Below are positions 1-64,000 of a DNA stretch of 64,000 nt, piece by piece. Source of the DNA: Tricholoma matsutake (lineage: Eukaryota > Basidiomycota > Agaricomycetes > Agaricales > Tricholomataceae); contig AP026549.1 in assembly GCA_026075535.2 (NCBI GenBank), forward strand, positions 8,246,001 through 8,310,000, given 5' to 3'. Numbering within the stretch: the stretch's first letter is position 1; each line of letters begins with the position of its first letter. Position numbers and translations under genes: made by a program. The notes below the pieces were generated by a model, which was given only the letters and a program-made list of their open reading frames with translations, had not been told where the DNA came from and ran no database searches.

Positions 1-725
1 ATTGCGAGACTTAGCGCAGTTTATACCCAAAGGACAGTCTCTTTTAGTTCTTTCCCTTTATTACTCTTTCATCATATGATATATATATCTTTCTTGTTCG
101 GATTCCAGTCTCCTTTATGGCCTTGTGCCTTAACTCATATCTTTTGCCTCATGTTCTACACATGTTTCTCATTCCATTTTAGGAAGTTTCTTTAAAACAT
201 ATAAAACTCTGTAGTATCTACTTGGAAATAACAAGAAATCGTGTTCACATATTGTCTCGTATACAGTTCTAAGCATCCGATGAACTTTCTAAAAACAATC
301 TAAGTCTCTGCGGGTTTTCTCAATCGACGAGAAACCTCTGCGATTGTCGCGTCCTTGATCCTCCCTTGATCCTCTTGTCATTAGCACTAGCAACCCTTCC
401 AACACTTCATAGCCATTTGCCGCACCCTTTGTATACTATCGACCTATCGAAAGGTCCCCAGAATTCACATATCGACCATCGACGATAAACTCATTCACCG
501 TCGATCTCATTGATCGCCCTCGATATTGATCGATACTCGATTGGACCACACCAAACGCCTTCGTCTCTCATAACGCTACCTTCATGACTAGTACCAACTG
601 GTCATCTTTCCATCGGTTTGGCCACGAACATTCGGAACAACTCACAACCTTCCTCTGACTCGTCACAAATATCATTGATTGCCTCATCAGCAGTTTAGGT
701 GGTTTTCCCAGGTTCAGTATCATCA
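1..725. mobile_element. LTR-A copy, distal 725 bp (cut by window edge)
   Basis: This stretch is about 95% identical by eye to 51551-52274, the last part of a complete solo LTR found in gypsy B. It ends in the same terminal TATCATCA at 718-725. The first roughly 470 bp of the LTR lie outside the window. The copy contains no gene. Right after it come the four bases CCAG, the same four bases that form the target-site duplication of the complete copy, then an inverted LTR-B. Assignment as an LTR rests on the TG...CA ends and the 4-bp duplication of the complete copy. No internal region for this family is present here. Confidence 0.75.
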
Positions 726-729
726 CCAG

Positions 730-2039
730 TGATGATGCTCAACCCAGAAACCCAAACAAAACCCACAAAATGTAACACAAGTCAGAGGAAGGATGCGAGG
801 CCCTCTAGACATCACCTGTCAGATCGACTGTCAAATAGCCATAGAAGGACTGCTTGTCGAAGCAGTTCAAAGTTAAAAGAATGTGTTTCGAGGACTTGTG
901 ATGATTTTTGAGATGTCACAATATTTTTCGAAGAAGTTTCGAGGAATTTTGAATGCACAAATATGATCGGATGCAAGATTGGGGGACTAGACGAGTAGTA
1001 GAAGCGAAGCAAAGGTGAATCGAGGGAAACGAGAGCAAAAATAGCATAATGCAAGGAATTTCGAGGAATTTCGAGGAGGTTTAGCGTAAAACACCAAACT
1101 TCGGACTGAATAAGACTAAACTGTACTCTCAAATCACTGTGATCTTGGAGGAAGACGACGACTTTCTTGTTTTTCTTTGTATCTAGTACATATTTTTATA
1201 TAAAATAAGGAAAGAAAGTACCTAAAAAGGCTAGAGAACATGAGGCAAACATGTGGAAAACTCGAGGCAAAAGACAATATAAGTATATCAGAACAATAAA
1301 GCGAGCCTAGAAGGGGTGAATATAACACATGATGAAGAAATAATAAGAAAGAATAGCTAAAACCGGACTGCCCTTGTTATAAATTGAATAAAAGATCGGA
1401 AACTGCTTTGAGCGGATTGTATGCGTGCACATGCAGTCGAAATGTGTTCGATATACTTGATATAGTGTCCCATGTGTCCAGCATGCGTCCGAAGATCGTT
1501 TGAACAGGAAATACTGTGTCCGATGATGTTTTTCGAGGTTCAATCTTTTTCGAAGATTTTCGAAGATTCTTCGGACTTTGTTTGTGGCCCGATATCGGTG
1601 CGATATTGTTTGACAATGGTAGGGGATATGTCTGGCATGTGTGGGATGATTATTCGGATACCGATATAGTGTCTGATGTCGATTTTCGATGTTCGATGAT
1701 TTTCGAAGTTGGTTGAGGAAATATCGGACTTGTTTGAAGGCTGATATCATTGCAATATTGCTTGATACTGGTTCGGAACTCATCAACAATGCTCCATGTG
1801 TATATCCTGAGCTGTCCAAAGGTCGGGGGAGTTGTACTATGGTGGCTGAAGGCATACGAAGCATTTCGAGGTGTTGCGAAGGATTTTGAAGCATTCTCAT
1901 GACTTTGTAGAGGTTTGTAGAGCTTCGGAGAGGTTTGTATGGGTTCGTAGAGCTTCAGAGAGGTCTGTAGAACTTTATAGAGCTTCGACAATGATTGTAG
2001 ATGTGCTTTCCAAGCTTGAACGACGAGGTGGACCTATCA
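730..2039. mobile_element. LTR-B solo copy, inverted relative to the 36431 copy
   Basis: The 1310 bp are the reverse complement of 36431-37878 with scattered substitutions and indels. They begin TGATGATGCTCAACCC and end GGTGGACCTATCA. LTR-A and LTR-B share their terminal 15-25 bp and internal blocks (near 1190-1260), so they are two subfamilies of one LTR family. The flanks are CCAG on the left and CTGG on the right, which are reverse complements rather than a direct duplication. The open frames inside are short and show no conserved protein. The strand of the LTR promoter is not known. Confidence 0.75.
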
Positions 2040-2462
2040 CTGGTCAGACAGGACTGGGACTAGACTGGCAAATTTGCAGGCAGTTGGCTGGTGACCAGTC
2101 CCAGTGGACTCCGGTCGGACTCCAGTCAGTCTGGATATTGTTGGCAATAATCCCAACTGAGTCTGAGCTAGAGTTAAGGAGCTTGCACACTTTCATTTGG
2201 GTGCCCTGAATGCTAGCCGAGTTGTCATCAAGACTGGCTGTGACAGAGTTCCACAACTGTGCTTCAGAGGTAAAGCAGTGGGTGAAGGGTACTTTGTCAT
2301 CTTCTGTGACCTTGGGGGGGACAGTAGTCTGGTGTGGTAAGCCCCAAAGGACACGGAGATGAAGCTCAAGTGCAGCCTGAAAGTGATTTAGACTTTAAAG
2401 TGCTTGAATACAATGAATGTGCACCTTTGTCTTCTCAGCCTCCTTTGGTACCTCTCCTTCTC
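2040..2462 (+). repeat. SINE-tail-like repeat and non-coding DNA
   Basis: Around 2095-2140 there is a block rich in GGACTCC and CAGTCAGTCTG that resembles the 3' part of the tRNA-related SINE at 25.6 kb and, reversed, 27.0 kb. No A/B-box head is visible here, so this would be a 5'-truncated copy. The rest of the interval holds only short open frames with no recognisable protein. Confidence 0.35.
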
Positions 2463-2642
2463 TCATGTGCCAATCACTAGGCTTCTTGGGCTTCTTGGGT
2501 TGCTTTGCGAAGGCTTGCAGGCTTTCTTTGCTTGCAAAGCTCTTGAACCAGGGTTCATGTTGCTCAGAGAATGCTTGCGCTTGCCAAGTCCAGCCTGAGA
2601 TGGGCCAGCCTCCCCTGAACTAGAACTCGCATGAGGATCCAT
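2463..2642 (-). CDS. Short Ser-rich basic ORF, possibly the N-terminus of a lost gene
   Basis: I chose the internal ATG at 2642, giving 60 codons: an acidic/Ser-rich start (MDPHASSSSGEAGPSQ), then basic KRKH and KKACK clusters that could be a nuclear localisation signal. This is the usual look of a nuclear protein N-terminus in mushroom genomes, but no domain is present. The frame continues open upstream to 2756, and I see no continuation downstream. It could be chance coding; function unknown. Confidence 0.2.
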   Translation of the reverse strand: MDPHASSSSGEAGPSQAGLGKRKHSLSNMNPGSRALQAKKACKPSQSNPRSPRSLVIGT

Positions 2643-2756
2643 TGTAGTTTCAGAGTCAATAGAAGATGATGGAATAAAGAGTCCAGGTATCCAGTCAAGC
2701 CAGAAGATGAGTATGCGCAAACACGTCAAGAACAAGGGAACTCGAAACTGCCGCAA

Positions 2757-3609
2757 GCATGATCACATGATGCGTGGGAACCTGCTGAACTCACCATGTC
2801 AAGTTGTCAACACCCTCAACACTTGTGTGAGCTGGCAGCAATGTATCATAGTTCTGATCAGAAATAATAAAATTGTTTATTGAAGTACAGAATAAAGTTT
2901 TCAGCTAAAACTATAGATGAACTTGGCATGAACTGGATTATAAACCTTCAGTGTCAATGTCACTCATGAAATGAATTGTTATTACTAAAGTATATTACAT
3001 CACTACAAATGACAACTACCAGTCAAACATGAGTCAAACATGAGTTAACTATGAATTAACTATGAATCAACTGCTCAAGGCTTGCCCATTGTGTATGGGA
3101 AAGCTGTGCTTGGATTTCCTATTGAGAATTTACAGTTATTAGAATCCTGGCCACTTGTGCCGTTAGTGCAATCTTATGCCAAAGGCATTGAAGGATGTGC
3201 CATGAGCCATTGTTGTCTGGAGATTCGCTCTTCAGATTAACTGAATTCTAATTAATCCTTTGGGAGCAGGGACTGTACTCTCAGGAAATACACCTAATAG
3301 GGGCCATTATTTCAAACTTGCAGTGCATGACAAAAAGTACAGATGCAGTTGGATTCTAAATTATGGTATTTGGGTGAAACAGGTCTACAAATGAGGTGGG
3401 ATGCTTCAAGGAATCCATGATACTGCAGCATTCCAGATTCAAGACATGCACTTACACGCTAATGAGTTCAGCTAGTTTCCCCGACCTGAATGCAGCTTGA
3501 ACATCGTTGTTTCCTAAGAAAACTTTAAGGCATAAGAAAATGGAGAAATGTCCTAATATGCACCACCAACATGTTTCTGGTCTGCAAATGAAATCAGAGG
3601 TTAGCAATT
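2757..3609. other. AT-rich stretch without a recognisable gene
   Basis: No open frame of convincing length or composition and no clear repeat was found. Short direct repeats occur around 3030-3070 (variants of ATGAGTCAAACATG and ATGAATTAACT). Minus-strand fragments may be the eroded continuation of the decayed gene at 3610-4271. Confidence 0.4.
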
Positions 3610-4271
3610 AAAAATATGATGGGCAGAATTGGATTTGCACTTATGAAGATATTGGGCACAGTGTGCTGACTGGTTTTCTCCATCAGATAACTCTGAATCT
3701 TGTCTTCATCACCTGTGAGATCAATCCTGTCAAACTTCCAGGGCAGCATCAGTGGCTGTGTTTACAGACTTGACAAGTGCAACATACTCAACAATCTTCG
3801 GCTGTAGATAATTGAACTCCTTTTCAAAGCCTTTGGTCTTTTTTCAGTATGTGCCCCAGCTCTTGGAGAAAATAGTGATCTTGTTATCAGTGATGATAGA
3901 CTGGGTGGGAGAGACGAGAGTACTTTGCAAGATTTTCAGTTACATGCCTCTACAAATGAGTTGATGTCCATGGCTGAAATTGAGCAGTTTATGGATGAAG
4001 AGAAGAAGGTGCTGATGATGAGATAGGAAGGCAGTTGGAAAAAGACTTGGATAGTTTGTGTATAGTCCCCCAAAATTTTGTCATGATCATCAGAACATAA
4101 AGTCATCACATGCAAATCATGTGTGTGATTCATCATCGCATCAAGTTGGACACAATCCACAGTGCAATTGGCCATGCTTCTCTTGAGGTTTAGCACAAAT
4201 GCTTGGTTTCCAAATTGCTGTTCATGATCAGAAACAACAACAACAACAACAACCACCCCATCCCATCCCAT
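3610..4271 (-). pseudogene. Decayed gene, helical protein of unknown function
   Basis: The minus strand keeps coding-like composition across several broken frames. The best-preserved part (about 3870-3735) is a Lys/Glu-rich helical segment containing EFNYLQPKIVEYVALVKSVN. It is followed after a frame change by an acidic segment with GDEDKIQSYLMEK. An in-frame TGA sits at the Tyr-Lys junction before KKTKGF and another after ALEV. The start near 4271 lies in a GTT run (Val repeat) and is uncertain. I do not recognise the family. Confidence 0.3.
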
Positions 4272-4455
4272 TCTTTAAGTCGCTCTCAGCATCTGTACTG
4301 CTCTTAGTTCACTCTCCAATGTTCTTAACCATCTTGCTTTACCCATATCTTGCTTTTTAATTTTCTTAAACTGGGCCTTTTCTCTTTTCACTCGATGTGT
4401 TTCATCGAATTTATCTCTGAGTTTCTCCTTTTGTCAGAAGCCTGAGTGTCTACAG

Positions 4456-5129
4456 ATGGCGAATGCTCCTGCTCCCAATCTGACTACCCCTCCTCCTTCT
4501 ACCCCAGCTAGGGCAAAACCCCTGTTCTCCCCTTGCACAAAAAACTGAGGTGTTGTCAGACTGACAACTCCAGATTCCAATCTCAGCTCAGACAATGATG
4601 ACATGGGATTTTCCCTTGCATTGCTGCCTAAGGGTCACCAATTGGTAGTGTGTGGCATTGTCCCAGTGTCGAATGAGACCCCTGCTTCTGCCATCAGATT
4701 GGTGATGACAAGTCTAGGATTAGCAGTCTATGTGTTGCTGCCATGTTCTCCAATGGCAAACTGAAGGAGGATTTTGACAGGGCTATTGTGGATTTTGAGG
4801 CATCTGCAGCTGACAAGAGGGAGCACTTCTCAAAGTTCACTGACCAGCTTGCTGTGGTCACTGGGCTCCCTCTCAGGCCTCTCATTCCTGCTCCACCTCC
4901 TTCAACCTTGACCTCCCATTCTCCTCCTTCTGTCCTGACCCCTTCTGATGTTTCAGTCCCACCTCCTCCTCTGGCTGCCCCTGCCCCTCCTCCCACTAGT
5001 GCTTCTCTGAGGATCTCAAAACCTAGCAGTTCATCCATATCCATGAGCGTACCAGGTAATGTGACAAAGAAAAGGAAAGTCAGTGTTCCTCTGGGCCTGT
5101 CACATGCACTCTGCAGTGCCACCACCTGA
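4456..5129 (+). pseudogene. LINE ORF1 remnant, proline-rich
   Basis: The ATG at 4456 opens a Pro/Ala-rich reading (MANAPAPNLTTPPPSTP) that meets a TGA after about 30 codons. Coding composition resumes in another frame from 4743, with a helical segment (KLKEDFDRAIVDFEAS) followed by a long Pro/Ser linker and a basic KKRKV patch near the end. The patch looks like a nuclear localisation signal. The position directly upstream of the endonuclease supports ORF1, whose products usually bind RNA. No zinc knuckle or RRM is visible, so the ORF1 call is inferred from position. Confidence 0.5.
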
Positions 5130-5561
5130 CTCCACCTTGTCCAACCTTGATCCTGTGACTCAAGGCAATCTCATGGATCAAGTTGTGTAAACTTTGACCT
5201 GCATTGCGTTGCTGAGGAAGGATTGCAACACAAGGAAGTTGTCACTACATGGTACTACTTGTCACCCTTTATATACCATACCCAGTTTTCCTGCTTTCTC
5301 CTCATTTTGTATTCTTGATTCTATCCATATGCCTCCTCCTTCTTGCAATGTGGAGTCTTTGGTTCTCCTGTCTGTGCTATCATCGGCTTTTTGTGGTGAC
5401 CCACTGGTCAACTGTGCCCCTGTCCCCTGAGCTGTATCCTGCTCAAATCTCTTGCTTCTCACTGAGCAGCCCTGCCCATTGTCACATACCTTGAACTTTC
5501 ATTTTCAACTTAGTGTTCTGATACCCTTTCTTGTTCTGTTGTTATGTGTTAATACAACTAT

Positions 5562-6706
5562 GGCTATGCCCACATTCACACAGTCTGAACTCACAGTTTG
5601 TGCACTGAATGCTAATGGACTGATGAGCCCAGTCAAACTGGTGTTCATTGGTCTGCTTCTCATGAAGTTAGCTCCCCATTTCTTTGCACTCTCAGAGACT
5701 AAGACCTGGACTAATGCTGCCTCAAATCTCCAAATCTCTAATTATGAGGTCTTTGAAGAGAAGGCAGTACCATGTACATTGCCCTCAACTTTGGCAAAGT
5801 GGGGGATCATTCTAGGTGTCTGGAAGGACATACAGATTGTGGCTCATGTGCCTCTCAAGCTTGAACCTCTCAAGGGTCATGTTGTATGTGTCGATGTCGT
5901 TGTTCCATCTCTTTCTTCATCTTCAACTTCCTTTATTCATCATGTTTTTGCTGTCTATGCCCCATGTGACCCTGGTGCTGACAATTTGTCACTTGATTTT
6001 TGGCCATGTCTGACTGACATGGTACAAGATACAAAGATTTCATGGTCCCTTTTTGGTGAAATGCCACTGTTGCTGCCTCTGAATGTCTGAATGTGCATCG
6101 GACAATATACTGGCTTGATGAGCATTCAAAGATTTCCTTCAGAATACTCATGGTACTGACCTGTGGCAGATATGTACAGATCACAACCATTTCATGGACT
6201 GGACAAGCTGGGGTTGGCATTTGACTGATAGTGGCAACATCATTGATCATGTAGTCATCTCAACCAGCTGTCTTCTAGACTTTGATATTTCAACTGACCT
6301 GACATGGGTCCCTGGCTCTGACCACAGGGCCATCAAAGTCAAGTTCATACTGAAGTCCTCTGTCCCTAACTTCTCAACAGTTTCTTCAACTCCATTTGTC
6401 CCATCCATGCCTCTCCCACCTCCAAGGATCAAGTACCCATCAAAGGATGACAAGTATAAGTTTGCCCTCTTTGTGGATTCTGTGGACTGTCTTGTGGTGT
6501 CTAACATGACAATTTTTCAAACTGAAATAACTAGTGATGAATCTTACACTGAAAGATATAATTTACTGACTACACTCTTTGAGCAGGCAGTGGTCAACTC
6601 CTTCAGTGAGAATAAACCATATAGGATTGTTGAGAGGCAGGTCACTTCTCCTTGCATCAGAGAGCTTGTTGCTCTCTTCAGACATCTTGGGGGAGCAATC
6701 TCATGA
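5562..6706 (+). pseudogene. LINE ORF2 N-terminus: EEP endonuclease, frameshifted
   Basis: From the ATG at 5562 the protein shows the EEP start (TVCALNANGL), then FALSETKTW containing the metal-binding Glu, and later a DHVVIS / PGSDHRAI block with the catalytic Asp-His pair near 6245-6330. Such domains nick the target DNA for LINE insertion. The frame is lost between about 6050 and 6190, where the expected GDFN motif reads GEMP, and resumes in the 6194-6706 frame. At least two small indels are needed to explain this. Identity as a LINE endonuclease is firm; activity is not possible. Confidence 0.75.
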
Positions 6707-7947
6707 TCCAGAGGCAATCTGACGCAGATGTCCTATGGCTCATACTCAATCCTTGACCAATACTCAGCACAGTTTGTGCTTCTTGACAAGTCGCTCTTCA
6801 AGTTGGTCACTGAATATTTGGTTTATGCTAGACATAACTGCCACAAAGAACTTTATGCTGCCAAGAAGGCCAAAATTCTCCGATGAGCCAGGCATTATGA
6901 TACAGGTCAAATTAAGGGGGTACTTTTTGGTGGTTCTTTGAAGAAACTGATGTCTGGGTCCTCATCCTTTGTCCCCCTTCCTACAGCAGTTAACTCTACT
7001 TTATTACCTGGCATAATCATGACTGACCCTGCCTTGGTTGCAGAAGAAACAAGGCAATACTTTACAGGACTCTACAAATGCTCAGTGGCTCCCAACAAGC
7101 CCAAACCATGACTCAAAACTCCTTTGGTCTCGACTGTCAAGAGTCGCCTCTTGAATGACCCTTTTATCTGGCCAATAGCAGCAATGCTAGCAGACTTTTG
7201 TGCTATGATTCATAAAAAGAATCCATGGCCCTCTCCTGGTCTGGATGGATGGGAAAAATGGTGCATCAAGAATCTTTCTGATGGAGTGCTTCAACTTGTT
7301 CTTGATCTTCATAACTACTCAGTCATCAATGCAAGTTTCCCAGGAGATCAAAGACACCCACCTCACCTACTTCCACAAATGTGGAATTTGTACTGACCTG
7401 TCTAACTGGAGAGGTCTCCTCATCTCTAACTTTTCAGCAAACTCACCTATGACCTGGCTCAATTTCAAGCTCTCACCCTATGCTGCATGAATGGGTATTA
7501 TTCCTGAGACCCAAGTCACCACACAGCCTGGGGTTCAAACTTGCGATCTAATGAGCTTCCTCAGTGGACTTAAGATGTGGAGTCACTGTACGAAGACCCC
7601 CCTCTATCTGCTGAAGTGAGACCAGATGAAAGGCTTTGACTATCTTGCTCCACAAGGTATTTATGATGCATGTATAGCTTATGGTTTACTGCCTGCAGTG
7701 GCAGATCTGGACCATGCAGCCCAATCCTCTACTCAATGTTTTCCTCAGATGGCTTTTGGCATTGCAGATTCTATTATCGTTGAAGGTGTCACCAAGCAGG
7801 GCAGACCGATGTTGCCATTTGGGGCCACCATCACCACTAGTCTTGGACATTGTTACTTGGATGACCTAGCTTCCTTGGGCCCTCACTGTGTCATCATTTG
7901 GAGCATGTCTAATATGGTCAATGACCCCTATCTTCCCAATGATGTGG
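6707..7947 (+). pseudogene. LINE ORF2 reverse transcriptase, decayed and truncated
   Basis: Pieces in several frames match reverse transcriptase order: NPWPSPGLDGWEKW (7225-7262), NWRGLLISNF (about 7405-7435), then MKGFDYLAPQGIYDA (7626 on) and SLGHCYLDDLA near 7843-7870. This last wording is one I associate with basidiomycete LINEs. Stops and frame changes separate the blocks. The reading stops at 7947 within a run that relatives continue toward the RT C-terminus. Loss of that part is explained by the LTR-like insertion that begins at 7948. Confidence 0.65.
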
Positions 7948-8784
7948 TGATGATGCTCAACCAGGGAACTCTACCAAAACCAACTAAACTGGTCTTAGGA
8001 GATATAACATGAGTCAGAGTAAGGTTGTGAGGTAGTACTGAATATCACCGTGCTATCCAAAGGCCGGTAAATGTACTGTGAAATGTTGTGAAGCAGTATT
8101 AGGCGGTACAAAGTTTTGCGAAACCATCCAAAGTAGCATGAAACACTATGAACCGTTCCGAAATGATATGAAAGAGTTTAGCAGTGATGCGAAGGAGTTC
8201 AAGAATCTTCAAAATGGTTTTAACGAGGTTGGGAGATGGTGACAATAGTTGAAGGTGAGGTAAAAGATGATGACATGGTAGATAGATGATTGATGAAAGT
8301 TTTGAGAAACTGTGTAGCAAAATGACGTAGTTCACGGAATACTTGAGCAAGTTCAGACTAAGACTGAGCTAAGACTCAAGAGTTAAACCCTTAAGTCAGA
8401 CGATATGCAATGTGGGAAGATGATTTCTCTGTTGTCGACAATAAATACACCAAACTATATATGTTTTAGAGAGATAGTACTAAAAAGGTAAAAGGCCATG
8501 AGGCAAAACATGTGGTAAACATCAGGCAGTGAAAAAGGTGTCGAAATCATGAAGTAAATGAGAAAATGATAAGAAAGAAATGTGCAATATACATGATATA
8601 TCAAATATCCTTGTCTTGTGGTTCCAATAAATCATGAATACATCGAAAAGTGCCTTGATGCACACTAAGTTGCTAGCTGTTGTGTCTCCTTGTGTTTGTG
8701 GTGGTGGGAACATGATGCATTAGTGTGTGTAATGGTGGGATTCCATGGGAACGTGTGTTCGAGCTGCAGTATGATAGGAATATG
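7948..8784. mobile_element. Diverged LTR-B-like solo LTR inside the LINE
   Basis: The start TGATGATGCTCAACC equals the start of the inverted LTR-B at 730. Further LTR-B blocks follow in the same order: GAGTCAGAG near 8011, then the CTAAAAAGG...CATGAGGCAAA...CATGTGG segment at 8480-8520. It is much more diverged and about 840 bp long. The right end is uncertain. A GTGG at 8785-8788 matches the GTGG just before 7948 and would make a 4-bp duplication, but the last bases do not match the family end. Confidence 0.5.
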
Positions 8785-8806
8785 GTGGCCAAAGTCATTC
8801 AAAATT

Positions 8807-9950
8807 AGTGCTTGAAGGTCCAGTCACACAGACCGAAAAATAACTGAGACTGAACCGAACCATAACCAATGTAACTGGACCTGTTGTCACAGTGCTGTTG
8901 GTTACAGTACCAGTTCGGTCTGCGGTTCGCTGATCTCGAGACAAACAGCAAAACTGTTCAAGACCAGTTAGAACCGGTCTCAAACTGAACCCTTAGTCCT
9001 AAGTGTATGTAGTTGTAAATATATCTATTGAACTTGTATATACATAAAAAGTGGGGCACACCCAAGGGAAAGCATGGAAATGCAAGCCATTTAAATATTA
9101 CAGACTATTTGTATGTATTTGCATGGTCATGCACTTTCGTTTACATGTTTTTGACGTGTTTACATGTTTCATTTATATGTTTATACTTATTTGTACTGCA
9201 TTGCCACAACCCCACAATGCACTCACGACTTTCTCAGCAGAACAGGGTCCAAATGATGAAAGACATCGTTTGGGCCCAGGTAAGTTTATCATTTCATCTT
9301 TTACATATCTAACTACCATTTTTGTTTGTTTTTAGATACTATATTTATATTTATGACTATGACGGCGCTGTCTACTGCCATGAGCCTCTGCTCGTGGGGT
9401 GGATAATGGAGCAATGATGAACTGGGAACAACAACGATGGGATGACAATGAATGGGGGACAAACAGGGGACAATGACAACAATGAATGACAAGTAGGGGA
9501 CAACGACAATGAATGGCAAGCAGAGGAGTTCGACAATGAATGACGACAATTGGGGATGACAATGAGTATGAACGGGGACCATGAGATGGCGACAACGCAA
9601 CACCCACCCCTCCCTCACTTGAAATGCGAGATGGAGGGGTCATTTTCTACTGACAAGTCATCCCCAGCACCGCCATCCAGCCTTGCAAGCCACTGCTCGT
9701 GGGTGGACTTGTTTCCTTGTCTTTTAATTTTGTTCTTTTTTCTGTATGTATCTTAGTTACAAAAATAGTTGGTATATAATTTGTAGGACTGGTCGAAACT
9801 GGTTGATAACTGCAGATGGACTGCTCAGAACCAGTTCTGAGTGGTTCGGTCTGCAGTTACATAGAATTTTAAATATTATAGGACCAGTTTGGTCCTCAGT
9901 TCAAGCCCACAAGGGCAAAAAACCGGGACCAGACTGGACTTTCAAGCACT
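8807..9950. mobile_element. Non-autonomous DNA element with short inverted ends
   Basis: The left end AGTGCTTGAAGGTCCAGTC (8807) is matched in reverse at the right end (GACTGGACTTTCAAGCACT, ending 9950) with one mismatch. ATT flanks both sides (8804-8806 and 9951-9953), a possible 3-bp target duplication. Subterminal blocks rich in GGTTCGGTCTGC and ACCAGTTC occur near both ends (8930, 9850). The 1.1-kb interior has only short frames and purine-rich runs at 9410-9560, with no transposase. The superfamily is not determined. Confidence 0.5.
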
Positions 9951-10249
9951 ATTTGAAATGGTTTGACTTCTTTCAAAACATTTTGAAGTGTTGTTTCATT
10001 GTTTTGTGCATTCATAGGCATTCATAAGCATTTGCAAAATCATAGGACTTTGGGAAGGTGTCCGAGTGTGATTTCTTGTTTTCAGAGCTCAGCTGCCAAA
10101 GTGGACCTATCATCCTCCCCCTTACTGAAATCCAATTGGAGTCATGTGCCAAATCCGTGATTGAGTTGAAAAACCTATAAAGGTAACTCGAAAACCTCGC
10201 TCTTTTTCTCTCATCTTCGAGTCGAACTCATCTCTTACATCCTCTGATC
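9951..10249. other. Intergenic stretch
   Basis: No gene or repeat was recognised. It may contain the 5' region of the decayed gene that starts at 10250. Confidence 0.4.
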
Positions 10250-11596
10250 ATGTCGCTACTCCTTGAATTCGAACATGACATCCTCAAACACACGAAGTCC
10301 ATGCCTGAAGTTGGTAAGGTGGAAGATATCGATTTCGAAGTTTGGGGGCAAGATTTTTGTGAAAAAATGGTGAGTGTTGACACGTTTTCTGAGATGGCTT
10401 TAGATGCTAATGACTTTTCATAGTACGAATATGACAATCTTGTGGACCATGTTGAGGAATCCTGTTCGCAGGCCATTCAAAAGGTTGTGGACAAGGTATT
10501 CAATCTGTACGCTCCTCTGGCACATCAGGAGTGGCTTTCCTGGGGTGCCGAGGTCCTATTCCAGGACCTAGCAGATGAGGTTGAATGAGAAGAGGAAGAG
10601 GCCAGGGCTGCTCAGGCAAAGGCTGAGGCAGAAGTAGCAGAGGCGAAAGCACTGGAGGAAGCAGCAGAGGCAGAGGCAAAGCTTCAGGAGGAGGTGGAAG
10701 CGTTTTGGCACAAGTCAGTGGCGGCCAAAGCTGCCAAGCTCAACAAATGATGGAAGGCTCTCGAGTCTACCCGACCTATTCTCGTCGCTGAGGTTTGGGT
10801 GAAAACAATATTGAAGGAAGATCTGAAGAGGTGAAATTTAGTGTTGCAGGCAGAAAGTGAGGTGATTCGGGTAGCAGAAATTTGGGAGGAGGATCAGGAG
10901 GTGGACAAAGACCCAGTCATTATCCTGGGCACCCAAAGTGGCAGGCGATGGAGGAGGACCTCGACAAAGACGATGACGATGGCAAACAAGGAATTGCTGC
11001 TAAACGAACGAGATTCAAGGAGGGGGGACTTCTCAAGTTCAAAGGACCAGTAAATTGTATGAAAAGCTTTGCAGGGATTTTGAAACTAACGAAACACCTG
11101 TAGTGCAATCAATGTGCTGGCTTCAAGAGCTGGCCCATGTGCATCATGAACGATGGAGCGGTGAAGTGCTGCAAATGCATGCAAGAAGCACAAGGGTGCT
11201 ATTGGGAGGGTGTTTCGAGGTGGGGGGTTCGTAAGGTGAAAGGAAAGAAGGCTGTAGGGAGTTGGGGGGAAAGGTTTCAGAGCATCCAAAACCAGGTAAG
11301 CCACTGATCAATGTCTTTTCAAAGCATTTGCTAACATTTTGTAATGTATAGTACCTCAAATTTGAGTCATTGGGCCTTTGTTAGCACCGGAGGCAGGGCC
11401 TTTGAGGTCACAGGGCCAGTCGAAGTCAGACAGGAAAGGGAAGGGGCAGGAAATCCGAGATGGCGACAAGGGTGTGTTGGGCATAGAGCAGTGCCAACAA
11501 ATAATTTCGGAGGAGATGGCAAAGAAAAAGCTGCAGTGTCATATGCTGGATCAGGAGATAACAGCACTGGGTAAGATGTTGAACGAAGAAGAGTAA
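10250..11596 (+). pseudogene. Decayed Zn2Cys6-like zinc-cluster protein with coiled coils
   Basis: The ATG at 10250 begins an acidic protein. A long Ala/Glu/Lys coiled-coil stretch follows (10590-10740), then basic RTRFKEG near 11010. A cysteine cluster spans 11104-11200: CNQC, then single Cys, then CCKC, then Cys after MQEAQG. The spacing (C-X2-C ... C-X2-C-X6-C) resembles a fungal Zn2Cys6 cluster, so DNA binding is likely for the intact family. GTAAG at about 11296 opens an intron, and a last exon may be 11421-11596, helical and ending LNEEE. Stops interrupt the frame (one TAG near 10424, several TGA, a TAG at 11101). Similar acidic-plus-cysteine-cluster proteins are very numerous in mushroom genomes; I recognise the type, not a named family. 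Confidence 0.45.
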
Positions 11597-11999
11597 AAGT
11601 TCATTGTTTTTGTTTTTTGCTATTTTTGTATAATATATTCATGCTTTGTCAAATGGGAGACAGAAGATATAAGAAATAAGTAGAGTAAAAGAAATATCTG
11701 AACATTTTTCAAGATGAAATTCATTGCTGGAACTTGTCATTGTAAGTGTTCTGAGCACATTGTAAGAGAAAATGAAAGGAAATGACATTATGGAGTAAGG
11801 GAAAGGCTCAGTATATCATCATGGCCAAAAATCCCTTTTGGAGGTTATGCAACCATGCTATAATGTGATATCACGACTTGTATGATACCCTAAAGAAATC
11901 AAAATCATAGGTAAGTAATTGCGAACCAAAGGAAGAGAATAGTTAATCATCTTTGAGGAGTGGAATGTCATCAGGAATATCTTCATCGACGTCCAAAGT
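11597..11999. other. AT-rich intergenic stretch
   Basis: Nothing coding is recognisable here. It separates two eroded gene remnants. Confidence 0.4.
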
Positions 12000-12362
12000 T
12001 TGTTGAATTGTTTTGAGACAACTCCCACTCCCACTCCCATTCCCATTCCCACACCCGCTCCCTCTCCCGCTCCTGCTGATGACCCCAACCCCAAGGGCCA
12101 ATTCCAAGGCTTAGCTTCATCCTCTCACAACCCGCATTCACAACCAAGAGCCAGAAAAGCTGCCAAAGGCAAATCCAAGACAAAGAAACCTGACCAAAGG
12201 TCGACAGCAGAACAGGCACACAACTCGAACACAAGTGCAACTCTGTTGAACGATGTAAAAGTCAATCAAATGACGATGGACAAACTCTGTAGAGCTGGCC
12301 TTGCTCACCCACAGCCAATTAATGGTCCAGGTGATGGTGATCTGCAGTATCTTATACCTTGA
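12000..12362 (+). pseudogene. Pro/Thr-rich ORF, probable exon of a lost gene
   Basis: The 120-codon frame opens with a (T/I/A)P repeat encoded by a CACTCC/CATTCC run (12026-12075). It passes through a basic patch (KAAKGKSKTKKP, likely nuclear) and ends with LAHPQPINGPGDGD, a phrase typical of low-complexity mushroom hypothetical proteins. It stops at 12362. No domain is present. It may belong to the same lost locus as the gene remnants on either side. Confidence 0.3.
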
Positions 12363-13033
12363 GACACATACATGAGGTACATGGGTCCCATGTCAGGCAT
12401 CAATGTGAATGACCCCCTATTGATCTGTCCCTGTTACCAAACAACAACTCCACTCTGCCTCCTCAACAGACATCACAACATTGCAAACCTCGCCCCCTTT
12501 TTGGGCAACATTGTATGGTGATTCCCACTTCAATGTCAATGGCAGTGGCATCGGCAGTGGCCAGCTTGGCTGACATAGGATTGTCAGCAGTTAGCTATCA
12601 ACCATTAACCCCACCCCCATCCCAACCCTTGGTAAAAGAGAGGAGAGAGCAAAAAAGTGAAATTTCCAGACTAATTATAGTACACAACAATATCTCTGTA
12701 TGAATTAAAATAAAATATCCAACCATTAATTTTTTCTGCCTCGTTTGACCTCCTCTCTGTCCTCAGATGTTCCTGCTCTCTTCTTCGGGTTTGGCTGAGG
12801 GGTGGTACTTCTCAAAGGCCGGGCAGATGACAATTGTGAGGGGACCGGCATAATGTTGAAGGAGGGGAAGGACAGGGAGAAGGTGATGAAGGAGGGGCTG
12901 GTGGCATGAACAGATTGCTGGTGGATACTGTTACTGGGTCCATAGGGTCAGCAGTGGGGATTGAGGAGGGATGAAGGAGGGAAGAAAGGGGAACATCCAC
13001 AGAGGTCGTACATTGAATTGATTCCTGAGAATC
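12363..13033. other. Intergenic stretch with short CA/TC-rich runs
   Basis: Only short frames without conserved sequence are found. The region 12800-13000 is purine-rich on the plus strand. Confidence 0.35.
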
Positions 13034-13109
13034 TTACAGTGTGGTGGGGATGACCTTGATTTGAGGACAAGCTGCCTTGTGTCCTTCTTCCTCAAGCCCA
13101 GTGGGTGCA

Positions 13110-13455
13110 GGAGTGGGAGGGGCTACAAGGGCTGGAGTTGGAGCAGGAGTTGGAGCAGGAGTTGGAGCAGGAGTTGGAGCAGGAGATGGAGCGGGAGATG
13201 GAGTGGGAGCAGGTGCAGGAGTTGGAGCAGGAGTTGGAGCAGGAGTTGGAGTGGGAGCAGGTGCAGGAGTTGGAGCAGGAGCAGGAGTTGGAGCAGGAGC
13301 AGGAGTTGGAGTGGGAGCAGGTGCAGGAGTTGGAGCAGGAGCAGTAGTTGGAGCAGGAGCAGGAGTTGGAGTGGGAGCAGGTGCAGGAGTTGGAGCGGGA
13401 GCAGTAGTTGGAGCAGGAGCGGGAGTTGGAGCAGGTGTGGGTGTGGGAGTGGGAG
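13110..13455. repeat. GGAGTTGGAGCAGGA minisatellite
   Basis: Tandem units of 6, 12 and 18 bp built from GTTGGAGCAGGA and GGAGCAGGA, with regular variant blocks (GGAGTGGGAGCAGGTGCAGG recurs every 60-66 bp). On the minus strand this encodes the Ala/Pro/Thr repeat of the surrounding decayed gene. Because the unit is a multiple of three, all frames stay open and produce several long but spurious open frames on both strands. Confidence 0.9.
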
Positions 13456-14539
13456 CAGAAGCAGTCCCCCGACCATCTTCCTCCAACCCTGTGGGAGCGG
13501 CAGCAGCCCCGTGTCCATAATGCTCAAGCCCCACATCCATCTTCCTCAGCCCAAGCCACCTTGTGTCCATCTTCAGCAGCCCTGTGCCAGTGATGCTCCA
13601 AAAGGGCAGCCATGGCATCCTGCTCATCTTCATTGACCTCCATACCATACCTTCGCCTATAGCTGGGAGCATCTCTAATATAGTGCAGCTCACCTGCACC
13701 ATTGTACAACACAAGGGGTTGTGGGTGGAACCCCATGTACTCTTCCATCTCATCAATCCTCCTGCTCAAGCTGACCATATTGTTGTTTATGTCCTGTATG
13801 TTGGCCATTACTCTGGGGATATTTTGATGGATCCAATGAGCCTGATCATACAAATGGTGCTCCAGCTCTTGTATACGGTCATTAAAGTCATGGAGCTGCC
13901 CAGCTGTAATGGGAGTGGGAGACAGTGAGGGACCAGGACCAGGAAATGGTGAGAGAGAGGACGAGGGCAGGCATTCGTGCACAACATCATCCATCTCAAC
14001 ATTGGAGGAATATGTTGCTGTGGTTAATGTTTAGTGGTTATTGGTATGGTGATACACATAGTACTTACCCTTCAATTTCCCTTTTTCTTCCCTTGTGAAC
14101 CTCTGCGAGGATCCAGGCTTCTTCACCTTTCTTCTGGCTGCACCCTTTCCTTTCTCTGGCCTGTCCCCTGCATCACCATCTTTCATCTTTTTGCACTTGA
14201 CTTTGCCCCTCCCACATTCAAAACATGTGTTCCTCCCATTGACTTGGTTGTGACATTGTCACTGAAGTTGGAAGCATCATATGCAAGGCTTGGGCCTTAC
14301 TGCCCCATGTGCTGGTTTTTGCCAATGTTCCCTTCCCCTCTTTCGCTCCAACAATCCTTCTCCATCACTGTCTGTCCCCTCTGATTCCCCATCATTTCCC
14401 AAATCCTCACCAGAGCTCCCACTGCTGCTCTGAACTAGGCACCTGGTCCTGCTACTCCCACTTGGTCTTGCTGGAGTGATTGTGGTGGGTGATGGTGATT
14501 GGTCCACTGCTGCTCCCATGCCTTGTCCCACCCCTTGAA

Positions 14540-14740
14540 CTCCTGCTCCTGCTCCCATCCCTCAAGGTCCTGCTCCCATGCCTTGTCCTGCACCTCGAGC
14601 TCCCACTCCTGTCCCCCATCCCACCCACTCCTGTCCCCCATCCCACCCACTCCTGTCCCCCATCCCACCCACTCCTGTCCCCCATCCCACCCACTCCTGT
14701 CCCTCATCCCATGCCCTGAGCTCCCACTCCCATCCCTTGT
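14540..14740. repeat. 22-bp tandem repeat CTCCTGTCCCCCATCCCACCCA
   Basis: Five near-identical 22-bp units run from about 14605 to 14715, flanked by shorter CTCCCATGCCTTGTCC variants from 14515. The unit length is not a multiple of three, so successive units change frame. This is one reason the surrounding minus-strand gene cannot be read through. Confidence 0.85.
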
Positions 14741-15206
14741 CCTACCCCTTGAGCTCCTGCTCCCGCTCCCATACCCACTTCCGCTCCTGCCCTCGCTCCT
14801 GCAATCCCACTTTTCTCGTCAAATTTCTTCATTGCATGCAGCTGACCTTCCGTGAAAATTTCATCACCTGTTCTATCAGAACTTCCCCATGCTACCAGAA
14901 AGCCCCACAGGAAAGACTTGGCACTGAATGCCACTTTCAAGTCCTCCCCGAGATTCTGTCATTGTCATGCAAATAATGTGTTCTACAGTATATTAGTCCA
15001 ACTGTCATCTTTGATGGTATTTTACTTACAAGTGCCCATTTTTGGTCCTTCATGACTGCCTTGATGTTTGCTGTGTGAAGGCTGTTTCAAATGGCCTTCT
15101 CAATCTGGCTGATGTGACTGATTACTTGTTGAGCTGTAACATTCATGTTGAAGTTGGGTGTGGGGGGTGGGGGCAGGAATGGGGACAGGTGTGATGGTTC
15201 AGTTGA

Positions 15207-15358
15207 AAGTCAATGGAAAAATTCAACAATCACATGTGTTCATCAAGGCCAAACAAAGACCAATGGATATCAATGAAAATAATCAACAATCACGTGGGTT
15301 CATCAAGGCCAAACAAAGACAGATCAATATCAATGAAAATAATCAACAATCACATGTG
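15207..15358. repeat. ~64-bp tandem repeat, 2.4 copies
   Basis: The unit contains TCAATGAAAATAATCAACAATCAC followed by a GTTCATCAAGGCCAAACAAAGAC block; copies start near 15211, 15274 and 15338. It lies between two divergently oriented gene remnants. No promoter function is evident. Confidence 0.75.
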
Positions 15359-15417
15359 ATCACTAGATTAGACGCATAAGATAACATTAACACCTCTGTT
15401 ACATTGATCCATCCACA

Positions 15418-16137
15418 ATGAGCGAGCAACAGCAAAGGCAAGACAAGGTGCTAGATGGCTATGTCTCTATCCAAGCCAAAGATGGGCAACACTATTTAGT
15501 GCCCCACTTTATGATTCCCGCCACTCATCAGGTGTTGAATGCCTATCATCAGAAGTTGGAACTTGATGTCCATAGTGTGGATGGAGGGTTAAGCTTCATT
15601 TATTTCAAATCAGGTTGAAGTCAAAGTCTCTGGCCACTCCCATGTCCTGGGCCAGTCCTGTGCTTTGGCTGCTCCCATTTCTTTGGCTGCTCCCATGTCC
15701 TGCCCACTCCCATCTCTTGTCTATCCCAACTGACATTATGATCAATTTGCAGTCTGGCAACATGACCAGCTGGCCATACTACCTGGTGTCCTGCAACCAG
15801 CTCACCCTACCTGCCGATCGAGTAAGTGTCATCCTCATTTGTGTTTCTAAATTAGCTCATCCGGTTGCAGGACTTGACAGACAGGGAGTTGTTGAGCTGC
15901 CATGCTGAAGTTAAGGGCCTTCAAGACCAGCTTGGCACATTGTACAAGGATGCCAGTCATCGTCTGTACATGGCTGAGGTGGAGAAGCTCAAACAACAAG
16001 ATATAACATTGAAAACATATGCCACTTTGAAGGAAAGGGTTGAATATCAGTTGAAATCATTCGGAAGGAGGTTCTCAGAAATTATGCCATCATCCCACTC
16101 AGATGCTATGGCTGATCCCCCTGCCGATTCCCAGTGA
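15418..16137 (+). pseudogene. Helical protein of a mushroom-expanded family, with intron
   Basis: The first exon (ATG 15418) reads MSEQQQRQDKVLDGYVSIQ and continues with YLVPHFMIPATHQVLNAY to about 15613. The middle part contains LTLPADR and ends at a clear 49-bp intron, 15822-15870 (GTAAGTG...TTGCAG). The last exon starts DLTDRELLSCHAEVKGLQ and includes HRLYMAEVEKLK, a coiled-coil helix, before the stop at 16137. Joining the last two exons keeps the frame. The join between the first and middle parts (15614-15752) does not, so either an intron is missed or the copy is broken. I recognise the family as repeated in Agaricomycete genomes near transposons, without known function. Confidence 0.45.
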
Positions 16138-16299
16138 TGTGGAAGGATAATCAATACCTTACTCATTGTATGTATATCTATGTTGCTTTTGTCTGTATTC
16201 TGTTCTTAATGCACACCATTGTAGTAATATCATTGTTTTTGTGGTCCTGTCAAGCCCCAATGTCAGTGCTGCTTCCCCATCCCTGTCACCATCCCCACT

Positions 16300-16620
16300 C
16301 CCACTCCCACTCCAGCTCCCACTCCAGCTCCCACACCCGACTTCAACATGAATGTTACAGCTCAACAAGTAATCGGTCACATCAGCCAGATCAAGAAGGC
16401 CATTCGAAACAGCCATCACACAGGAAACATCAAGGCGGTCATGGTCCCTGCTCCCACTCTCCTGTTCCTGCACCAGATTTCAACATGAACATTACAGCTC
16501 AACAAGTAATCAGTCACATCAGCCAGATCAAGAAGGTCATTTGAAATGGCCTTCACACAGGAAACATCAAGGCAGTCATGGTCCCCACTCCCACTCCCAC
16601 TCCCACTCCCAGTCCATGTC
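16300..16620 (+). repeat. Two ~140-bp tandem copies of a duplicated exon
   Basis: Copies at about 16339-16475 and 16480-16620 both encode an NMN(V/I)TAQQVI(G/S)HISQIKK segment. Each ends in a CACTCC-rich run. The same segment, on the opposite strand, is the first exon of the decayed gene ending at 15170. The exon was therefore copied to the other side of the 15.4-16.1 kb gene in inverted orientation and then duplicated. Confidence 0.7.
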
Positions 16621-16649
16621 CATAGACATGTCTGTGCCCATTGCAAGTA

Positions 16650-17474
16650 AAGTAACAATGTAGTCATTGGTTAATTAATAGAGTATGTACATGGCGATGC
16701 CCTGGCCATCCCCATGGCTGTTCCCACTCCTGTTCCCTTCCCCTGCAAGTTCATTTCAAACATTACTCATGTCTGTACTATTTTCTTAATGCACATCTAT
16801 CTGTAGGGTACAGCAAGTACAGTAGTAATGTAGTCATTGGTTAATTAATAGACTATGTACATGGCGATGCCCTGGCCATCCCTGGGGCCACTCCCACTCC
16901 CACTCCCGGTCCATGTCCATAGCCATGTCTGTGCCCATTGCATTTCAAATGTTACTAATGTCTGTATTACATTCCTAATGCATGGTATAATACTCTGTGT
17001 ACAATGTAGTCACTGGTTAATATAGTATATATAGTGAGTTCAACAGTGTCCATCGAACCTGTATCATTTGATACAATGTATGTGTTCAATAGGTTGTATC
17101 ATTCAATACAATGTAGCTTACCTATGTGGTCCTGCTACCAGTTCTGCACTTGTTGCCTAATCTTGTAATTTGGAATTTAAAATGTATGTGGTGGTTGCAT
17201 TTGTCTGAAGTTATGGAAGGTTTTGCATCCTATTGAGCCCTCGCTGCCCCATGAGGGCACATATTATCTAGGTAATCCTACCATTTGATATTGGGAACCA
17301 TACTATGATTAACATACATGTATCCATAGGAGTTATTGTGCTTAAATTGTGGAGAGCTGCATAAGTGTGGCATATTGACCGACAGCAGCATTATTGTCAA
17401 TGCATGATGTTTTCACTGCTCCTAGTTGTTCTGCACCCCAGTCAGTTGACCAACTTTTCATCATAGTACACCAG
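16650..17474. repeat. Direct repeat pair and AT-rich DNA
   Basis: A roughly 67-bp block (GTAGTCATTGGTTAATTAATAG...ATGGCGATGCCCTGGCCATCC) occurs at 16650-16716 and again at 16830-16890. A third partial match (GTAGTCACTGGTTAATATAG) lies near 17006. From 16920 to 17474 no gene was found. Confidence 0.6.
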
Positions 17475-18220
17475 CACCTGTGTGTCACCATCAACCTTAC
17501 TAATTAGCTAGACTGATGGGGTGCCTGATGTGTACCTAATTAGCTAGGTTCAGCTAATCTACAGTGGTTCAGCGGTTGAACCACTGTTCAGCAGTCCCCT
17601 TCATCATATCCACTGCCCATCCTTCAGTAGATAATAGTGTTCTGGAATAACCCCATAGATAAGGGACAATAATAGATGTGCTCCAATTATAGATCAGGGA
17701 ACAATCTCATTGATATTGTTCAGGCACCCTGTTTGACATCATCTGCCCTTATCTCCAACCCTTGTGCCTGCCCATCACATCAAATGTGAGTGCTCGTCGT
17801 CTTCCACAATGCGCTTGACGTCCCCCCCAACAAATCTCAAAATAGACTTTGGATCTATCTCAGTTCCTTTGCCTGGTATCTCTGATCATTCCATCCCACA
17901 GCCATCATCAACATCAACGTGTTCTCGTCGTCGCCTCCAATGATGAGCATGACTATCTCCCTCAGTTTTCAACCTTTCCCTATAGTTCTTTTTGTTTCCC
18001 ATGTTGTAAGAGTGAATTATACATTATGGAAAGGCTAATTGGCACTCGATGTCTCCCCCAACAATCTTAAAATAGATTTTGGATCTATCTCGGCTCCTTT
18101 GCCTGGTATCTCTGATCATTCCATCCCACAGCCATCACCAACATCAATGTGTTCTCGTCAACGACAATGAGAATGACTATCCCCTCAGTTTTCAACCTTT
18201 CCCTGTAGTTCTGTTTGTCA
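17475..18220. repeat. Left terminal inverted repeat of the KDZ element
   Basis: It is inverted relative to 24760-25565. It contains two tandem copies of a roughly 220-250 bp unit (first 17805-18050, second 18055-18220), each starting near the C-rich run CCCCCCAACAA and including CTCTGATCATTCCATCCCA. The same tandem doubling exists in the right repeat, so it predates or was homogenised within the element. Confidence 0.8.
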
Positions 18221-18434
18221 TCCCATAGTCTATTTAAATAATATGGCATTATTTTTGTGCTGCATGCATATAACAGGGAAATAGCATGGAGATCCAAAGC
18301 TAATAGGAACAACTTCGAAGAGAGCTAATATAAATGAAAGCCTGCCAACTTGGTACCCCACATCAGAGTGTTGCAATTGACCTATGTCTGCATGGCATAC
18401 CCTTGGGCTTACATTACTGCTTGTAGCTTGTATT

Positions 18435-20373
18435 CTAGTCATTGATATCCATATCGCTGCCATTTAAAGTTTTGTCCCCATCACCACCATCATCACTATG
18501 GCCACTGCTATTGTTATCTTCCTCATCCTCATTGTCTATATTTTCCTGGCTCTTCTTAGATGCTTTAGTACCAGCTCGGGTGATGGATTTATGGGGTTTG
18601 TAAACCACTTCCCCATGGTCCTCATGCGCTTGGTTTGCCTTCCTCCTTACCTCAACCTGATACTTCATCAACACAATCCAGTGGCATAACCCCAACTCCA
18701 GAGCATCCAGCAGCTTCTTGAGTAGGGGCCATGTGCCAATTTTCGAAGGATTGCAGACTTGAGGAATAGTGATAGGCCAACCGGTGGGTGCAACACTGTA
18801 CTTTTCCATGATCTTGCCCTCATAGTTACAATAATTCATATTGACGCTTTTCTTTTCAATGTTCTCACAAAGAACATTATCTGTAGGAATAGTATCAATC
18901 ACAGCAAGCAATATTTAGGGTACTGTAAGTCTGTAACCTCACCGAGTTTAGTCTGGATTAGCATGCAGCATTGGCTAATGATCTTTGCCCGTGGAGTCAC
19001 ATGTGTAGTGGTTGGGGCTTTATCTATGGCATGTAAGTTATGGTGTACGATCATCTTGGAAGCAGGGATTGCTTACCTAGTCCGCTAACCCACCATGCCT
19101 CAAACTTCAGAGCTAAGTGCTGAGGGTCAATCTTGATGCTCTTCTCATCCAATGACAGCTTTCAATATTGGTGTCTAAACGAAGCACCTTTCTTGGCCAT
19201 GAACCCTTGAAGGCAGTATCAATCTCCTGCACCTCAATCTGTGCATAAAATTGAAAACCAGATGTAGAACAGTAAGCCATATCGCAGTGACAAACCTGCA
19301 TTGACTTCATTTAGCTTTCAACGCAAGAATGCATTCCATGGATTGCCACTACAACAAGTGCATGGAAGGAAAAGCTGCTTGCACATCCACTTAGAAGTTC
19401 TTCAAAGGTGTAAGTCATAATAATTACATGGATAGTTGTACTTACCTTCCATATTTTTCAGCTATGTCACAAGCTGTATCTTGGTAGAAGTTATGAGCAT
19501 TGTCAATGGCATTAGTTAAGTCTGTAAATTTTTCTTTCCGTGCTTCCTTCTGTGCCTGTGTAAGCTTCAGACAGACACATTTATCTTTCTTAGAGGACTT
19601 TGTTGGTGCTATTTTTCTTGGTACTCACAAGTCATGAGGAGGGCCAAGGGCTTGGTAGGATTTTTTTCTGCCCTTGTTTAAATCACTTGATTTTTTGTTC
19701 CATGGTTGTTGCACCCTATGGATGAAAATTAGTTAGAATGCAGCATTGGCCAATGGCCACTAGACACATATTTAATACTCAGACAAACTGCCACCATCAA
19801 TCCCTCTGAAATTTTTTTCAGTAGCTACATGACACATCCACATTGTAAAAACTAGGTCCCTATTTTTACTGTCCAATGTCGTCAACTCCAGCTCCAGCCA
19901 CTCTTCCAATGCATTCTTCTCATCTAGCTTGGCTGGACCTTGCAACGGACCCTGACATGAGTCCAAGTGATGAGGCTTCTAGATTGTCTTTCCTTTCTTT
20001 TGTTTTTTTAGACACTCTCTATCTGAATTTCAATTGCCTCGCAATTCTCATGGGAATATGCTGCTCATACACAGGTTCCTGTATTGAAGGTTGACACACA
20101 AGTGGAGAGGTCTCAATGGTTTGGTGGACCAGAGTACTGGGCCATGTCGCAATTAATGAAAGAGGTTTTTCATGATGATACTGCCACTCCTTTTGGTGAA
20201 GGAAGATTTTCTTGGGACAGTGTTGGATTACCCAGTAGGTGGACTTTGCCCATTGCTTTCATGCATTGCCAATGAGTAGCTATAGATACCTTCGAACCAG
20301 ATTTATGGTGAGAGTTTTCCTGGCCCGCTCTGTCTGATGCAGAAGAGGCTTTGCTTTCCGCGATTTTAAACAA
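18435..20373 (-). pseudogene. Minus-strand partner gene of the KDZ element, decayed
   Basis: Coding-like segments run from a Ser/Lys-rich start at 20373 (MFKIAESKASSASDRAGQE) through KLDEKNALEEWLELEL (19930-19880), FSFHALVVVAIHGMHS and MKSMQVCHCDMAYC (19400-19260). They continue through SVAPTGWPITIPQVCNPSKI (18800-18740) to an acidic Asp/Glu/Ser tail ending at 18435. Short introns are likely between blocks, and stops occur in several. It lies head to head with the transposase. I do not recognise a catalytic domain. The acidic tail and the placement beside KDZ suggest a co-mobilised accessory protein, which is inference. Confidence 0.45.
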
Positions 20374-20426
20374 GACTCCTACTGCTAGTTTGCAGTTAAC
20401 TCTCCTACCGGGACCTTGCCTTCAAA

Positions 20427-20949
20427 CATGCCCAGCGGTAATATAAATTCCATCCTACCCTCCAGTATGCCAAACTTGCCTGTCACACCTGTGTCACACC
20501 CTGTCATCAGTGACTACATGTTCTCGAATGAAGAAGAGCGACAACAACAACGATGAAAAGCTCTTCATGATGCTCTCTGGGCACTTGCGTATAGGGATGA
20601 GGAGGAAACTGATGTGACTAGTGGCAGTCATGATGTACCTCTTAATGTGCTCCCACCAAGCCTGGCTTCATCTAATTCAGGTGACAATAAAGGAGCTGGC
20701 ATTCAAACTGGTCACTGCATCGACCACTTAGATCCTGATGCATCAGGTTCACCAGGAAGCCCTTGTACTGGGTCTTCGGAATCGTCCCTCACACTGAGTC
20801 CACCATCTTATTCCTCTGATGTGGGTGAGGAATTTACCGAGGAAGAGCCTCGTGATGGCCACAATCGCCACTTGATGCCTATTTGTTTTCGTTCCCCCTC
20901 AATGCACATGCTATGTCATGATTGGTGGTCTCATCTGTGGTTATTTTGA
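20427..20949 (+). pseudogene. Ser/Asp/Glu-rich ORF upstream of KDZ transposase
   Basis: From the ATG at 20427 the frame encodes NEEERQQQR, a TGA (relatives likely Arg, CGA), then KALHDALWALAYRDEEET. A Ser/Pro/Asp-rich low-complexity stretch follows to the stop at 20949. It may be the N-terminal exon of the transposase gene or a separate small gene. The roughly 450 bp before the next coding block contain no clean splice pair that I could fix. Confidence 0.4.
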
Positions 20950-21402
20950 CCAGGGAGTTTATCACACTATTAGGCACAATTAGACAGTCAGCAGGTTGTT
21001 ATCCGATTTTGATACCATTCAATTTCTGCTTATGATTTACCTATGTTACTTACTATTCACCTCTTGATATGATCTTGGAATTTATGCTATACATTTGTAT
21101 GAAATGGTTTTCATGATGGATCATGAATTTTGAACTGTCGATGACTCGAATACTATGCTGCCAGATTGCCGCTGCAGAGTGGAAAATATCATGATGATTA
21201 ATTGCTCAGGCTGGCACCATATCCATCTGGAGAAGCACATTTAAGTTCCTTTCCATGAATAACCAGAAGTGACCTGGGTACTACAAAGATGAGCCTCACA
21301 AATTGAATCAGATCTGAGGGATGATTGACTTATGATCAACGGTGATTGCGAATCAATTGACACTCAATTGACACTGATCACAACTGCATAAACCAAGAAA
21401 TG

Positions 21403-24400
21403 GGTGCAACTTCAAAGAAGGTCAAGATCTCAATCATGTCACCAATGGGTAGGGTTCAATCCAGCACATCGTCACTGGCACAAATCTGCCTTGCCCGTAT
21501 TGCACAAGAAAAGGCAAAGGCTCGTGAAAGAGAACTAGATGGTGCATTGGACTAATTGTCACATCAATATCTATTACTTTTTAAGTTCACATCCAATTTC
21601 ATTGTTCAATCTTTTGTAGCACTCGCCGCTCATGCCCATCAATTAATTGCTGAAGCTGGTCTAGAGGCCGGCATTGATACTGATTGTGCTGATAATGGGC
21701 TACTCTTTGAAGATTCAATTTCTTGACTCGATACTACTAGTAAGCCTGGGCTTTGGGAGGATCATAGTGACACTGAGCCTGAGGACAACGACATCTCTAC
21801 TATTGATTCAAGAACAGCATCTGCTATATACCAGTAAGTTGTTCCATTTTTTATTTCTGTTGGTTTACCTTTTTCTTGTTTGTCTGTTAGCATGAATTCA
21901 TCGCGACCTTACCATTGACACAATCAATGAACATGGTGTGATCATAACAAGAGATTGCATGCAGCATGGGATGCTCAGATCCCAACCCTTGTTCTGCTTA
22001 TCTTCATTACAAATCTAATGGGGTGCCAGCTATGGATATTGATGCATCATTGGCAGATGTTCATGTTTTTCATGTTATAATTTTGGGAATATGAGGCAAG
22101 TCATGACTAGCAGTGTTCAGATGAATGCTTACAATGATACAGAATACAACTATCAGATGCAAATTGCCCAGAACAAGAATGAAGAAGCCAATATTGCACT
22201 TATATGCCATGGGTACCTCAGTGCATCACCTTCGCAGCCCGCAATAGCCTTCACACTAGAGGCACTAGAATTCTACCATCAACTTTGTTGCCATCAAGCC
22301 AATTTTAGTGTTCAAGCATTTATAAAGGTCCTCTGTGCTATTCATAATGTACACCTACTGGCTTTTTATTTTGTTTCAGCTTTGGTCCTGACAAGTTCTC
22401 TCAAGATCACATACACCCATTTGCTGTGATCTCAGTTTGCAGATGTGCTCAATGCTTACCTTGCTATACTCTGTCATGTCCAGACTCTTGTTAATACTGC
22501 CTTGCAATGCAGCCCAGGTTGGCGAATTTGTAACACATGTCCACCATGTGGATATAAGGTTTGATATAAAATTAGACCTATTTTCATCACTTTCTGATTC
22601 CACATGTCAGTTGCCAGGAGAACCCCCATTGGTCCCAGAGTGGCTCCATGCCATGGATGGCAATAACTTGATGAAGCGAGTAAATGGATCTGGTCATACT
22701 GATGAACATATTTTCATCAGTGACTACCTCATTCCCCCTTCCAAGGTCAACACCTTCAAAGACAATGTTCGAACATGACCTGGAAACAAACCATCCAATT
22801 CGAACACCCTTCCCATCTTCAATGATCCAACACCATGCACAGAGCACTGGACAGCTGCAAATACTGTTAGTTAAGGGACAATTGAAGTGTTTCAGCAAAC
22901 TGGAGGTTTTCTCACAGCATGTTGCCACTCGATAATTGAGACTTTTGTGGAAATGCGTAACAGCGGAGAACTGTAAGTACACTTATTGTGGATGAAAACT
23001 TAGTCTTATTTCACACAGTGCAAAGTATGGCCTTGCAATGATAAATGAAATTCTCAACGTTTTTGGCACCAATCAAGGTGTTGGGTATGATATCGGTTGC
23101 TCACAACAGATCACCATCACTGCAAGTTCTCTGAGTGAAAAGGCCTGCATCCTTTTGTTGCAGCTTGTTGTTGATGCTTTTCATGGTCATGCCCACAATC
23201 GCCTCTGCCAACCGTGCAACCATCCCCTCTTTTGGAAGGGCTTTGGTCTTGAGGATCTCGCAATGTGTGAAAGAATTTTTGCTGGGACTAATCCTGCGAC
23301 ATGCCTTGTGCGGCATGCATCATATTTTCACTGGCTTCAATTCCTGGATCTCCAGATGGATCAGTGGGACTGGGACAAGTACCTTGAACTCAGTAAGATC
23401 TTGGTTTGCTTCTTACATCTCACTAATGAAGCAATGCAGGTAATTTTTTACTTAACAACTACAAAACAAGCCCTGATGATTATCTCTGACTATACCCGAG
23501 ACATCAAAGCACTCAAAGCAACAATCCCCAGTCTCATCGAAGAAGATTTTGTCAAGTGGTGACAGGAAGAATTAGACTATCTGAAAAACTTGCAGGTCGA
23601 GCCCAAATATGATACCCAGATTGTCGCCTATGTAGAGGCCCTTGAAGCATTGGCCAAAGCAGCATAAGTGTTCGTTACCAATTCCTTTCACTCTGAATCC
23701 ATCTTTGATATAGAGCTGCATGGAAAAAGCTCCCTAGTTTTGATTTTGTGAACGTCACTGCCAAGGACTTTACAAATGCAGGTAACCTTTCACAGTCCTC
23801 ACAGGCTAGCACAAAAATGCTGGAGGCTGAATGAGCAAGGGCACATTGACGGGTTCTTGTACATATGAATTGTGCAGACGACACAGAACACCAACTTGGT
23901 GTTGAATCGCGCTGGACTTCCAATGACCCATGCTATGTGGAAGCGCTTACATACGTCAACAATTGAACATTCATCCATGCTGTTGAACATCTGGAAGGTC
24001 TTGTGGTGCAGAGGTTATTTGAACTGTCAAAAGCTAGTCTAGCAACTACTGGTGAGTACTAGTATGATGTTTGTATTCTCATAATTGATGTCGAGGCATC
24101 CACAGGTTACAAGATGTGGAAACACATTTCAAAAGCCATTGCAAAGCGGTCTGCAGCCATTCGCACTGCACTAGACAAGTACAATGAGCTAGCACCACAG
24201 CAAAACCCTTCATGACCTATCTTACAATACAGTGATGTGGCATCATATAGTTGGCTCGGTGACTTTGACCTCCTCAAGTACTCATGCAGCAACATCACAT
24301 GAAACCCTTGGACAGTACCAGCCAATCGTGAGGTCGCAAACAAATATTTCAAAGTTCAACATGCACAGCAAGAGATCGAATGCCTAAACATTGAGGTCTG

Positions 24401-24704
24401 CCAGCTTGATGCATGGGTCTACCATGAAAACCAGGCATTCATGGCTGGGGTACAGGCAGCAACAGACCCCCATCTAGCTGCAGAATTATGTTGTTGTTAT
24501 GCCGAGCAACGACATGTGAATTCCATTCATTGTGTCCAAATCTCTGCTATCTACAGCTTGGATGGCTATACAGGCCCCGGGCATTTTGTATCTCCTCATT
24601 CCCAAGATGACAGAGACCCTGTAGTTGATGAGCAGCAGGATGAGGGCTTTGTTGATGAGGATGATGGAGCACAAGATGAGGTACTTTGGCTGGGGACTTT
24701 TTAG
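21403..24704 (+). pseudogene. KDZ transposase, broken
   Basis: Blocks match the KDZ transposase in order: helical N-terminus (LAAHAHQLIAEAGLEAG, ~21620); GYLSASPSQPAIAFTLEALE and FSVQAFIKVLCAIHN (22210-22350); GEPPLVPEWLHAMDGNNLMKR (22620-22680) with the first catalytic-type Asp in MDGN; a SGEL..YGLAMINEILN block; GYDIGCSQQ (23085-23110) with the second Asp; DAFHGHAHNRLCQ; and GLEDLAMCERIF. The C-terminal helical domain follows (VVQRLFEL, GYKMWKHISKAI, AAELCCCYAEQRHVNSIH), ending at 24704. Several TGA/TAG stops and indels break it. KDZ transposases are DDE enzymes characteristic of fungi such as mushrooms, and the identification is secure. Confidence 0.8.
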
Positions 24705-24759
24705 ACAATCTCACAATCAATTAGCCTTTCTATAATATATATTTCACTCTTCTACAACA

Positions 24760-25565
24760 AGGGCAACAAACAGAACTATGGGGAAAGGTTGAAACTGAGG
24801 GGATAGTCATTATCGTCATCAGAGGCAACAACGAGAACATGTTGATGTTGATGATGGCCATGGGATAGAATGATTGGCAGGTAGAGGACCGCATGGAATG
24901 TGTTGATGGGCCGGAGACAGGTCTTGAACAGTACCAGGCAAAGGAGCCGAGATAGATCCAAAATCTATTTTGAGATTTGCTGGGGGGGACATCGAGTGCC
25001 AATTAGCCTTTCCATAATGTATAATTCACTCTTACAACACGGGAAACAAAAGAACTATAGGGAAAGGTTGAAAACTGATGGAGATAGTCATGCTCATTGT
25101 TGGAGGCGACGATGAGAACACATTCATGTTGATGATGGCCATGGGATGGAATGATTGGAGATACCAGGCAAAGGAGCCAAGATAGATCCAAAGTCTATTT
25201 TAAGATTTGTTGGGGGGGATGTCGAGCGCATCGTGGAAGACAATGAGTGGCCACATTTGATGTGATGGGCGGGCACAAGGGTTGGAGATAAGGGCGGATG
25301 ATGTCAAACAGGGCACCCAAACAATATCAACGAGATTGTTCCCTGATCTATAATTGGAGCACATCTATTATTGTCCCTTATCTATGGGGTTATTCTGGAA
25401 CACTATTATCTACTGAAGGATGGGCAGTGGATATGATGAAGGGGACTGCTGAACAGTGGTTCAACCGCTGAACCACTGTAGATTAGCTGAACCTAGCTAA
25501 TTAGCTACACATCAGGCACCCCATCAGTCTAGCTAATTAGTAAGGTTGATGGTGACACACAGGTG
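24760..25565. repeat. Right terminal inverted repeat of the KDZ element
   Basis: Reverse complement of the left repeat, with two tandem units (about 24760-25010 and 25010-25230) and the unique outer part 25230-25565. It starts about 55 bp after the transposase stop. Confidence 0.8.
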
Positions 25566-25585
25566 ATGTTTGAGAGTATAAATGA

Positions 25586-25826
25586 CTACATGGCATAAGT
25601 GGTAGAGTGTGCATACTTTATGGTCATGTGACATATAGTGCAAAAGGTCTGGGGTTCAAACCTGGCTCATACCACATTATTTTGTGGGCACTTGATGGGT
25701 GAAAATTTAAATCAATCATGCCAAGTCTGAGTCTACTTGGAATTGTAAAGTTCACTTGAATTCCACTGGAATCCACTGGACTCCAGTCAGTCTGATCAGA
25801 ATAGGTGGAGGAGTGTAAATTACAGA
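25586..25826 (+). repeat. tRNA-related SINE, copy 1
   Basis: A Pol III-type promoter is visible. The A box TGGCATAAGTGG is at 25591-25602 and the B box GGGTTCAAACC is at 25652-25662, about 60 bp apart. The body follows, then a 3' part with CACTGGACTCCAGTCAGTCTG and the end GGTGGAGGAGTGTAAA. It cannot be a working tRNA because no acceptor stem or anticodon arm folds. It lies directly between the KDZ end and a gypsy fragment. Confidence 0.65.
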
Positions 25827-25829
25827 CTA

Positions 25830-26978
25830 ATACCAGCATTGCACATAGTCCATGGTATGTTGTGGTCCAAAGTGGCCCACCACTTGGTGGGCTTGTTCAA
25901 GTATTCTTCAACAGAGCATTGTGTCATTCAAGCTTGCATCTGGAATGCATACAATGTCCTACCTTTATTTTTGCCCCAAATGAACCCGTCACACTCCCTG
26001 AATGTGGGGTGTATTTTTATCTTTTCCTTTAATTTTTTAAACCAACAATCCATGAGGTATCCCTCATGAATACTATCCTCCAATGTATCCATATGAGATA
26101 GTGATTCACAAAGGTCTGTCCCCTTTGTTCTTGACTCAAAAATTGTGGGGCCATCCTCCATTTGTCCACCTTCTAGTGGATCCCTAGGCTCTTCCATACT
26201 GGCAGTCATATTCACTGCTAATGTGTCCCATTCTTGGATGTGTTCCCTTAGTGTTCATAATTCTGTGACCACCTTGGCAGAGTTCATCCTTCGAACTCTT
26301 GACTCTATGATGCCCTCTTCGACTTCGAAGAGTCTCTCCCATAGGAGATCATCATGTTCTGGATCCAAGCAAACATCTGCATTCATGTAGTCATGTAACT
26401 CTGGCACCTCTGTCCAGTAGTCATGCTCGTAGTATCACAATAGTGCATCCACTACCTTATTCAAGGTTCCTTTGATGTACCATATGTCAAAGTCGAATCA
26501 GGCGAGGTAGTCCATCCACCTTGTCTGCCTACTGGAAGGATGTGGTTGCATCTTAAAGAATTCAAGGGCCTTGTGGTCTGTCACCACATGGATTCAATAC
26601 CCTAGGAGTTTGTCCTCTCATTTCAGGAGGGCTTCCAGTATAGCCAGTGTTTTGTGTTCAAACACTCAGTAGTTCCACTGGGCATCCATGAACTTTTGAG
26701 ACATGAACCCCGGTGGGTGACATGTCTGCCGAGTTTCACCTTGTCCATACATGGTGCCTACACCATAGACAGATGTGTTGCAGATGACCCATATGGGTTC
26801 ATCCTTCATAGGATCGATGGGATGTAATATAGGTGTCTGACAGCAGATGGATTTTATTATCTGAAAGCACTTTTTGTGCAGTGGCTTCCAATAGAATGGT
26901 GTTCCATTCATCATCATACCAGCCAAAGGGCTGGTATACACTGTAATATCTGGTAAAAAATGAGCCAGATATTCAGTA
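25830..26978 (-). mobile_element. Gypsy D fragment: RT tail, RNase H and start of integrase
   Basis: Reading the minus strand from 26978: YLAHFLPDITVYTSPLAGM and FYWKPLHKKCF (the RT/RNase H junction), ILHPIDPM, then RNase H motifs (LAILEALLKWEDKLLGY, VVTDHKALEFF, RWMDYLAWFDFDIWYIKG). A linker and the start of an integrase-like part follow (FIWGKNKGRTLYAF). Stops and missense changes are frequent, including a TGA before VFEHKT. The fragment has neither LTR nor gag. It is bounded on both sides by the 3' ends of SINE copies in opposite orientation. Confidence 0.7.
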
Positions 26979-27290
26979 CTTTACAGTCCCCCACCTGTCC
27001 CAGTGGACTCCGACCAGACTGACTGGAGTCCAATTGAACTACACTAAGTCATGTAGAGTTCAATCCCCCACTGGAGTCCAACTGGAGTCTGAGTGGAATA
27101 CATTTCAACCAAATGATAACTCAATTAGATACTGAGCTCAAAGGACTTTGGACTTGGTGAATTTCATAAAGTACCCACAAAATAAATGTGTGTAGTGCAG
27201 GAATTGAACTCAAAACCTCACAATCAGGAATCACATGGCAAACCAAACAAGTGTGGTCAACCACTTGAGCCACAGGAGACTTATTAGGAA
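26979..27290 (-). repeat. tRNA-related SINE, copy 2 (reverse)
   Basis: On the minus strand the A box TGGCTCAAGTGG is at about 27272-27261 and the B box GAGTTCAATTCC at about 27211-27200. The body runs to 26979 with the same 3' landmark (GGACTCCAGTCAGTCTG) and end (GGTGGGGGACTGTAAA) as copy 1. The tail abuts the gypsy D fragment exactly. Confidence 0.65.
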
Positions 27291-28010
27291 TCAATATAAG
27301 GTTTATTTATGACTCAACTTTTCATATTCTTCAAGGAGGCATTTTTCAAACAATTAAGATCAAAAAATTTTAATTAACCACATCCCTTGTGTAGGACATG
27401 AGGGAGTTGGTATAATATAATAATAAACAAAAGAAAACCCCTCTCGCATCTTGTGAGAGGGGGGGGATTACTACTATGTACATAAAAAATTAAACCCCTC
27501 ATGTTTGGTGCCAGGGGGGATTCATAAGTACTACAATATATATACCCCTCACATTCAGTGTGAGGGGGGGGGGCAGAGATAAATTTAAAATAATAAAGAC
27601 CACTCCCCAAGCAAAATGTGGGGGAGGGGGGGTTGGGGGATGTGGTGGGTGTCATCGCCCACCCTTCCTCACACACATCCATCACCATAGCAAGCCACAC
27701 CCATCATCCACCCTATGAGCAGTTGCTCATGTGCGTGGGGATGGGTGCCATGGTCATCTTATCCCTGGTGTGCCTGCCATCCACCCAACAAGCAGGTGCT
27801 CATTGGCATGGGCTCTCACCACCCATCCACTTTGCGAGCAGAGGCTTGCAGGCGTGGGGTGGGTGTGTTGTCAGCTTTGGGGGGTGCTGGTAGGTGTCAT
27901 CATCATCGTCGTCGTTGACTGCAGACACTCATGATCCACCCTATGAGCAGGGGCTCGCAGGCATGGGGTGGGTGTGTTGGGTTGACTCCTGTCCAGCTGT
28001 CATTACCAGT
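27291..28010. other. Region of G/C-run hairpins and related GC-rich repeats
   Basis: Between 27430 and 27640 four short hairpins follow one another: CCCCTC...GAGGGGGGG type arms with 8-14 base loops, separated by AT-rich spacers rich in ATAATA/AAATTA. From 27650 to 28000 a block with GAGCAG(T/G)(T/G)GCTC and GCAGGCATGGGGTGGGTGTGTTG recurs three times. No protein is recognisable. Confidence 0.5.
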
Positions 28011-28282
28011 AGAGTAGAACCTATAAAACAAAAGAAACAAGTTAGTTCGTTTATAAAAACAAAAAGCAAACAAAAAAAAAATTATGTAAGGCCGAAATGA
28101 CACAATCTGTGTCATTTGGGCCCACATTCCATCCAGTTGGGTGGTGGCATTGTTACCAGTAAATTATAACCTAGAAAACTAAAGAAACAGGTTAGTTAGC
28201 TTATACAAACAAAAAGCAAAAAAAAACTTATGTAGGGCCCAAACAATGTGATCTGCATTGTTTGGGCCTGCATTCCATCCAG
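28011..28282. repeat. ~130-bp tandem duplication
   Basis: Two copies (about 28011-28140 and 28148-28282) share AAGAAACA(A/G)GTTAGTT, an A-rich AAACAAAAAGCAAA run, a short imperfect inverted repeat around a CAAT(G/C)TG core with TTTGGGCC, and GCATTCCATCCAGTTGG-type ends. A TTTGGGCCC-containing relative occurs near 9262. Confidence 0.7.
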
Positions 28283-28292
28283 TTGGCTCATA

Positions 28293-28507
28293 CAGTGGCT
28301 CAAAAAACTGTCCCAATGTTTGCTTGTTTTGTAAAGATTGATCTGGTGAGCAATGCTGACATAAGCATAATGTTGGCGGAAATCAGACAAAGTACTATGA
28401 CATTATGGCTTTCAGAATATTCAACTTTTATGTGATTTGGATAAGAACCCATTGTTTAATAAGCAAAACAAAATGGTCACTCATTGGGACAGTTTTTTGA
28501 GCAGTTG
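28293..28507. mobile_element. Mariner-like MITE
   Basis: The left end CAGTGGCTCAAAAAACTGTC (28293) is mirrored at the right end (CATTGGGACAGTTTTTTGAGCAGTTG, ending 28507), with the CAGTGGCTCAAAAA signature of Tc1/mariner inverted repeats. TA precedes the left end as expected for a TA target. The right TA is not preserved. The 215-bp length leaves no room for a transposase. Confidence 0.6.
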
Positions 28508-29411
28508 TTTTTTTCTAGTCAATTACTTCAATTGACCCCATTCTGCCTTGATACCTGCCCTAATACTGTTGGGGATATTTTAAGATGTTGGGAGACCTCT
28601 GGCATAATTTTACCCTACTTCACTACTACACCTTTTACCATTCAGGCATTGATTTTGATGATATCATGAATTTTCAGAATTGGCATTTCAGGTGTTTTCA
28701 TAGATATTATAGGGGGTTTAGATGATTGAATTGAACAAACCGGAATAGTACTTCAATATCATTATCTTCAAAGCAACATTTTACTTGCTTATATATATGC
28801 TTGCTGCTGTCACACTGCTAAAAATATCACCTGGTCTTCAGGATTGCCAAATTTTAAAAGTGTTCTATGTTTTTTTCCCTAAAAACTTTGCAACACTGCA
28901 TAGTATATATTCCCCCCTAACCCTTTAAAAGTGTTTTCATACTGGGCCATTCTATATCACAGCTATATTATGTGGAATAATCACAGAACACATACTCATA
29001 ATTTGAATGGCTTGAGTAATTCAAAGGGAGATGGTCAGAGATCTTAGAGTTGGCTGAGTACCCTTAACCAATTTATCTTTCATAGTTTGATAAATATTTT
29101 CAGACTTTTTAGAATCTGTTTTCCTAAGTTACTGATGTACATGGCTAATATGAGAACAATGCAACTACAAATATGCTGTAACATGCATTTATCTCACATG
29201 AAATTACATAGTTGAGGTCATGGACACTTGGAAAGAAATAACCTTTGTAAGAAATAACAGTTTTTTAAAGAAGAAAGTGGAGAAATATGTTGAAATATTG
29301 AAATCAAAAGTGATTGTGCAGTGTTTATAGTGACATTATAACCTTAAACAGATATTCTGGCATACAGAATGGTGGAGTAAGGATGATGGAATTCAAGTAC
29401 TCTTTGAATTG
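28508..29411. other. AT-rich DNA without recognisable genes
   Basis: No coding signal or clear repeat was found in these 900 bp. Confidence 0.4.
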
Positions 29412-29680
29412 AATGCCATCAGTCTAGCTAATTAGTAAGGTTGATGGTGACACACAGGTGATGTTTGAGAATATAAATGATATATTCTGATAAAATAAGT
29501 TAATTGGTTTTTGATTATAACAGTAATAAATAGATATAATGTTTCATAAAATGAATGACTACTTGGCTAAGGTTGGCTTAGGTGGTAGAGTGTGCATGTG
29601 TTATGGTCATGTGATCTATTATACAAGAGGTTGTGGCTTCAAATCTTGCTTATACCACATTATTTTGTGAAGAATACCAC
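29412..29680 (+). repeat. Copy of the KDZ right edge plus SINE head
   Basis: This repeats 25522-25690: the inner 44 bp of the KDZ end, its outer flank (ATGTTTGAGA(G/A)TATAAATGA), and a SINE head with A box near 29574 and B box near 29634. About 73 extra AT-rich bp (29480-29552) are inserted between flank and SINE. The shared flank shows that the two loci derive from one ancestral sequence. Confidence 0.65.
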
Positions 29681-29689
29681 ATCCACAGC

Positions 29690-30720
29690 ACAGATCAGCC
29701 AATGAACTCATGTTTTGACTTGTAGCTAATGGCTGCTTGTAACTAGTTACACTATTGGTTATGGGATTGAGACATCCAGCCACGGTTTTGAATTGTGGCT
29801 GATGATTGCTTGTAACTAGTTACATTGTTGGTCATGGGCCATAAACTCACAAAATACAGCCAGACAGTTGAATTGTAACTAATCATTGCACTGCTACTCA
29901 CTAGTTACACTGTCCAGGGAACAGACTGGCCACCACCAAGTTATTGACCAACTACTTGACACTGTAAAGGCTAACCCCAACACAGAATTATTGAAAAATT
30001 GCCTCTCACACCTATACCTGCTTCTTTCAATCAATTATTAACAAATGTTCTCCTGGTCAATACAAAGATATCTTGGGGTCTATGAGTTCATCTCAATGTT
30101 CTCTACTCAAAAAAATTGCTCTGTAATTATCAATTGAAAAAATGTGGCCAGAGTTTGATCTTGCATTATTGAATTCCCTAATTATTAATTTGAAAAAATG
30201 CAGCCGATGTTTTGAATTGGAGCTAATCATTACTATGCCATAAACTCGGCCAGACAGTGAATTTTTATAATAATTGCACTGCTAGTGACTAGTTACACTT
30301 TAAGTGGAACACCAACCAGTCACCAAGAGTTTCGGCTTCCAACACTTCTTGACTGTCAACACATTACAGGCATACCTGCTCCTTTCAATGAGTTATTAAC
30401 AAATGTTCTATACTTAGGAAAATTGCCCTCTAATTATTAATTGAAAAAAATGTGGCCAGAGTCTTGAACTACTATTGATCATCTAACTGAGTTGAATCAC
30501 TTAGTCATGACTCATGAATTCAAAAAATTGCAGCTGGAAATTTGAATTGTAAATGCTAGTAGTCAAGTAGTTGAAAAGCTTGGCCATGAATTCAAAAAGT
30601 GGCCAAAGTTTTGAATTGTGAGTAATCAGCTTCTGCCAGTGCAACTAGTCAAGTAGCCACAGTGAATTCAAAAAAAGTGGCCAAAGTTTTGAATTGAAAT
30701 CATGGCAAGGGGTGGCATGA
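29690..30720. repeat. Diverged long tandem repeat (~350-bp period)
   Basis: Blocks recur in order. TTGAATTGT-(A/G)-CTAAT-CATTGC...ACTAGTTACACT is seen near 29795, 29870, 30215-30300 and 30545. TTTCAAT-(C/G)-A-(A/G)-TTATTAACAAATGTTCT is seen at about 30030 and 30385. AATTGAAAAAATGTGGCCAGAGT is seen near 30130 and 30440. The GCCAAAGTTTTGAATTG phrase occurs in the last part. It looks like an old satellite or tandemly repeated element; no coding is present. Confidence 0.6.
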
Positions 30721-30811
30721 ACACCTGCAATAGGACCCCTTAGAAAACATATCACCTGACCATCTGAATCACATGTACATTGGCTTAAGCATATAGATTA
30801 TCAGCCGCATC

Positions 30812-31138
30812 TTATCGTCGATACAATTGGAATCTAATCAAGATACATTGTATTCGAGTTTGAGTCCTTCCAAGTATGCTGACTCGTTCTCTGCCTCTTG
30901 TGCTTTCCAATGTCCTGGCCAACTTGCCCAATCCAATTGACGTATTCTTTCCTAATCCCTGTCGCTTCTTCTTCGAAGGATTTTCATTTTCCTTAGTGGC
31001 TCGCTTCTTCCCAGCTGATTTGTTTTGCTTTGTATTGCAGGTGGTGCATGTTTTCAAATATTGGAGATTGAGTTTACAGTAAAAATCAGTTTGTGCACCA
31101 CGAAACGAGCACCGCAAGCACCTAATGAGGTCTGCCAT
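30812..31138 (-). CDS. Small CX2C...CX2C zinc-finger protein, intact ORF
   Basis: The ATG at 31138 opens 108 codons without a stop. The N-terminus carries two Cys pairs (RCLRC at residues 6-10 and TCTTC near residues 32-36), with another Cys between them, a likely single zinc site. A strongly basic middle follows (KSAGKKRATKENENPSKKKR), fitting nuclear localisation or nucleic-acid binding, then a Gly/Arg-rich part. Short CX2C proteins with basic tails are common near mushroom transposons, but I cannot name this one. It is one of very few unbroken frames outside the young elements. It may be the first exon of a longer gene, as no domain occupies the C-terminal half. Confidence 0.4.
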   Translation of the reverse strand: MADLIRCLRCSFRGAQTDFYCKLNLQYLKTCTTCNTKQNKSAGKKRATKENENPSKKKRQGLGKNTSIGLGKLARTLESTRGRERVSILGRTQTRIQCILIRFQLYRR

Positions 31139-31532
31139 GAGTGGAGGGGATTATGGAGCTAGTAATTTACAATATCTATCTATGTGTTTCTACTGGAGTC
31201 CACCAGACAAACAATGGGTCTCTTGATGTGCTGGGCCATCGTCACGACATCGATAGAGATAAGATTAGTGTCCATACATGTGACATAATATTTCATGTGA
31301 TCTGTTTTCTATGGGGTCCTATTGCCCGAAACGGTGGCATGTGTTCCTGATGCCGAAAATCTTGGTCTCAGGAAGATAAACTTTCCATTTTGACTTTTGA
31401 CAGATGTGTGGCATATGGCATTGCATATTAACTGTTGTCTTGCATTGTTGTTTCACTAATGGTGTAGCACTCATGTTTTATGATGCCCCAAGGCTGATGT
31501 TTTTGGTGTCGGGGTGGCATGTGGTCCCAAAG
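31139..31532. other. Flank of the retroelement nest
   Basis: No gene is recognised. This is the left flank of the gypsy C LTR. The five bases before it (CAAAG, 31528-31532) would be its target duplication, but the other end of gypsy C is missing. Confidence 0.4.
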
Positions 31533-31648
31533 TGTAAGGGCAACCTCAATCAGTGCGAATGTCACACAATACTTGCAAGTGAAAATCAAAGAGAAAAGTC
31601 TAAGGTTTCCAATGCAAGGTGTGTGACTATATAAAATACCATGGGATG
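31533..31648 (-). mobile_element. Gypsy C 3' LTR, distal part (split by gypsy A)
   Basis: It begins TGTAAGGGCAACCTC, nearly the gypsy A LTR start, and contains a TATA box on the minus strand (TTTTATATAG, 31627-31636). The sequence predicted to start the RNA, AGACTTTTCTC, lies about 32 bp downstream. The last five bases GGATG (31644-31648) are duplicated at 54784-54788, where the LTR resumes. The two halves sum to about 420 bp, close to the 425 bp of the gypsy A LTR. Confidence 0.75.
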
Positions 31649-32073
31649 TATAAGGGCAACCTCAGCCTCTAGCAAAGGGAAATCCGAAGTTAAAATTATA
31701 CTACATATTACAGGGATTGGGGATGCACCTAGCAAAGGGAAATCCGAAGAGAAAACTCTAAGGATCCCTTTGCCGATGCCCAGTATATGTGAAGACGACA
31801 AAAATCAAATAATAACCTAAAAATAGAAAAGGCAGAGATAGGCAGATCAAGGCTGCCAAATGACATCATACCAAGGGGTAGATGTCGGAAGGGGTACTCC
31901 GCCTCTAAATATAAAACTGTCAACATGCACAAACATGATAGAAAGGGAAATTAGTAATAAAATCCAGAAAAATCATAGAAAATGAAGAATAGAAGGAAAT
32001 AAAGTGAGGAAAAATATAGAATGAACGTAAAAAATAGGAGAAACACACAGGGCACCCTCCTAGTCCCCTTACA
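31649..32073 (-). repeat. Gypsy A 3' LTR
   Basis: 425 bp, TATAAGGGC...CCCCTTACA as written on the plus strand. The outer TG/CA pair is TA on one side in both copies. It contains AGAAAACTCT at 31750-31759, the complement partner of the primer-binding site. Confidence 0.9.
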
Positions 32074-32086
32074 TCACCCCCTCTCT
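32074..32086 (-). promoter_or_regulatory. Gypsy A polypurine tract
   Basis: On the minus strand AGAGAGGGGGTGA abuts the 3' LTR start (TGTAAGGGG). This is the usual plus-strand DNA primer position. Confidence 0.8.
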
Positions 32087-35000
32087 AAGATGCATCACCC
32101 CGATGCATTCGAAATTGCATATGACCAAAGTCTGTGACTTGAATGCGACGCGGTGCAGCAGTGTGCCGTTGGTGGAATTCCTTGACTAACCGAGGGGCAT
32201 TCATGTCAGACTCTTCAACCCATGAGTTCTCCTCATACCCATAACCCTTCCAATGCACCAAATACTGGAGTTTTCCTCGACACAACCAGCTGTCCAAGAT
32301 TGACTCGACTTCATATTGGGGTTCTCCCTCAATCACTGTAGGTGGTGGTGGTGGATGTGAATGGTGTCCTGGGAATGGATCTGGGGGAGCTGGAAGGAGT
32401 TTGACGACATGGAAGACTGGGTGGAGTCTGGACATGGAGGCTGGGAGGCATAGACAATAGGCATGCATTCCAACACACTTGACTCTGGGGAAAGGTCCCA
32501 GGAAGCAATGAGTGAGTTTCTTGGATGGACGCATAGTGGAGATGTCACTGGAATCAAGATAAACTCGATCACCAACCTTGTACTGAGGGGTCGGAGAATG
32601 GTGTTGGTTGTAAAAGCATGCCATGTCATCCTTCGCCTTCGCTAAGGCTGCCTTTGCCTCCTCCAAGCTATCCTGCATGCTTTCTGTGAACTTATTCACC
32701 GTCTCGATGTGTGAAGGAGTTTGGCGAGGTTCAAATCCCATGCGTGGATGTTGTCCAGTGTCTAAGAGGAAAGGGGTCTGCTGAGTGGAAGCATGGACAT
32801 GGTTGTTGTATCCGAACTCAGCCAAGGGGAGAAGATCGTCCAAATTGTCCTGGCATTCAGTGACAAAGATGCGGATGTACTGCTCCAGTTCCTGGTTGAC
32901 TCGCTCAGTCTGTCCGTTGGTTTGTGGGTGATAAGCGGTCGAAGCAAGGAGTTTGATTCCCAGGAGTCAGTACAGCTCACGAGTGAACTCTGCCATGAAC
33001 TGAGGGCCACGATCAGAGAGGAAAGCACCAGGAAGTCCATGCAATTTCCACACATGGTGGAGGTAGAGTCGGGCGGCACCCAGGGCACTGACAATGGTGT
33101 GAGTGGGAATAAAGTGAGCGCGTTTTCCCACTGAATCAACTGTGCACATCACCGCATCAAACCCATTCGACTCTGGCAACTCCACCACAAAGTCGACACT
33201 GACAACATCCCAACGACTCTCTGGAACAGGAAGAGGGTGTAGCTCGCCAATGGGTTTGCAACAAGGAATCTTGGTGCGCAAGCAAAGGTCACAAGTGCAA
33301 CAATACTGACCAATGAGCCGTGACATTTGTGGCCACCAATAATTCTGTGAGGTGAGCTCCAAGGTCTTCCAGCATCCAGGATGACCAGCAATCTGTGAGT
33401 CATGGTGTTGGGATATGATGCACCGGTGAAGGTCTGGGTCATTGGGGACGTAGATGTGATCCCTGAAATACAACAAGTCCTCTTTTTCAGCCCACTCTGC
33501 CGCATGCAAAGAAAGGGTGGATCCCTTCCTCAGTTCTTTAACAGCTCAGGCAACAACATCCTCATGTAAACCACTATGGTTTGTGCGACGAATGTCATGT
33601 AGGATGTCCCGCTCTTTGCCCTGGGGTGCGATGCCTTCCAGTGCTCAAATGGTGAACAGGTCTGGCTGCAACAATACAATGTTTTGGTTGTCATTGCTGC
33701 CATCCCCATGGTCTGCATGTTGGGAGAGGGCATTGGTCTTCCCCATGCTGCGACCCGGATGGTGGTGCAAGGAGAAGTCGAATCTGGATAGATACAGGGA
33801 CCAACGAGCTTGACAATGGTTCAATTTCTTGGCTGTCATAAAGTACTCGAGATTCTTGTGATCTGTCCAAATTTCCACCTTGTGTTGGGCACCCTCGAGG
33901 AAGTGTCGCCACTCCTCAAGCGCATGCATTATTGCCAACATCTCCTTGTCATGGATCTCATAATTTCGCTCTACAGCACTAAGGCTTTTGGAGTAGAATG
34001 CAACAGGATGCCACTTCTGGTCCTCTGGAGACTGCTGAGACAACATGGTGCCCATCGCAAAGTCAGAACTGTCAGCTTCTACACGAAAAGGATGTGAATG
34101 GTCAGCAAAGGTAAGAATGGGAGCAGAAGTGACCATCTCCTTAAGCTTTTTGAATGCCTCCTGTTGTGTATTATCCCACCTCCATGCCTCCTTTCCTGTC
34201 AAGTCAAACAGTGGTCGTGCATGATGTGAGAAATCCTTGATAAAACGCCGATAGAAATTGATGAAGCCCAGGAAGGACTGCACCTCTTTCTTGTTTGTGG
34301 GCATTGGCCAAGCTGTGACCCCATTCACCTTGATAGGATCCATCTCCACCTGACCCTCTGAGATAATCAGGCCGAGGTACTCAATCTTGGTCTTCTCAAA
34401 CTTGCACTTGTCCTGACAAAGGTAGAGTTTGTACTGTCGAAGCCGTTCTAGGACAAGGCGCATGATGTGATGGTGCTCTTCAACCGTGCAAGTGAAGATG
34501 AGGATGTCATTGAGATAGATGCAGACAACACCTTCTAGGATGAGGTCATGGAAAATTTCGTTCATCATGGTCTGAAAGGTGGCAGGACTATTAGTAAGGC
34601 CAAAGAACATGACAAGCGGTTCAAAAAGACCACGGTTGGTACAAAAGGCTGCCTTCCACTCATCTCCCTCCTTTATCCTCACATTATTGTAGCCCCAATG
34701 GACGTCGAGCTTGGTGAAGTATTGGGCTCCATGGAGCTGGTTCACGAGTTCGGAGATGAGAGGTAATGGGTAGCGATTTTTGACCGTGATGTCATTGAGC
34801 CTTCTGTAGTCTTGAACTGGTCGAAGTGAGCCATCCTTCTTCTTGACAAAGAAAAAGGGAGAGGCCATGGGTGACTTCAATGGTCAAATATGTCCAGAGG
34901 CCAGGTGCTCGTCGATGAACTGGTCAAGCTGTCACTGTTCTTCAGGAGAGAGAGGATAGACCTTGCAGGATGAAGGGGTTGCACTGGGGGTGAGTTCAAT

Positions 35001-35987
35001 TGCATGATCCCATGGCTTGCACACAGGGAGAGAGTCAAACAATTCCTTGGAGAACACGTCTCCAAACTCATGGAGATGAGGGAGCAAGGAATTAGTAGAG
35101 GATTTAGCAGCATTGTTTTTGTGGAAGGCCTCGGCAAGGCATTGGGATATGTTCAATGTAGCACACACCTCGTGTGATGGACAAATTGCAGTGTCAAAGA
35201 TCTGATCATCTTCCTCTACTTCCTCTGGCTCCTCCTCATCATCATCCGAGTCCGGCATCAGATCAGGAACCCCTTTCAACTCCACTTCAGGTATAGGCAG
35301 GGGTCCGGCATGACACTTCTGAGTACGTTGTATTGTGGCCTTCTGTCCACGATGTTCTTGCCTGGCTTCTGTGAAACAAGTATGACAGCCAGATGGACAT
35401 TGGCTCATGGTAACCTCCCCGGTATGCCAGTTGACCTCTGGGTTATGGTCTTGAAGCCACGGATAGCCCCAAATCACCTTTTGCTTTCCTAATTGAGTGA
35501 CAGCAAAAAGGGCACACTCACTATGATCTTTGTAATGGAGGACCAGGTCTACAACCTCTCGGATGGCACCAGCTTCATTTGGGGACCCATCCACATTATA
35601 CACAGGTATCGGACGCGAGAGTGAGCGAGTATTTAGGCGATGTTGTTGTGTGAGATGGGCATTGATGAAAAGACCAGTCGCACCAGAGTCCAGGAGCGCA
35701 GAGACACCGAGTATCTGTCCAGTGTCAGTCGTCTGCAGTTCAATTGGTAGGTTCAAGGAATGTGTAGAGGGAGTGGACACAACAATATATTTGCATGGTA
35801 GTTTACACTCCCATGATTTAATTTTGGGGTGTGGAGCAGAGGGAGAGATGGGAAGAGCAGGAACGTCTTCAGCCAACTTTGAAGGGTCAGAGAGGGGAAC
35901 AGTCACAGAAATGGACTCATTCTCCGGGGATTTAACTGACAAGACTTCAAAGTGGTTATGGACAGGCAGTGAGGGCGTACAATTCAC
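32085..35987 (-). pseudogene. Gypsy A pol: PR-RT-RNase H-integrase-chromodomain, five TGA stops
   Basis: One frame of about 1300 codons starts at 35987, overlapping the gag stop. Landmarks in order: protease ALLDSGATGLFI (~35690); [32 protein letters not shown], and the catalytic box CIYLNDIL (~34515), where relatives have Y-x-D-D; RNase H WTDHKNLEYF; integrase zinc site (H-x-H about 33405, CCTCDLC) with VDFVVELP and DRGPQF; and a C-terminal chromodomain YLVHWKGYGYEENSWVEE (~32240). The frame is interrupted only by five TGA codons (at about 34934, 34885, 33647, 33545, 32967), four of them where relatives have arginine. The Asp-to-Asn change in the RT box is also a CpG transition. Removal of these few changes would give a full polyprotein, so decay is recent relative to the LINE and KDZ copies. 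Confidence 0.9.
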
Positions 35988-36430
35988 TCGCTGCGAATAG
36001 AAAAATCCTGCTCCTCTACAACTTCTGACTCAATCTCCTCTGCAACCTGCTCCTTCACTTCCTCAACATCTACAAGCGCCAACAAGGCTTGGAGGAGCTC
36101 ATCTCGCCCCTTGGGAGTGAGCATGTGGATATCCTGACAATGGGGACATGCTCCAGCCCTGTGCCCAGTTTCCCCACAGTGGTAGCAGAGATGCAACCTA
36201 TGCGCACAGCTGCGGGCTGCATCAACATCCATTGGTACTGGGACATTGAGGGCTGGTGTGGGAGTCTGACAAACAGGAATGGGGTTAAGGTGGGGAAGGG
36301 TTTGATTGAAGGTGTAGGGTGCATGAGTGGTAGTTGGAGCATGGAATGCAGCATTAAATGCCGCATTTGTGAGTCAGTTCTCATCACAGAGTGAAGCAGC
36401 TTCATACCAAGCATAGATATCATCATCCGC
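35984..36430 (-). pseudogene. Gypsy A gag C-terminus with zinc knuckle
   Basis: After the LTR-B insertion the gag resumes as ADDDIYAWYEAA, passes a Thr/Pro-rich linker and reaches the CCHC knuckle CYHCGETGHRAGAC (~36180-36140), which packages the RNA. It ends in an acidic region with TGA at 35984-35986. The pol frame begins at once in the -1 frame relative to gag, so translation of pol would need frameshifting or restart. An in-frame TGA breaks the linker near 36365. Confidence 0.8.
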
Positions 36431-37878
36431 TGATAGGTCCACCTTGTCGTTCAAGCTCAGAAAACACATCTACAATCGTTGTCAAAGCTCTATGAACCCA
36501 TGCGATCGTTGTCAAAGCTCTACAAACACATACGAACCCTTCCGAAGCTCTACGAACCCCTCCAAAGCTCTACAAACCTCTATGAACCTCTACAAAGTCA
36601 TGAGAATGCTTCGAAATCCTTCACAACACTTTGAAATTCTTCGCAACACCTCGAAATTCTTCGTATGCCTTCGGCCGCCATAATACAATTCCCCCGACCT
36701 TCATACAGCTCAGGATATACACTTGGAACATCGTCGATGAGTTCCGAACCAGTATCAAGCAATATCGCAGCGATATCGGCCTTCAAACAAGTCCGATATT
36801 TCCTCGACTGACTTCAAAAATTATCGAACATTGAAAATTGACATCGGACACTATATCGCTATCTGAATTGTCATCGCACACATGCCAGATGTATCCCCTA
36901 CCAGTTTCGAACAATATTGCACCGATATCGGGCCACGAACGAAGTCCGAAGAATCTTCAAAAATCTTCGAAAAACATCGAACCTCGAAAAATATCGTTGG
37001 ACACAGTATTTCCTGTTCAAACGATCTTTGGATGCATGCTGGACACATGGAACACTATATCGAGTATATCGAACACATTTCGACCTCATGTGCATGCCTA
37101 CAATCTGCTCGAAGCAGTTTCCGATCTTTTATTCAATTTATAACAAGGACAGTCCAGTTTTAGCTATTCTTTCTTATTATTTCTTCATCATGTGTTATAT
37201 TCACCCCTTCTAGGCTCGCTTTATTGTTCTGATATACTTATATTGTCTTTTGCCTCGAGTTTTCTACATGTTTGCCTCATGTTCTCTAGCCTTTTTAGGT
37301 ACTTTCTTTATTTTATATAAAAAGATGTACTAGATACAAAGAAAAACAAGAAAGTGGTCGTCTTCCTCCCAGATCACAGTGATTTGAGAGTTCGGTTTAG
37401 TCTTATTCAGTCCGAAGTTTGGTGTTTTATGCTAAACTTCCTCAAAATTCCTCAAAATTCCTCGCATTACGCTATTTTCGCTCTCGCTTCCCTTGATTAG
37501 CCTTTTCTTCACTTCTACTACTCATCTAGTCCCCCGATCTTGCGTCCGAACATATCTGCGCACTCGAAATTCCTCGAAACTTCTTTGAAAAATATCACAA
37601 CATCTCGAAAAGCATGGCAACATCTCGAAAAGCATGGCAACACCTTGCAAATCATCGCAACACCTCGAAAATCATTGCAACCCCTCGAAAATCATCGCAA
37701 GTCCTCGAAACACATTCTTTTAGCCTCCAACTGCTTCGACAAGCAGTTGTTTCATGACTATTTGACGGTTGCCTGACAGGTGACATCTAGAGGGCCTCCC
37801 ATCCTTCCTCTGACTCGTGTTATACCATCCGAAGCCTTTTTGTGGGTTTTGTTTGGGTTTCTGGGTTGAGTATCATCA
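36431..37878. mobile_element. Solo LTR-B inserted in gypsy A gag
   Basis: 1448 bp with TG...CA ends (TGATAGGTCC...GTATCATCA). The flanks are CCGC (36427-36430) and CTGC (37879-37882), a 4-bp target duplication with one CpG transition. Taking the insert out rejoins gag from EGRPA to DDDIYAW in one frame. Near 37310-37325 a TTTTATATAAAA block could be a TATA box. No internal domain remains, so it arose by LTR-LTR recombination or is a terminal-repeat-only derivative. Confidence 0.85.
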
Positions 37879-38037
37879 CTGCTGGGCGCCCTTCCAACAT
37901 CTGTGCAATCTGGTCCTGAATTCTTCGATTGAGGCCCCATCGGAACTTCACCACCACTGGTAGCCCATTCCCATATCCTGCCATGTCCACCAAATCCTTA
38001 AACTCATCAATATAATTGTCCACGGATCGACGCACCT
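37879..38037 (-). pseudogene. Gypsy A gag middle piece
   Basis: This reads RRSVDNYIDEFKDLVDMAG...VVVKFRWGLNRRIQDQIAQM, the most conserved part of Ty3/gypsy gag (capsid region). It is stranded between two insertions: gypsy B cut it at 38037 (CACCT) and LTR-B at 37879. Confidence 0.85.
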
Positions 38038-38837
38038 TGTTAAGGGCAAAGCCTCAACCACTCGATCTAGTCGATGTCGTCCAACAAGGTGCTTCCTCGT
38101 TGAGTCGTTTGGTACTAGTCTTACTTGGAGCATCTGACATAAGATGATAGTACACCTCTAGCAGCCCTTCTGCATAGAGTCATCTGGGTTCACACACTAA
38201 GGGGCTTCCTTAGTGGTTTCAAGTGAGCTCACGTACTAAGGGGATTCCTTAGTAGTTTCGAATGAGCTTGCAGGTTAAGGCTGTAGATTGCCTAGATCTA
38301 AACTGAGGACATCCCTACTACGAGTTGCAGTACTTATACTACAAGGGAGGTCCTTATTGTCCAATCGGAAAGCTAGATGTGTATCAAGTAAGAATAGAAA
38401 CAATAGGCCTCATGCCTTGCATAAGGCGTCCGATGTCATGGAGTGCTGTGGCGCAGCATGGCAGGAAACAATAAGAGATAAGCCTCATGCCTAGCATGAG
38501 GCATCCGATGTCACAGATCCGATGTCAAGGATCCGATGTCAAGGACATGCTGTGGCGCAGCATGTCAATCATGAGAGTCTGACATCATGGACCTCATGTC
38601 AAAGGGCTGTCGTATCACAGCATGTGTGGGAATGGGTTCAGGTGCATGGAGTCACCATGCGTCAAGGGTGCCTTCCACGGGAAGGGGATCAAATGCATGT
38701 TGTCGGCATGCGTCGTGTGTGTGTCTGGTGTCAAGGACATGCTCTAAGCATGAATCAGGGAGTGCCTCCTGTCTGGAGGGGATCGTTGGGTATGTTGGGT
38801 CAGTCGGGTCTCATGAGTTACAAGGAAAATTGTAACA
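38038..38837 (-). repeat. Gypsy B 3' LTR
   Basis: 800 bp. It contains the TATA box (plus-strand TACTTATA, 38331-38338) and the predicted RNA start CAGTTTAGATC (complement at 38295-38305). It also contains a series of imperfect repeats around CGATGTCA/GCAGCATG at 38420-38620. Confidence 0.9.
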
Positions 38838-38850
38838 TTACCCCCTCATT
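38838..38850 (-). promoter_or_regulatory. Gypsy B polypurine tract
   Basis: AATGAGGGGGTAA on the minus strand directly precedes the 3' LTR. Confidence 0.8.
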
Positions 38851-39092
38851 ATGCTCGAAAGTTCCACACTTTGACCTAAATCTTTGTTCCTCCTGGGGTC
38901 AAATCAGTTGTGGTGTGGGTAGGTCATGGCATTGGCATCTGGGTGTGGGATGGAGGGACCGTTCATGTCCAAGCTCGGACCATGATCGGGTTCTTTTCAT
39001 TTTATACTGCCCCTAGCAATGGTGTCAAGGAGTCAGTTCGTCAGAAGGGGGGGTCTGTAGGGTCTGTGCAGTATCAAGGGCAATCACCATAG
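38851..39092 (-). other. Gypsy B 3' untranslated region
   Basis: The stretch between the minisatellite and the polypurine tract shows no coding signal. Confidence 0.6.
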
Positions 39093-39360
39093 TTTTACAT
39101 CTTTGTGGATGCTCGGTAGTTTAACATCTCTGCAGACAGTCAGTAGTTTAACATCTTTGCAGACGATCACTAGTTTAACGTCTTTGCAGATGATTGATAG
39201 TTTAATGTCTTTGCAGACGATCAGTAGTTTAACATCTTTGCGGATGGTTGCTAGTTTAATGTCTTTGCAGACAATCGATAGTTTAACATCTTTGTGGACA
39301 ATCGATAGTTTAACGTCTTTGCAGACAATCGATAGTTTAACATCTTTGCGGACAATTGGT
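39093..39360 (-). repeat. 24-bp minisatellite in gypsy B
   Basis: About eleven 24-bp units of the type AGTTTAACATCTTTGCAGAC + GATC. On the minus strand one frame reads an 8-residue repeat (KDVKLSIV with variants), and the period keeps it open. It begins just after the stop of the third ORF (39367-39369), so it would be translated only after a frame change. Confidence 0.9.
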
Positions 39361-39366
39361 TTGCAC

Positions 39367-39670
39367 CTAGTTGTGCTCAGTGGTCTGGGGTGTCGATGTG
39401 TGGGGGTATCGGCTGGAATGCAGCAATGTCCCCAGTTCTCCATGTTGTCTGAATAAGAGCTGCCTTGCCAGCTCAAATCCGCTTTCTTCATTGTAGTGGG
39501 TGTTCCACTGAAGGTCATTCCACAGTAGTGGGCCAATTCCCACTAGTGGTCTTCTGCCTGGGGTTAAGCCATAGCGGTCAATGATGAACTCTTTGGGGAA
39601 GCAGTCCTCATCGTCTAATTCTGCTTCAAAGCACCATTCCTTGAATTGTGCTTTTACCCAGGTTAAGTCC
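39367..39670 (-). pseudogene. Gypsy B third ORF, C-terminal part
   Basis: This continues the ORF that starts at 45892, across the DNA transposon and its 9-bp duplication. It reads WVKAQFKEWCFEAELDDEDC, then YGLTPGRRPLVGIGPLLW and LARQLLFRQHGE, and stops at 39367. Joined, the two parts give about 137 residues with no stop. No known retroviral domain is evident. It sits where envelope-like or accessory ORFs lie, but has no membrane segment. Confidence 0.6.
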
Positions 39671-39845
39671 TAGACTCGTAACCACTCCCTCGTACAGGTA
39701 TGAGCAAGTGTCGATACCTTGTAGAGGGACTGGTGAAGCTGAGTTTAAAAAGGCATAGCATTACAATTTTGTGTATGGAAGCTGAATCAGCAATCTAGAA
39801 ATTTTCCTTTCCCAGTAACTCTTCTATAATAGGAAGGAAATCACA
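39671..39845. repeat. Left terminal inverted repeat of the 6.1-kb transposon
   Basis: It aligns in reverse with 45600-45773. Shared landmarks are CTCCCTCGTACA/TTCCCTCATACA, TGAGCAAG, GTAGAGGGAC, GAGTTTAAAAA, CATAGCATTACAATTTTG, CAGCAATCTAGAA and CCAGTAACTCTTCTATAATA. Differences are mostly small indels and transitions. The helicase ATG lies 16 bp inside it. Confidence 0.85.
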
Positions 39846-39860
39846 GATTTCGGATCTCAG

Positions 39861-42095
39861 ATGACTTTGTCAGTGATCGATAGTGATCACTGTCGCCGCC
39901 GTCGACGAGTTGACGTGCCCTCTCTCTTGTATCTCATGGATTCTGTACCTACTCTTGAGGAATATCTTGACTATGTCTGTCTGGCCTCTGGTGATGAAAT
40001 CATATATCTTCTTTCAAACTCTATCGACGTAAACAAACTGCTGAGAACATATCTGGAGGAACTTCAACAAGATGACAAGATTACAGCTAGCAGGGCTTGT
40101 CTTCTGTCTTGGGCAGTTACTGGAGGCACTCATGTCCCACGAGAACTTCAGCTTCGTGCTTGTCTAGCCACCTACAAGGGTCAAGACTCCTTAATTGGTG
40201 CTGGGACTGGAAATGGCAAGACTCTACCAATTGTTCTCAACCTACTTCTCGATGACCCGAAGGATGGCAGGATTTCTCTCATGATATTGATATTGAAACG
40301 TCTCCAGGTTATGCAGGTATGATATTTTCCAGATGTTACCATGCTGCTATCCCTCACGCGATGAACAGGAGAATGATTTCAACATGAACTACGGCATTCC
40401 AACTATTGCGATCAATGATGACACTCCACGGGAGGATGCGTACTGGAATGTGAGCATATTAAGCACTCTAAGACTGTTATACACCTCTTCTTATTTCTCC
40501 CACAGGAACATGTCCATAATCTAGGATCTCAAACCTCTGGAATGGCATGCCTCATCATTGCAACTGTTGAACAGCTATTCAAGACACCTGAAGGCCACTA
40601 TCCTTGACTCACAGCTCTCGTTCAGCACGAGCTATTCCAGCGCAGGATCAAGCGGATACATGTCGACAAGGCTCACTTCATGCACACCACTGGTCTAGCA
40701 CATAACGGCACCAAGGCCTTCCAACCTGCATGGGCGCAACTAGATGAACTTAAGGCACTTCTTCCCCAGTCTATACCCTGGCAGTCGATTTTGGTGACAT
40801 TCCCAACTCACATACTCAAGACTGTGGAATCGAAAACTCTATGTCCAAACTATGTCTCAATCCATGTTTCCTCAAATCGGCCTAATACCATGTATGCTAT
40901 GCACCATGTGGTTTCAAGAATCGAAGAGTGCCAAAATTATGACTGTTTCCTTCTCAACCCATTTGATCCTGTGTCTCAGCCACACATTTTGATCTTCTTT
41001 GATGATACGGACCTGGCTAGCTCTGTTTCGGATTACTTGGATGGCAAACTTCCTTGACAGCACCGTGGAAAAGGGATAATATGACACTACCATAGTGGGA
41101 TGTCTGAACAATATCTTTGTGAGGTGCACCAGGCCTTTACCGAAGAAGACAGCATATGCAAGATATTATGTGCAACATCCAGAGAATCCATTGTAAGTCT
41201 GGCTTCAGTTGATTGCTTGTTCTCATGAACTCCTCAACAGGGCGTTGACTTCCCCGATGTCAAGATTGTATGCAATGTTGGTCTTCCCAGCAGTGTTGTT
41301 GATGTTCTTCAGTGAGGTGGTCGAGTCGGTCGTCGTGATGGATCTCAGGGCTTATTTGTGCTATTCTATGAGCCATGGGCATTGACAATCCCTCTCGATG
41401 AGTATGCTAACAGTAGATCTGATGACCCTGACCGCCCTCATGTCCTATCAAAGCCTACTGCATCAAGGAAGGAATGCGCACCTCTCTCCTGTGTAAAGCT
41501 AGTACAATGTCAAACCTGTCTTTGGGAACTCTTTGCTTCTTACTTGGGTGACAACGCAGCCAATGGTGCACTACTATCTTCCAAGTGTGTCCATACTGAT
41601 GTTTGCTCTGAAGCCCTGCACTATAACATGACCTTTTGCTGTGATCAACATGATGATGATGTGTTCGACCTCAATGGATTTTTGCCTAGTCTTATGTACA
41701 CAGGTGTTTTGCTGTCTACTCTGACAAAGCGCAAGGAACCGCCCGCCCCTCGAGTGAAGAAACAACTAGTGAAAGATAGGCAGGCTCTCGACCACCGTCT
41801 CATTCCATGGTTGACATCTGCAAGTCAAAACGATCATCTTCGTGGTGTGCAGGCGGTTGTCGATATACTCTCCGATCGTAATTGCAGTATCCTTGTTTGC
41901 GCCCATCCAGTTTCACTTTCTTTGCCTAATATCATTACCAAACTTTTAGATGAGACAGAAGAGTGGGGGGAGGAGTGGTCAGCACCACTGCTGGATGTGA
42001 TATCCCAATACGACAAGGACATTTCTTCTTTGGTGGTCAAGAACAAGGCTTTGCAATCTCAACCGTCTCAGAAGAAAGTAAAGATTAGTCATTAA
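39861..42095 (+). pseudogene. RecQ-like superfamily 2 helicase, four exons, inactivated
   Basis: Exons 39861-40316, 40369-40449, 40506-41192 and 41241-42095 are joined by introns of 52, 56 and 48 bp with GT...AG ends, and the frame is kept. Motif I is GAGTGNGKTLPI (about 40198-40233), Ia LILKRLQVMQ, II VDKAHF (about 40663), IV HYHSGMSEQYL, V GVDFPDVKIV, VI GGRVGRR (about 41320). An extended C-terminal domain has several Cys. Breaks: motif II is DKAH where the family has DEAH, and TGA codons stand before LTALVQHE, QHRGKG, HYHSG and GGRVGR, where arginine is usual. Such helicases unwind DNA 3'-5'. In this element it may assist transposition or replication, which is inference. The gene ends 17 bp from its neighbour's stop. 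Confidence 0.8.
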
Positions 42096-42112
42096 CTATG
42101 AAAATGTACAGT

Positions 42113-45100
42113 CTAGTTGTTGTCTTCAACCCCTTCCCCATTTTTGTTGTCTTCTTCCCCATCTCCAAACTCTGCAAACTCTGGCACTGGCATTTCATCA
42201 TTCTCTGGTAGTACTACCCTCCCTGCTGCCATATCCTGTACCTTCTTGTTAAATGTTGCCAATGAAGATGCTGCGAATTTCTCTTGGCCTTCAGTACGCA
42301 AATCGGGTACAGATTTTGTGCTGGACTGCCCATCCCGCACCAACACCACTTCTTGTGAGTGTAACTCCCATGCTTTGTTCACTATGTGCCACACAAGCTT
42401 ACAGGTATCAACCACCTTATGCATTGAGCCTTGATAATTAGTGTGCATGGATTGTGCGACCTTGGTTTTGATGAGTTGAAGATAGTTGACAGCTGCCGAG
42501 ATGTTGCCAAGTCTTTCCCAGTTTGCATATATCCCCTTTGCAGCAAAGAGTGTATATGAGGATAAGAATTAGTTTCAGTCAGTAGAACACTATCTAGGGG
42601 AATCAGCTAACCTTTAGATACCATATAATATGCTCAATATTCAAATCCATACCCATAGCATGACCTGGTAAGCCCGAGACATTGATAATCATGTTGTCAC
42701 GCATGATATTTCTTAACAGTCATTAGTGATTGCTACCGCAGAAACAAGAACGTCAACATACGCAAACTCAGGGGTCCAGACCTCTTTGAGATTGAATAGG
42801 AAATGTAAAACTTCAGTTGAGTAATTGTTTGATCCTGCAGCACGAAAAATGCATGCAAGATCAGGCAGAATGTCTTTGACTCGTCCAAAATCACCATCTG
42901 ATATGGCTTTAACAAGTTCTATAACATAAAGTAAGTCACACATAAGACATACTACATTTTCATGAACAATATCATCGGGCTGGGATTTTGGTGGATTGGG
43001 AGTGATATCGTCGTCGGGGATCATCTCATCTTCAAGTTCGGGGCCACTGGCATCACCATCAACACCTGAGCTTGAAGGTTTAGGTGGCTTTGTTGCTGGT
43101 TTGAATTTTGGGGCTGGGGTTGCATATTTCTGAACAATGATACGTGCCAAATCCAGGAGAATAGAAGGAGTAGGATTTGACTCTGCAAAAGCCTCAAAGG
43201 ATGAGAATCCACATATGTCACGCCATGTGTTTATAACAAGCCCATCAAGAATCTGGGTAAGAGCAGATAACAATGTGTGAAAGTCGGGGTGATCTGCATT
43301 TAGCCGAACTTTTTCAAGGACTGCAAATAAGTGTGACAAGCTCCCTAATTGACTAATTGTGCCTTGGTATGTGTGAAGAAGTGCCCATATCAGATTCATT
43401 ATTAGATGGAATACCCCAAAACCAAGCTGAAATATCTCCCAACGTGTCCATGGAGTAAGGTCCTTTTTGTGCATTGCCTGAGCACCACAATTGCAAGCGT
43501 TTGTGAGCTGGTCATGAATTGCGGGGATTGCAAGGTCATTGAGATCAGCCGGATCGCGCTTGAGTTGTACAAGGTAAATATCATCATGAACAAGGAGGTT
43601 CCCCTTCACTGATGCTTCCTCAATAGTTGAGACTCTAAGCAGAAAGAATTTGGTTTTGTGGTTTGGCGAGAGTGGGCGATGTGGTCGGTGTTGGAGATCG
43701 GGGTGCTTGTGAAGGTGAGAAAATCCAGAGACATATTTGATAAGTATCTTGACAATGTTGACTTGAGATTGGAACTGGTACGATTTCATGGACTGGATAG
43801 ATGGACAGAGGTCTGATATCTTGAGTGAACCTGCTTTCACAAAACAATCCATCATTGATGATATTTTCATGTGTTCTGGATTGGCACCCAGTACTTCAAA
43901 TAGAACACCAACAGTTCCTGATTGTACTTTGTTTGGGGAGTTCGGACCTTGTTCTGGGTGGATAGAGGTTGATTGATTATAATTGTTGTACTGAATACCA
44001 TGTGGACCTGCAGCGAGCATGCGAGCATCGTCCAGTGACTGCTTTGCAAGAGCTTGAATAATAGAGAAAATGGAAGTGTATGACATCGATAAACAGGCTT
44101 GGTTTAGAATGTTGATGAGCTGTCAAGATGCACCCATGGACCATGCCATCAGACTGAGCCCAATTTAAACCTTGCATGAACGATACAACCTAAGGTAATG
44201 CACCTGAGAACTGATAACACTCCATCCCTGATCAGAGCTTTAGTTCATTTGAATTGAACAAAATAAACATAGATGGTCACCGTGTGACGATTCCTTGATT
44301 TAGATGTCTTAGGCTTAATTTTATCTTCCTTTGTTTCTGTCGCCACCTCGAGAACTGTGGTCCACACAGGTGTCATATCCAAACTGATTTGTTCCATGAG
44401 CCCATTGATGTCCCATTCCGAAACAAACTCGGGCATTATCTCGTGTGTCGCCATGCTAAGCTTAGGCTTTGCATTCTCCATTTCATCATGAATGATATCA
44501 CACACAAGATCAACCGCACATGGCTTCATCCATTCCTTCATGTGGCGACGACCTTTCTCATGGTTCCAAATGATGTCTAGAAGTTTCTCGAGCTTTGGTG
44601 AATGTGCATCTGTAAAGAATGTGGTCTGGTATGTGGCAAAATCATTTGTAGAATCGTCCAGAACAAGCGCAAGAAATTCCGAAGGTGGCATGCAAGCGTC
44701 ACAAAGCACAGTTAGGATACTGTGGAGGGCTTCCATTTTTGTATAATGTTTTTTCCATGGATGGGGGACAGGACGTGATGGTATTACTTCGATATTTTCA
44801 CCATGGGATGTATCATCAAAGGCAGGTTCAAGGGGATCATAGAAAGCATCAGGAGTTGGATTAACAGACAATGGAGACAGTAGTTGATTTGAGGCAGGGG
44901 TAGAATGACTCGGACTCGGAGAATGGCTAGGATGGCTGTGAGTCAGTCCTGTCGAACATTGAATTTTGTAGACAGTCAGACAGCATTACTGATACCCCAA
45001 GCATATTGACTGATGATAGCAAGGGTGGCTGGGGAGGTGTACTGATAACATGGCTTTGGGTCAGGTTGGCCATCTGTGAGCTAAGTTAATTATAGTTTAC

Positions 45101-45481
45101 AGTGGGTAAATGAACATACCTCATGGAAACGGACCTATTTTCAGCCCTGAAGTTGCAACAGGGATTCAAATCCCACACGTACATATTGTCTGGAGTGTGA
45201 TTTGATGGTGTTTGCAGTGTGAAAAGTCTGCAATGTGCAGATGTTGTTGGCATATGCTGGGGTGTTGCATGAATTGAAGTTTCCGTGAAACTTGAGATGT
45301 CCATGTCCCATGGATGGTTTTGCCTTATACCTCTTCCTGTTGGGGGTTCTGCTATCTGGGAATGCATTGTAGGAACATTTGGATTAAATGTAATAGTTTC
45401 TTCATGAGGACTGTGTGCCATTGGGTTTTGAATCTTGAATGTTGAGAAGCCTGGAAGATTTTGTAGAGACTTGTTAGCCAT
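42113..45481 (-). CDS. DUF6589-type protein, multi-exon, possible transposase
   Basis: A likely start is at 45481 (MANKSLQNLPGF). The next clear exon (44871-44270) is acidic and helical. The main exon (from about 44086) is open for 457 codons to its intron, with SGTVGVLFEVLGANPEHMKI, LLVHDDIYLVQLK, WEIFQLGFGVFHLIMNLIW and SHLFAVLEKVRLNADHPDFH. An intron at 42712-42761 (50 bp) leads to MRDNMIINVSGLPGHAMGMD, and one at 42536-42611 (76 bp) leads to the last exon, which ends in acidic residues at 42113. The order and the NVSGLPGH box match DUF6589 proteins, expanded in Agaricomycetes and of unknown function. The join near 44090-44190 is not resolved. Unlike the helicase it has no in-frame TGA in its main exon. 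Confidence 0.7.
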
Positions 45482-45599
45482 GATATTGAGGAGAAGGTAT
45501 TGATATGATGAGTGGTATACGAATCAGGAGGGTATGCAGCACGACATGTCAACGTGTTGTGAAATTCAAATTTTTGCTTGAGATCATTCAACATCTTGA

Positions 45600-45773
45600 A
45601 TCTTCTGAAGGATCAGCTTCCTATTATAGAAGAGTTACTGGGAAGGGAAATATTCTAGATTGCTGACATATGTTCTTTGAACAAAATTGTAATGCTATGG
45701 CTTTTTAAACTCAGTTGTACCGGTCCCTCTACATTGACGCTTGCTCATGTATGAGGGAACGGTCACTGGTCTA
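45600..45773. repeat. Right terminal inverted repeat of the 6.1-kb transposon
   Basis: Reverse partner of 39671-39845, ending GGTCTA at 45773 before the duplication GTTAAGTCC. The DUF6589 gene starts about 120 bp inside it. Confidence 0.85.
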
Positions 45774-45892
45774 GTTAAGTCCATCTTCGTGCTCCTTTGT
45801 GCATAAAGGCAGCATCTTGGGCACGTCGAGGATACTCTCCTTATCCAGTCGTCTCTTGTTAACCAGAATATGATTCCATGGGGGCATTCCAA
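45774..45892 (-). pseudogene. Gypsy B third ORF, N-terminal part
   Basis: The ATG at 45892 reads MECPHGIIFWLTRDDWIRRV with a Cys pair (TCPRCC) before the transposon insertion at 45773. Together with 39367-39670 it forms one short ORF downstream of pol. This small Cys-containing protein is unrecognised, and no promoter of its own is visible. Confidence 0.55.
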
Positions 45893-46103
45893 AGAGGGTC
45901 ACCCTGGCAGTCTGTTTGTTCTTGGTGACTGGTCAATGACTCATCGTCCAGTCGCCATGTTCTTTTTGTATTTTATCAATGGGGGGGGGTGAGGGTGAAT
46001 GTGAAGGGTGTCAACATTCAATGGGTCTCGGGTCAATTGTCATCTAGCAAGTATCAGGGGTGTCGTTGTGTTGTGTTCAGGAAAGGGGGAATTTTGGTTT
46101 TTG
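45893..46103 (-). other. Spacer between pol and third ORF of gypsy B
   Basis: Contains a G run (45980-45988). No gene is seen here. Confidence 0.5.
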
Positions 46104-49100
46104 TCAGAGGTGGTATCTCTTCTTATATGCCATCAGGATCTCGGGGGCATTCTTCAAGTTTGATTTGGGTTCCCATGTGTTTTCGGATGTCGGGTAGTCA
46201 ACCCATTTTACAAGGTAACGGCGTGTCTTGCCATGCTTCTTGTGTGCAATGATCGCTTCCACCTCATATTTGTTTTCTCCTTCCATGAGGTCGGGTGGTG
46301 GAGTCAGGAAGTTTCGTCCATGAGTGTTGTTCTCATGGTATCGTGTGAGTAAAGCTGCATGGAATACCAGGTGGATCTTCCATCTCGGTGGCAGTTTCAA
46401 TCGGTATGTCATTCTCGACAGGGCATCTTCAATCATGAAGGGCCCTTCTCATTTTGGTGCCAATTTTCTCATTGGGTAGCCAATCTTCAGGTTCTTGGAG
46501 TCAAGCCATACTTGTTCTCCAACCTTGAATGGTTCGTATTGCCCTTTCATTTGGGCGGCCATAGCCTGTCTGGCTAGTTTGTGTGCAGCAAGAGCTTCCC
46601 TTCTTGCAGAGAGAAGTTCTTGGATTCTCTGTTCAGCAGCTGGCACATTCATCTTTTTGTAGGGGGTGGGGATAGCGCATGGTTGATATCCCATCATCAA
46701 GTAAAACAGCGAGTGTTTTACTGCGGAGTGCGTCTTCTGGTTGTGCGTGAATTCTGCCGTTGGGAGATAATGCTCCCAATCTTCGGGTTTGTTTGAACAG
46801 AACATGCGGAGGTAAACTTCTAGCTCTTGGTTTACTCGCTCCATTTCTCTGTTGGTCTGGGGGTGGTAAGCGGTGCTCATGGATAGCTTGATCCCAAGCA
46901 GTCGTCCAAGTTCTCAGAAGAGTTTGGATGCGAATTGAGGGTTTCTGTCCGAGATGATTGTTCCAGGGAGTCCAAATCTTGTGTATACATGGCACAGGTA
47001 AAGGTCTGCGGCGCCAAGTGCATCGATCATCTTCGCGCAAGGGATAAAAATTACCCCCTTCATAAGACCATGGTCTACCATGACCATGATTGAGTCAAAT
47101 CCGTTTATTACGGGCAGGTCTGTAATGAAATCTGTCATTACCAGCTTGAATGGTCTGCTGGAATCAGACGATATTGGTGTCGGTGGGGGGGTCATCGGGT
47201 GTGTGTTTACTTTCATTTGCTGGCACTTCGCACAGCCTTCGACGTATTTCTTGATGAAGTTGGCCATTCCTGGCCACCAGTAGTCTCGTCAGATCAGTTC
47301 GATTGTTTGCCATTGTCCAGGGTGCCCTGTCATGATGCTATCATGGTATTTCTGTATGATCGCTCGGCGGAGGGGTTCATCCTGTGGCATGTAGCATCTG
47401 TCTTTGAAAAAGAGCAGGCCATCTTCTAATTTCCAGTCCTCCAATGCAGACTTGATTGGGGGAGTTCCATTGTTCTTCAGGGCTCATAAAGCATCATTTA
47501 CGAGGTCATCCTTCATTATTGCTGAGACCAGGGCTCCCTGGAGTTCAGCGTCGATTGTTTTCACAAATAGTTTGTCGGTGAGGATGGTCTTGTCCTCATT
47601 ATCGGTGTCTTCTTCAGCGATATGATCTGCTCTCCTCGATAGGGTGTCAGATTGTACCATCTGTGATCCTGGTACATGTTGTAGCTTCAGGTTGAATTGT
47701 GACAGGTAGATGCTCCATCTAGCCTGTCATCGGTTCAGTTTCTGCGCCTGACGGAAATACATCAGGTTCTTGTGATCGGACAGTACCGTCACAGGGAACG
47801 GTGTCCCCTGTAGGTAGTGTCTCCACATCTCCAGCGCTCAGATTACTCCCAGTAGTTCTCTGTCCTATATCTCGTAATTTCTTTTGGCTTCGTTGAAAGA
47901 ATGTGAGATGTAACCGCAAGGGTGCCAGTCTCCATTGGCGTCCTGTTGTCTGAGTACTGCACCTGTCGCAAATTTCAAGGCGTCAGATTCCACCACAAAT
48001 GGCTTTGTTGCATCTGGCATCAGCAGTACCAGGGCTTCATTGAATTTCCTTTTCAGTGCATCGAACAACTGCTGGCAGTCATTCGTCCATTCGAATTTTT
48101 GGTTCTTCTTCGTCAAATTGTTCAGCGGTCTAGCCAGATCTGCAAAGTGTCCAATGAATCTTCAATAGAAGTTCCCAAATCCTAGGAAGGATCTTACATC
48201 CTTCACTGTCTTTGGCGTGGGCCAGTCCTTGATCCCAGCCAGCTTCGTGTTGTCCATTGCAAGTTCATTGGGCCTGATGATCATGCCCAAGAAGTCAACT
48301 TCTTGCACATTGAACTTGCACTTCTCTATTTTCAGGTAGAGATTGCATTGTCATAGTCGTTCGAGGACCATTTCGGTCCTTGTCCTGTGTTCTTCTTCCA
48401 TCTTCGAGAAGATCAGGATGTCATCCATATAGATGACGAGCCATCCTTCATCTAGCATGTCTCGGAAGAGATCATTCATCATGGCCTGGAATGTCGCCGG
48501 TGAGTTGCACAGCCCAAAGAACATCACCATTGGCTCAAATAGCCCTCGGTTAGTCTTGAATGCTGCCTTCCATTCGTCTCCTTTCTTTATCCATATGTTA
48601 TGGTATCCCCATTGAATGTCAAGTTTCATGAAAAATCTTTCTCCTTTCAGCTTGTCCAAGAGGTCTCTGATCAGTGGTAGAGGGTAGTTGTTCTGGATCA
48701 TTCCTTCATTCAGATAGTGATAGTCTTGGCAGGGTCGTAGAGCATCAGAGTCCTTCTTTGACATGAAGAAGAATGGGGATGCCATGGGTGATTTCGACGG
48801 TCAGATGTATCCTTTCTCCAGGCTTTCATCTAGAAACTCGTTGAGTTTCTCTTGTTCTTTTGGTGTCAGTGGGTAGACTTTGCAATCCTTTGGTACAAAG
48901 CCTTCTTTTAGGTCGATCGCATGATCCCATGGTCTCAATTCCAGGAATCGTTCAGATGCGGCTTTCTCGAATACCTGTCTGTACTTCTGGTATTCCGGTG
49001 GCAGTAAGTCGTCCAGGGTTTGTTGGCTAGTCTCCTTTCCCTCCTCTTGTTGTTCATGTGCTAGTCGTTGAGATATGGATGTCTTTGCTCTGATCCATAT

Positions 49101-50472
49101 GTCCGAGTTGAGTAGGTACTGTTGGGAGCCTTTGCTCTTCATAAGCCTGTTGATCGTGTTTGTTTTTCGGATGTATTTGTAGCTTGGCTCTTGATGTTCC
49201 TCCGTCAGGGGCAGTTCTATATCTGATCCGAATAGGCCAATGACCAGTTCGCCTCGTACATATGCAATCAATACTGAGTCGTCTTCGATCACATCTCATT
49301 TGGGGATCTGGTTTGTTGCTCATATTTCCATGCCTGTGTCTGCCAATAGTTCTTCGTCGGGTACCTCTTCGATCTTTACTCGAGGGGGGGTCTTCCTGGG
49401 TATTGGTACTCTGGTGTCGGTAGTACCATAATCTGGGGTTCTGTAATCGTGTGTTGGGGTAGCCTCCTGATGAGGGTCTTTTGTCCTGTTTTGTAGTGCC
49501 ATTTTCGAGTTTTGTTTGCCAGTGCTTTCCTCCCCTGTGGAGGTCAGCAAGTCTTTTTTCTTCTGCAAGATCCATCGTGTCTTGTCGCGTTTGTTGTGTT
49601 CACCCTCTTCCAGTTGCTTCTTCTGGTTTTCTTGGGTCTTGGCAACAGCACATCGTGTTGCTTCAAGGTTTCTGGTTTCTCTAGGAGTGCTGCTGCTCCT
49701 GGTCTTTGCGACAGCTATCTGGGCGGAATTCAGTTCTTTGGGGTTTTCTTTTGGAAAGCCTTTTTTTCGTCTTTGCCCCAGCTAGTTGTGCTCAGGCAAG
49801 GTTTCTCTCCTTTTCTTCGGAGAGTCTTTGTCTTGTTTTTGCCACAGCCAATCTGGCTCGGCCAAGGCTCTTCTCTGTTTCTTCAGAGAACCTCTGTCTT
49901 GTCTTGGCCACAATGCGTTGAATTCGTGCCATCTTGTCATTTGGCACCTCCCTTCCAGCATCGACCCTGGGGAGGTTTAGGGTATTAGGGAGGGCCCATT
50001 CAGCTCTTCTCGTCTTCTCCAAGATTCATTGGATTCGAGCCAGTTGTTCTTCGTCTCGGAGCTCAAGAGTTCCTTTCTTCCAGTCAATAATTGGGTTCAT
50101 CTCTCACAGCCACAACAGGCCCAGGATTACTGATTCCTTGCCTAGTCCAGCAACTAGGTATTCCATTGGGCAGCTCCGTCCATTGATGTGGAGCTTCCCT
50201 TTCACATATCTTGTGATTGTTCCCCATCTGTTCAGGGTTCCATCTACGTTTGTGGCCTGGATGGTGTGGCCTAAGGGATATGTCCTGATCCCTTCTCGTT
50301 CGATGAATTTCGAGTCAATAAAGACTCCTCCTGCTCCAGAGTCAAGGAGTGCGTTCGTTGTGATGTCTTTCCCATTGTCTGACTCAGCTACCCAAATAGA
50401 CAGGCGCATAGATTGTCTATTCATGGTAGCTAAGAGTACAGATCCTAGGGAGACTACAGCGGTGACTGGCAT
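46104..50472 (-). pseudogene. Gypsy B pol: PR-RT-RNase H-integrase-chromodomain with stops
   Basis: Protease NALLDSGAGGVFIDSK lies near 50340 in one frame. After a frame change near 49570 one frame runs to the stop at 46104. [27 protein letters not shown] and an intact [11 protein letters not shown] (~48425). RNase [11 protein letters not shown]. Integrase: [34 protein letters not shown] (relatives DRGPQF). Chromodomain: YLVKWVDYPTSENTWEP (46220-46165). At least eight in-frame stops were seen, mostly TGA at arginine positions, for example before PSKSPM, QARWSIYL, RDYWWP and EGPFMIED. The two chromovirus pols in this window are clearly different families. Confidence 0.88.
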
Positions 50473-50489
50473 CGTATCAGGCCGCTGTT

Positions 50490-51079
50490 CTAAAAACCCG
50501 ATTCCTCCATGAGGTTGAGAGCTCGTTCTTTTTCTTCTTTATCGAGTTTGTCCAGCATCGTGCGGATCTTCTGGTAGGTGTCCACCCCAGTCTTCTTCTG
50601 GGTGAAGCGGTTTTGGTAGGGAGGAGGTGCTGACCCCGTCTGAGTGGGGTTCTTTCCATCCCTGTGGTCGGACGATTGGTGTCCCGGTTGGTGGCAGATG
50701 AAACACAATCCCTTTCGGGGGTGTTCCATGTGTTCTTGGTTCGTCAGTCAGTTGATGTCAAGAGAGGGCTGTCCTTTCTTTGTCGTTTCATTTGTCTTTT
50801 GGTTCTGCCTGGTCTTTCCCAGGATTGCCATGGCCCATTTCCATTAGCCTTTGTATTTTGAAGCTGCCTTTATCCAGCCTTCGAGAGTATTGGGTACCAT
50901 CTCCATTGTGTGTACCCTCTTCAGTAATTTGGGGTGCAGTCCATCCATGAAGTACTCGATCATGGCTGCATCTTCTGTGATTCCCGTCCTGTCTTTCAGG
51001 ATGCGGAAGCTTGCCACATATTCTTTGAGGTTCCCTGAACCTTGTTTGAGATTCTTAATCTCTGTCTTTGCTGTTCCAG
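50490..51079 (-). pseudogene. Gypsy B gag C-terminal half with zinc knuckle
   Basis: After the solo LTR the capsid continues GTAKTEIKNLKQGSGNLKEY, FRILKDRTGITEDAAMIEYF and NTLEGWIKAASKYKG. It reaches CFICHQPGHQSSDH near 50705-50665, a knuckle whose last ligand is His rather than Cys. It ends near 50490, where the protease frame takes over in a shifted frame. Confidence 0.8.
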
Positions 51080-52274
51080 TGATAGGTCATCTCCTCGGCT
51101 CAAGGACCGATTCACCACTTTAGCATCATTCTAATCATGTCAGCTAACTCCTATGACGTCCCAGATGCAGCATGACCCACTCTATTGATCGCAATATCAT
51201 ATCGACCGCATCGAAACATCACCAGTGACATCGATCGTATCAAAAGCCCACATCGCACAACCTTAGGACTACCCCAAAAGTCACTAAGATTCCCCTACAC
51301 GACCATCAAACATCCCCGACCAACTTTGAACAAGCTGCAACCGCGATTGAGCATCGTTGACTGTCGTCAACCATTGTCGAGCATCATCAATTGATATCAA
51401 GAAACTACGAGCGACATCGGGCACCGCCTTCATTATCTAAATGGTGGAAGACCATGCACTAGGACATATTCCAACTCGTGCTCAAACCTGCTGATCATAG
51501 GTCAGCCTTGTTCCAAGTCCCTATCATGCACAGAACCCGCTGGACGCATTATTGCGAGACTTAGCACAGTTTATACACAAAGGACAGTCTCTTTTAGTTC
51601 TTTCCCTTTATTACTCTTTCATCATATGATATATATATCTTTCTTGTTCGGATTCCAGTCTCCTTTATGGCCTTGTGCCTTAACTCATATCTTTTGCCTC
51701 ATGTTCTACACATGTTTCTCATTCCATTTTAGGAAGTTTCTTTAAAACATATAAAACTCTGTAGTATCTACTTGGAAATGAAAAGAAATCATCTTCACAT
51801 ATCATCTCGTATACAGTTCTAAGCATCTGATCAACTTTCTAAAACAATCTAAGTCTCTGCGGGTTTTCTCAATCGATGAGAAACCTCTGCGATTATCGCG
51901 TCCTCAATCCTCCCTCAATCCTCTCATGATTAGTTCTAGCAACCCTTCCAACACTTCATAGCGGTTTGCTGCACCCTTCGTATACCATCAACCTATCGAA
52001 AGGTCCGCAGAATTCACATATCGACCATTGACGATAAACTCGTTCGCCATCAATCTCGTCGATTGCCCTCGATATTGATTGATACTTGATCGAACCGCGC
52101 CAAACGCCTTCGTCTCTCATAACACTACCTTCACGACTAGTGTTAACTAGTAATCTTCTCATAGGTTTGACCACGAACATTTGGAACGTCTCGCAACCTT
52201 CCTCTGACTCGTCGCAAATATCATCGATTGCCTCATCGGCAGTTTAGGTGGTTTTCCCAGGTTGAGTATCATCA
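51080..52274. mobile_element. Solo LTR-A in gypsy B gag, complete
   Basis: 1195 bp, TGATAGGTCA...GTATCATCA, flanked by the perfect 4-bp duplication CCAG (51076-51079, 52275-52278). Removing LTR plus one CCAG joins FSPINDA to GTAKTEIKN in frame, proving an insertion. It contains a TATATATA block (51627-51640). The distal 724 bp match 1-725. No coding is present. Confidence 0.92.
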
Positions 52275-52857
52275 CCAGCGTCATTGATCGGTGAGAAGGC
52301 CCCTAAGACCTTCTGTCTGAAGTCTGCATATTCTCCAATCCCTCGGATTGGTGTTGGTTGACAAATGCCTGCGCCCAGGCAGCTGCTGTCCCTCCATTCA
52401 TGAAGGACAGCATGAAGATAATCTTCTTGTCATTCATGTCATAGACCTGGTCATTGATTCGCAAGTACAGGTCTATCTCCTGCAGGAACTTGGCAGTCTT
52501 GGTCCACTCTCCTGAGAAGTCTGTGGGTGATCGGATTCAAATGTCGTTTGTAGATGTCATGGGTGTGGTTGTGGTGGGTTCGGACATCTTGTTATAGAGG
52601 TCATTGGTTTCATCTGTTAGGAAGTGGGTGGATGTTGCGGGTGGGGGTGTGTGTGGTTGTTCAAAGTCTTCATCGGTGAGGAAATCTCCTCTTTGTCTGT
52701 CGGTTGATCTGTAGAACCAACGCTGTGCTGGGGTCGAGTAATGGACTAGTCTTCCATTGTATCGGTACCAAGATGAACCTGGCTGTGGTTCTGCTTCTCT
52801 TGGTGGTCGGTCTGGGGTTTGTCTAGACCCAGGTCATTGTGGTGTGTTTTGAGACAT
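52275..52857 (-). pseudogene. Gypsy B gag N-terminal half
   Basis: The ATG at 52857 (MSQNTPQ) meets a TGA at codon 8 (a CGA in relatives), then a Pro/Thr-rich part. The capsid start follows, FSGEWTKTAKFLQEIDLYLR, DKKIIFMLSFMNGGTAAAWA, to FSPINDA at the LTR-A insertion. Another TGA lies after TSTNDI. The start lies 33 bp after the primer-binding site, so this is the first ORF of the RNA. Confidence 0.75.
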
Positions 52858-52889
52858 ATTGCCTACACCTAGGTAGGTGGGCTAGCAGA

Positions 52890-52900
52890 CAGTTTAGATC
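52890..52900 (-). promoter_or_regulatory. Gypsy B self-priming primer-binding site
   Basis: On the minus strand GATCTAAACTG lies three bases after the 5' LTR. It is the exact complement of CAGTTTAGATC inside the LTR (53161-53171 on the plus strand reads GATCTAAACTG), which starts 33 bases after the TATA box. This is the arrangement of Tf1-type self-priming, in which the RNA 5' end primes its own reverse transcription. Confidence 0.8.
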
Positions 52901-52903
52901 TTA

Positions 52904-53684
52904 TGTTAAGGGCAAAGCCTCAACCACTCGATCTAGTTGATGTTGTCCAATGAGGTGCTTCCTCATTGAGTCGTTTGGTACTAGTCTTACTCAGAGCGTC
53001 CGACGTAAGATGATAGTACACCTCTAGCAGGTCTTCTGTGTAGAGTCATCTGGGTTCATGCACTAAGGGGCTTCCTTAGTGGTTTCAAGTGAGTTCACAT
53101 ACTAAGGGGATTCCTTAGTAGTTTTGAATGAGCTTGCAGGTTAAGGCTGTAGATTGCCTAGATCTAAACTGAGGACATCCCTACTATGAGTTGCAGTACT
53201 TATACTACAAGGGAGGTCCTTATTGTCCAATCGGAAAGATAGATGCATATCAAGTAAGAATAGAAACAATAGGCATCATGCCTTGCATGAGGCGTCCGAT
53301 GTCATGGAGTGCTGCGGCGCAGCATGTCAGGAAACAATAAGAGATAAGCCTCATGCCTAGCATGAGGTGTCCGATGTCAAGGATCCGATGTCAAGGACAT
53401 GCTGCAGCGCAGCATGTCGATCGTGAGAGTCCGACGTCATGGACCTCATGTCAAAGGGCTGTCATATCACAGCATGTGTGGGAATGGGTTCAGGTGCATG
53501 GAGTCACCATGCGTCAAGGGGGCCTTCCCCGGGGATCAAATGCATGTTGTTGGCATGTGTCATGTGTGTGTCTGGTGTCAAGGACATGCTCTAAGCATGA
53601 ATCAGGGAGTGCCTCCTGTCTGGAGGGGATCATTGGGTACGTTGGGTCGGTTGGGTCTCATGAGTTACAAGGAAAATTGTAACA
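52904..53684 (-). repeat. Gypsy B 5' LTR
   Basis: 781 bp, paired with 38038-38837. It differs mainly by C/T and G/A changes plus small deletions, including one near 53525. It is flanked by CACCT at 53685-53689. Confidence 0.9.
53197..53204 (-). promoter_or_regulatory. Gypsy B LTR TATA box
   Basis: TATAAGTA on the minus strand, 33 bases before CAGTTTAGATC, which is fixed as the RNA start by the primer-binding-site match. Confidence 0.65.
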
Positions 53685-53689
53685 CACCT

Positions 53690-54358
53690 GGTGGTAAGAG
53701 GATGACTTGGGTCATGTCACTGCTCAGTGGCGCTCGTTGAGGGGACAAAAGTGGCATACAAACTCAGTTCAAAAGTCACCTCAAGTGGAGAAAGGTAGAG
53801 AACCAAGTTCTTTAGTTTGACGCAGAATACAGTCCACATAGAGATAGGCACGTTCAGATTTCATGTATGTGAAGGCCCAATAAATTTTTGCAGCCTCATT
53901 GACGAATTGATGTGACTGGAGACTGATGTATAACTCACAGGAATTATGGAATGCATGTGCACCATTAAATTCAGCGGGGGGAGACAGTTTGATCTGGGCG
54001 GGTTCTTTAGTGGGTGCATTTGGCAGTACGTCATTGTTGGGTGCACTTGGAGTCGCAATGGGGGGAATATTGGTCATAGGATTAGTCTGAAGGGTCCTGA
54101 CGAAGTTTTCGATCGTAGATTTAAGCGAACCAATTTGTGCGCATATTCCGGAAACATCGCTTTCAAGTGGGTCGAGGTGCTCAGATGTGTCCATGTTGCT
54201 AGGGGTGCGTTTGGCGAAAATGGCGGCACAGTAAAGGCGGGACTGTCGGGAATGGTGTGTAGGGAGTCTGTGGAGCTTTGGGAAGTGTCATCCACTCTGT
54301 ACCTGCCTATCTTGGGCAGTGCGTTCGCGATTTCGGGCCTTAGGAGAGAGTTTTCTAC
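53690..54358 (-). pseudogene. Gypsy A leader and gag N-terminus
   Basis: The leader includes a primer-binding site at 54347-54356. The gag frame from the ATG at 54194 reads MDTSEHLDPLESDVSGICAQ, a helical segment TIENFVRTLQTNP, a Pro-rich linker and KLSPPAEFNGAHAFHNSCEL. It breaks by TGA after LPFST; the capsid continues (VCHFCPLNE, SSSYHQV) to the gypsy B insertion. A second open frame upstream (SPAFTVPPFSPNAPLAT) may be the true gag start, separated by an indel. Confidence 0.7.
54347..54356 (-). promoter_or_regulatory. Gypsy A self-priming primer-binding site
   Basis: On the minus strand AGAAAACTCT is complementary to AGAGTTTTCT within the LTR (plus-strand AGAAAACTCT at 54460-54469). That stretch starts about 30 bases after TATATA (54493-54498). 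The spacing to the LTR is two bases. The match is 10 bases, one fewer than in gypsy B. Confidence 0.7.
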
Positions 54359-54783
54359 TATAAGGGCAACCTCAGCCTCTAGCAAAGGGAAATCCGAAGT
54401 TAAAATTATACTACATATTACAGGGATTGGGGACGCACCTAGCAAAGGGAAATCCGAAGAGAAAACTCTAAGGATCCCTTTTCCGATGCCCAGTATATGT
54501 GAAGATGACAAAAATCAAATAATAACCTAAAAATAGAAAAGGCGGAGATAGGCAGATCAAGGCCGCCAAATGACATCATACCAAGGGGTAGATGTCGGAA
54601 GGGGTACTCCACCTCTAAATATAAAACTGTCAACATGCACAAACATGATAGAAAGGGAAATTAGCAATAAAATCCGGAAAAATCATAGAAAATGAAGAAT
54701 AGAAGGAAATGAAGTGAGGAAAAATATAGAACAAACATAAAAAATAGGAGAAACACACAGGGCACCCTCCTAGTCCCCTTACA
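54359..54783 (-). repeat. Gypsy A 5' LTR
   Basis: 425 bp, same length as the 3' copy, flanked by GGATG (54784-54788). It contains the TATA box and self-priming sequence. Confidence 0.9.
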
Positions 54784-54788
54784 GGATG

Positions 54789-55092
54789 AAGTAGTGCAAT
54801 GCAGTCTCCATATGGAAGCAAGAGGCCGCACATCAATTCAGGGTCAGGTCAGTTAGTGTTCTGATGAGGCTCACATCAGTCCGTAGATGTACCTGTGATG
54901 CCCTGTAGTGTTGGGGTGCATTTGAGGGTGAGGCAACATTGTTTGAAGGTGTCCAAAGATGTTCAAAGATGTCTAAAGATGTTCAAAGGTGTTCGTGAGT
55001 ATTCATAGGTGCTCATGAGTATTTGTAGGTGTTTGCGAGTATTTGTGAAAGGTCATAGGTGGTTGTAGACCTTGTCAGGTGGTCCTCTGACA
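54789..55092 (-). mobile_element. Gypsy C 3' LTR, proximal part
   Basis: It continues 31533-31648 across gypsy A and ends CCTCTGACA at 55092. The polypurine tract (minus strand GAGGGGGGGGTGA, 55093-55105) follows. A run of short AAAGATGTTC/AAAGGTGTTC repeats lies at 54940-55000. Confidence 0.75.
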
Positions 55093-55815
55093 TCACCCCC
55101 CCCTCAAGGCACAGTGTCCCAATGCATGAAATGTTGGTAGTAAGGTCAGAAACCCATCCGTCCGAAAGCCAGTGCGCTGATGCATTTAAGGGCATTGGGG
55201 TTCATCTTGTAGAATGTTGTGATCAAATTGGGGGCTTCAAGGTCGCGCTCCGTGATCCATGAGTTCTCTTCATGTCCATACCCCTTCCATCTGACCAGAT
55301 ATTCCAACTTCCTATACCTCAATCTACTGTCAATCACCTCTATCTTGTACATCTCCTCTCCTCCTACAATCTCCGGCGGTGGCAGTGGTCACGAGCATCA
55401 TCCTTCAATCAGATCAGTCAGAACTGGCATGAGTTTGATGACATGGAAGACAGGGTGGATGTGCTACATTGATGAGGCAATAGGCATGTGAGCCGACTGG
55501 GTGAACAATAGGATAGGACCCCAGGAACCAATGTGCTAATTTCTTTGTCAGTCGAGTCATGCTAATGTCAGCTGCATCCAAGAAAACCTTGTCGCCCACC
55601 TCGAATGTTGGAGCAGGGGTTTGTCGTTGATTGTAGTACCTCGCCAAATCATCCTTTGACTTTGCAAGAGCTGCACGAGCTTCCTCTAGTGTTGACTTCA
55701 TGCAATTTGCGAATTTGTTGACTGCCCAGGCTATACTGTCACTTTGATATATAAGGCCAAGCTTGTTAGCACCACAACATGATACATTATCTGTGGAGGC
55801 TAGCAAGCACAACGG
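55093..55815 (-). pseudogene. Gypsy C pol tail: integrase C-terminus and chromodomain
   Basis: Reading the minus strand from 55815: DSIAWAVNKFANCMKSTLEEARAALAKSKDDLARYYN and EVGDKVFLDAADI (integrase C-terminal region), then IVHPVGSHAYCL. After frame changes and TGA stops comes the chromodomain EYLVRWKGYGHEENSWIT (about 55295-55240). The sequence is close to gypsy A's equivalent, so C is a relative of A. Everything upstream of the integrase tail is missing at 55815. Confidence 0.8.
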
Positions 55816-56397
55816 TGATATATCACGCCCTTGGGGGCGGGGTGCACTGCTCTTGCATGGAATGTTTGGCTCAATTGACCACCATTGTTTGCTTCACTTG
55901 TTTGTTTCCAGATGAGGTTCTCCATCATCCATCACACACTTGTTTGTTCTTCCTTTGTTTGTTTCCTTCTTTTGTTTCTAGGCTTCTTCCCCTTCCATCA
56001 CTGTTGGGTTCCCGGCTTCTTCCACTGTCGCAGATTCTGATGTGGCGATCCACCTATAAATTTTGCAAATAACATATATATATGATGGCCTCGGAAAACA
56101 TATGTTGGGTACCCTTCATATGGATTGGTTACCCTAGGTAGTGATCTGGTCCTTTAGCTAGCCGTTACTTTCAACCAACCATGAGAATGTGTTGGTTGCC
56201 CTAGGTAATGATCTGATCCAAAGTTTACCTAGCCGTTACTTTCAACCAACCATGAGAATGTGGGTGATCCTGGTTCTCCTCATTCCCCTCATTACTGAGC
56301 ACTACTCTCCCTTCCGGCTTTTCTCCCTTGGACCTTTCTGATCTGCTAAGCATTGCTCCAAACAGGATCTCACATCCTTCACTGCCACTGTCCAATT
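55816..56397. repeat. Non-coding stretch with a ~71-bp tandem duplication
   Basis: Two copies at about 56122-56192 and 56193-56262 share CCTAGGTA(G/A)TGATCTG and CTAGCCGTTACTTTCAACC AACCATGAGAATGTG. A T/C-rich run lies at 55910-56030. No gene was found. Confidence 0.65.
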
Positions 56398-58468
56398 TCA
56401 ATTCTCAGCAGCCCTCCACCACTTCAAGCCAATCAAGACAGTGACAATCCCATTTGGACCTCCCTTTTGGAGGCTTGGTAGTGGGCGGGATTCATGTGGC
56501 CCGATTGAAAGTGGTAGGCTTCCACTTTGGGTTGCCTGCCTCCATTTTGGCTGCAAGGGATTCCACCATGTGATCCACTGGCTTGCAAATGTGGGCAATG
56601 CATTGAGGTCGGGGATCATGTCAAATTTATGGGTCTGTAACCAATGGCTGAGCTCACCAGGGTTCGCTTCAGATAAATGAGCCTTTGGTAGGGTGAGCTT
56701 CTCTCCACATTTATCAGAAGGCAACTTACTGATGACACATCGTAGTAGCCGATGTCTTTCTCAAGCTGCAACCAAATCTCTATGCATGCCTGCCATATTG
56801 TATCCCTATCACTGCTCATCAAGTAGTCATGTGAACCCTCCAACCATGCAGGCAGACTCTCTCGGCCTTGTGTCAGGGGTACAACCTCTTTGTTTGCTGG
56901 TCGCTTCCATTTGTGTGGTCTGCTGACATCTTCAATCAGTTCACCCGGGTGCTGCATGGTGGCATCTTCAACTGGTTTCCTTGTTTTCTTGCGGTGTGTG
57001 GTGCATGGCACAGCCACTGCATGTGAAGACACGACTGCTTCCTCTAACAGCCTCGGATCAATAACACTGTCAGGAAATGGCTCAGGACTGTTGGTTGTGC
57101 CCTCTGGGATTGGTCCCTCTTCTGGTCAAGCTGTATTCTCAACATTTGTCACTGTGTTGGCTGGATCACCAACATCACCATAGTTTCCACTCGATGTTCC
57201 ATGATATCCTTCACCCTCTATCTCATCCTCTAGCCCGTATTCACCCATTGATAAACACGTGCTCTCCACTGTTACATCCATGTTGTGCTCTCTGCTTGAC
57301 AGCCCATGATTCCCTTCATGGGCATCATTGGGGAGATCAACCCGGTCCATGCCGTCCCCAGTCTCGGAATTGTTGACCACTGCATTGGGCTCCCGGATAT
57401 CATCACACAGGTTGGCCTGCCCCTCTGGTTCTGCACTAGTCTGCTTGGTGATTTCATGTTTTGCTCATTCATCTTGGGCTGGAGAAGGTGCATCAATATT
57501 ACCATTTCTCGTTTGAAAATTTGGGCTTACAGAAGACATTGTGAAGGAACACCGAGTAAGGTACCAACATCTCCTCACAAAATTTTGGATAGGCAACACC
57601 AAATGTATTTCCAATGGAATCCTTCCCATGATGATAGCCAATTGTGCGGATGTGACCATTTTGTACTGGATCAGGACCACCTGCCAGGATTGTGAATGTC
57701 CAGCCTGTGAGCTTGTGGGCCTGCAGCGCAAAATCATCCAGAAAATCAGGCAATCATGCAATACCACTGGGATCATCAATTAAGTTTGTGGTGCTTCACT
57801 TGCATATTCTACCACTTACTCAGCATACTCTTCGGGTGTCAGCATGGTTTGCATTGCTCCTTCATCCACCTCTGCTGCCTCAGCCAATTTTTCTTTTGCT
57901 GTTTTTTCTTCGTGTACTTTCACAAACACCATGGCTCACACATCCTCTGACTCTGCCGCAAATGCTTTTTGTGAAACATGGGCTGCTACCACAACATGAC
58001 ACTCTTTTGTTCTTTCAACCTCTGCGAGGACCTCAGATTTCAAACATTCATTGTAGAAGATCTGCAAATATATTTCATGTGCCTGGTGTACACGCATTGG
58101 GTCAAGCTTCCCCAAAACAATCGCAGCTCCTTTTCCTGCCCTGCGGCCTTTTTTGCTCCCATGATTATTGAACCACATCCTGATTTTCTAGAACTCGGTG
58201 TATGAGATTTCTTCCATGGGTGAACATGAGGTAAACTTACCTTTCGAAGGTTTTCGGTGATACCCTGCTCCCCTCTGTCACCAGCATGCTCTGATTCCAC
58301 CTCCATATTACCAGTGACTTCCGTGATAGGCCATTGAAGAAAAAAGTCCTGATACACGACTGGCCAAAATGCTGCAAGTCTTTTTTTTGCCTGATGAAGT
58401 TGATAATCTGTGCGGCGTCCCTTCAAGAATTCCTGCTGCTCCAAAGTTGCCCAAGGGGCTGGTGCCAT
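56398..58468 (-). pseudogene. Decayed member of a mushroom-expanded gene family
   Basis: Exon 1 (58468-58241) reads MAPAPWATLEQQEFLKGRRT and LAAFWPVVYQDFFLQWPI. A 53-bp intron (58188-58240, GTAAGTTTACC...TTCTAG) leads in frame to KIRMWFNNHGSKKGRRAGKG and HQAHEIYLQIFYNECLKSEV. Later blocks in shifted frames are DFALQAHKLTGWTFTILAGG, FGVAYPKFCEEMLVPYSVFL, an acidic Asp/Asn-rich linker, KRPANKEVV and LPAWLEGSHDYL, and SLQKGGPNGIVTVLIGLKWW, ending at 56398. Many stops exist. The WFNNH box, the GGPNG box and the overall order match a family repeated many times in Agaricomycete genomes, of unknown function. Confidence 0.6.
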
Positions 58469-59632
58469 CTACAGTGGTTGGTTATCATGTGTTCTTCCGG
58501 TAAGTCAAATAATCACTGACTTGCCTTTTGCTGCCATTACTAGCCGTTACTCTGGTTCCATGTTTCTGCAATTGGGGCTACAGTCGGCAAATTCCAGTAA
58601 CTATACAGTTGATCCCATGGTGGCACAGTGAACCAACCTCTCTTCAATGACCCTGTCCATAGTTTCTGCAATTGGGGCTATGGCAAATTCTGGTAACTAT
58701 ACAGTTGATCCCATGGCAGCGCACCATATACAGCAATCAAACTCAACCTCTCTTCAATGACCCAAACTCAGTGCCATGTTGATGTCCCCCTCTCTCAGGT
58801 TATTGCAACCCTCTTGCAGCTGGGTATCAATGTAGTTGGTGATGCCAATCCCCCAGGCTGTAAGTGATTTTATTTTTACTGATAGATCTCAACTCATTTT
58901 TTGTTCAGCTGAGCACTCTGATGCACGGTCTTCCACTGGCCCATCTGATGGTATGTGGGTTCATGCCCTTGTCATCATATGCTCAGCCCCTCCTCAGTGC
59001 CAGCTAAGCTTGCTGTGGTTGCAGAAGCCCCTTCCCCTCAGTCATCTGGGGTTGCAGATGCCCCTTCCCCTGCTCAGTCAACTCGAGACCAATCTTGTGG
59101 TATGTTGAGCCACGCTGTCCTGTTATTACATGCTCAGCCTGCGTCCCCTGTACAGCACCTGCCAAGCCTGCTGTGGTTCAAGATCCTCCCCCCTTGCAGT
59201 CCATTTTGAGTGCCTCACTGACTCAGGCTGTCCTGGCGCGCGGCAGCCCAAGTTGGAATCAAACCCCACCATCAAGTGTATGCCATGCCACTCAAAAGTG
59301 GTTTGTGGTGATGCAGGGCTGTGAAGTAGGAGTTTACCAAGGGTGGTGAGCCAATATATCACCAATGACATTCTGTATACACTAATTGACATTTTCAGGC
59401 ATGCTGTATCTCCAATTGTCAGTGGCGTGTCTGGGGCCTGTTACAAAAAGTATTCAATGGAGATTGAGGCTAGGTAGGTGTTTGAGCAAGCCCTTGGCCA
59501 TGGTACCGTTGTGATTGTGTAAGGGAAGGATTTAATTTTCTTGGAATATATTTCTTGTTGTCGCACCTTCCTACATCACCATACCTACCACCCTGTTGCA
59601 TGTATATACCAGAGACTGCAAAATGTATTGAA
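58469..59632. other. Intergenic DNA with a ~98-bp tandem duplication
   Basis: Copies at about 58562-58655 and 58660-58758 share TTTCTGCAATTGGGGCTA, AACTATACAGTTGATCCCATGG and AACCTCTCTTCAATGACCC. A smaller duplication (GCCCCTTCCCCT) occurs near 59025-59065. Plus-strand frames at 58836-59349 look non-coding. Confidence 0.5.
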
Positions 59633-59953
59633 TTATTGCTGCTGGAACATAAAACCTTGTGAGTGGTACATTGTGATGACATCCTCAAAACCTCCCATTG
59701 GGCTGCACAGGAGCTCCTGCATCCATGAATTGATCTCCCCAACATCCTTTTCAACTGTGTTCGCTACCCCTAGCTCTGGTCCCACCCCAGTAAGCTGCAG
59801 TAATTCATTTTGGTAGCAACGGATCAATGTAAGAAAGTGTGTTGTTCGAGCAACTGCCACATTGATGACCTCTTGGTCACAAGAAATTGCATATTTTTGG
59901 TAGACACTGTCAACAAGTGCCAGGGCAGTAAATGTAGTAAGTTTTTCAGCCAC
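59633..59953 (-). CDS. Hypothetical helical ORF fragment
   Basis: A 106-codon frame from 59953: MAEKLTTFTALALVDSVYQK, then ELLQLTGVGPELGVANTVEK and EINSWMQEL, with balanced composition and predicted helices. It stops at 59633 and may continue after an intron or frameshift. I do not recognise it. It lies 72 bp from the palindromic element. Confidence 0.3.
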   Translation of the reverse strand: MAEKLTTFTALALVDSVYQKYAISCDQEVINVAVARTTHFLTLIRCYQNELLQLTGVGPELGVANTVEKDVGEINSWMQELLCSPMGGFEDVITMYHSQGFMFQQQ

Positions 59954-60024
59954 ATGCTTGCAGCGCTTTATCCAATAGATACTATATTCAAGCAGGTATC
60001 TCAGTCAAATAGCAAAGCAGTTGA

Positions 60025-62812
60025 CACTGGGTGCAGGGCACAATACCCCTGATGGGGTATTATGTAAGTATCTTGGAAGTATTCCTAATACTGTCAAGAT
60101 ACTAGCCCAGAAGTATGTTGCAAGTATGCTGATTGTTGATTACCATAACTCCACATTAGTAACTTGTACATATTGTAACTGTATTCTGAATGTCTTGGCT
60201 GAAAAATAATACAATATTTCCTCCCTACTATCACAATAATATTAAGATACTTCTAATGGAGTATTGAAGTGAAAGATGAAAATATTTTTCAAGTACTGAG
60301 AAGGCAGTAACTTGGTGGTATTGAGGTAATTTCTTCAGTACTACCAAGATACTATCTACAATACTATCAAGGTGATATCACAATACTCTGCTTGGGATAT
60401 GTTAGCAATGTGATGGAAAAGATCTAGAAAACCTCTGTGTCAGTATGCTTGAAATATCATGGAAGTACACAAACAAAAAGAGTAGTCATACACCCCATAC
60501 CTTCACCATACTAAAGCCAGGGAATATTGGAAGTATTGAAGTGTTGTTTATTCAATACTGTCAAACTACTCTATGGGAAGTATATAAGAAGACATTTGAT
60601 AAATTGGGAAAGTATTATTAGCAGATGTCTGCACATGCAGGTCTGCTGTTGCAAGTATCTACTTCCATGTCTAAGTACCTACATGTCCACTGGCAGGTAT
60701 CTACTCAGGTACTCACTTGCACATCCAAGTTGTATGTCCAAGTACTTACTCAAGTACTTACTGGCACCTATTTGAGTACTGACTAGTACTTGCCAGTACA
60801 TATCCAAGTACTCACTCAAGTATCTACTGGAACCTATTCAAGTTTGAGCACTTACTTGTATATCCAAGTACCTACTTGACTGTCCAGGTATCTAATCAGG
60901 TACTTACATTCATCCAAGATGTATGTCCAAGTACTTACTCAAGTACCTACTTGCACCTATTTGAGTACTTACTTGCATATCCAAATACCTACTTTATATC
61001 TACCTGCATGTTCAGGTATCTACTCAAGTACTCACTTGCATATCCAAGTACTTACTCAAGTACCTGCTGGTACCTATTTGAGTACTTATTTGTATGTCCA
61101 AGTACCTACCAGTGGTTATTTGAGTATTTACTTGTATGTCCAAGCAGTGCCTACTAGTATCTACTTGAGTACTTGCATATCCAAGTACCTACTTGATATC
61201 TACTTGTGTGTCCAGGTATGTACTCAAGTACCACTTGCACATCCAAGTTGTACATCCAAGTACTTACTCAGGTACCTCACTGGGTGCAAGGCACAATGCT
61301 GCCTGCAAGGTACTGTGAAAGTATCCTGACAGTATTCCTAATATTGTCAACATACTTCACTAGAAGTATTTTGACAGTATTGTACTATATTTTGATAGTG
61401 CTGAAGGTACTGAAGTAGTATTCTAGATTGGTATGCATACTGGCAAAATATCTCTTGGTGAGTATGGTGGCAGTATTAGGAGTACTTTGACAATATTAGA
61501 AATACTGTCAGGATACTTTCACAGTACCTTGCAGGCAGCATTGTGCCTTGCACCCAGTGAGGTACCTGAGTAAGTACTTGGATGTACAACTTGGATGTGC
61601 AAGTGGTACTTGAGTACATACCTGGACACACAAGTAGATATCAAGTAGGTACTTGGATATGCAAGTACTCAAGTAGATACTAGTAGGCACTGCTTGGACA
61701 TACAAGTAAATACTCAAATAACCACTGGTAGGTACTTGGACATACAAATAAGTACTCAAATAGGTACCAGCAGGTACTTGAGTAAGTACTTGGATATGCA
61801 AGTGAGTACTTGAGTAGATACCTGAACATGCAGGTAGATATAAAGTAGGTATTTGGATATGCAAGTAAGTACTCAAATAGGTGCAAGTAGGTACTTGAGT
61901 AAGTACTTGGACATACATCTTGGATGAATGTAAGTACCTGATTAGATACCTGGACAGTCAAGTAGGTACTTGGATATACAAGTAAGTGCTCAAACTTGAA
62001 TAGGTTCCAGTAGATACTTGAGTGAGTACTTGGATATGTACTGGCAAGTACTAGTCAGTACTCAAATAGGTGCCAGTAAGTACTTGAGTAAGTACTTGGA
62101 CATACAACTTGGATGTGCAAGTGAGTACCTGAGTAGATACCTGCCAGTGGACATGTAGGTACTTAGACATGGAAGTAGATACTTGCAACAGCAGACCTGC
62201 ATGTGCAGACATCTGCTAATAATACTTTCCCAATTTATCAAATGTCTTCTTATATACTTCCCATAGAGTAGTTTGACAGTATTGAATAAACAACACTTCA
62301 ATACTTCCAATATTCCCTGGCTTTAGTATGGTGAAGGTATGGGGTGTATGACTACTCTTTTTGTTTGTGTACTTCCATGATATTTCAAGCATACTGACAC
62401 AGAGGTTTTCTAGATCTTTTCCATCACATTGCTAACATATCCCAAGCAGAGTATTGTGATATCACCTTGATAGTATTGTAGATAGTATCTTGGTAGTACT
62501 GAAGAAATTACCTCAATACCACCAAGTTACTGCCTTCTCAGTACTTGAAAAATATTTTCATCTTTCACTTCAATACTCCATTAGAAGTATCTTAATATTA
62601 TTGTGATAGTAGGGAGGAAATATTGTATTATTTTTCAGCCAAGACATTCAGAATACAGTTACAATATGTACAAGTTACTAATGTGGAGTTATGGTAATCA
62701 ACAATCAGCATACTTGCAACATACTTCTGGGCTAGTATCTTGACAGTATTAGGAATACTTCCAAGATACTTACATAATACCCCATCAGGGGTATTGTGCC
62801 CTGCACCCAGTG
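60025..62812. mobile_element. 2.8-kb palindromic element (CACTG-ended foldback MITE)
   Basis: Arms 60025-61336 and 61501-62812 (1312 bp each) appeared as exact reverse complements wherever I compared them, around a 164-bp centre. The outer ends read CACTGGGTGCAGGGCAC...CAGTG, and TGA flanks both (60022-60024, 62813-62815). CACT(A/G) ends with a 3-bp duplication fit the CMC/CACTA type. A second CACTGGGTGCAAGGCAC pair (61278, 61559) sits symmetrically inside. The arms hold dozens of GTACTTACTCAAGTACC-type motifs at 60640-61290. The mirrored 82-, 93- and 136-codon frames are by-products of these repeats; there is no transposase. Confidence 0.85.
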
Positions 62813-63249
62813 TGAGATTTCATATTGTACCTGTCTCGGGCTTTGACAGCACATTTGCCTTTTGTATGAGATTTTTCATGACTTTTGTGTTGTTCTGACC
62901 TATTAAAAATGTTGAGGATGATTACATGGAATGAGAAGAGGCTTAATACTCTGGTTTATGTGATCCACAGTTTTGATGATGGTGTGCTGCAATCACAGAC
63001 TTGTGCCTAGACTGCACTGAATCTTGGAAAAAGTGATATAAGACAAGCAAAACTTACTTATCATATGACCATTTACTTTTGGTCCGGTTTGCTGCTAGAT
63101 GGGCCTCAGGCATGTGGTATAATCTTGGGCAACCCATGGGTGTACTCACATTAACAGTTGGAACTTCACATCTTGTTGCTTACTTCTGGACAACTGTCTG
63201 CCCTTTACTCAAAACTTCCAGTTTCCTTTGAAATAACATAACAGGCAAC
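62813..63249. other. Intergenic DNA
   Basis: No gene or repeat was recognised between the palindrome and the next coding block. Confidence 0.4.
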
Positions 63250-63878
63250 CAGTACAGTATTTCTAGACCTTTTGTTTCTGTGTTTCTAAAATTTTCGGTA
63301 CAGGAAGGATTTCTTGTTGAATTTTCTTGCTTTTATTCCAGACCCGGCTATCTGGAAAACAGCATAACCGGAGCCAAATCCAAACACTTCTTTTCAACCA
63401 TACACTCCAGCCACAATTCAGAATGGGTACTCAACTCACAGTTGGCTGGCCATATTCACAATCAATCTATGACTTGGTCTCCGAGCTCCATTTGAATGCC
63501 AGACATCCAGTTCGAGAGGTATTGGTTCCTGTATCCTGATCAGGAACGATCAGTTGCTGATTCATGCTGGCAATTGAGGTGATATTTGGCAACAACGTCC
63601 TTCCAGCCTGGTTCCTGGAGAGCCAGGAAAAGCAGTCATTCATCAAAGAACTTGGCCCGTATTTCCGTCAAGCAAGGTTGAGTGGGGAGCAGCTTGAGTT
63701 CATCACTAAAGCAGCAGAGATCTGGTTTGAGCGCTGGCCATTTTGCCTTCAAGATCATCACGATTCAGAGGCATTATACCTTGCCACAGAGGGATGGATG
63801 GTGGTAAAGCTCTGTTTGGCTCCATCGCTTGCAATTTGTACTGAACCTGGAATGTCAGCAATTGGAGCAAGACTTTGA
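63250..63878 (+). pseudogene. Possible second, diverged member of the family at 56.4 kb
   Basis: An intron-like stretch ends TTTTATTCCAG at about 63341. The frame starting at 63564 reads VLPAWFLESQEKQSFIKELG and QLEFITKAAEIWFERWPF. The pattern (helix, Tyr/Phe-x-x-Ala, then W-F-x-R-W-P) parallels FLKGRRT...FFLQWP at the N-terminus of the 58.4-kb gene. The upstream frame (63327-63539) is separated by stops. The gene may continue beyond the window. Only the W-x-x-WP-type spacing supports the relationship. Confidence 0.3.
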
Positions 63879-64000
63879 CCTTTTTTTTTGTGTGGAGGCG
63901 GGGGTCAATGATCAATGGGTCTCAAAGCTTGAAGATTACCATCTTCAGCTGGTGTGTCAAGCATTTCCTTGATATCTGCAATCCCAAAACTGAGTGGGGA

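What the first reader, a model, noticed from the sequence alone, without database searches (positions are those of the whole stretch)
39671..45773. Compact TIR transposon encoding only a RecQ-like helicase and a DUF6589 protein
Seen directly: a perfect 9-bp target duplication (GTTAAGTCC), TAGAC...GTCTA ends, ~170-bp imperfect inverted repeats, and exact restoration of a gypsy ORF on excision. Only two genes lie inside, tail to tail with 17 bp between stops. Known: RecQ-like helicases and DUF6589 proteins are both expanded in Agaricomycetes, and DUF6589 has no assigned function. Inference: DUF6589 may be a transposase or recombinase working with a helicase, which would explain both expansions. 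I know of no described superfamily with this pair.
Basis: partly seen in the sequence, partly recalled or inferred. Interest (0 to 1): 0.92.

Follow-up and report, generated by a model that had tools for sequence, protein, structure and literature searches.

The report
Mushroom transposon: DUF6589 as its transposase
A mushroom jumping gene carries two genes, and the one whose function was unknown looks like the enzyme that moves it, which may explain why mushroom genomes hold so many copies of it.

Summary
Window 39671-45773 is a 6,103-bp TIR transposon with a perfect 9-bp target duplication. It encodes a RecQ-type helicase and a DUF6589 protein, tail to tail.

It belongs to a family. Of 8 copies examined that have both ends, 5 have different perfect 9-bp duplications. 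Between subfamilies both genes are under purifying selection. Two DUF6589 loci at 21-23% protein identity have their own TIRs, a 9-bp duplication and the same convergent helicase.

The claim that no described superfamily has this pair is probably wrong. Published AcademH elements (helicase-encoding Academ lineage, fungi and animals, 9- or 10-bp duplications) fit everything I could test. Whether DUF6589 is the Academ transposase could not be tested: no Academ sequence was at hand and the AcademH paper was not held.

What seems new is the link from DUF6589 to a transposase, which two searches of the held literature did not find. The window copy itself looks dead.

The parts
39662..39670 (.). left copy of the 9-bp target duplication GTTAAGTCC
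   Evidence: only two occurrences in the window; single copy in empty sites elsewhere in the genome
39671..39836 (+). left terminal inverted repeat, TAGAC...
   Evidence: 80% identical to the right end; score 167 vs at most 25 in 200 shuffles; similar ends elsewhere in the genome (40 of 125 candidates scored)
39861..42095 (+). RecQ-type helicase gene; model exons 39861-40316, 40369-40449, 40506-41192, 41241-42095; four in-frame stops in this copy
   Evidence: gene model, stops, TIGR00614 E 1.6e-20, BLM E 4.9e-13
42113..45481 (-). DUF6589 gene, predicted DDE transposase, about 1005 aa; model exons 45481-45120, 45080-45011, 44949-44269, 44227-44204, 44119-42762, 42711-42612, 42535-42113 (N-terminal and fourth exons tentative)
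   Evidence: PF20231 E 3.4e-69, gene model, fold, triad
45617..45773 (-). right terminal inverted repeat, ...GTCTA
45774..45782 (.). right copy of the 9-bp target duplication

Best explanation
This is a decayed copy of a DNA transposon moved by a DDE transposase, which is the DUF6589 protein. DUF6589 is predicted to fold as an RNase H-like core (first D on strand 1, second D after strand 4, E in a late helix) with a large helical insertion, as in hAT, P-element, Transib and RAG1 enzymes. It would bind the TIRs, cut the ends and join them to target strands staggered by 9 bp, leaving the 9-bp duplication. The convergent RecQ-type helicase is a conserved accessory protein of the element, probably unwinding or processing ends or gaps. 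The closest described kind is AcademH, and I think it is one (about 0.7). Shown here: TIRs, 9-bp duplications, copies, empty sites, past purifying selection on both genes, recurrence in diverged families, fold similarity of models, conserved triad. Inferred: catalysis, the helicase's task, cut-and-paste rather than copying, Academ membership.
For: 5 of 8 copies with both ends have different perfect 9-bp duplications; empty sites; both genes collinear in these copies; dN/dS between subfamilies 0.12-0.26 (helicase) and 0.15-0.28 (DUF6589, apart from 0.38 and 0.41 in two pairs with the fragmented L013); independent families L042 and L048; two AlphaFold models whose top VIA rows (1-38 and 1-18) are all DDE transposases, RAG1 or retroviral integrase; D-D-E triad aligned between clades; co-occurrence and co-divergence with the helicase in other species.
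Against: Foldseek alone gives no match below E 0.001 and mixes in unrelated chains; the VIA output warns that middling Z can reflect common arrangements. 3 of 8 complete copies have no duplication, and 5 of 8 other DUF6589 loci show no TIR plus duplication. L043 has no helicase match. No activity shown; triad distances were not measured.
Confidence: 0.86

Rival explanations
1. DUF6589-RecQ elements are a superfamily of their own, not Academ, with an independently acquired helicase.
For: No paper in the held library names DUF6589; the profile has no relative of known structure by sequence; no Academ sequence could be compared.
Against: Helicase, 9-bp duplication and fungal hosts all fit AcademH as described in PMC10045372 and PMC10799480 (passages).
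Confidence: 0.22
2. DUF6589 is the transposase but the helicase is a passenger that transposition does not need.
For: L043 has DUF6589 without a helicase match; accessory genes in other transposons vary.
Against: Helicase dN/dS 0.12-0.26 between subfamilies; pairing in 7 of 8 further loci; co-divergence r 0.80.
Confidence: 0.12
3. A non-autonomous element of another superfamily (MULE, KDZ) that captured two genes.
For: 9-bp duplications are also typical of MULEs (recalled); many TIR elements capture genes.
Against: The same gene pair lies within different ends in L042 and L048; both genes show selection; DUF6589 itself has a DDE-like fold; Pfam scan of 7 ORFs found no MULE or KDZ domain.
Confidence: 0.03
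4. KolobokH, the fungal Kolobok lineage with a RecQ helicase.
For: RecQ helicase in a fungal DNA transposon (passage in PMC9587614).
Against: There the helicase lies downstream of the transposase domain; here it is a separate gene on the other strand. Kolobok duplicates TTAA (recalled); here 9 bp of varied sequence.
Confidence: 0.03

Closest known systems
AcademH, helicase-encoding lineage of the Academ superfamily (Kojima 2020; paper not held, known here through passages of other papers)
   Same: Encodes a helicase; 9- or 10-bp duplications; found in fungi including Basidiomycota (passages).
   Different: Not known: no Academ sequence could be compared. Gene order, strand and termini of AcademH were not seen.
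KolobokH
   Same: RecQ helicase, fungal DNA transposon (passage).
   Different: [quoted passage not shown] TTAA duplication (recalled).
hAT (Hermes), P element, Transib/RAG1 transposases
   Same: Best structural alignments of both DUF6589 models; DDE core with helical insertion.
   Different: No sequence match in the PDB profile search; duplications of 8, 8 and 5 bp and no helicase gene (recalled).

Membership tests
AcademH | encodes a helicase beside the transposase | tested here: met
   RecQ-type helicase; in 7 of 8 further loci
AcademH | 9- or 10-bp target duplication (passage in PMC10045372) | tested here: met
   9 bp in 5 of 8 complete copies and in L042, L048
AcademH | Academ-type DDE transposase by sequence | not testable with these tools
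   no Academ sequence and no AcademH paper held
DDE transposons | RNase H-like core with D-D-E triad | tested here: met
   two predicted models; triad conserved; predicted, not experimental
[quoted passage not shown]
   separate gene on the opposite strand
KolobokH | TTAA target duplication (recalled) | tested here: not met
   varied 9-bp duplications
Zisupton / KDZ | 8-bp target duplication for Zisupton (passage in PMC12730594) | tested here: not met
   9 bp
MULE | MULE transposase domain | tested here: not met
   Pfam scan of the 7 ORFs inside the element gave only DEAD, DUF6589 and sub-threshold chance matches
hAT | 8-bp duplication (recalled) and hAT sequence domain | tested here: not met
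   9-bp duplications; no hAT domain, though Hermes is the best structural match
Helitron | no TIRs and no target duplication (recalled) | tested here: not met
   both present

The most novel reading that the evidence does not exclude
DUF6589 plus a RecQ-type helicase defines a separate, large superfamily of DDE transposons in which the helicase is an obligatory partner of the transposase, and most DUF6589 genes and many RecQ-like genes counted as expanded host families in Agaricomycetes are this one mobile element.
Probability: 0.22. Interest if true: 0.78.

Novelty: new member of a known kind. Interest (0 to 1): 0.58.

Why it matters
It gives a testable function to a Pfam family of unknown function that is abundant in mushroom genomes: 117 matches in this genome (exon pieces, so fewer genes; 102 of 249 candidates scored) and none in 14 control genomes. 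A DDE transposase kept together with a RecQ-type helicase also makes the role of helicases in DNA transposition a clean experimental question.

Tried and rejected
Rejected: a MULE or KDZ element with captured genes (no such domain in the window copy; the pair recurs within different ends); KolobokH (strand, duplication); Helitron (TIRs and duplications present). I first took E725 of P0002 for the last catalytic residue and moved to E768, because the Hermes, P-element and RAG1 alignments end about as far beyond their catalytic E (residue numbers recalled) and because E768 aligns with E526 of the other clade; no coordinates were available to measure distances.

Led nowhere: papers naming DUF6589 (0) or PF20231 (4, off topic by title, not opened); PDB sequence search with the DUF6589 profile (one match, E 0.33); the AcademH paper (not held); a genome-wide count of helicase loci (not completed).

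Dropped before counting: matches under 55% identity, pairs with 80 or fewer codons, codons with stops, and the variable first DUF6589 exon. The co-divergence test used 8 pairs: the window and the 7 pairs judged to share a contig by species and contig length only. In one search the scan near L042 also gave other exact matches, up to 12 bp, lying inside the TIR and a TIR-like stretch of the right flank; I took the 9-bp one because it sits exactly at the TIR edges. In one search the third catalytic residue of the window was misread through an intron; the model has it. My first count of helicase stops in the window copy was three; a recount gives four.

Full report
WHAT IS THERE. The element occupies 39671-45773 (6,103 bp), flanked by GTTAAGTCC at 39662 and 45774, the only two places in the window with that 9-mer. 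The TIRs (39671-39836, 45617-45773) are 80% identical; their alignment scores 167 against at most 25 in 200 shuffles. One gene lies on each strand, tail to tail, stops 17 bp apart: a RecQ-type helicase (TIGR00614 E 1.6e-20, below that model's curated cut-off; BLM E 4.9e-13) and a DUF6589 protein (PF20231 E 3.4e-69). My gene models have 4 and 7 exons; the short DUF6589 exon 44227-44204 and its N-terminal splice sites are tentative. Joined flanks with one copy of the duplication match the same genome at 87-96% identity (40 of 307 candidates scored); the junction is exact in 3 of 4 loci realigned, and L038 did not align on the one strand compared. The target lies just 3' of an integrase/chromodomain ORF.

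HOST. The window lies in G000, 161,040,721 bases in 13 contigs. The closest DUF6589 homologue is from Tricholoma matsutake (74% identity over 79%), and a 161-Mbp chromosome-level assembly of that species exists (passage in PMC11595502). The host is probably T. matsutake; this is inference.

A FAMILY. One search scored 40 of 125 candidates for the left end and 40 of 66 for the right end. I fetched 20 stretches (19 places) and tested termini in 11 sequences, the window and 10 loci. Eight have both TAGAC...GTCTA ends. Five of these 8 (window, L010, L011, L012, L020) have perfect, mutually different 9-bp duplications. Three (L019, L021, L022) have none; L019 and L022 have matching flanks in opposite orientation, so one is probably a duplicate of the other with its surroundings. 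The other three (L015-L017, about 1.1 kb, shared flanks) lack one terminus. Both genes are present and collinear in the 8 complete copies, with extra insertions in L010.

SELECTION. Between subfamilies dN/dS is 0.12-0.26 for the helicase and 0.15-0.28 for DUF6589, apart from 0.38 and 0.41 in two pairs with the fragmented L013, at dS 0.50-1.72. Within subfamilies it is 0.42-0.92. That is the pattern of genes selected while the element moved and decaying after insertion, and argues against recent capture. Each of the 10 copies compared has at least one stop within the coding pieces, so none of them looks intact.

OTHER FAMILIES IN THE GENOME. PF20231 gives 117 matches (exon pieces, so fewer genes; 102 of 249 candidates scored) and none in 14 control genomes. 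I fetched 8 DUF6589 loci outside the set above (L041-L048). Seven of 8 have a convergent helicase match, in L044 only a weak one; L043 has none. L042: TIR of 258 bp (92%), GCTGTGGAT, DUF6589 22% identical to P0002. L048: TIR of 180 bp (93%), CCTGTGATG, DUF6589 23% identical; its first 13 bases agree with those of the window element at 10 of 13. L047: TAGAC ends and a 9-bp duplication with one mismatch. L045 and L046 have inverted repeats but no duplication; L041 has one recognisable end; L043 and L044 have no enclosing repeat. So 3 of 8 show TIRs and a 9-bp duplication, one imperfect.

OTHER SPECIES. Seven of 25 helicase homologues share species and contig length with a DUF6589 homologue (120 of 142 listed): Lyophyllum atratum twice, T. 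matsutake, Infundibulicybe gibba, Galerina marginata, Coprinellus aureogranulatus (g14280/g14281) and Marasmius tenuissimus (009383/009384). I did not see the contigs themselves. Distances of the two proteins over these 7 pairs and the window correlate (r 0.80; 213 of 40,320 permutations as high).

MECHANISM. Most likely DUF6589 binds the TIRs, makes the strand cuts and joins the ends to target strands 9 bp apart; gap filling leaves the duplication. The helicase may unwind ends, take the complex apart or help gap filling. One author links duplication length in Academ to the accessory enzyme, helicase or nuclease (passage in PMC10045372). Excision versus copying is not decided by these data.

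KNOWN OR NEW. AcademH generates 9- or 10-bp duplications and encodes a helicase (passage) and is reported from Basidiomycota, Ascomycota and Mucoromycota (passage in PMC10799480). The AcademH paper was not held and no Academ sequence was at hand, so membership is likely (about 0.7) but untested on its central feature. For DUF6589 as a transposase I found no paper: 0 with DUF6589 and 4 with the string PF20231, off topic by title, in a library that lacks most subscription journals. Of the papers cited I saw passages only. hAT, P, RAG1 and Kolobok duplication lengths and catalytic residue numbers are recalled.

Noticed in passing
window 39861-42095 and 42113-45481 compared with L011 and L019: The two halves of the window element have different nearest relatives: helicase dS 0.74 to L019 but 1.11 to L011, DUF6589 dS 0.95 to L019 but 0.52 to L011. 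This hints at recombination between subfamilies.
   Followed up: no
window 39089-39353: A 27-bp tandem repeat array (9.8 copies) lies about 300 bp left of the insertion.
   Followed up: no
whole window and element: CpG is depleted (observed/expected 0.46 in the element, 0.37 in the rest of the window), suggesting decay through methylated CpG; several stops recur at the same codon in different copies.
   Followed up: partly
L015, L016, L017: Three 1.1-kb deletion derivatives share flanks and lack the same terminus, so they are one event copied with its surroundings.
   Followed up: partly
L046 372-786 and 6246-6671: A 426-bp inverted repeat at 96% around a DUF6589 gene, overlapping helicase matches at both ends and without a target duplication; perhaps a rearranged copy.
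   Followed up: no
L019 and L022: Two full copies without target duplication have matching flanks in opposite orientation, pointing to a duplicated larger segment on one contig.
   Followed up: no
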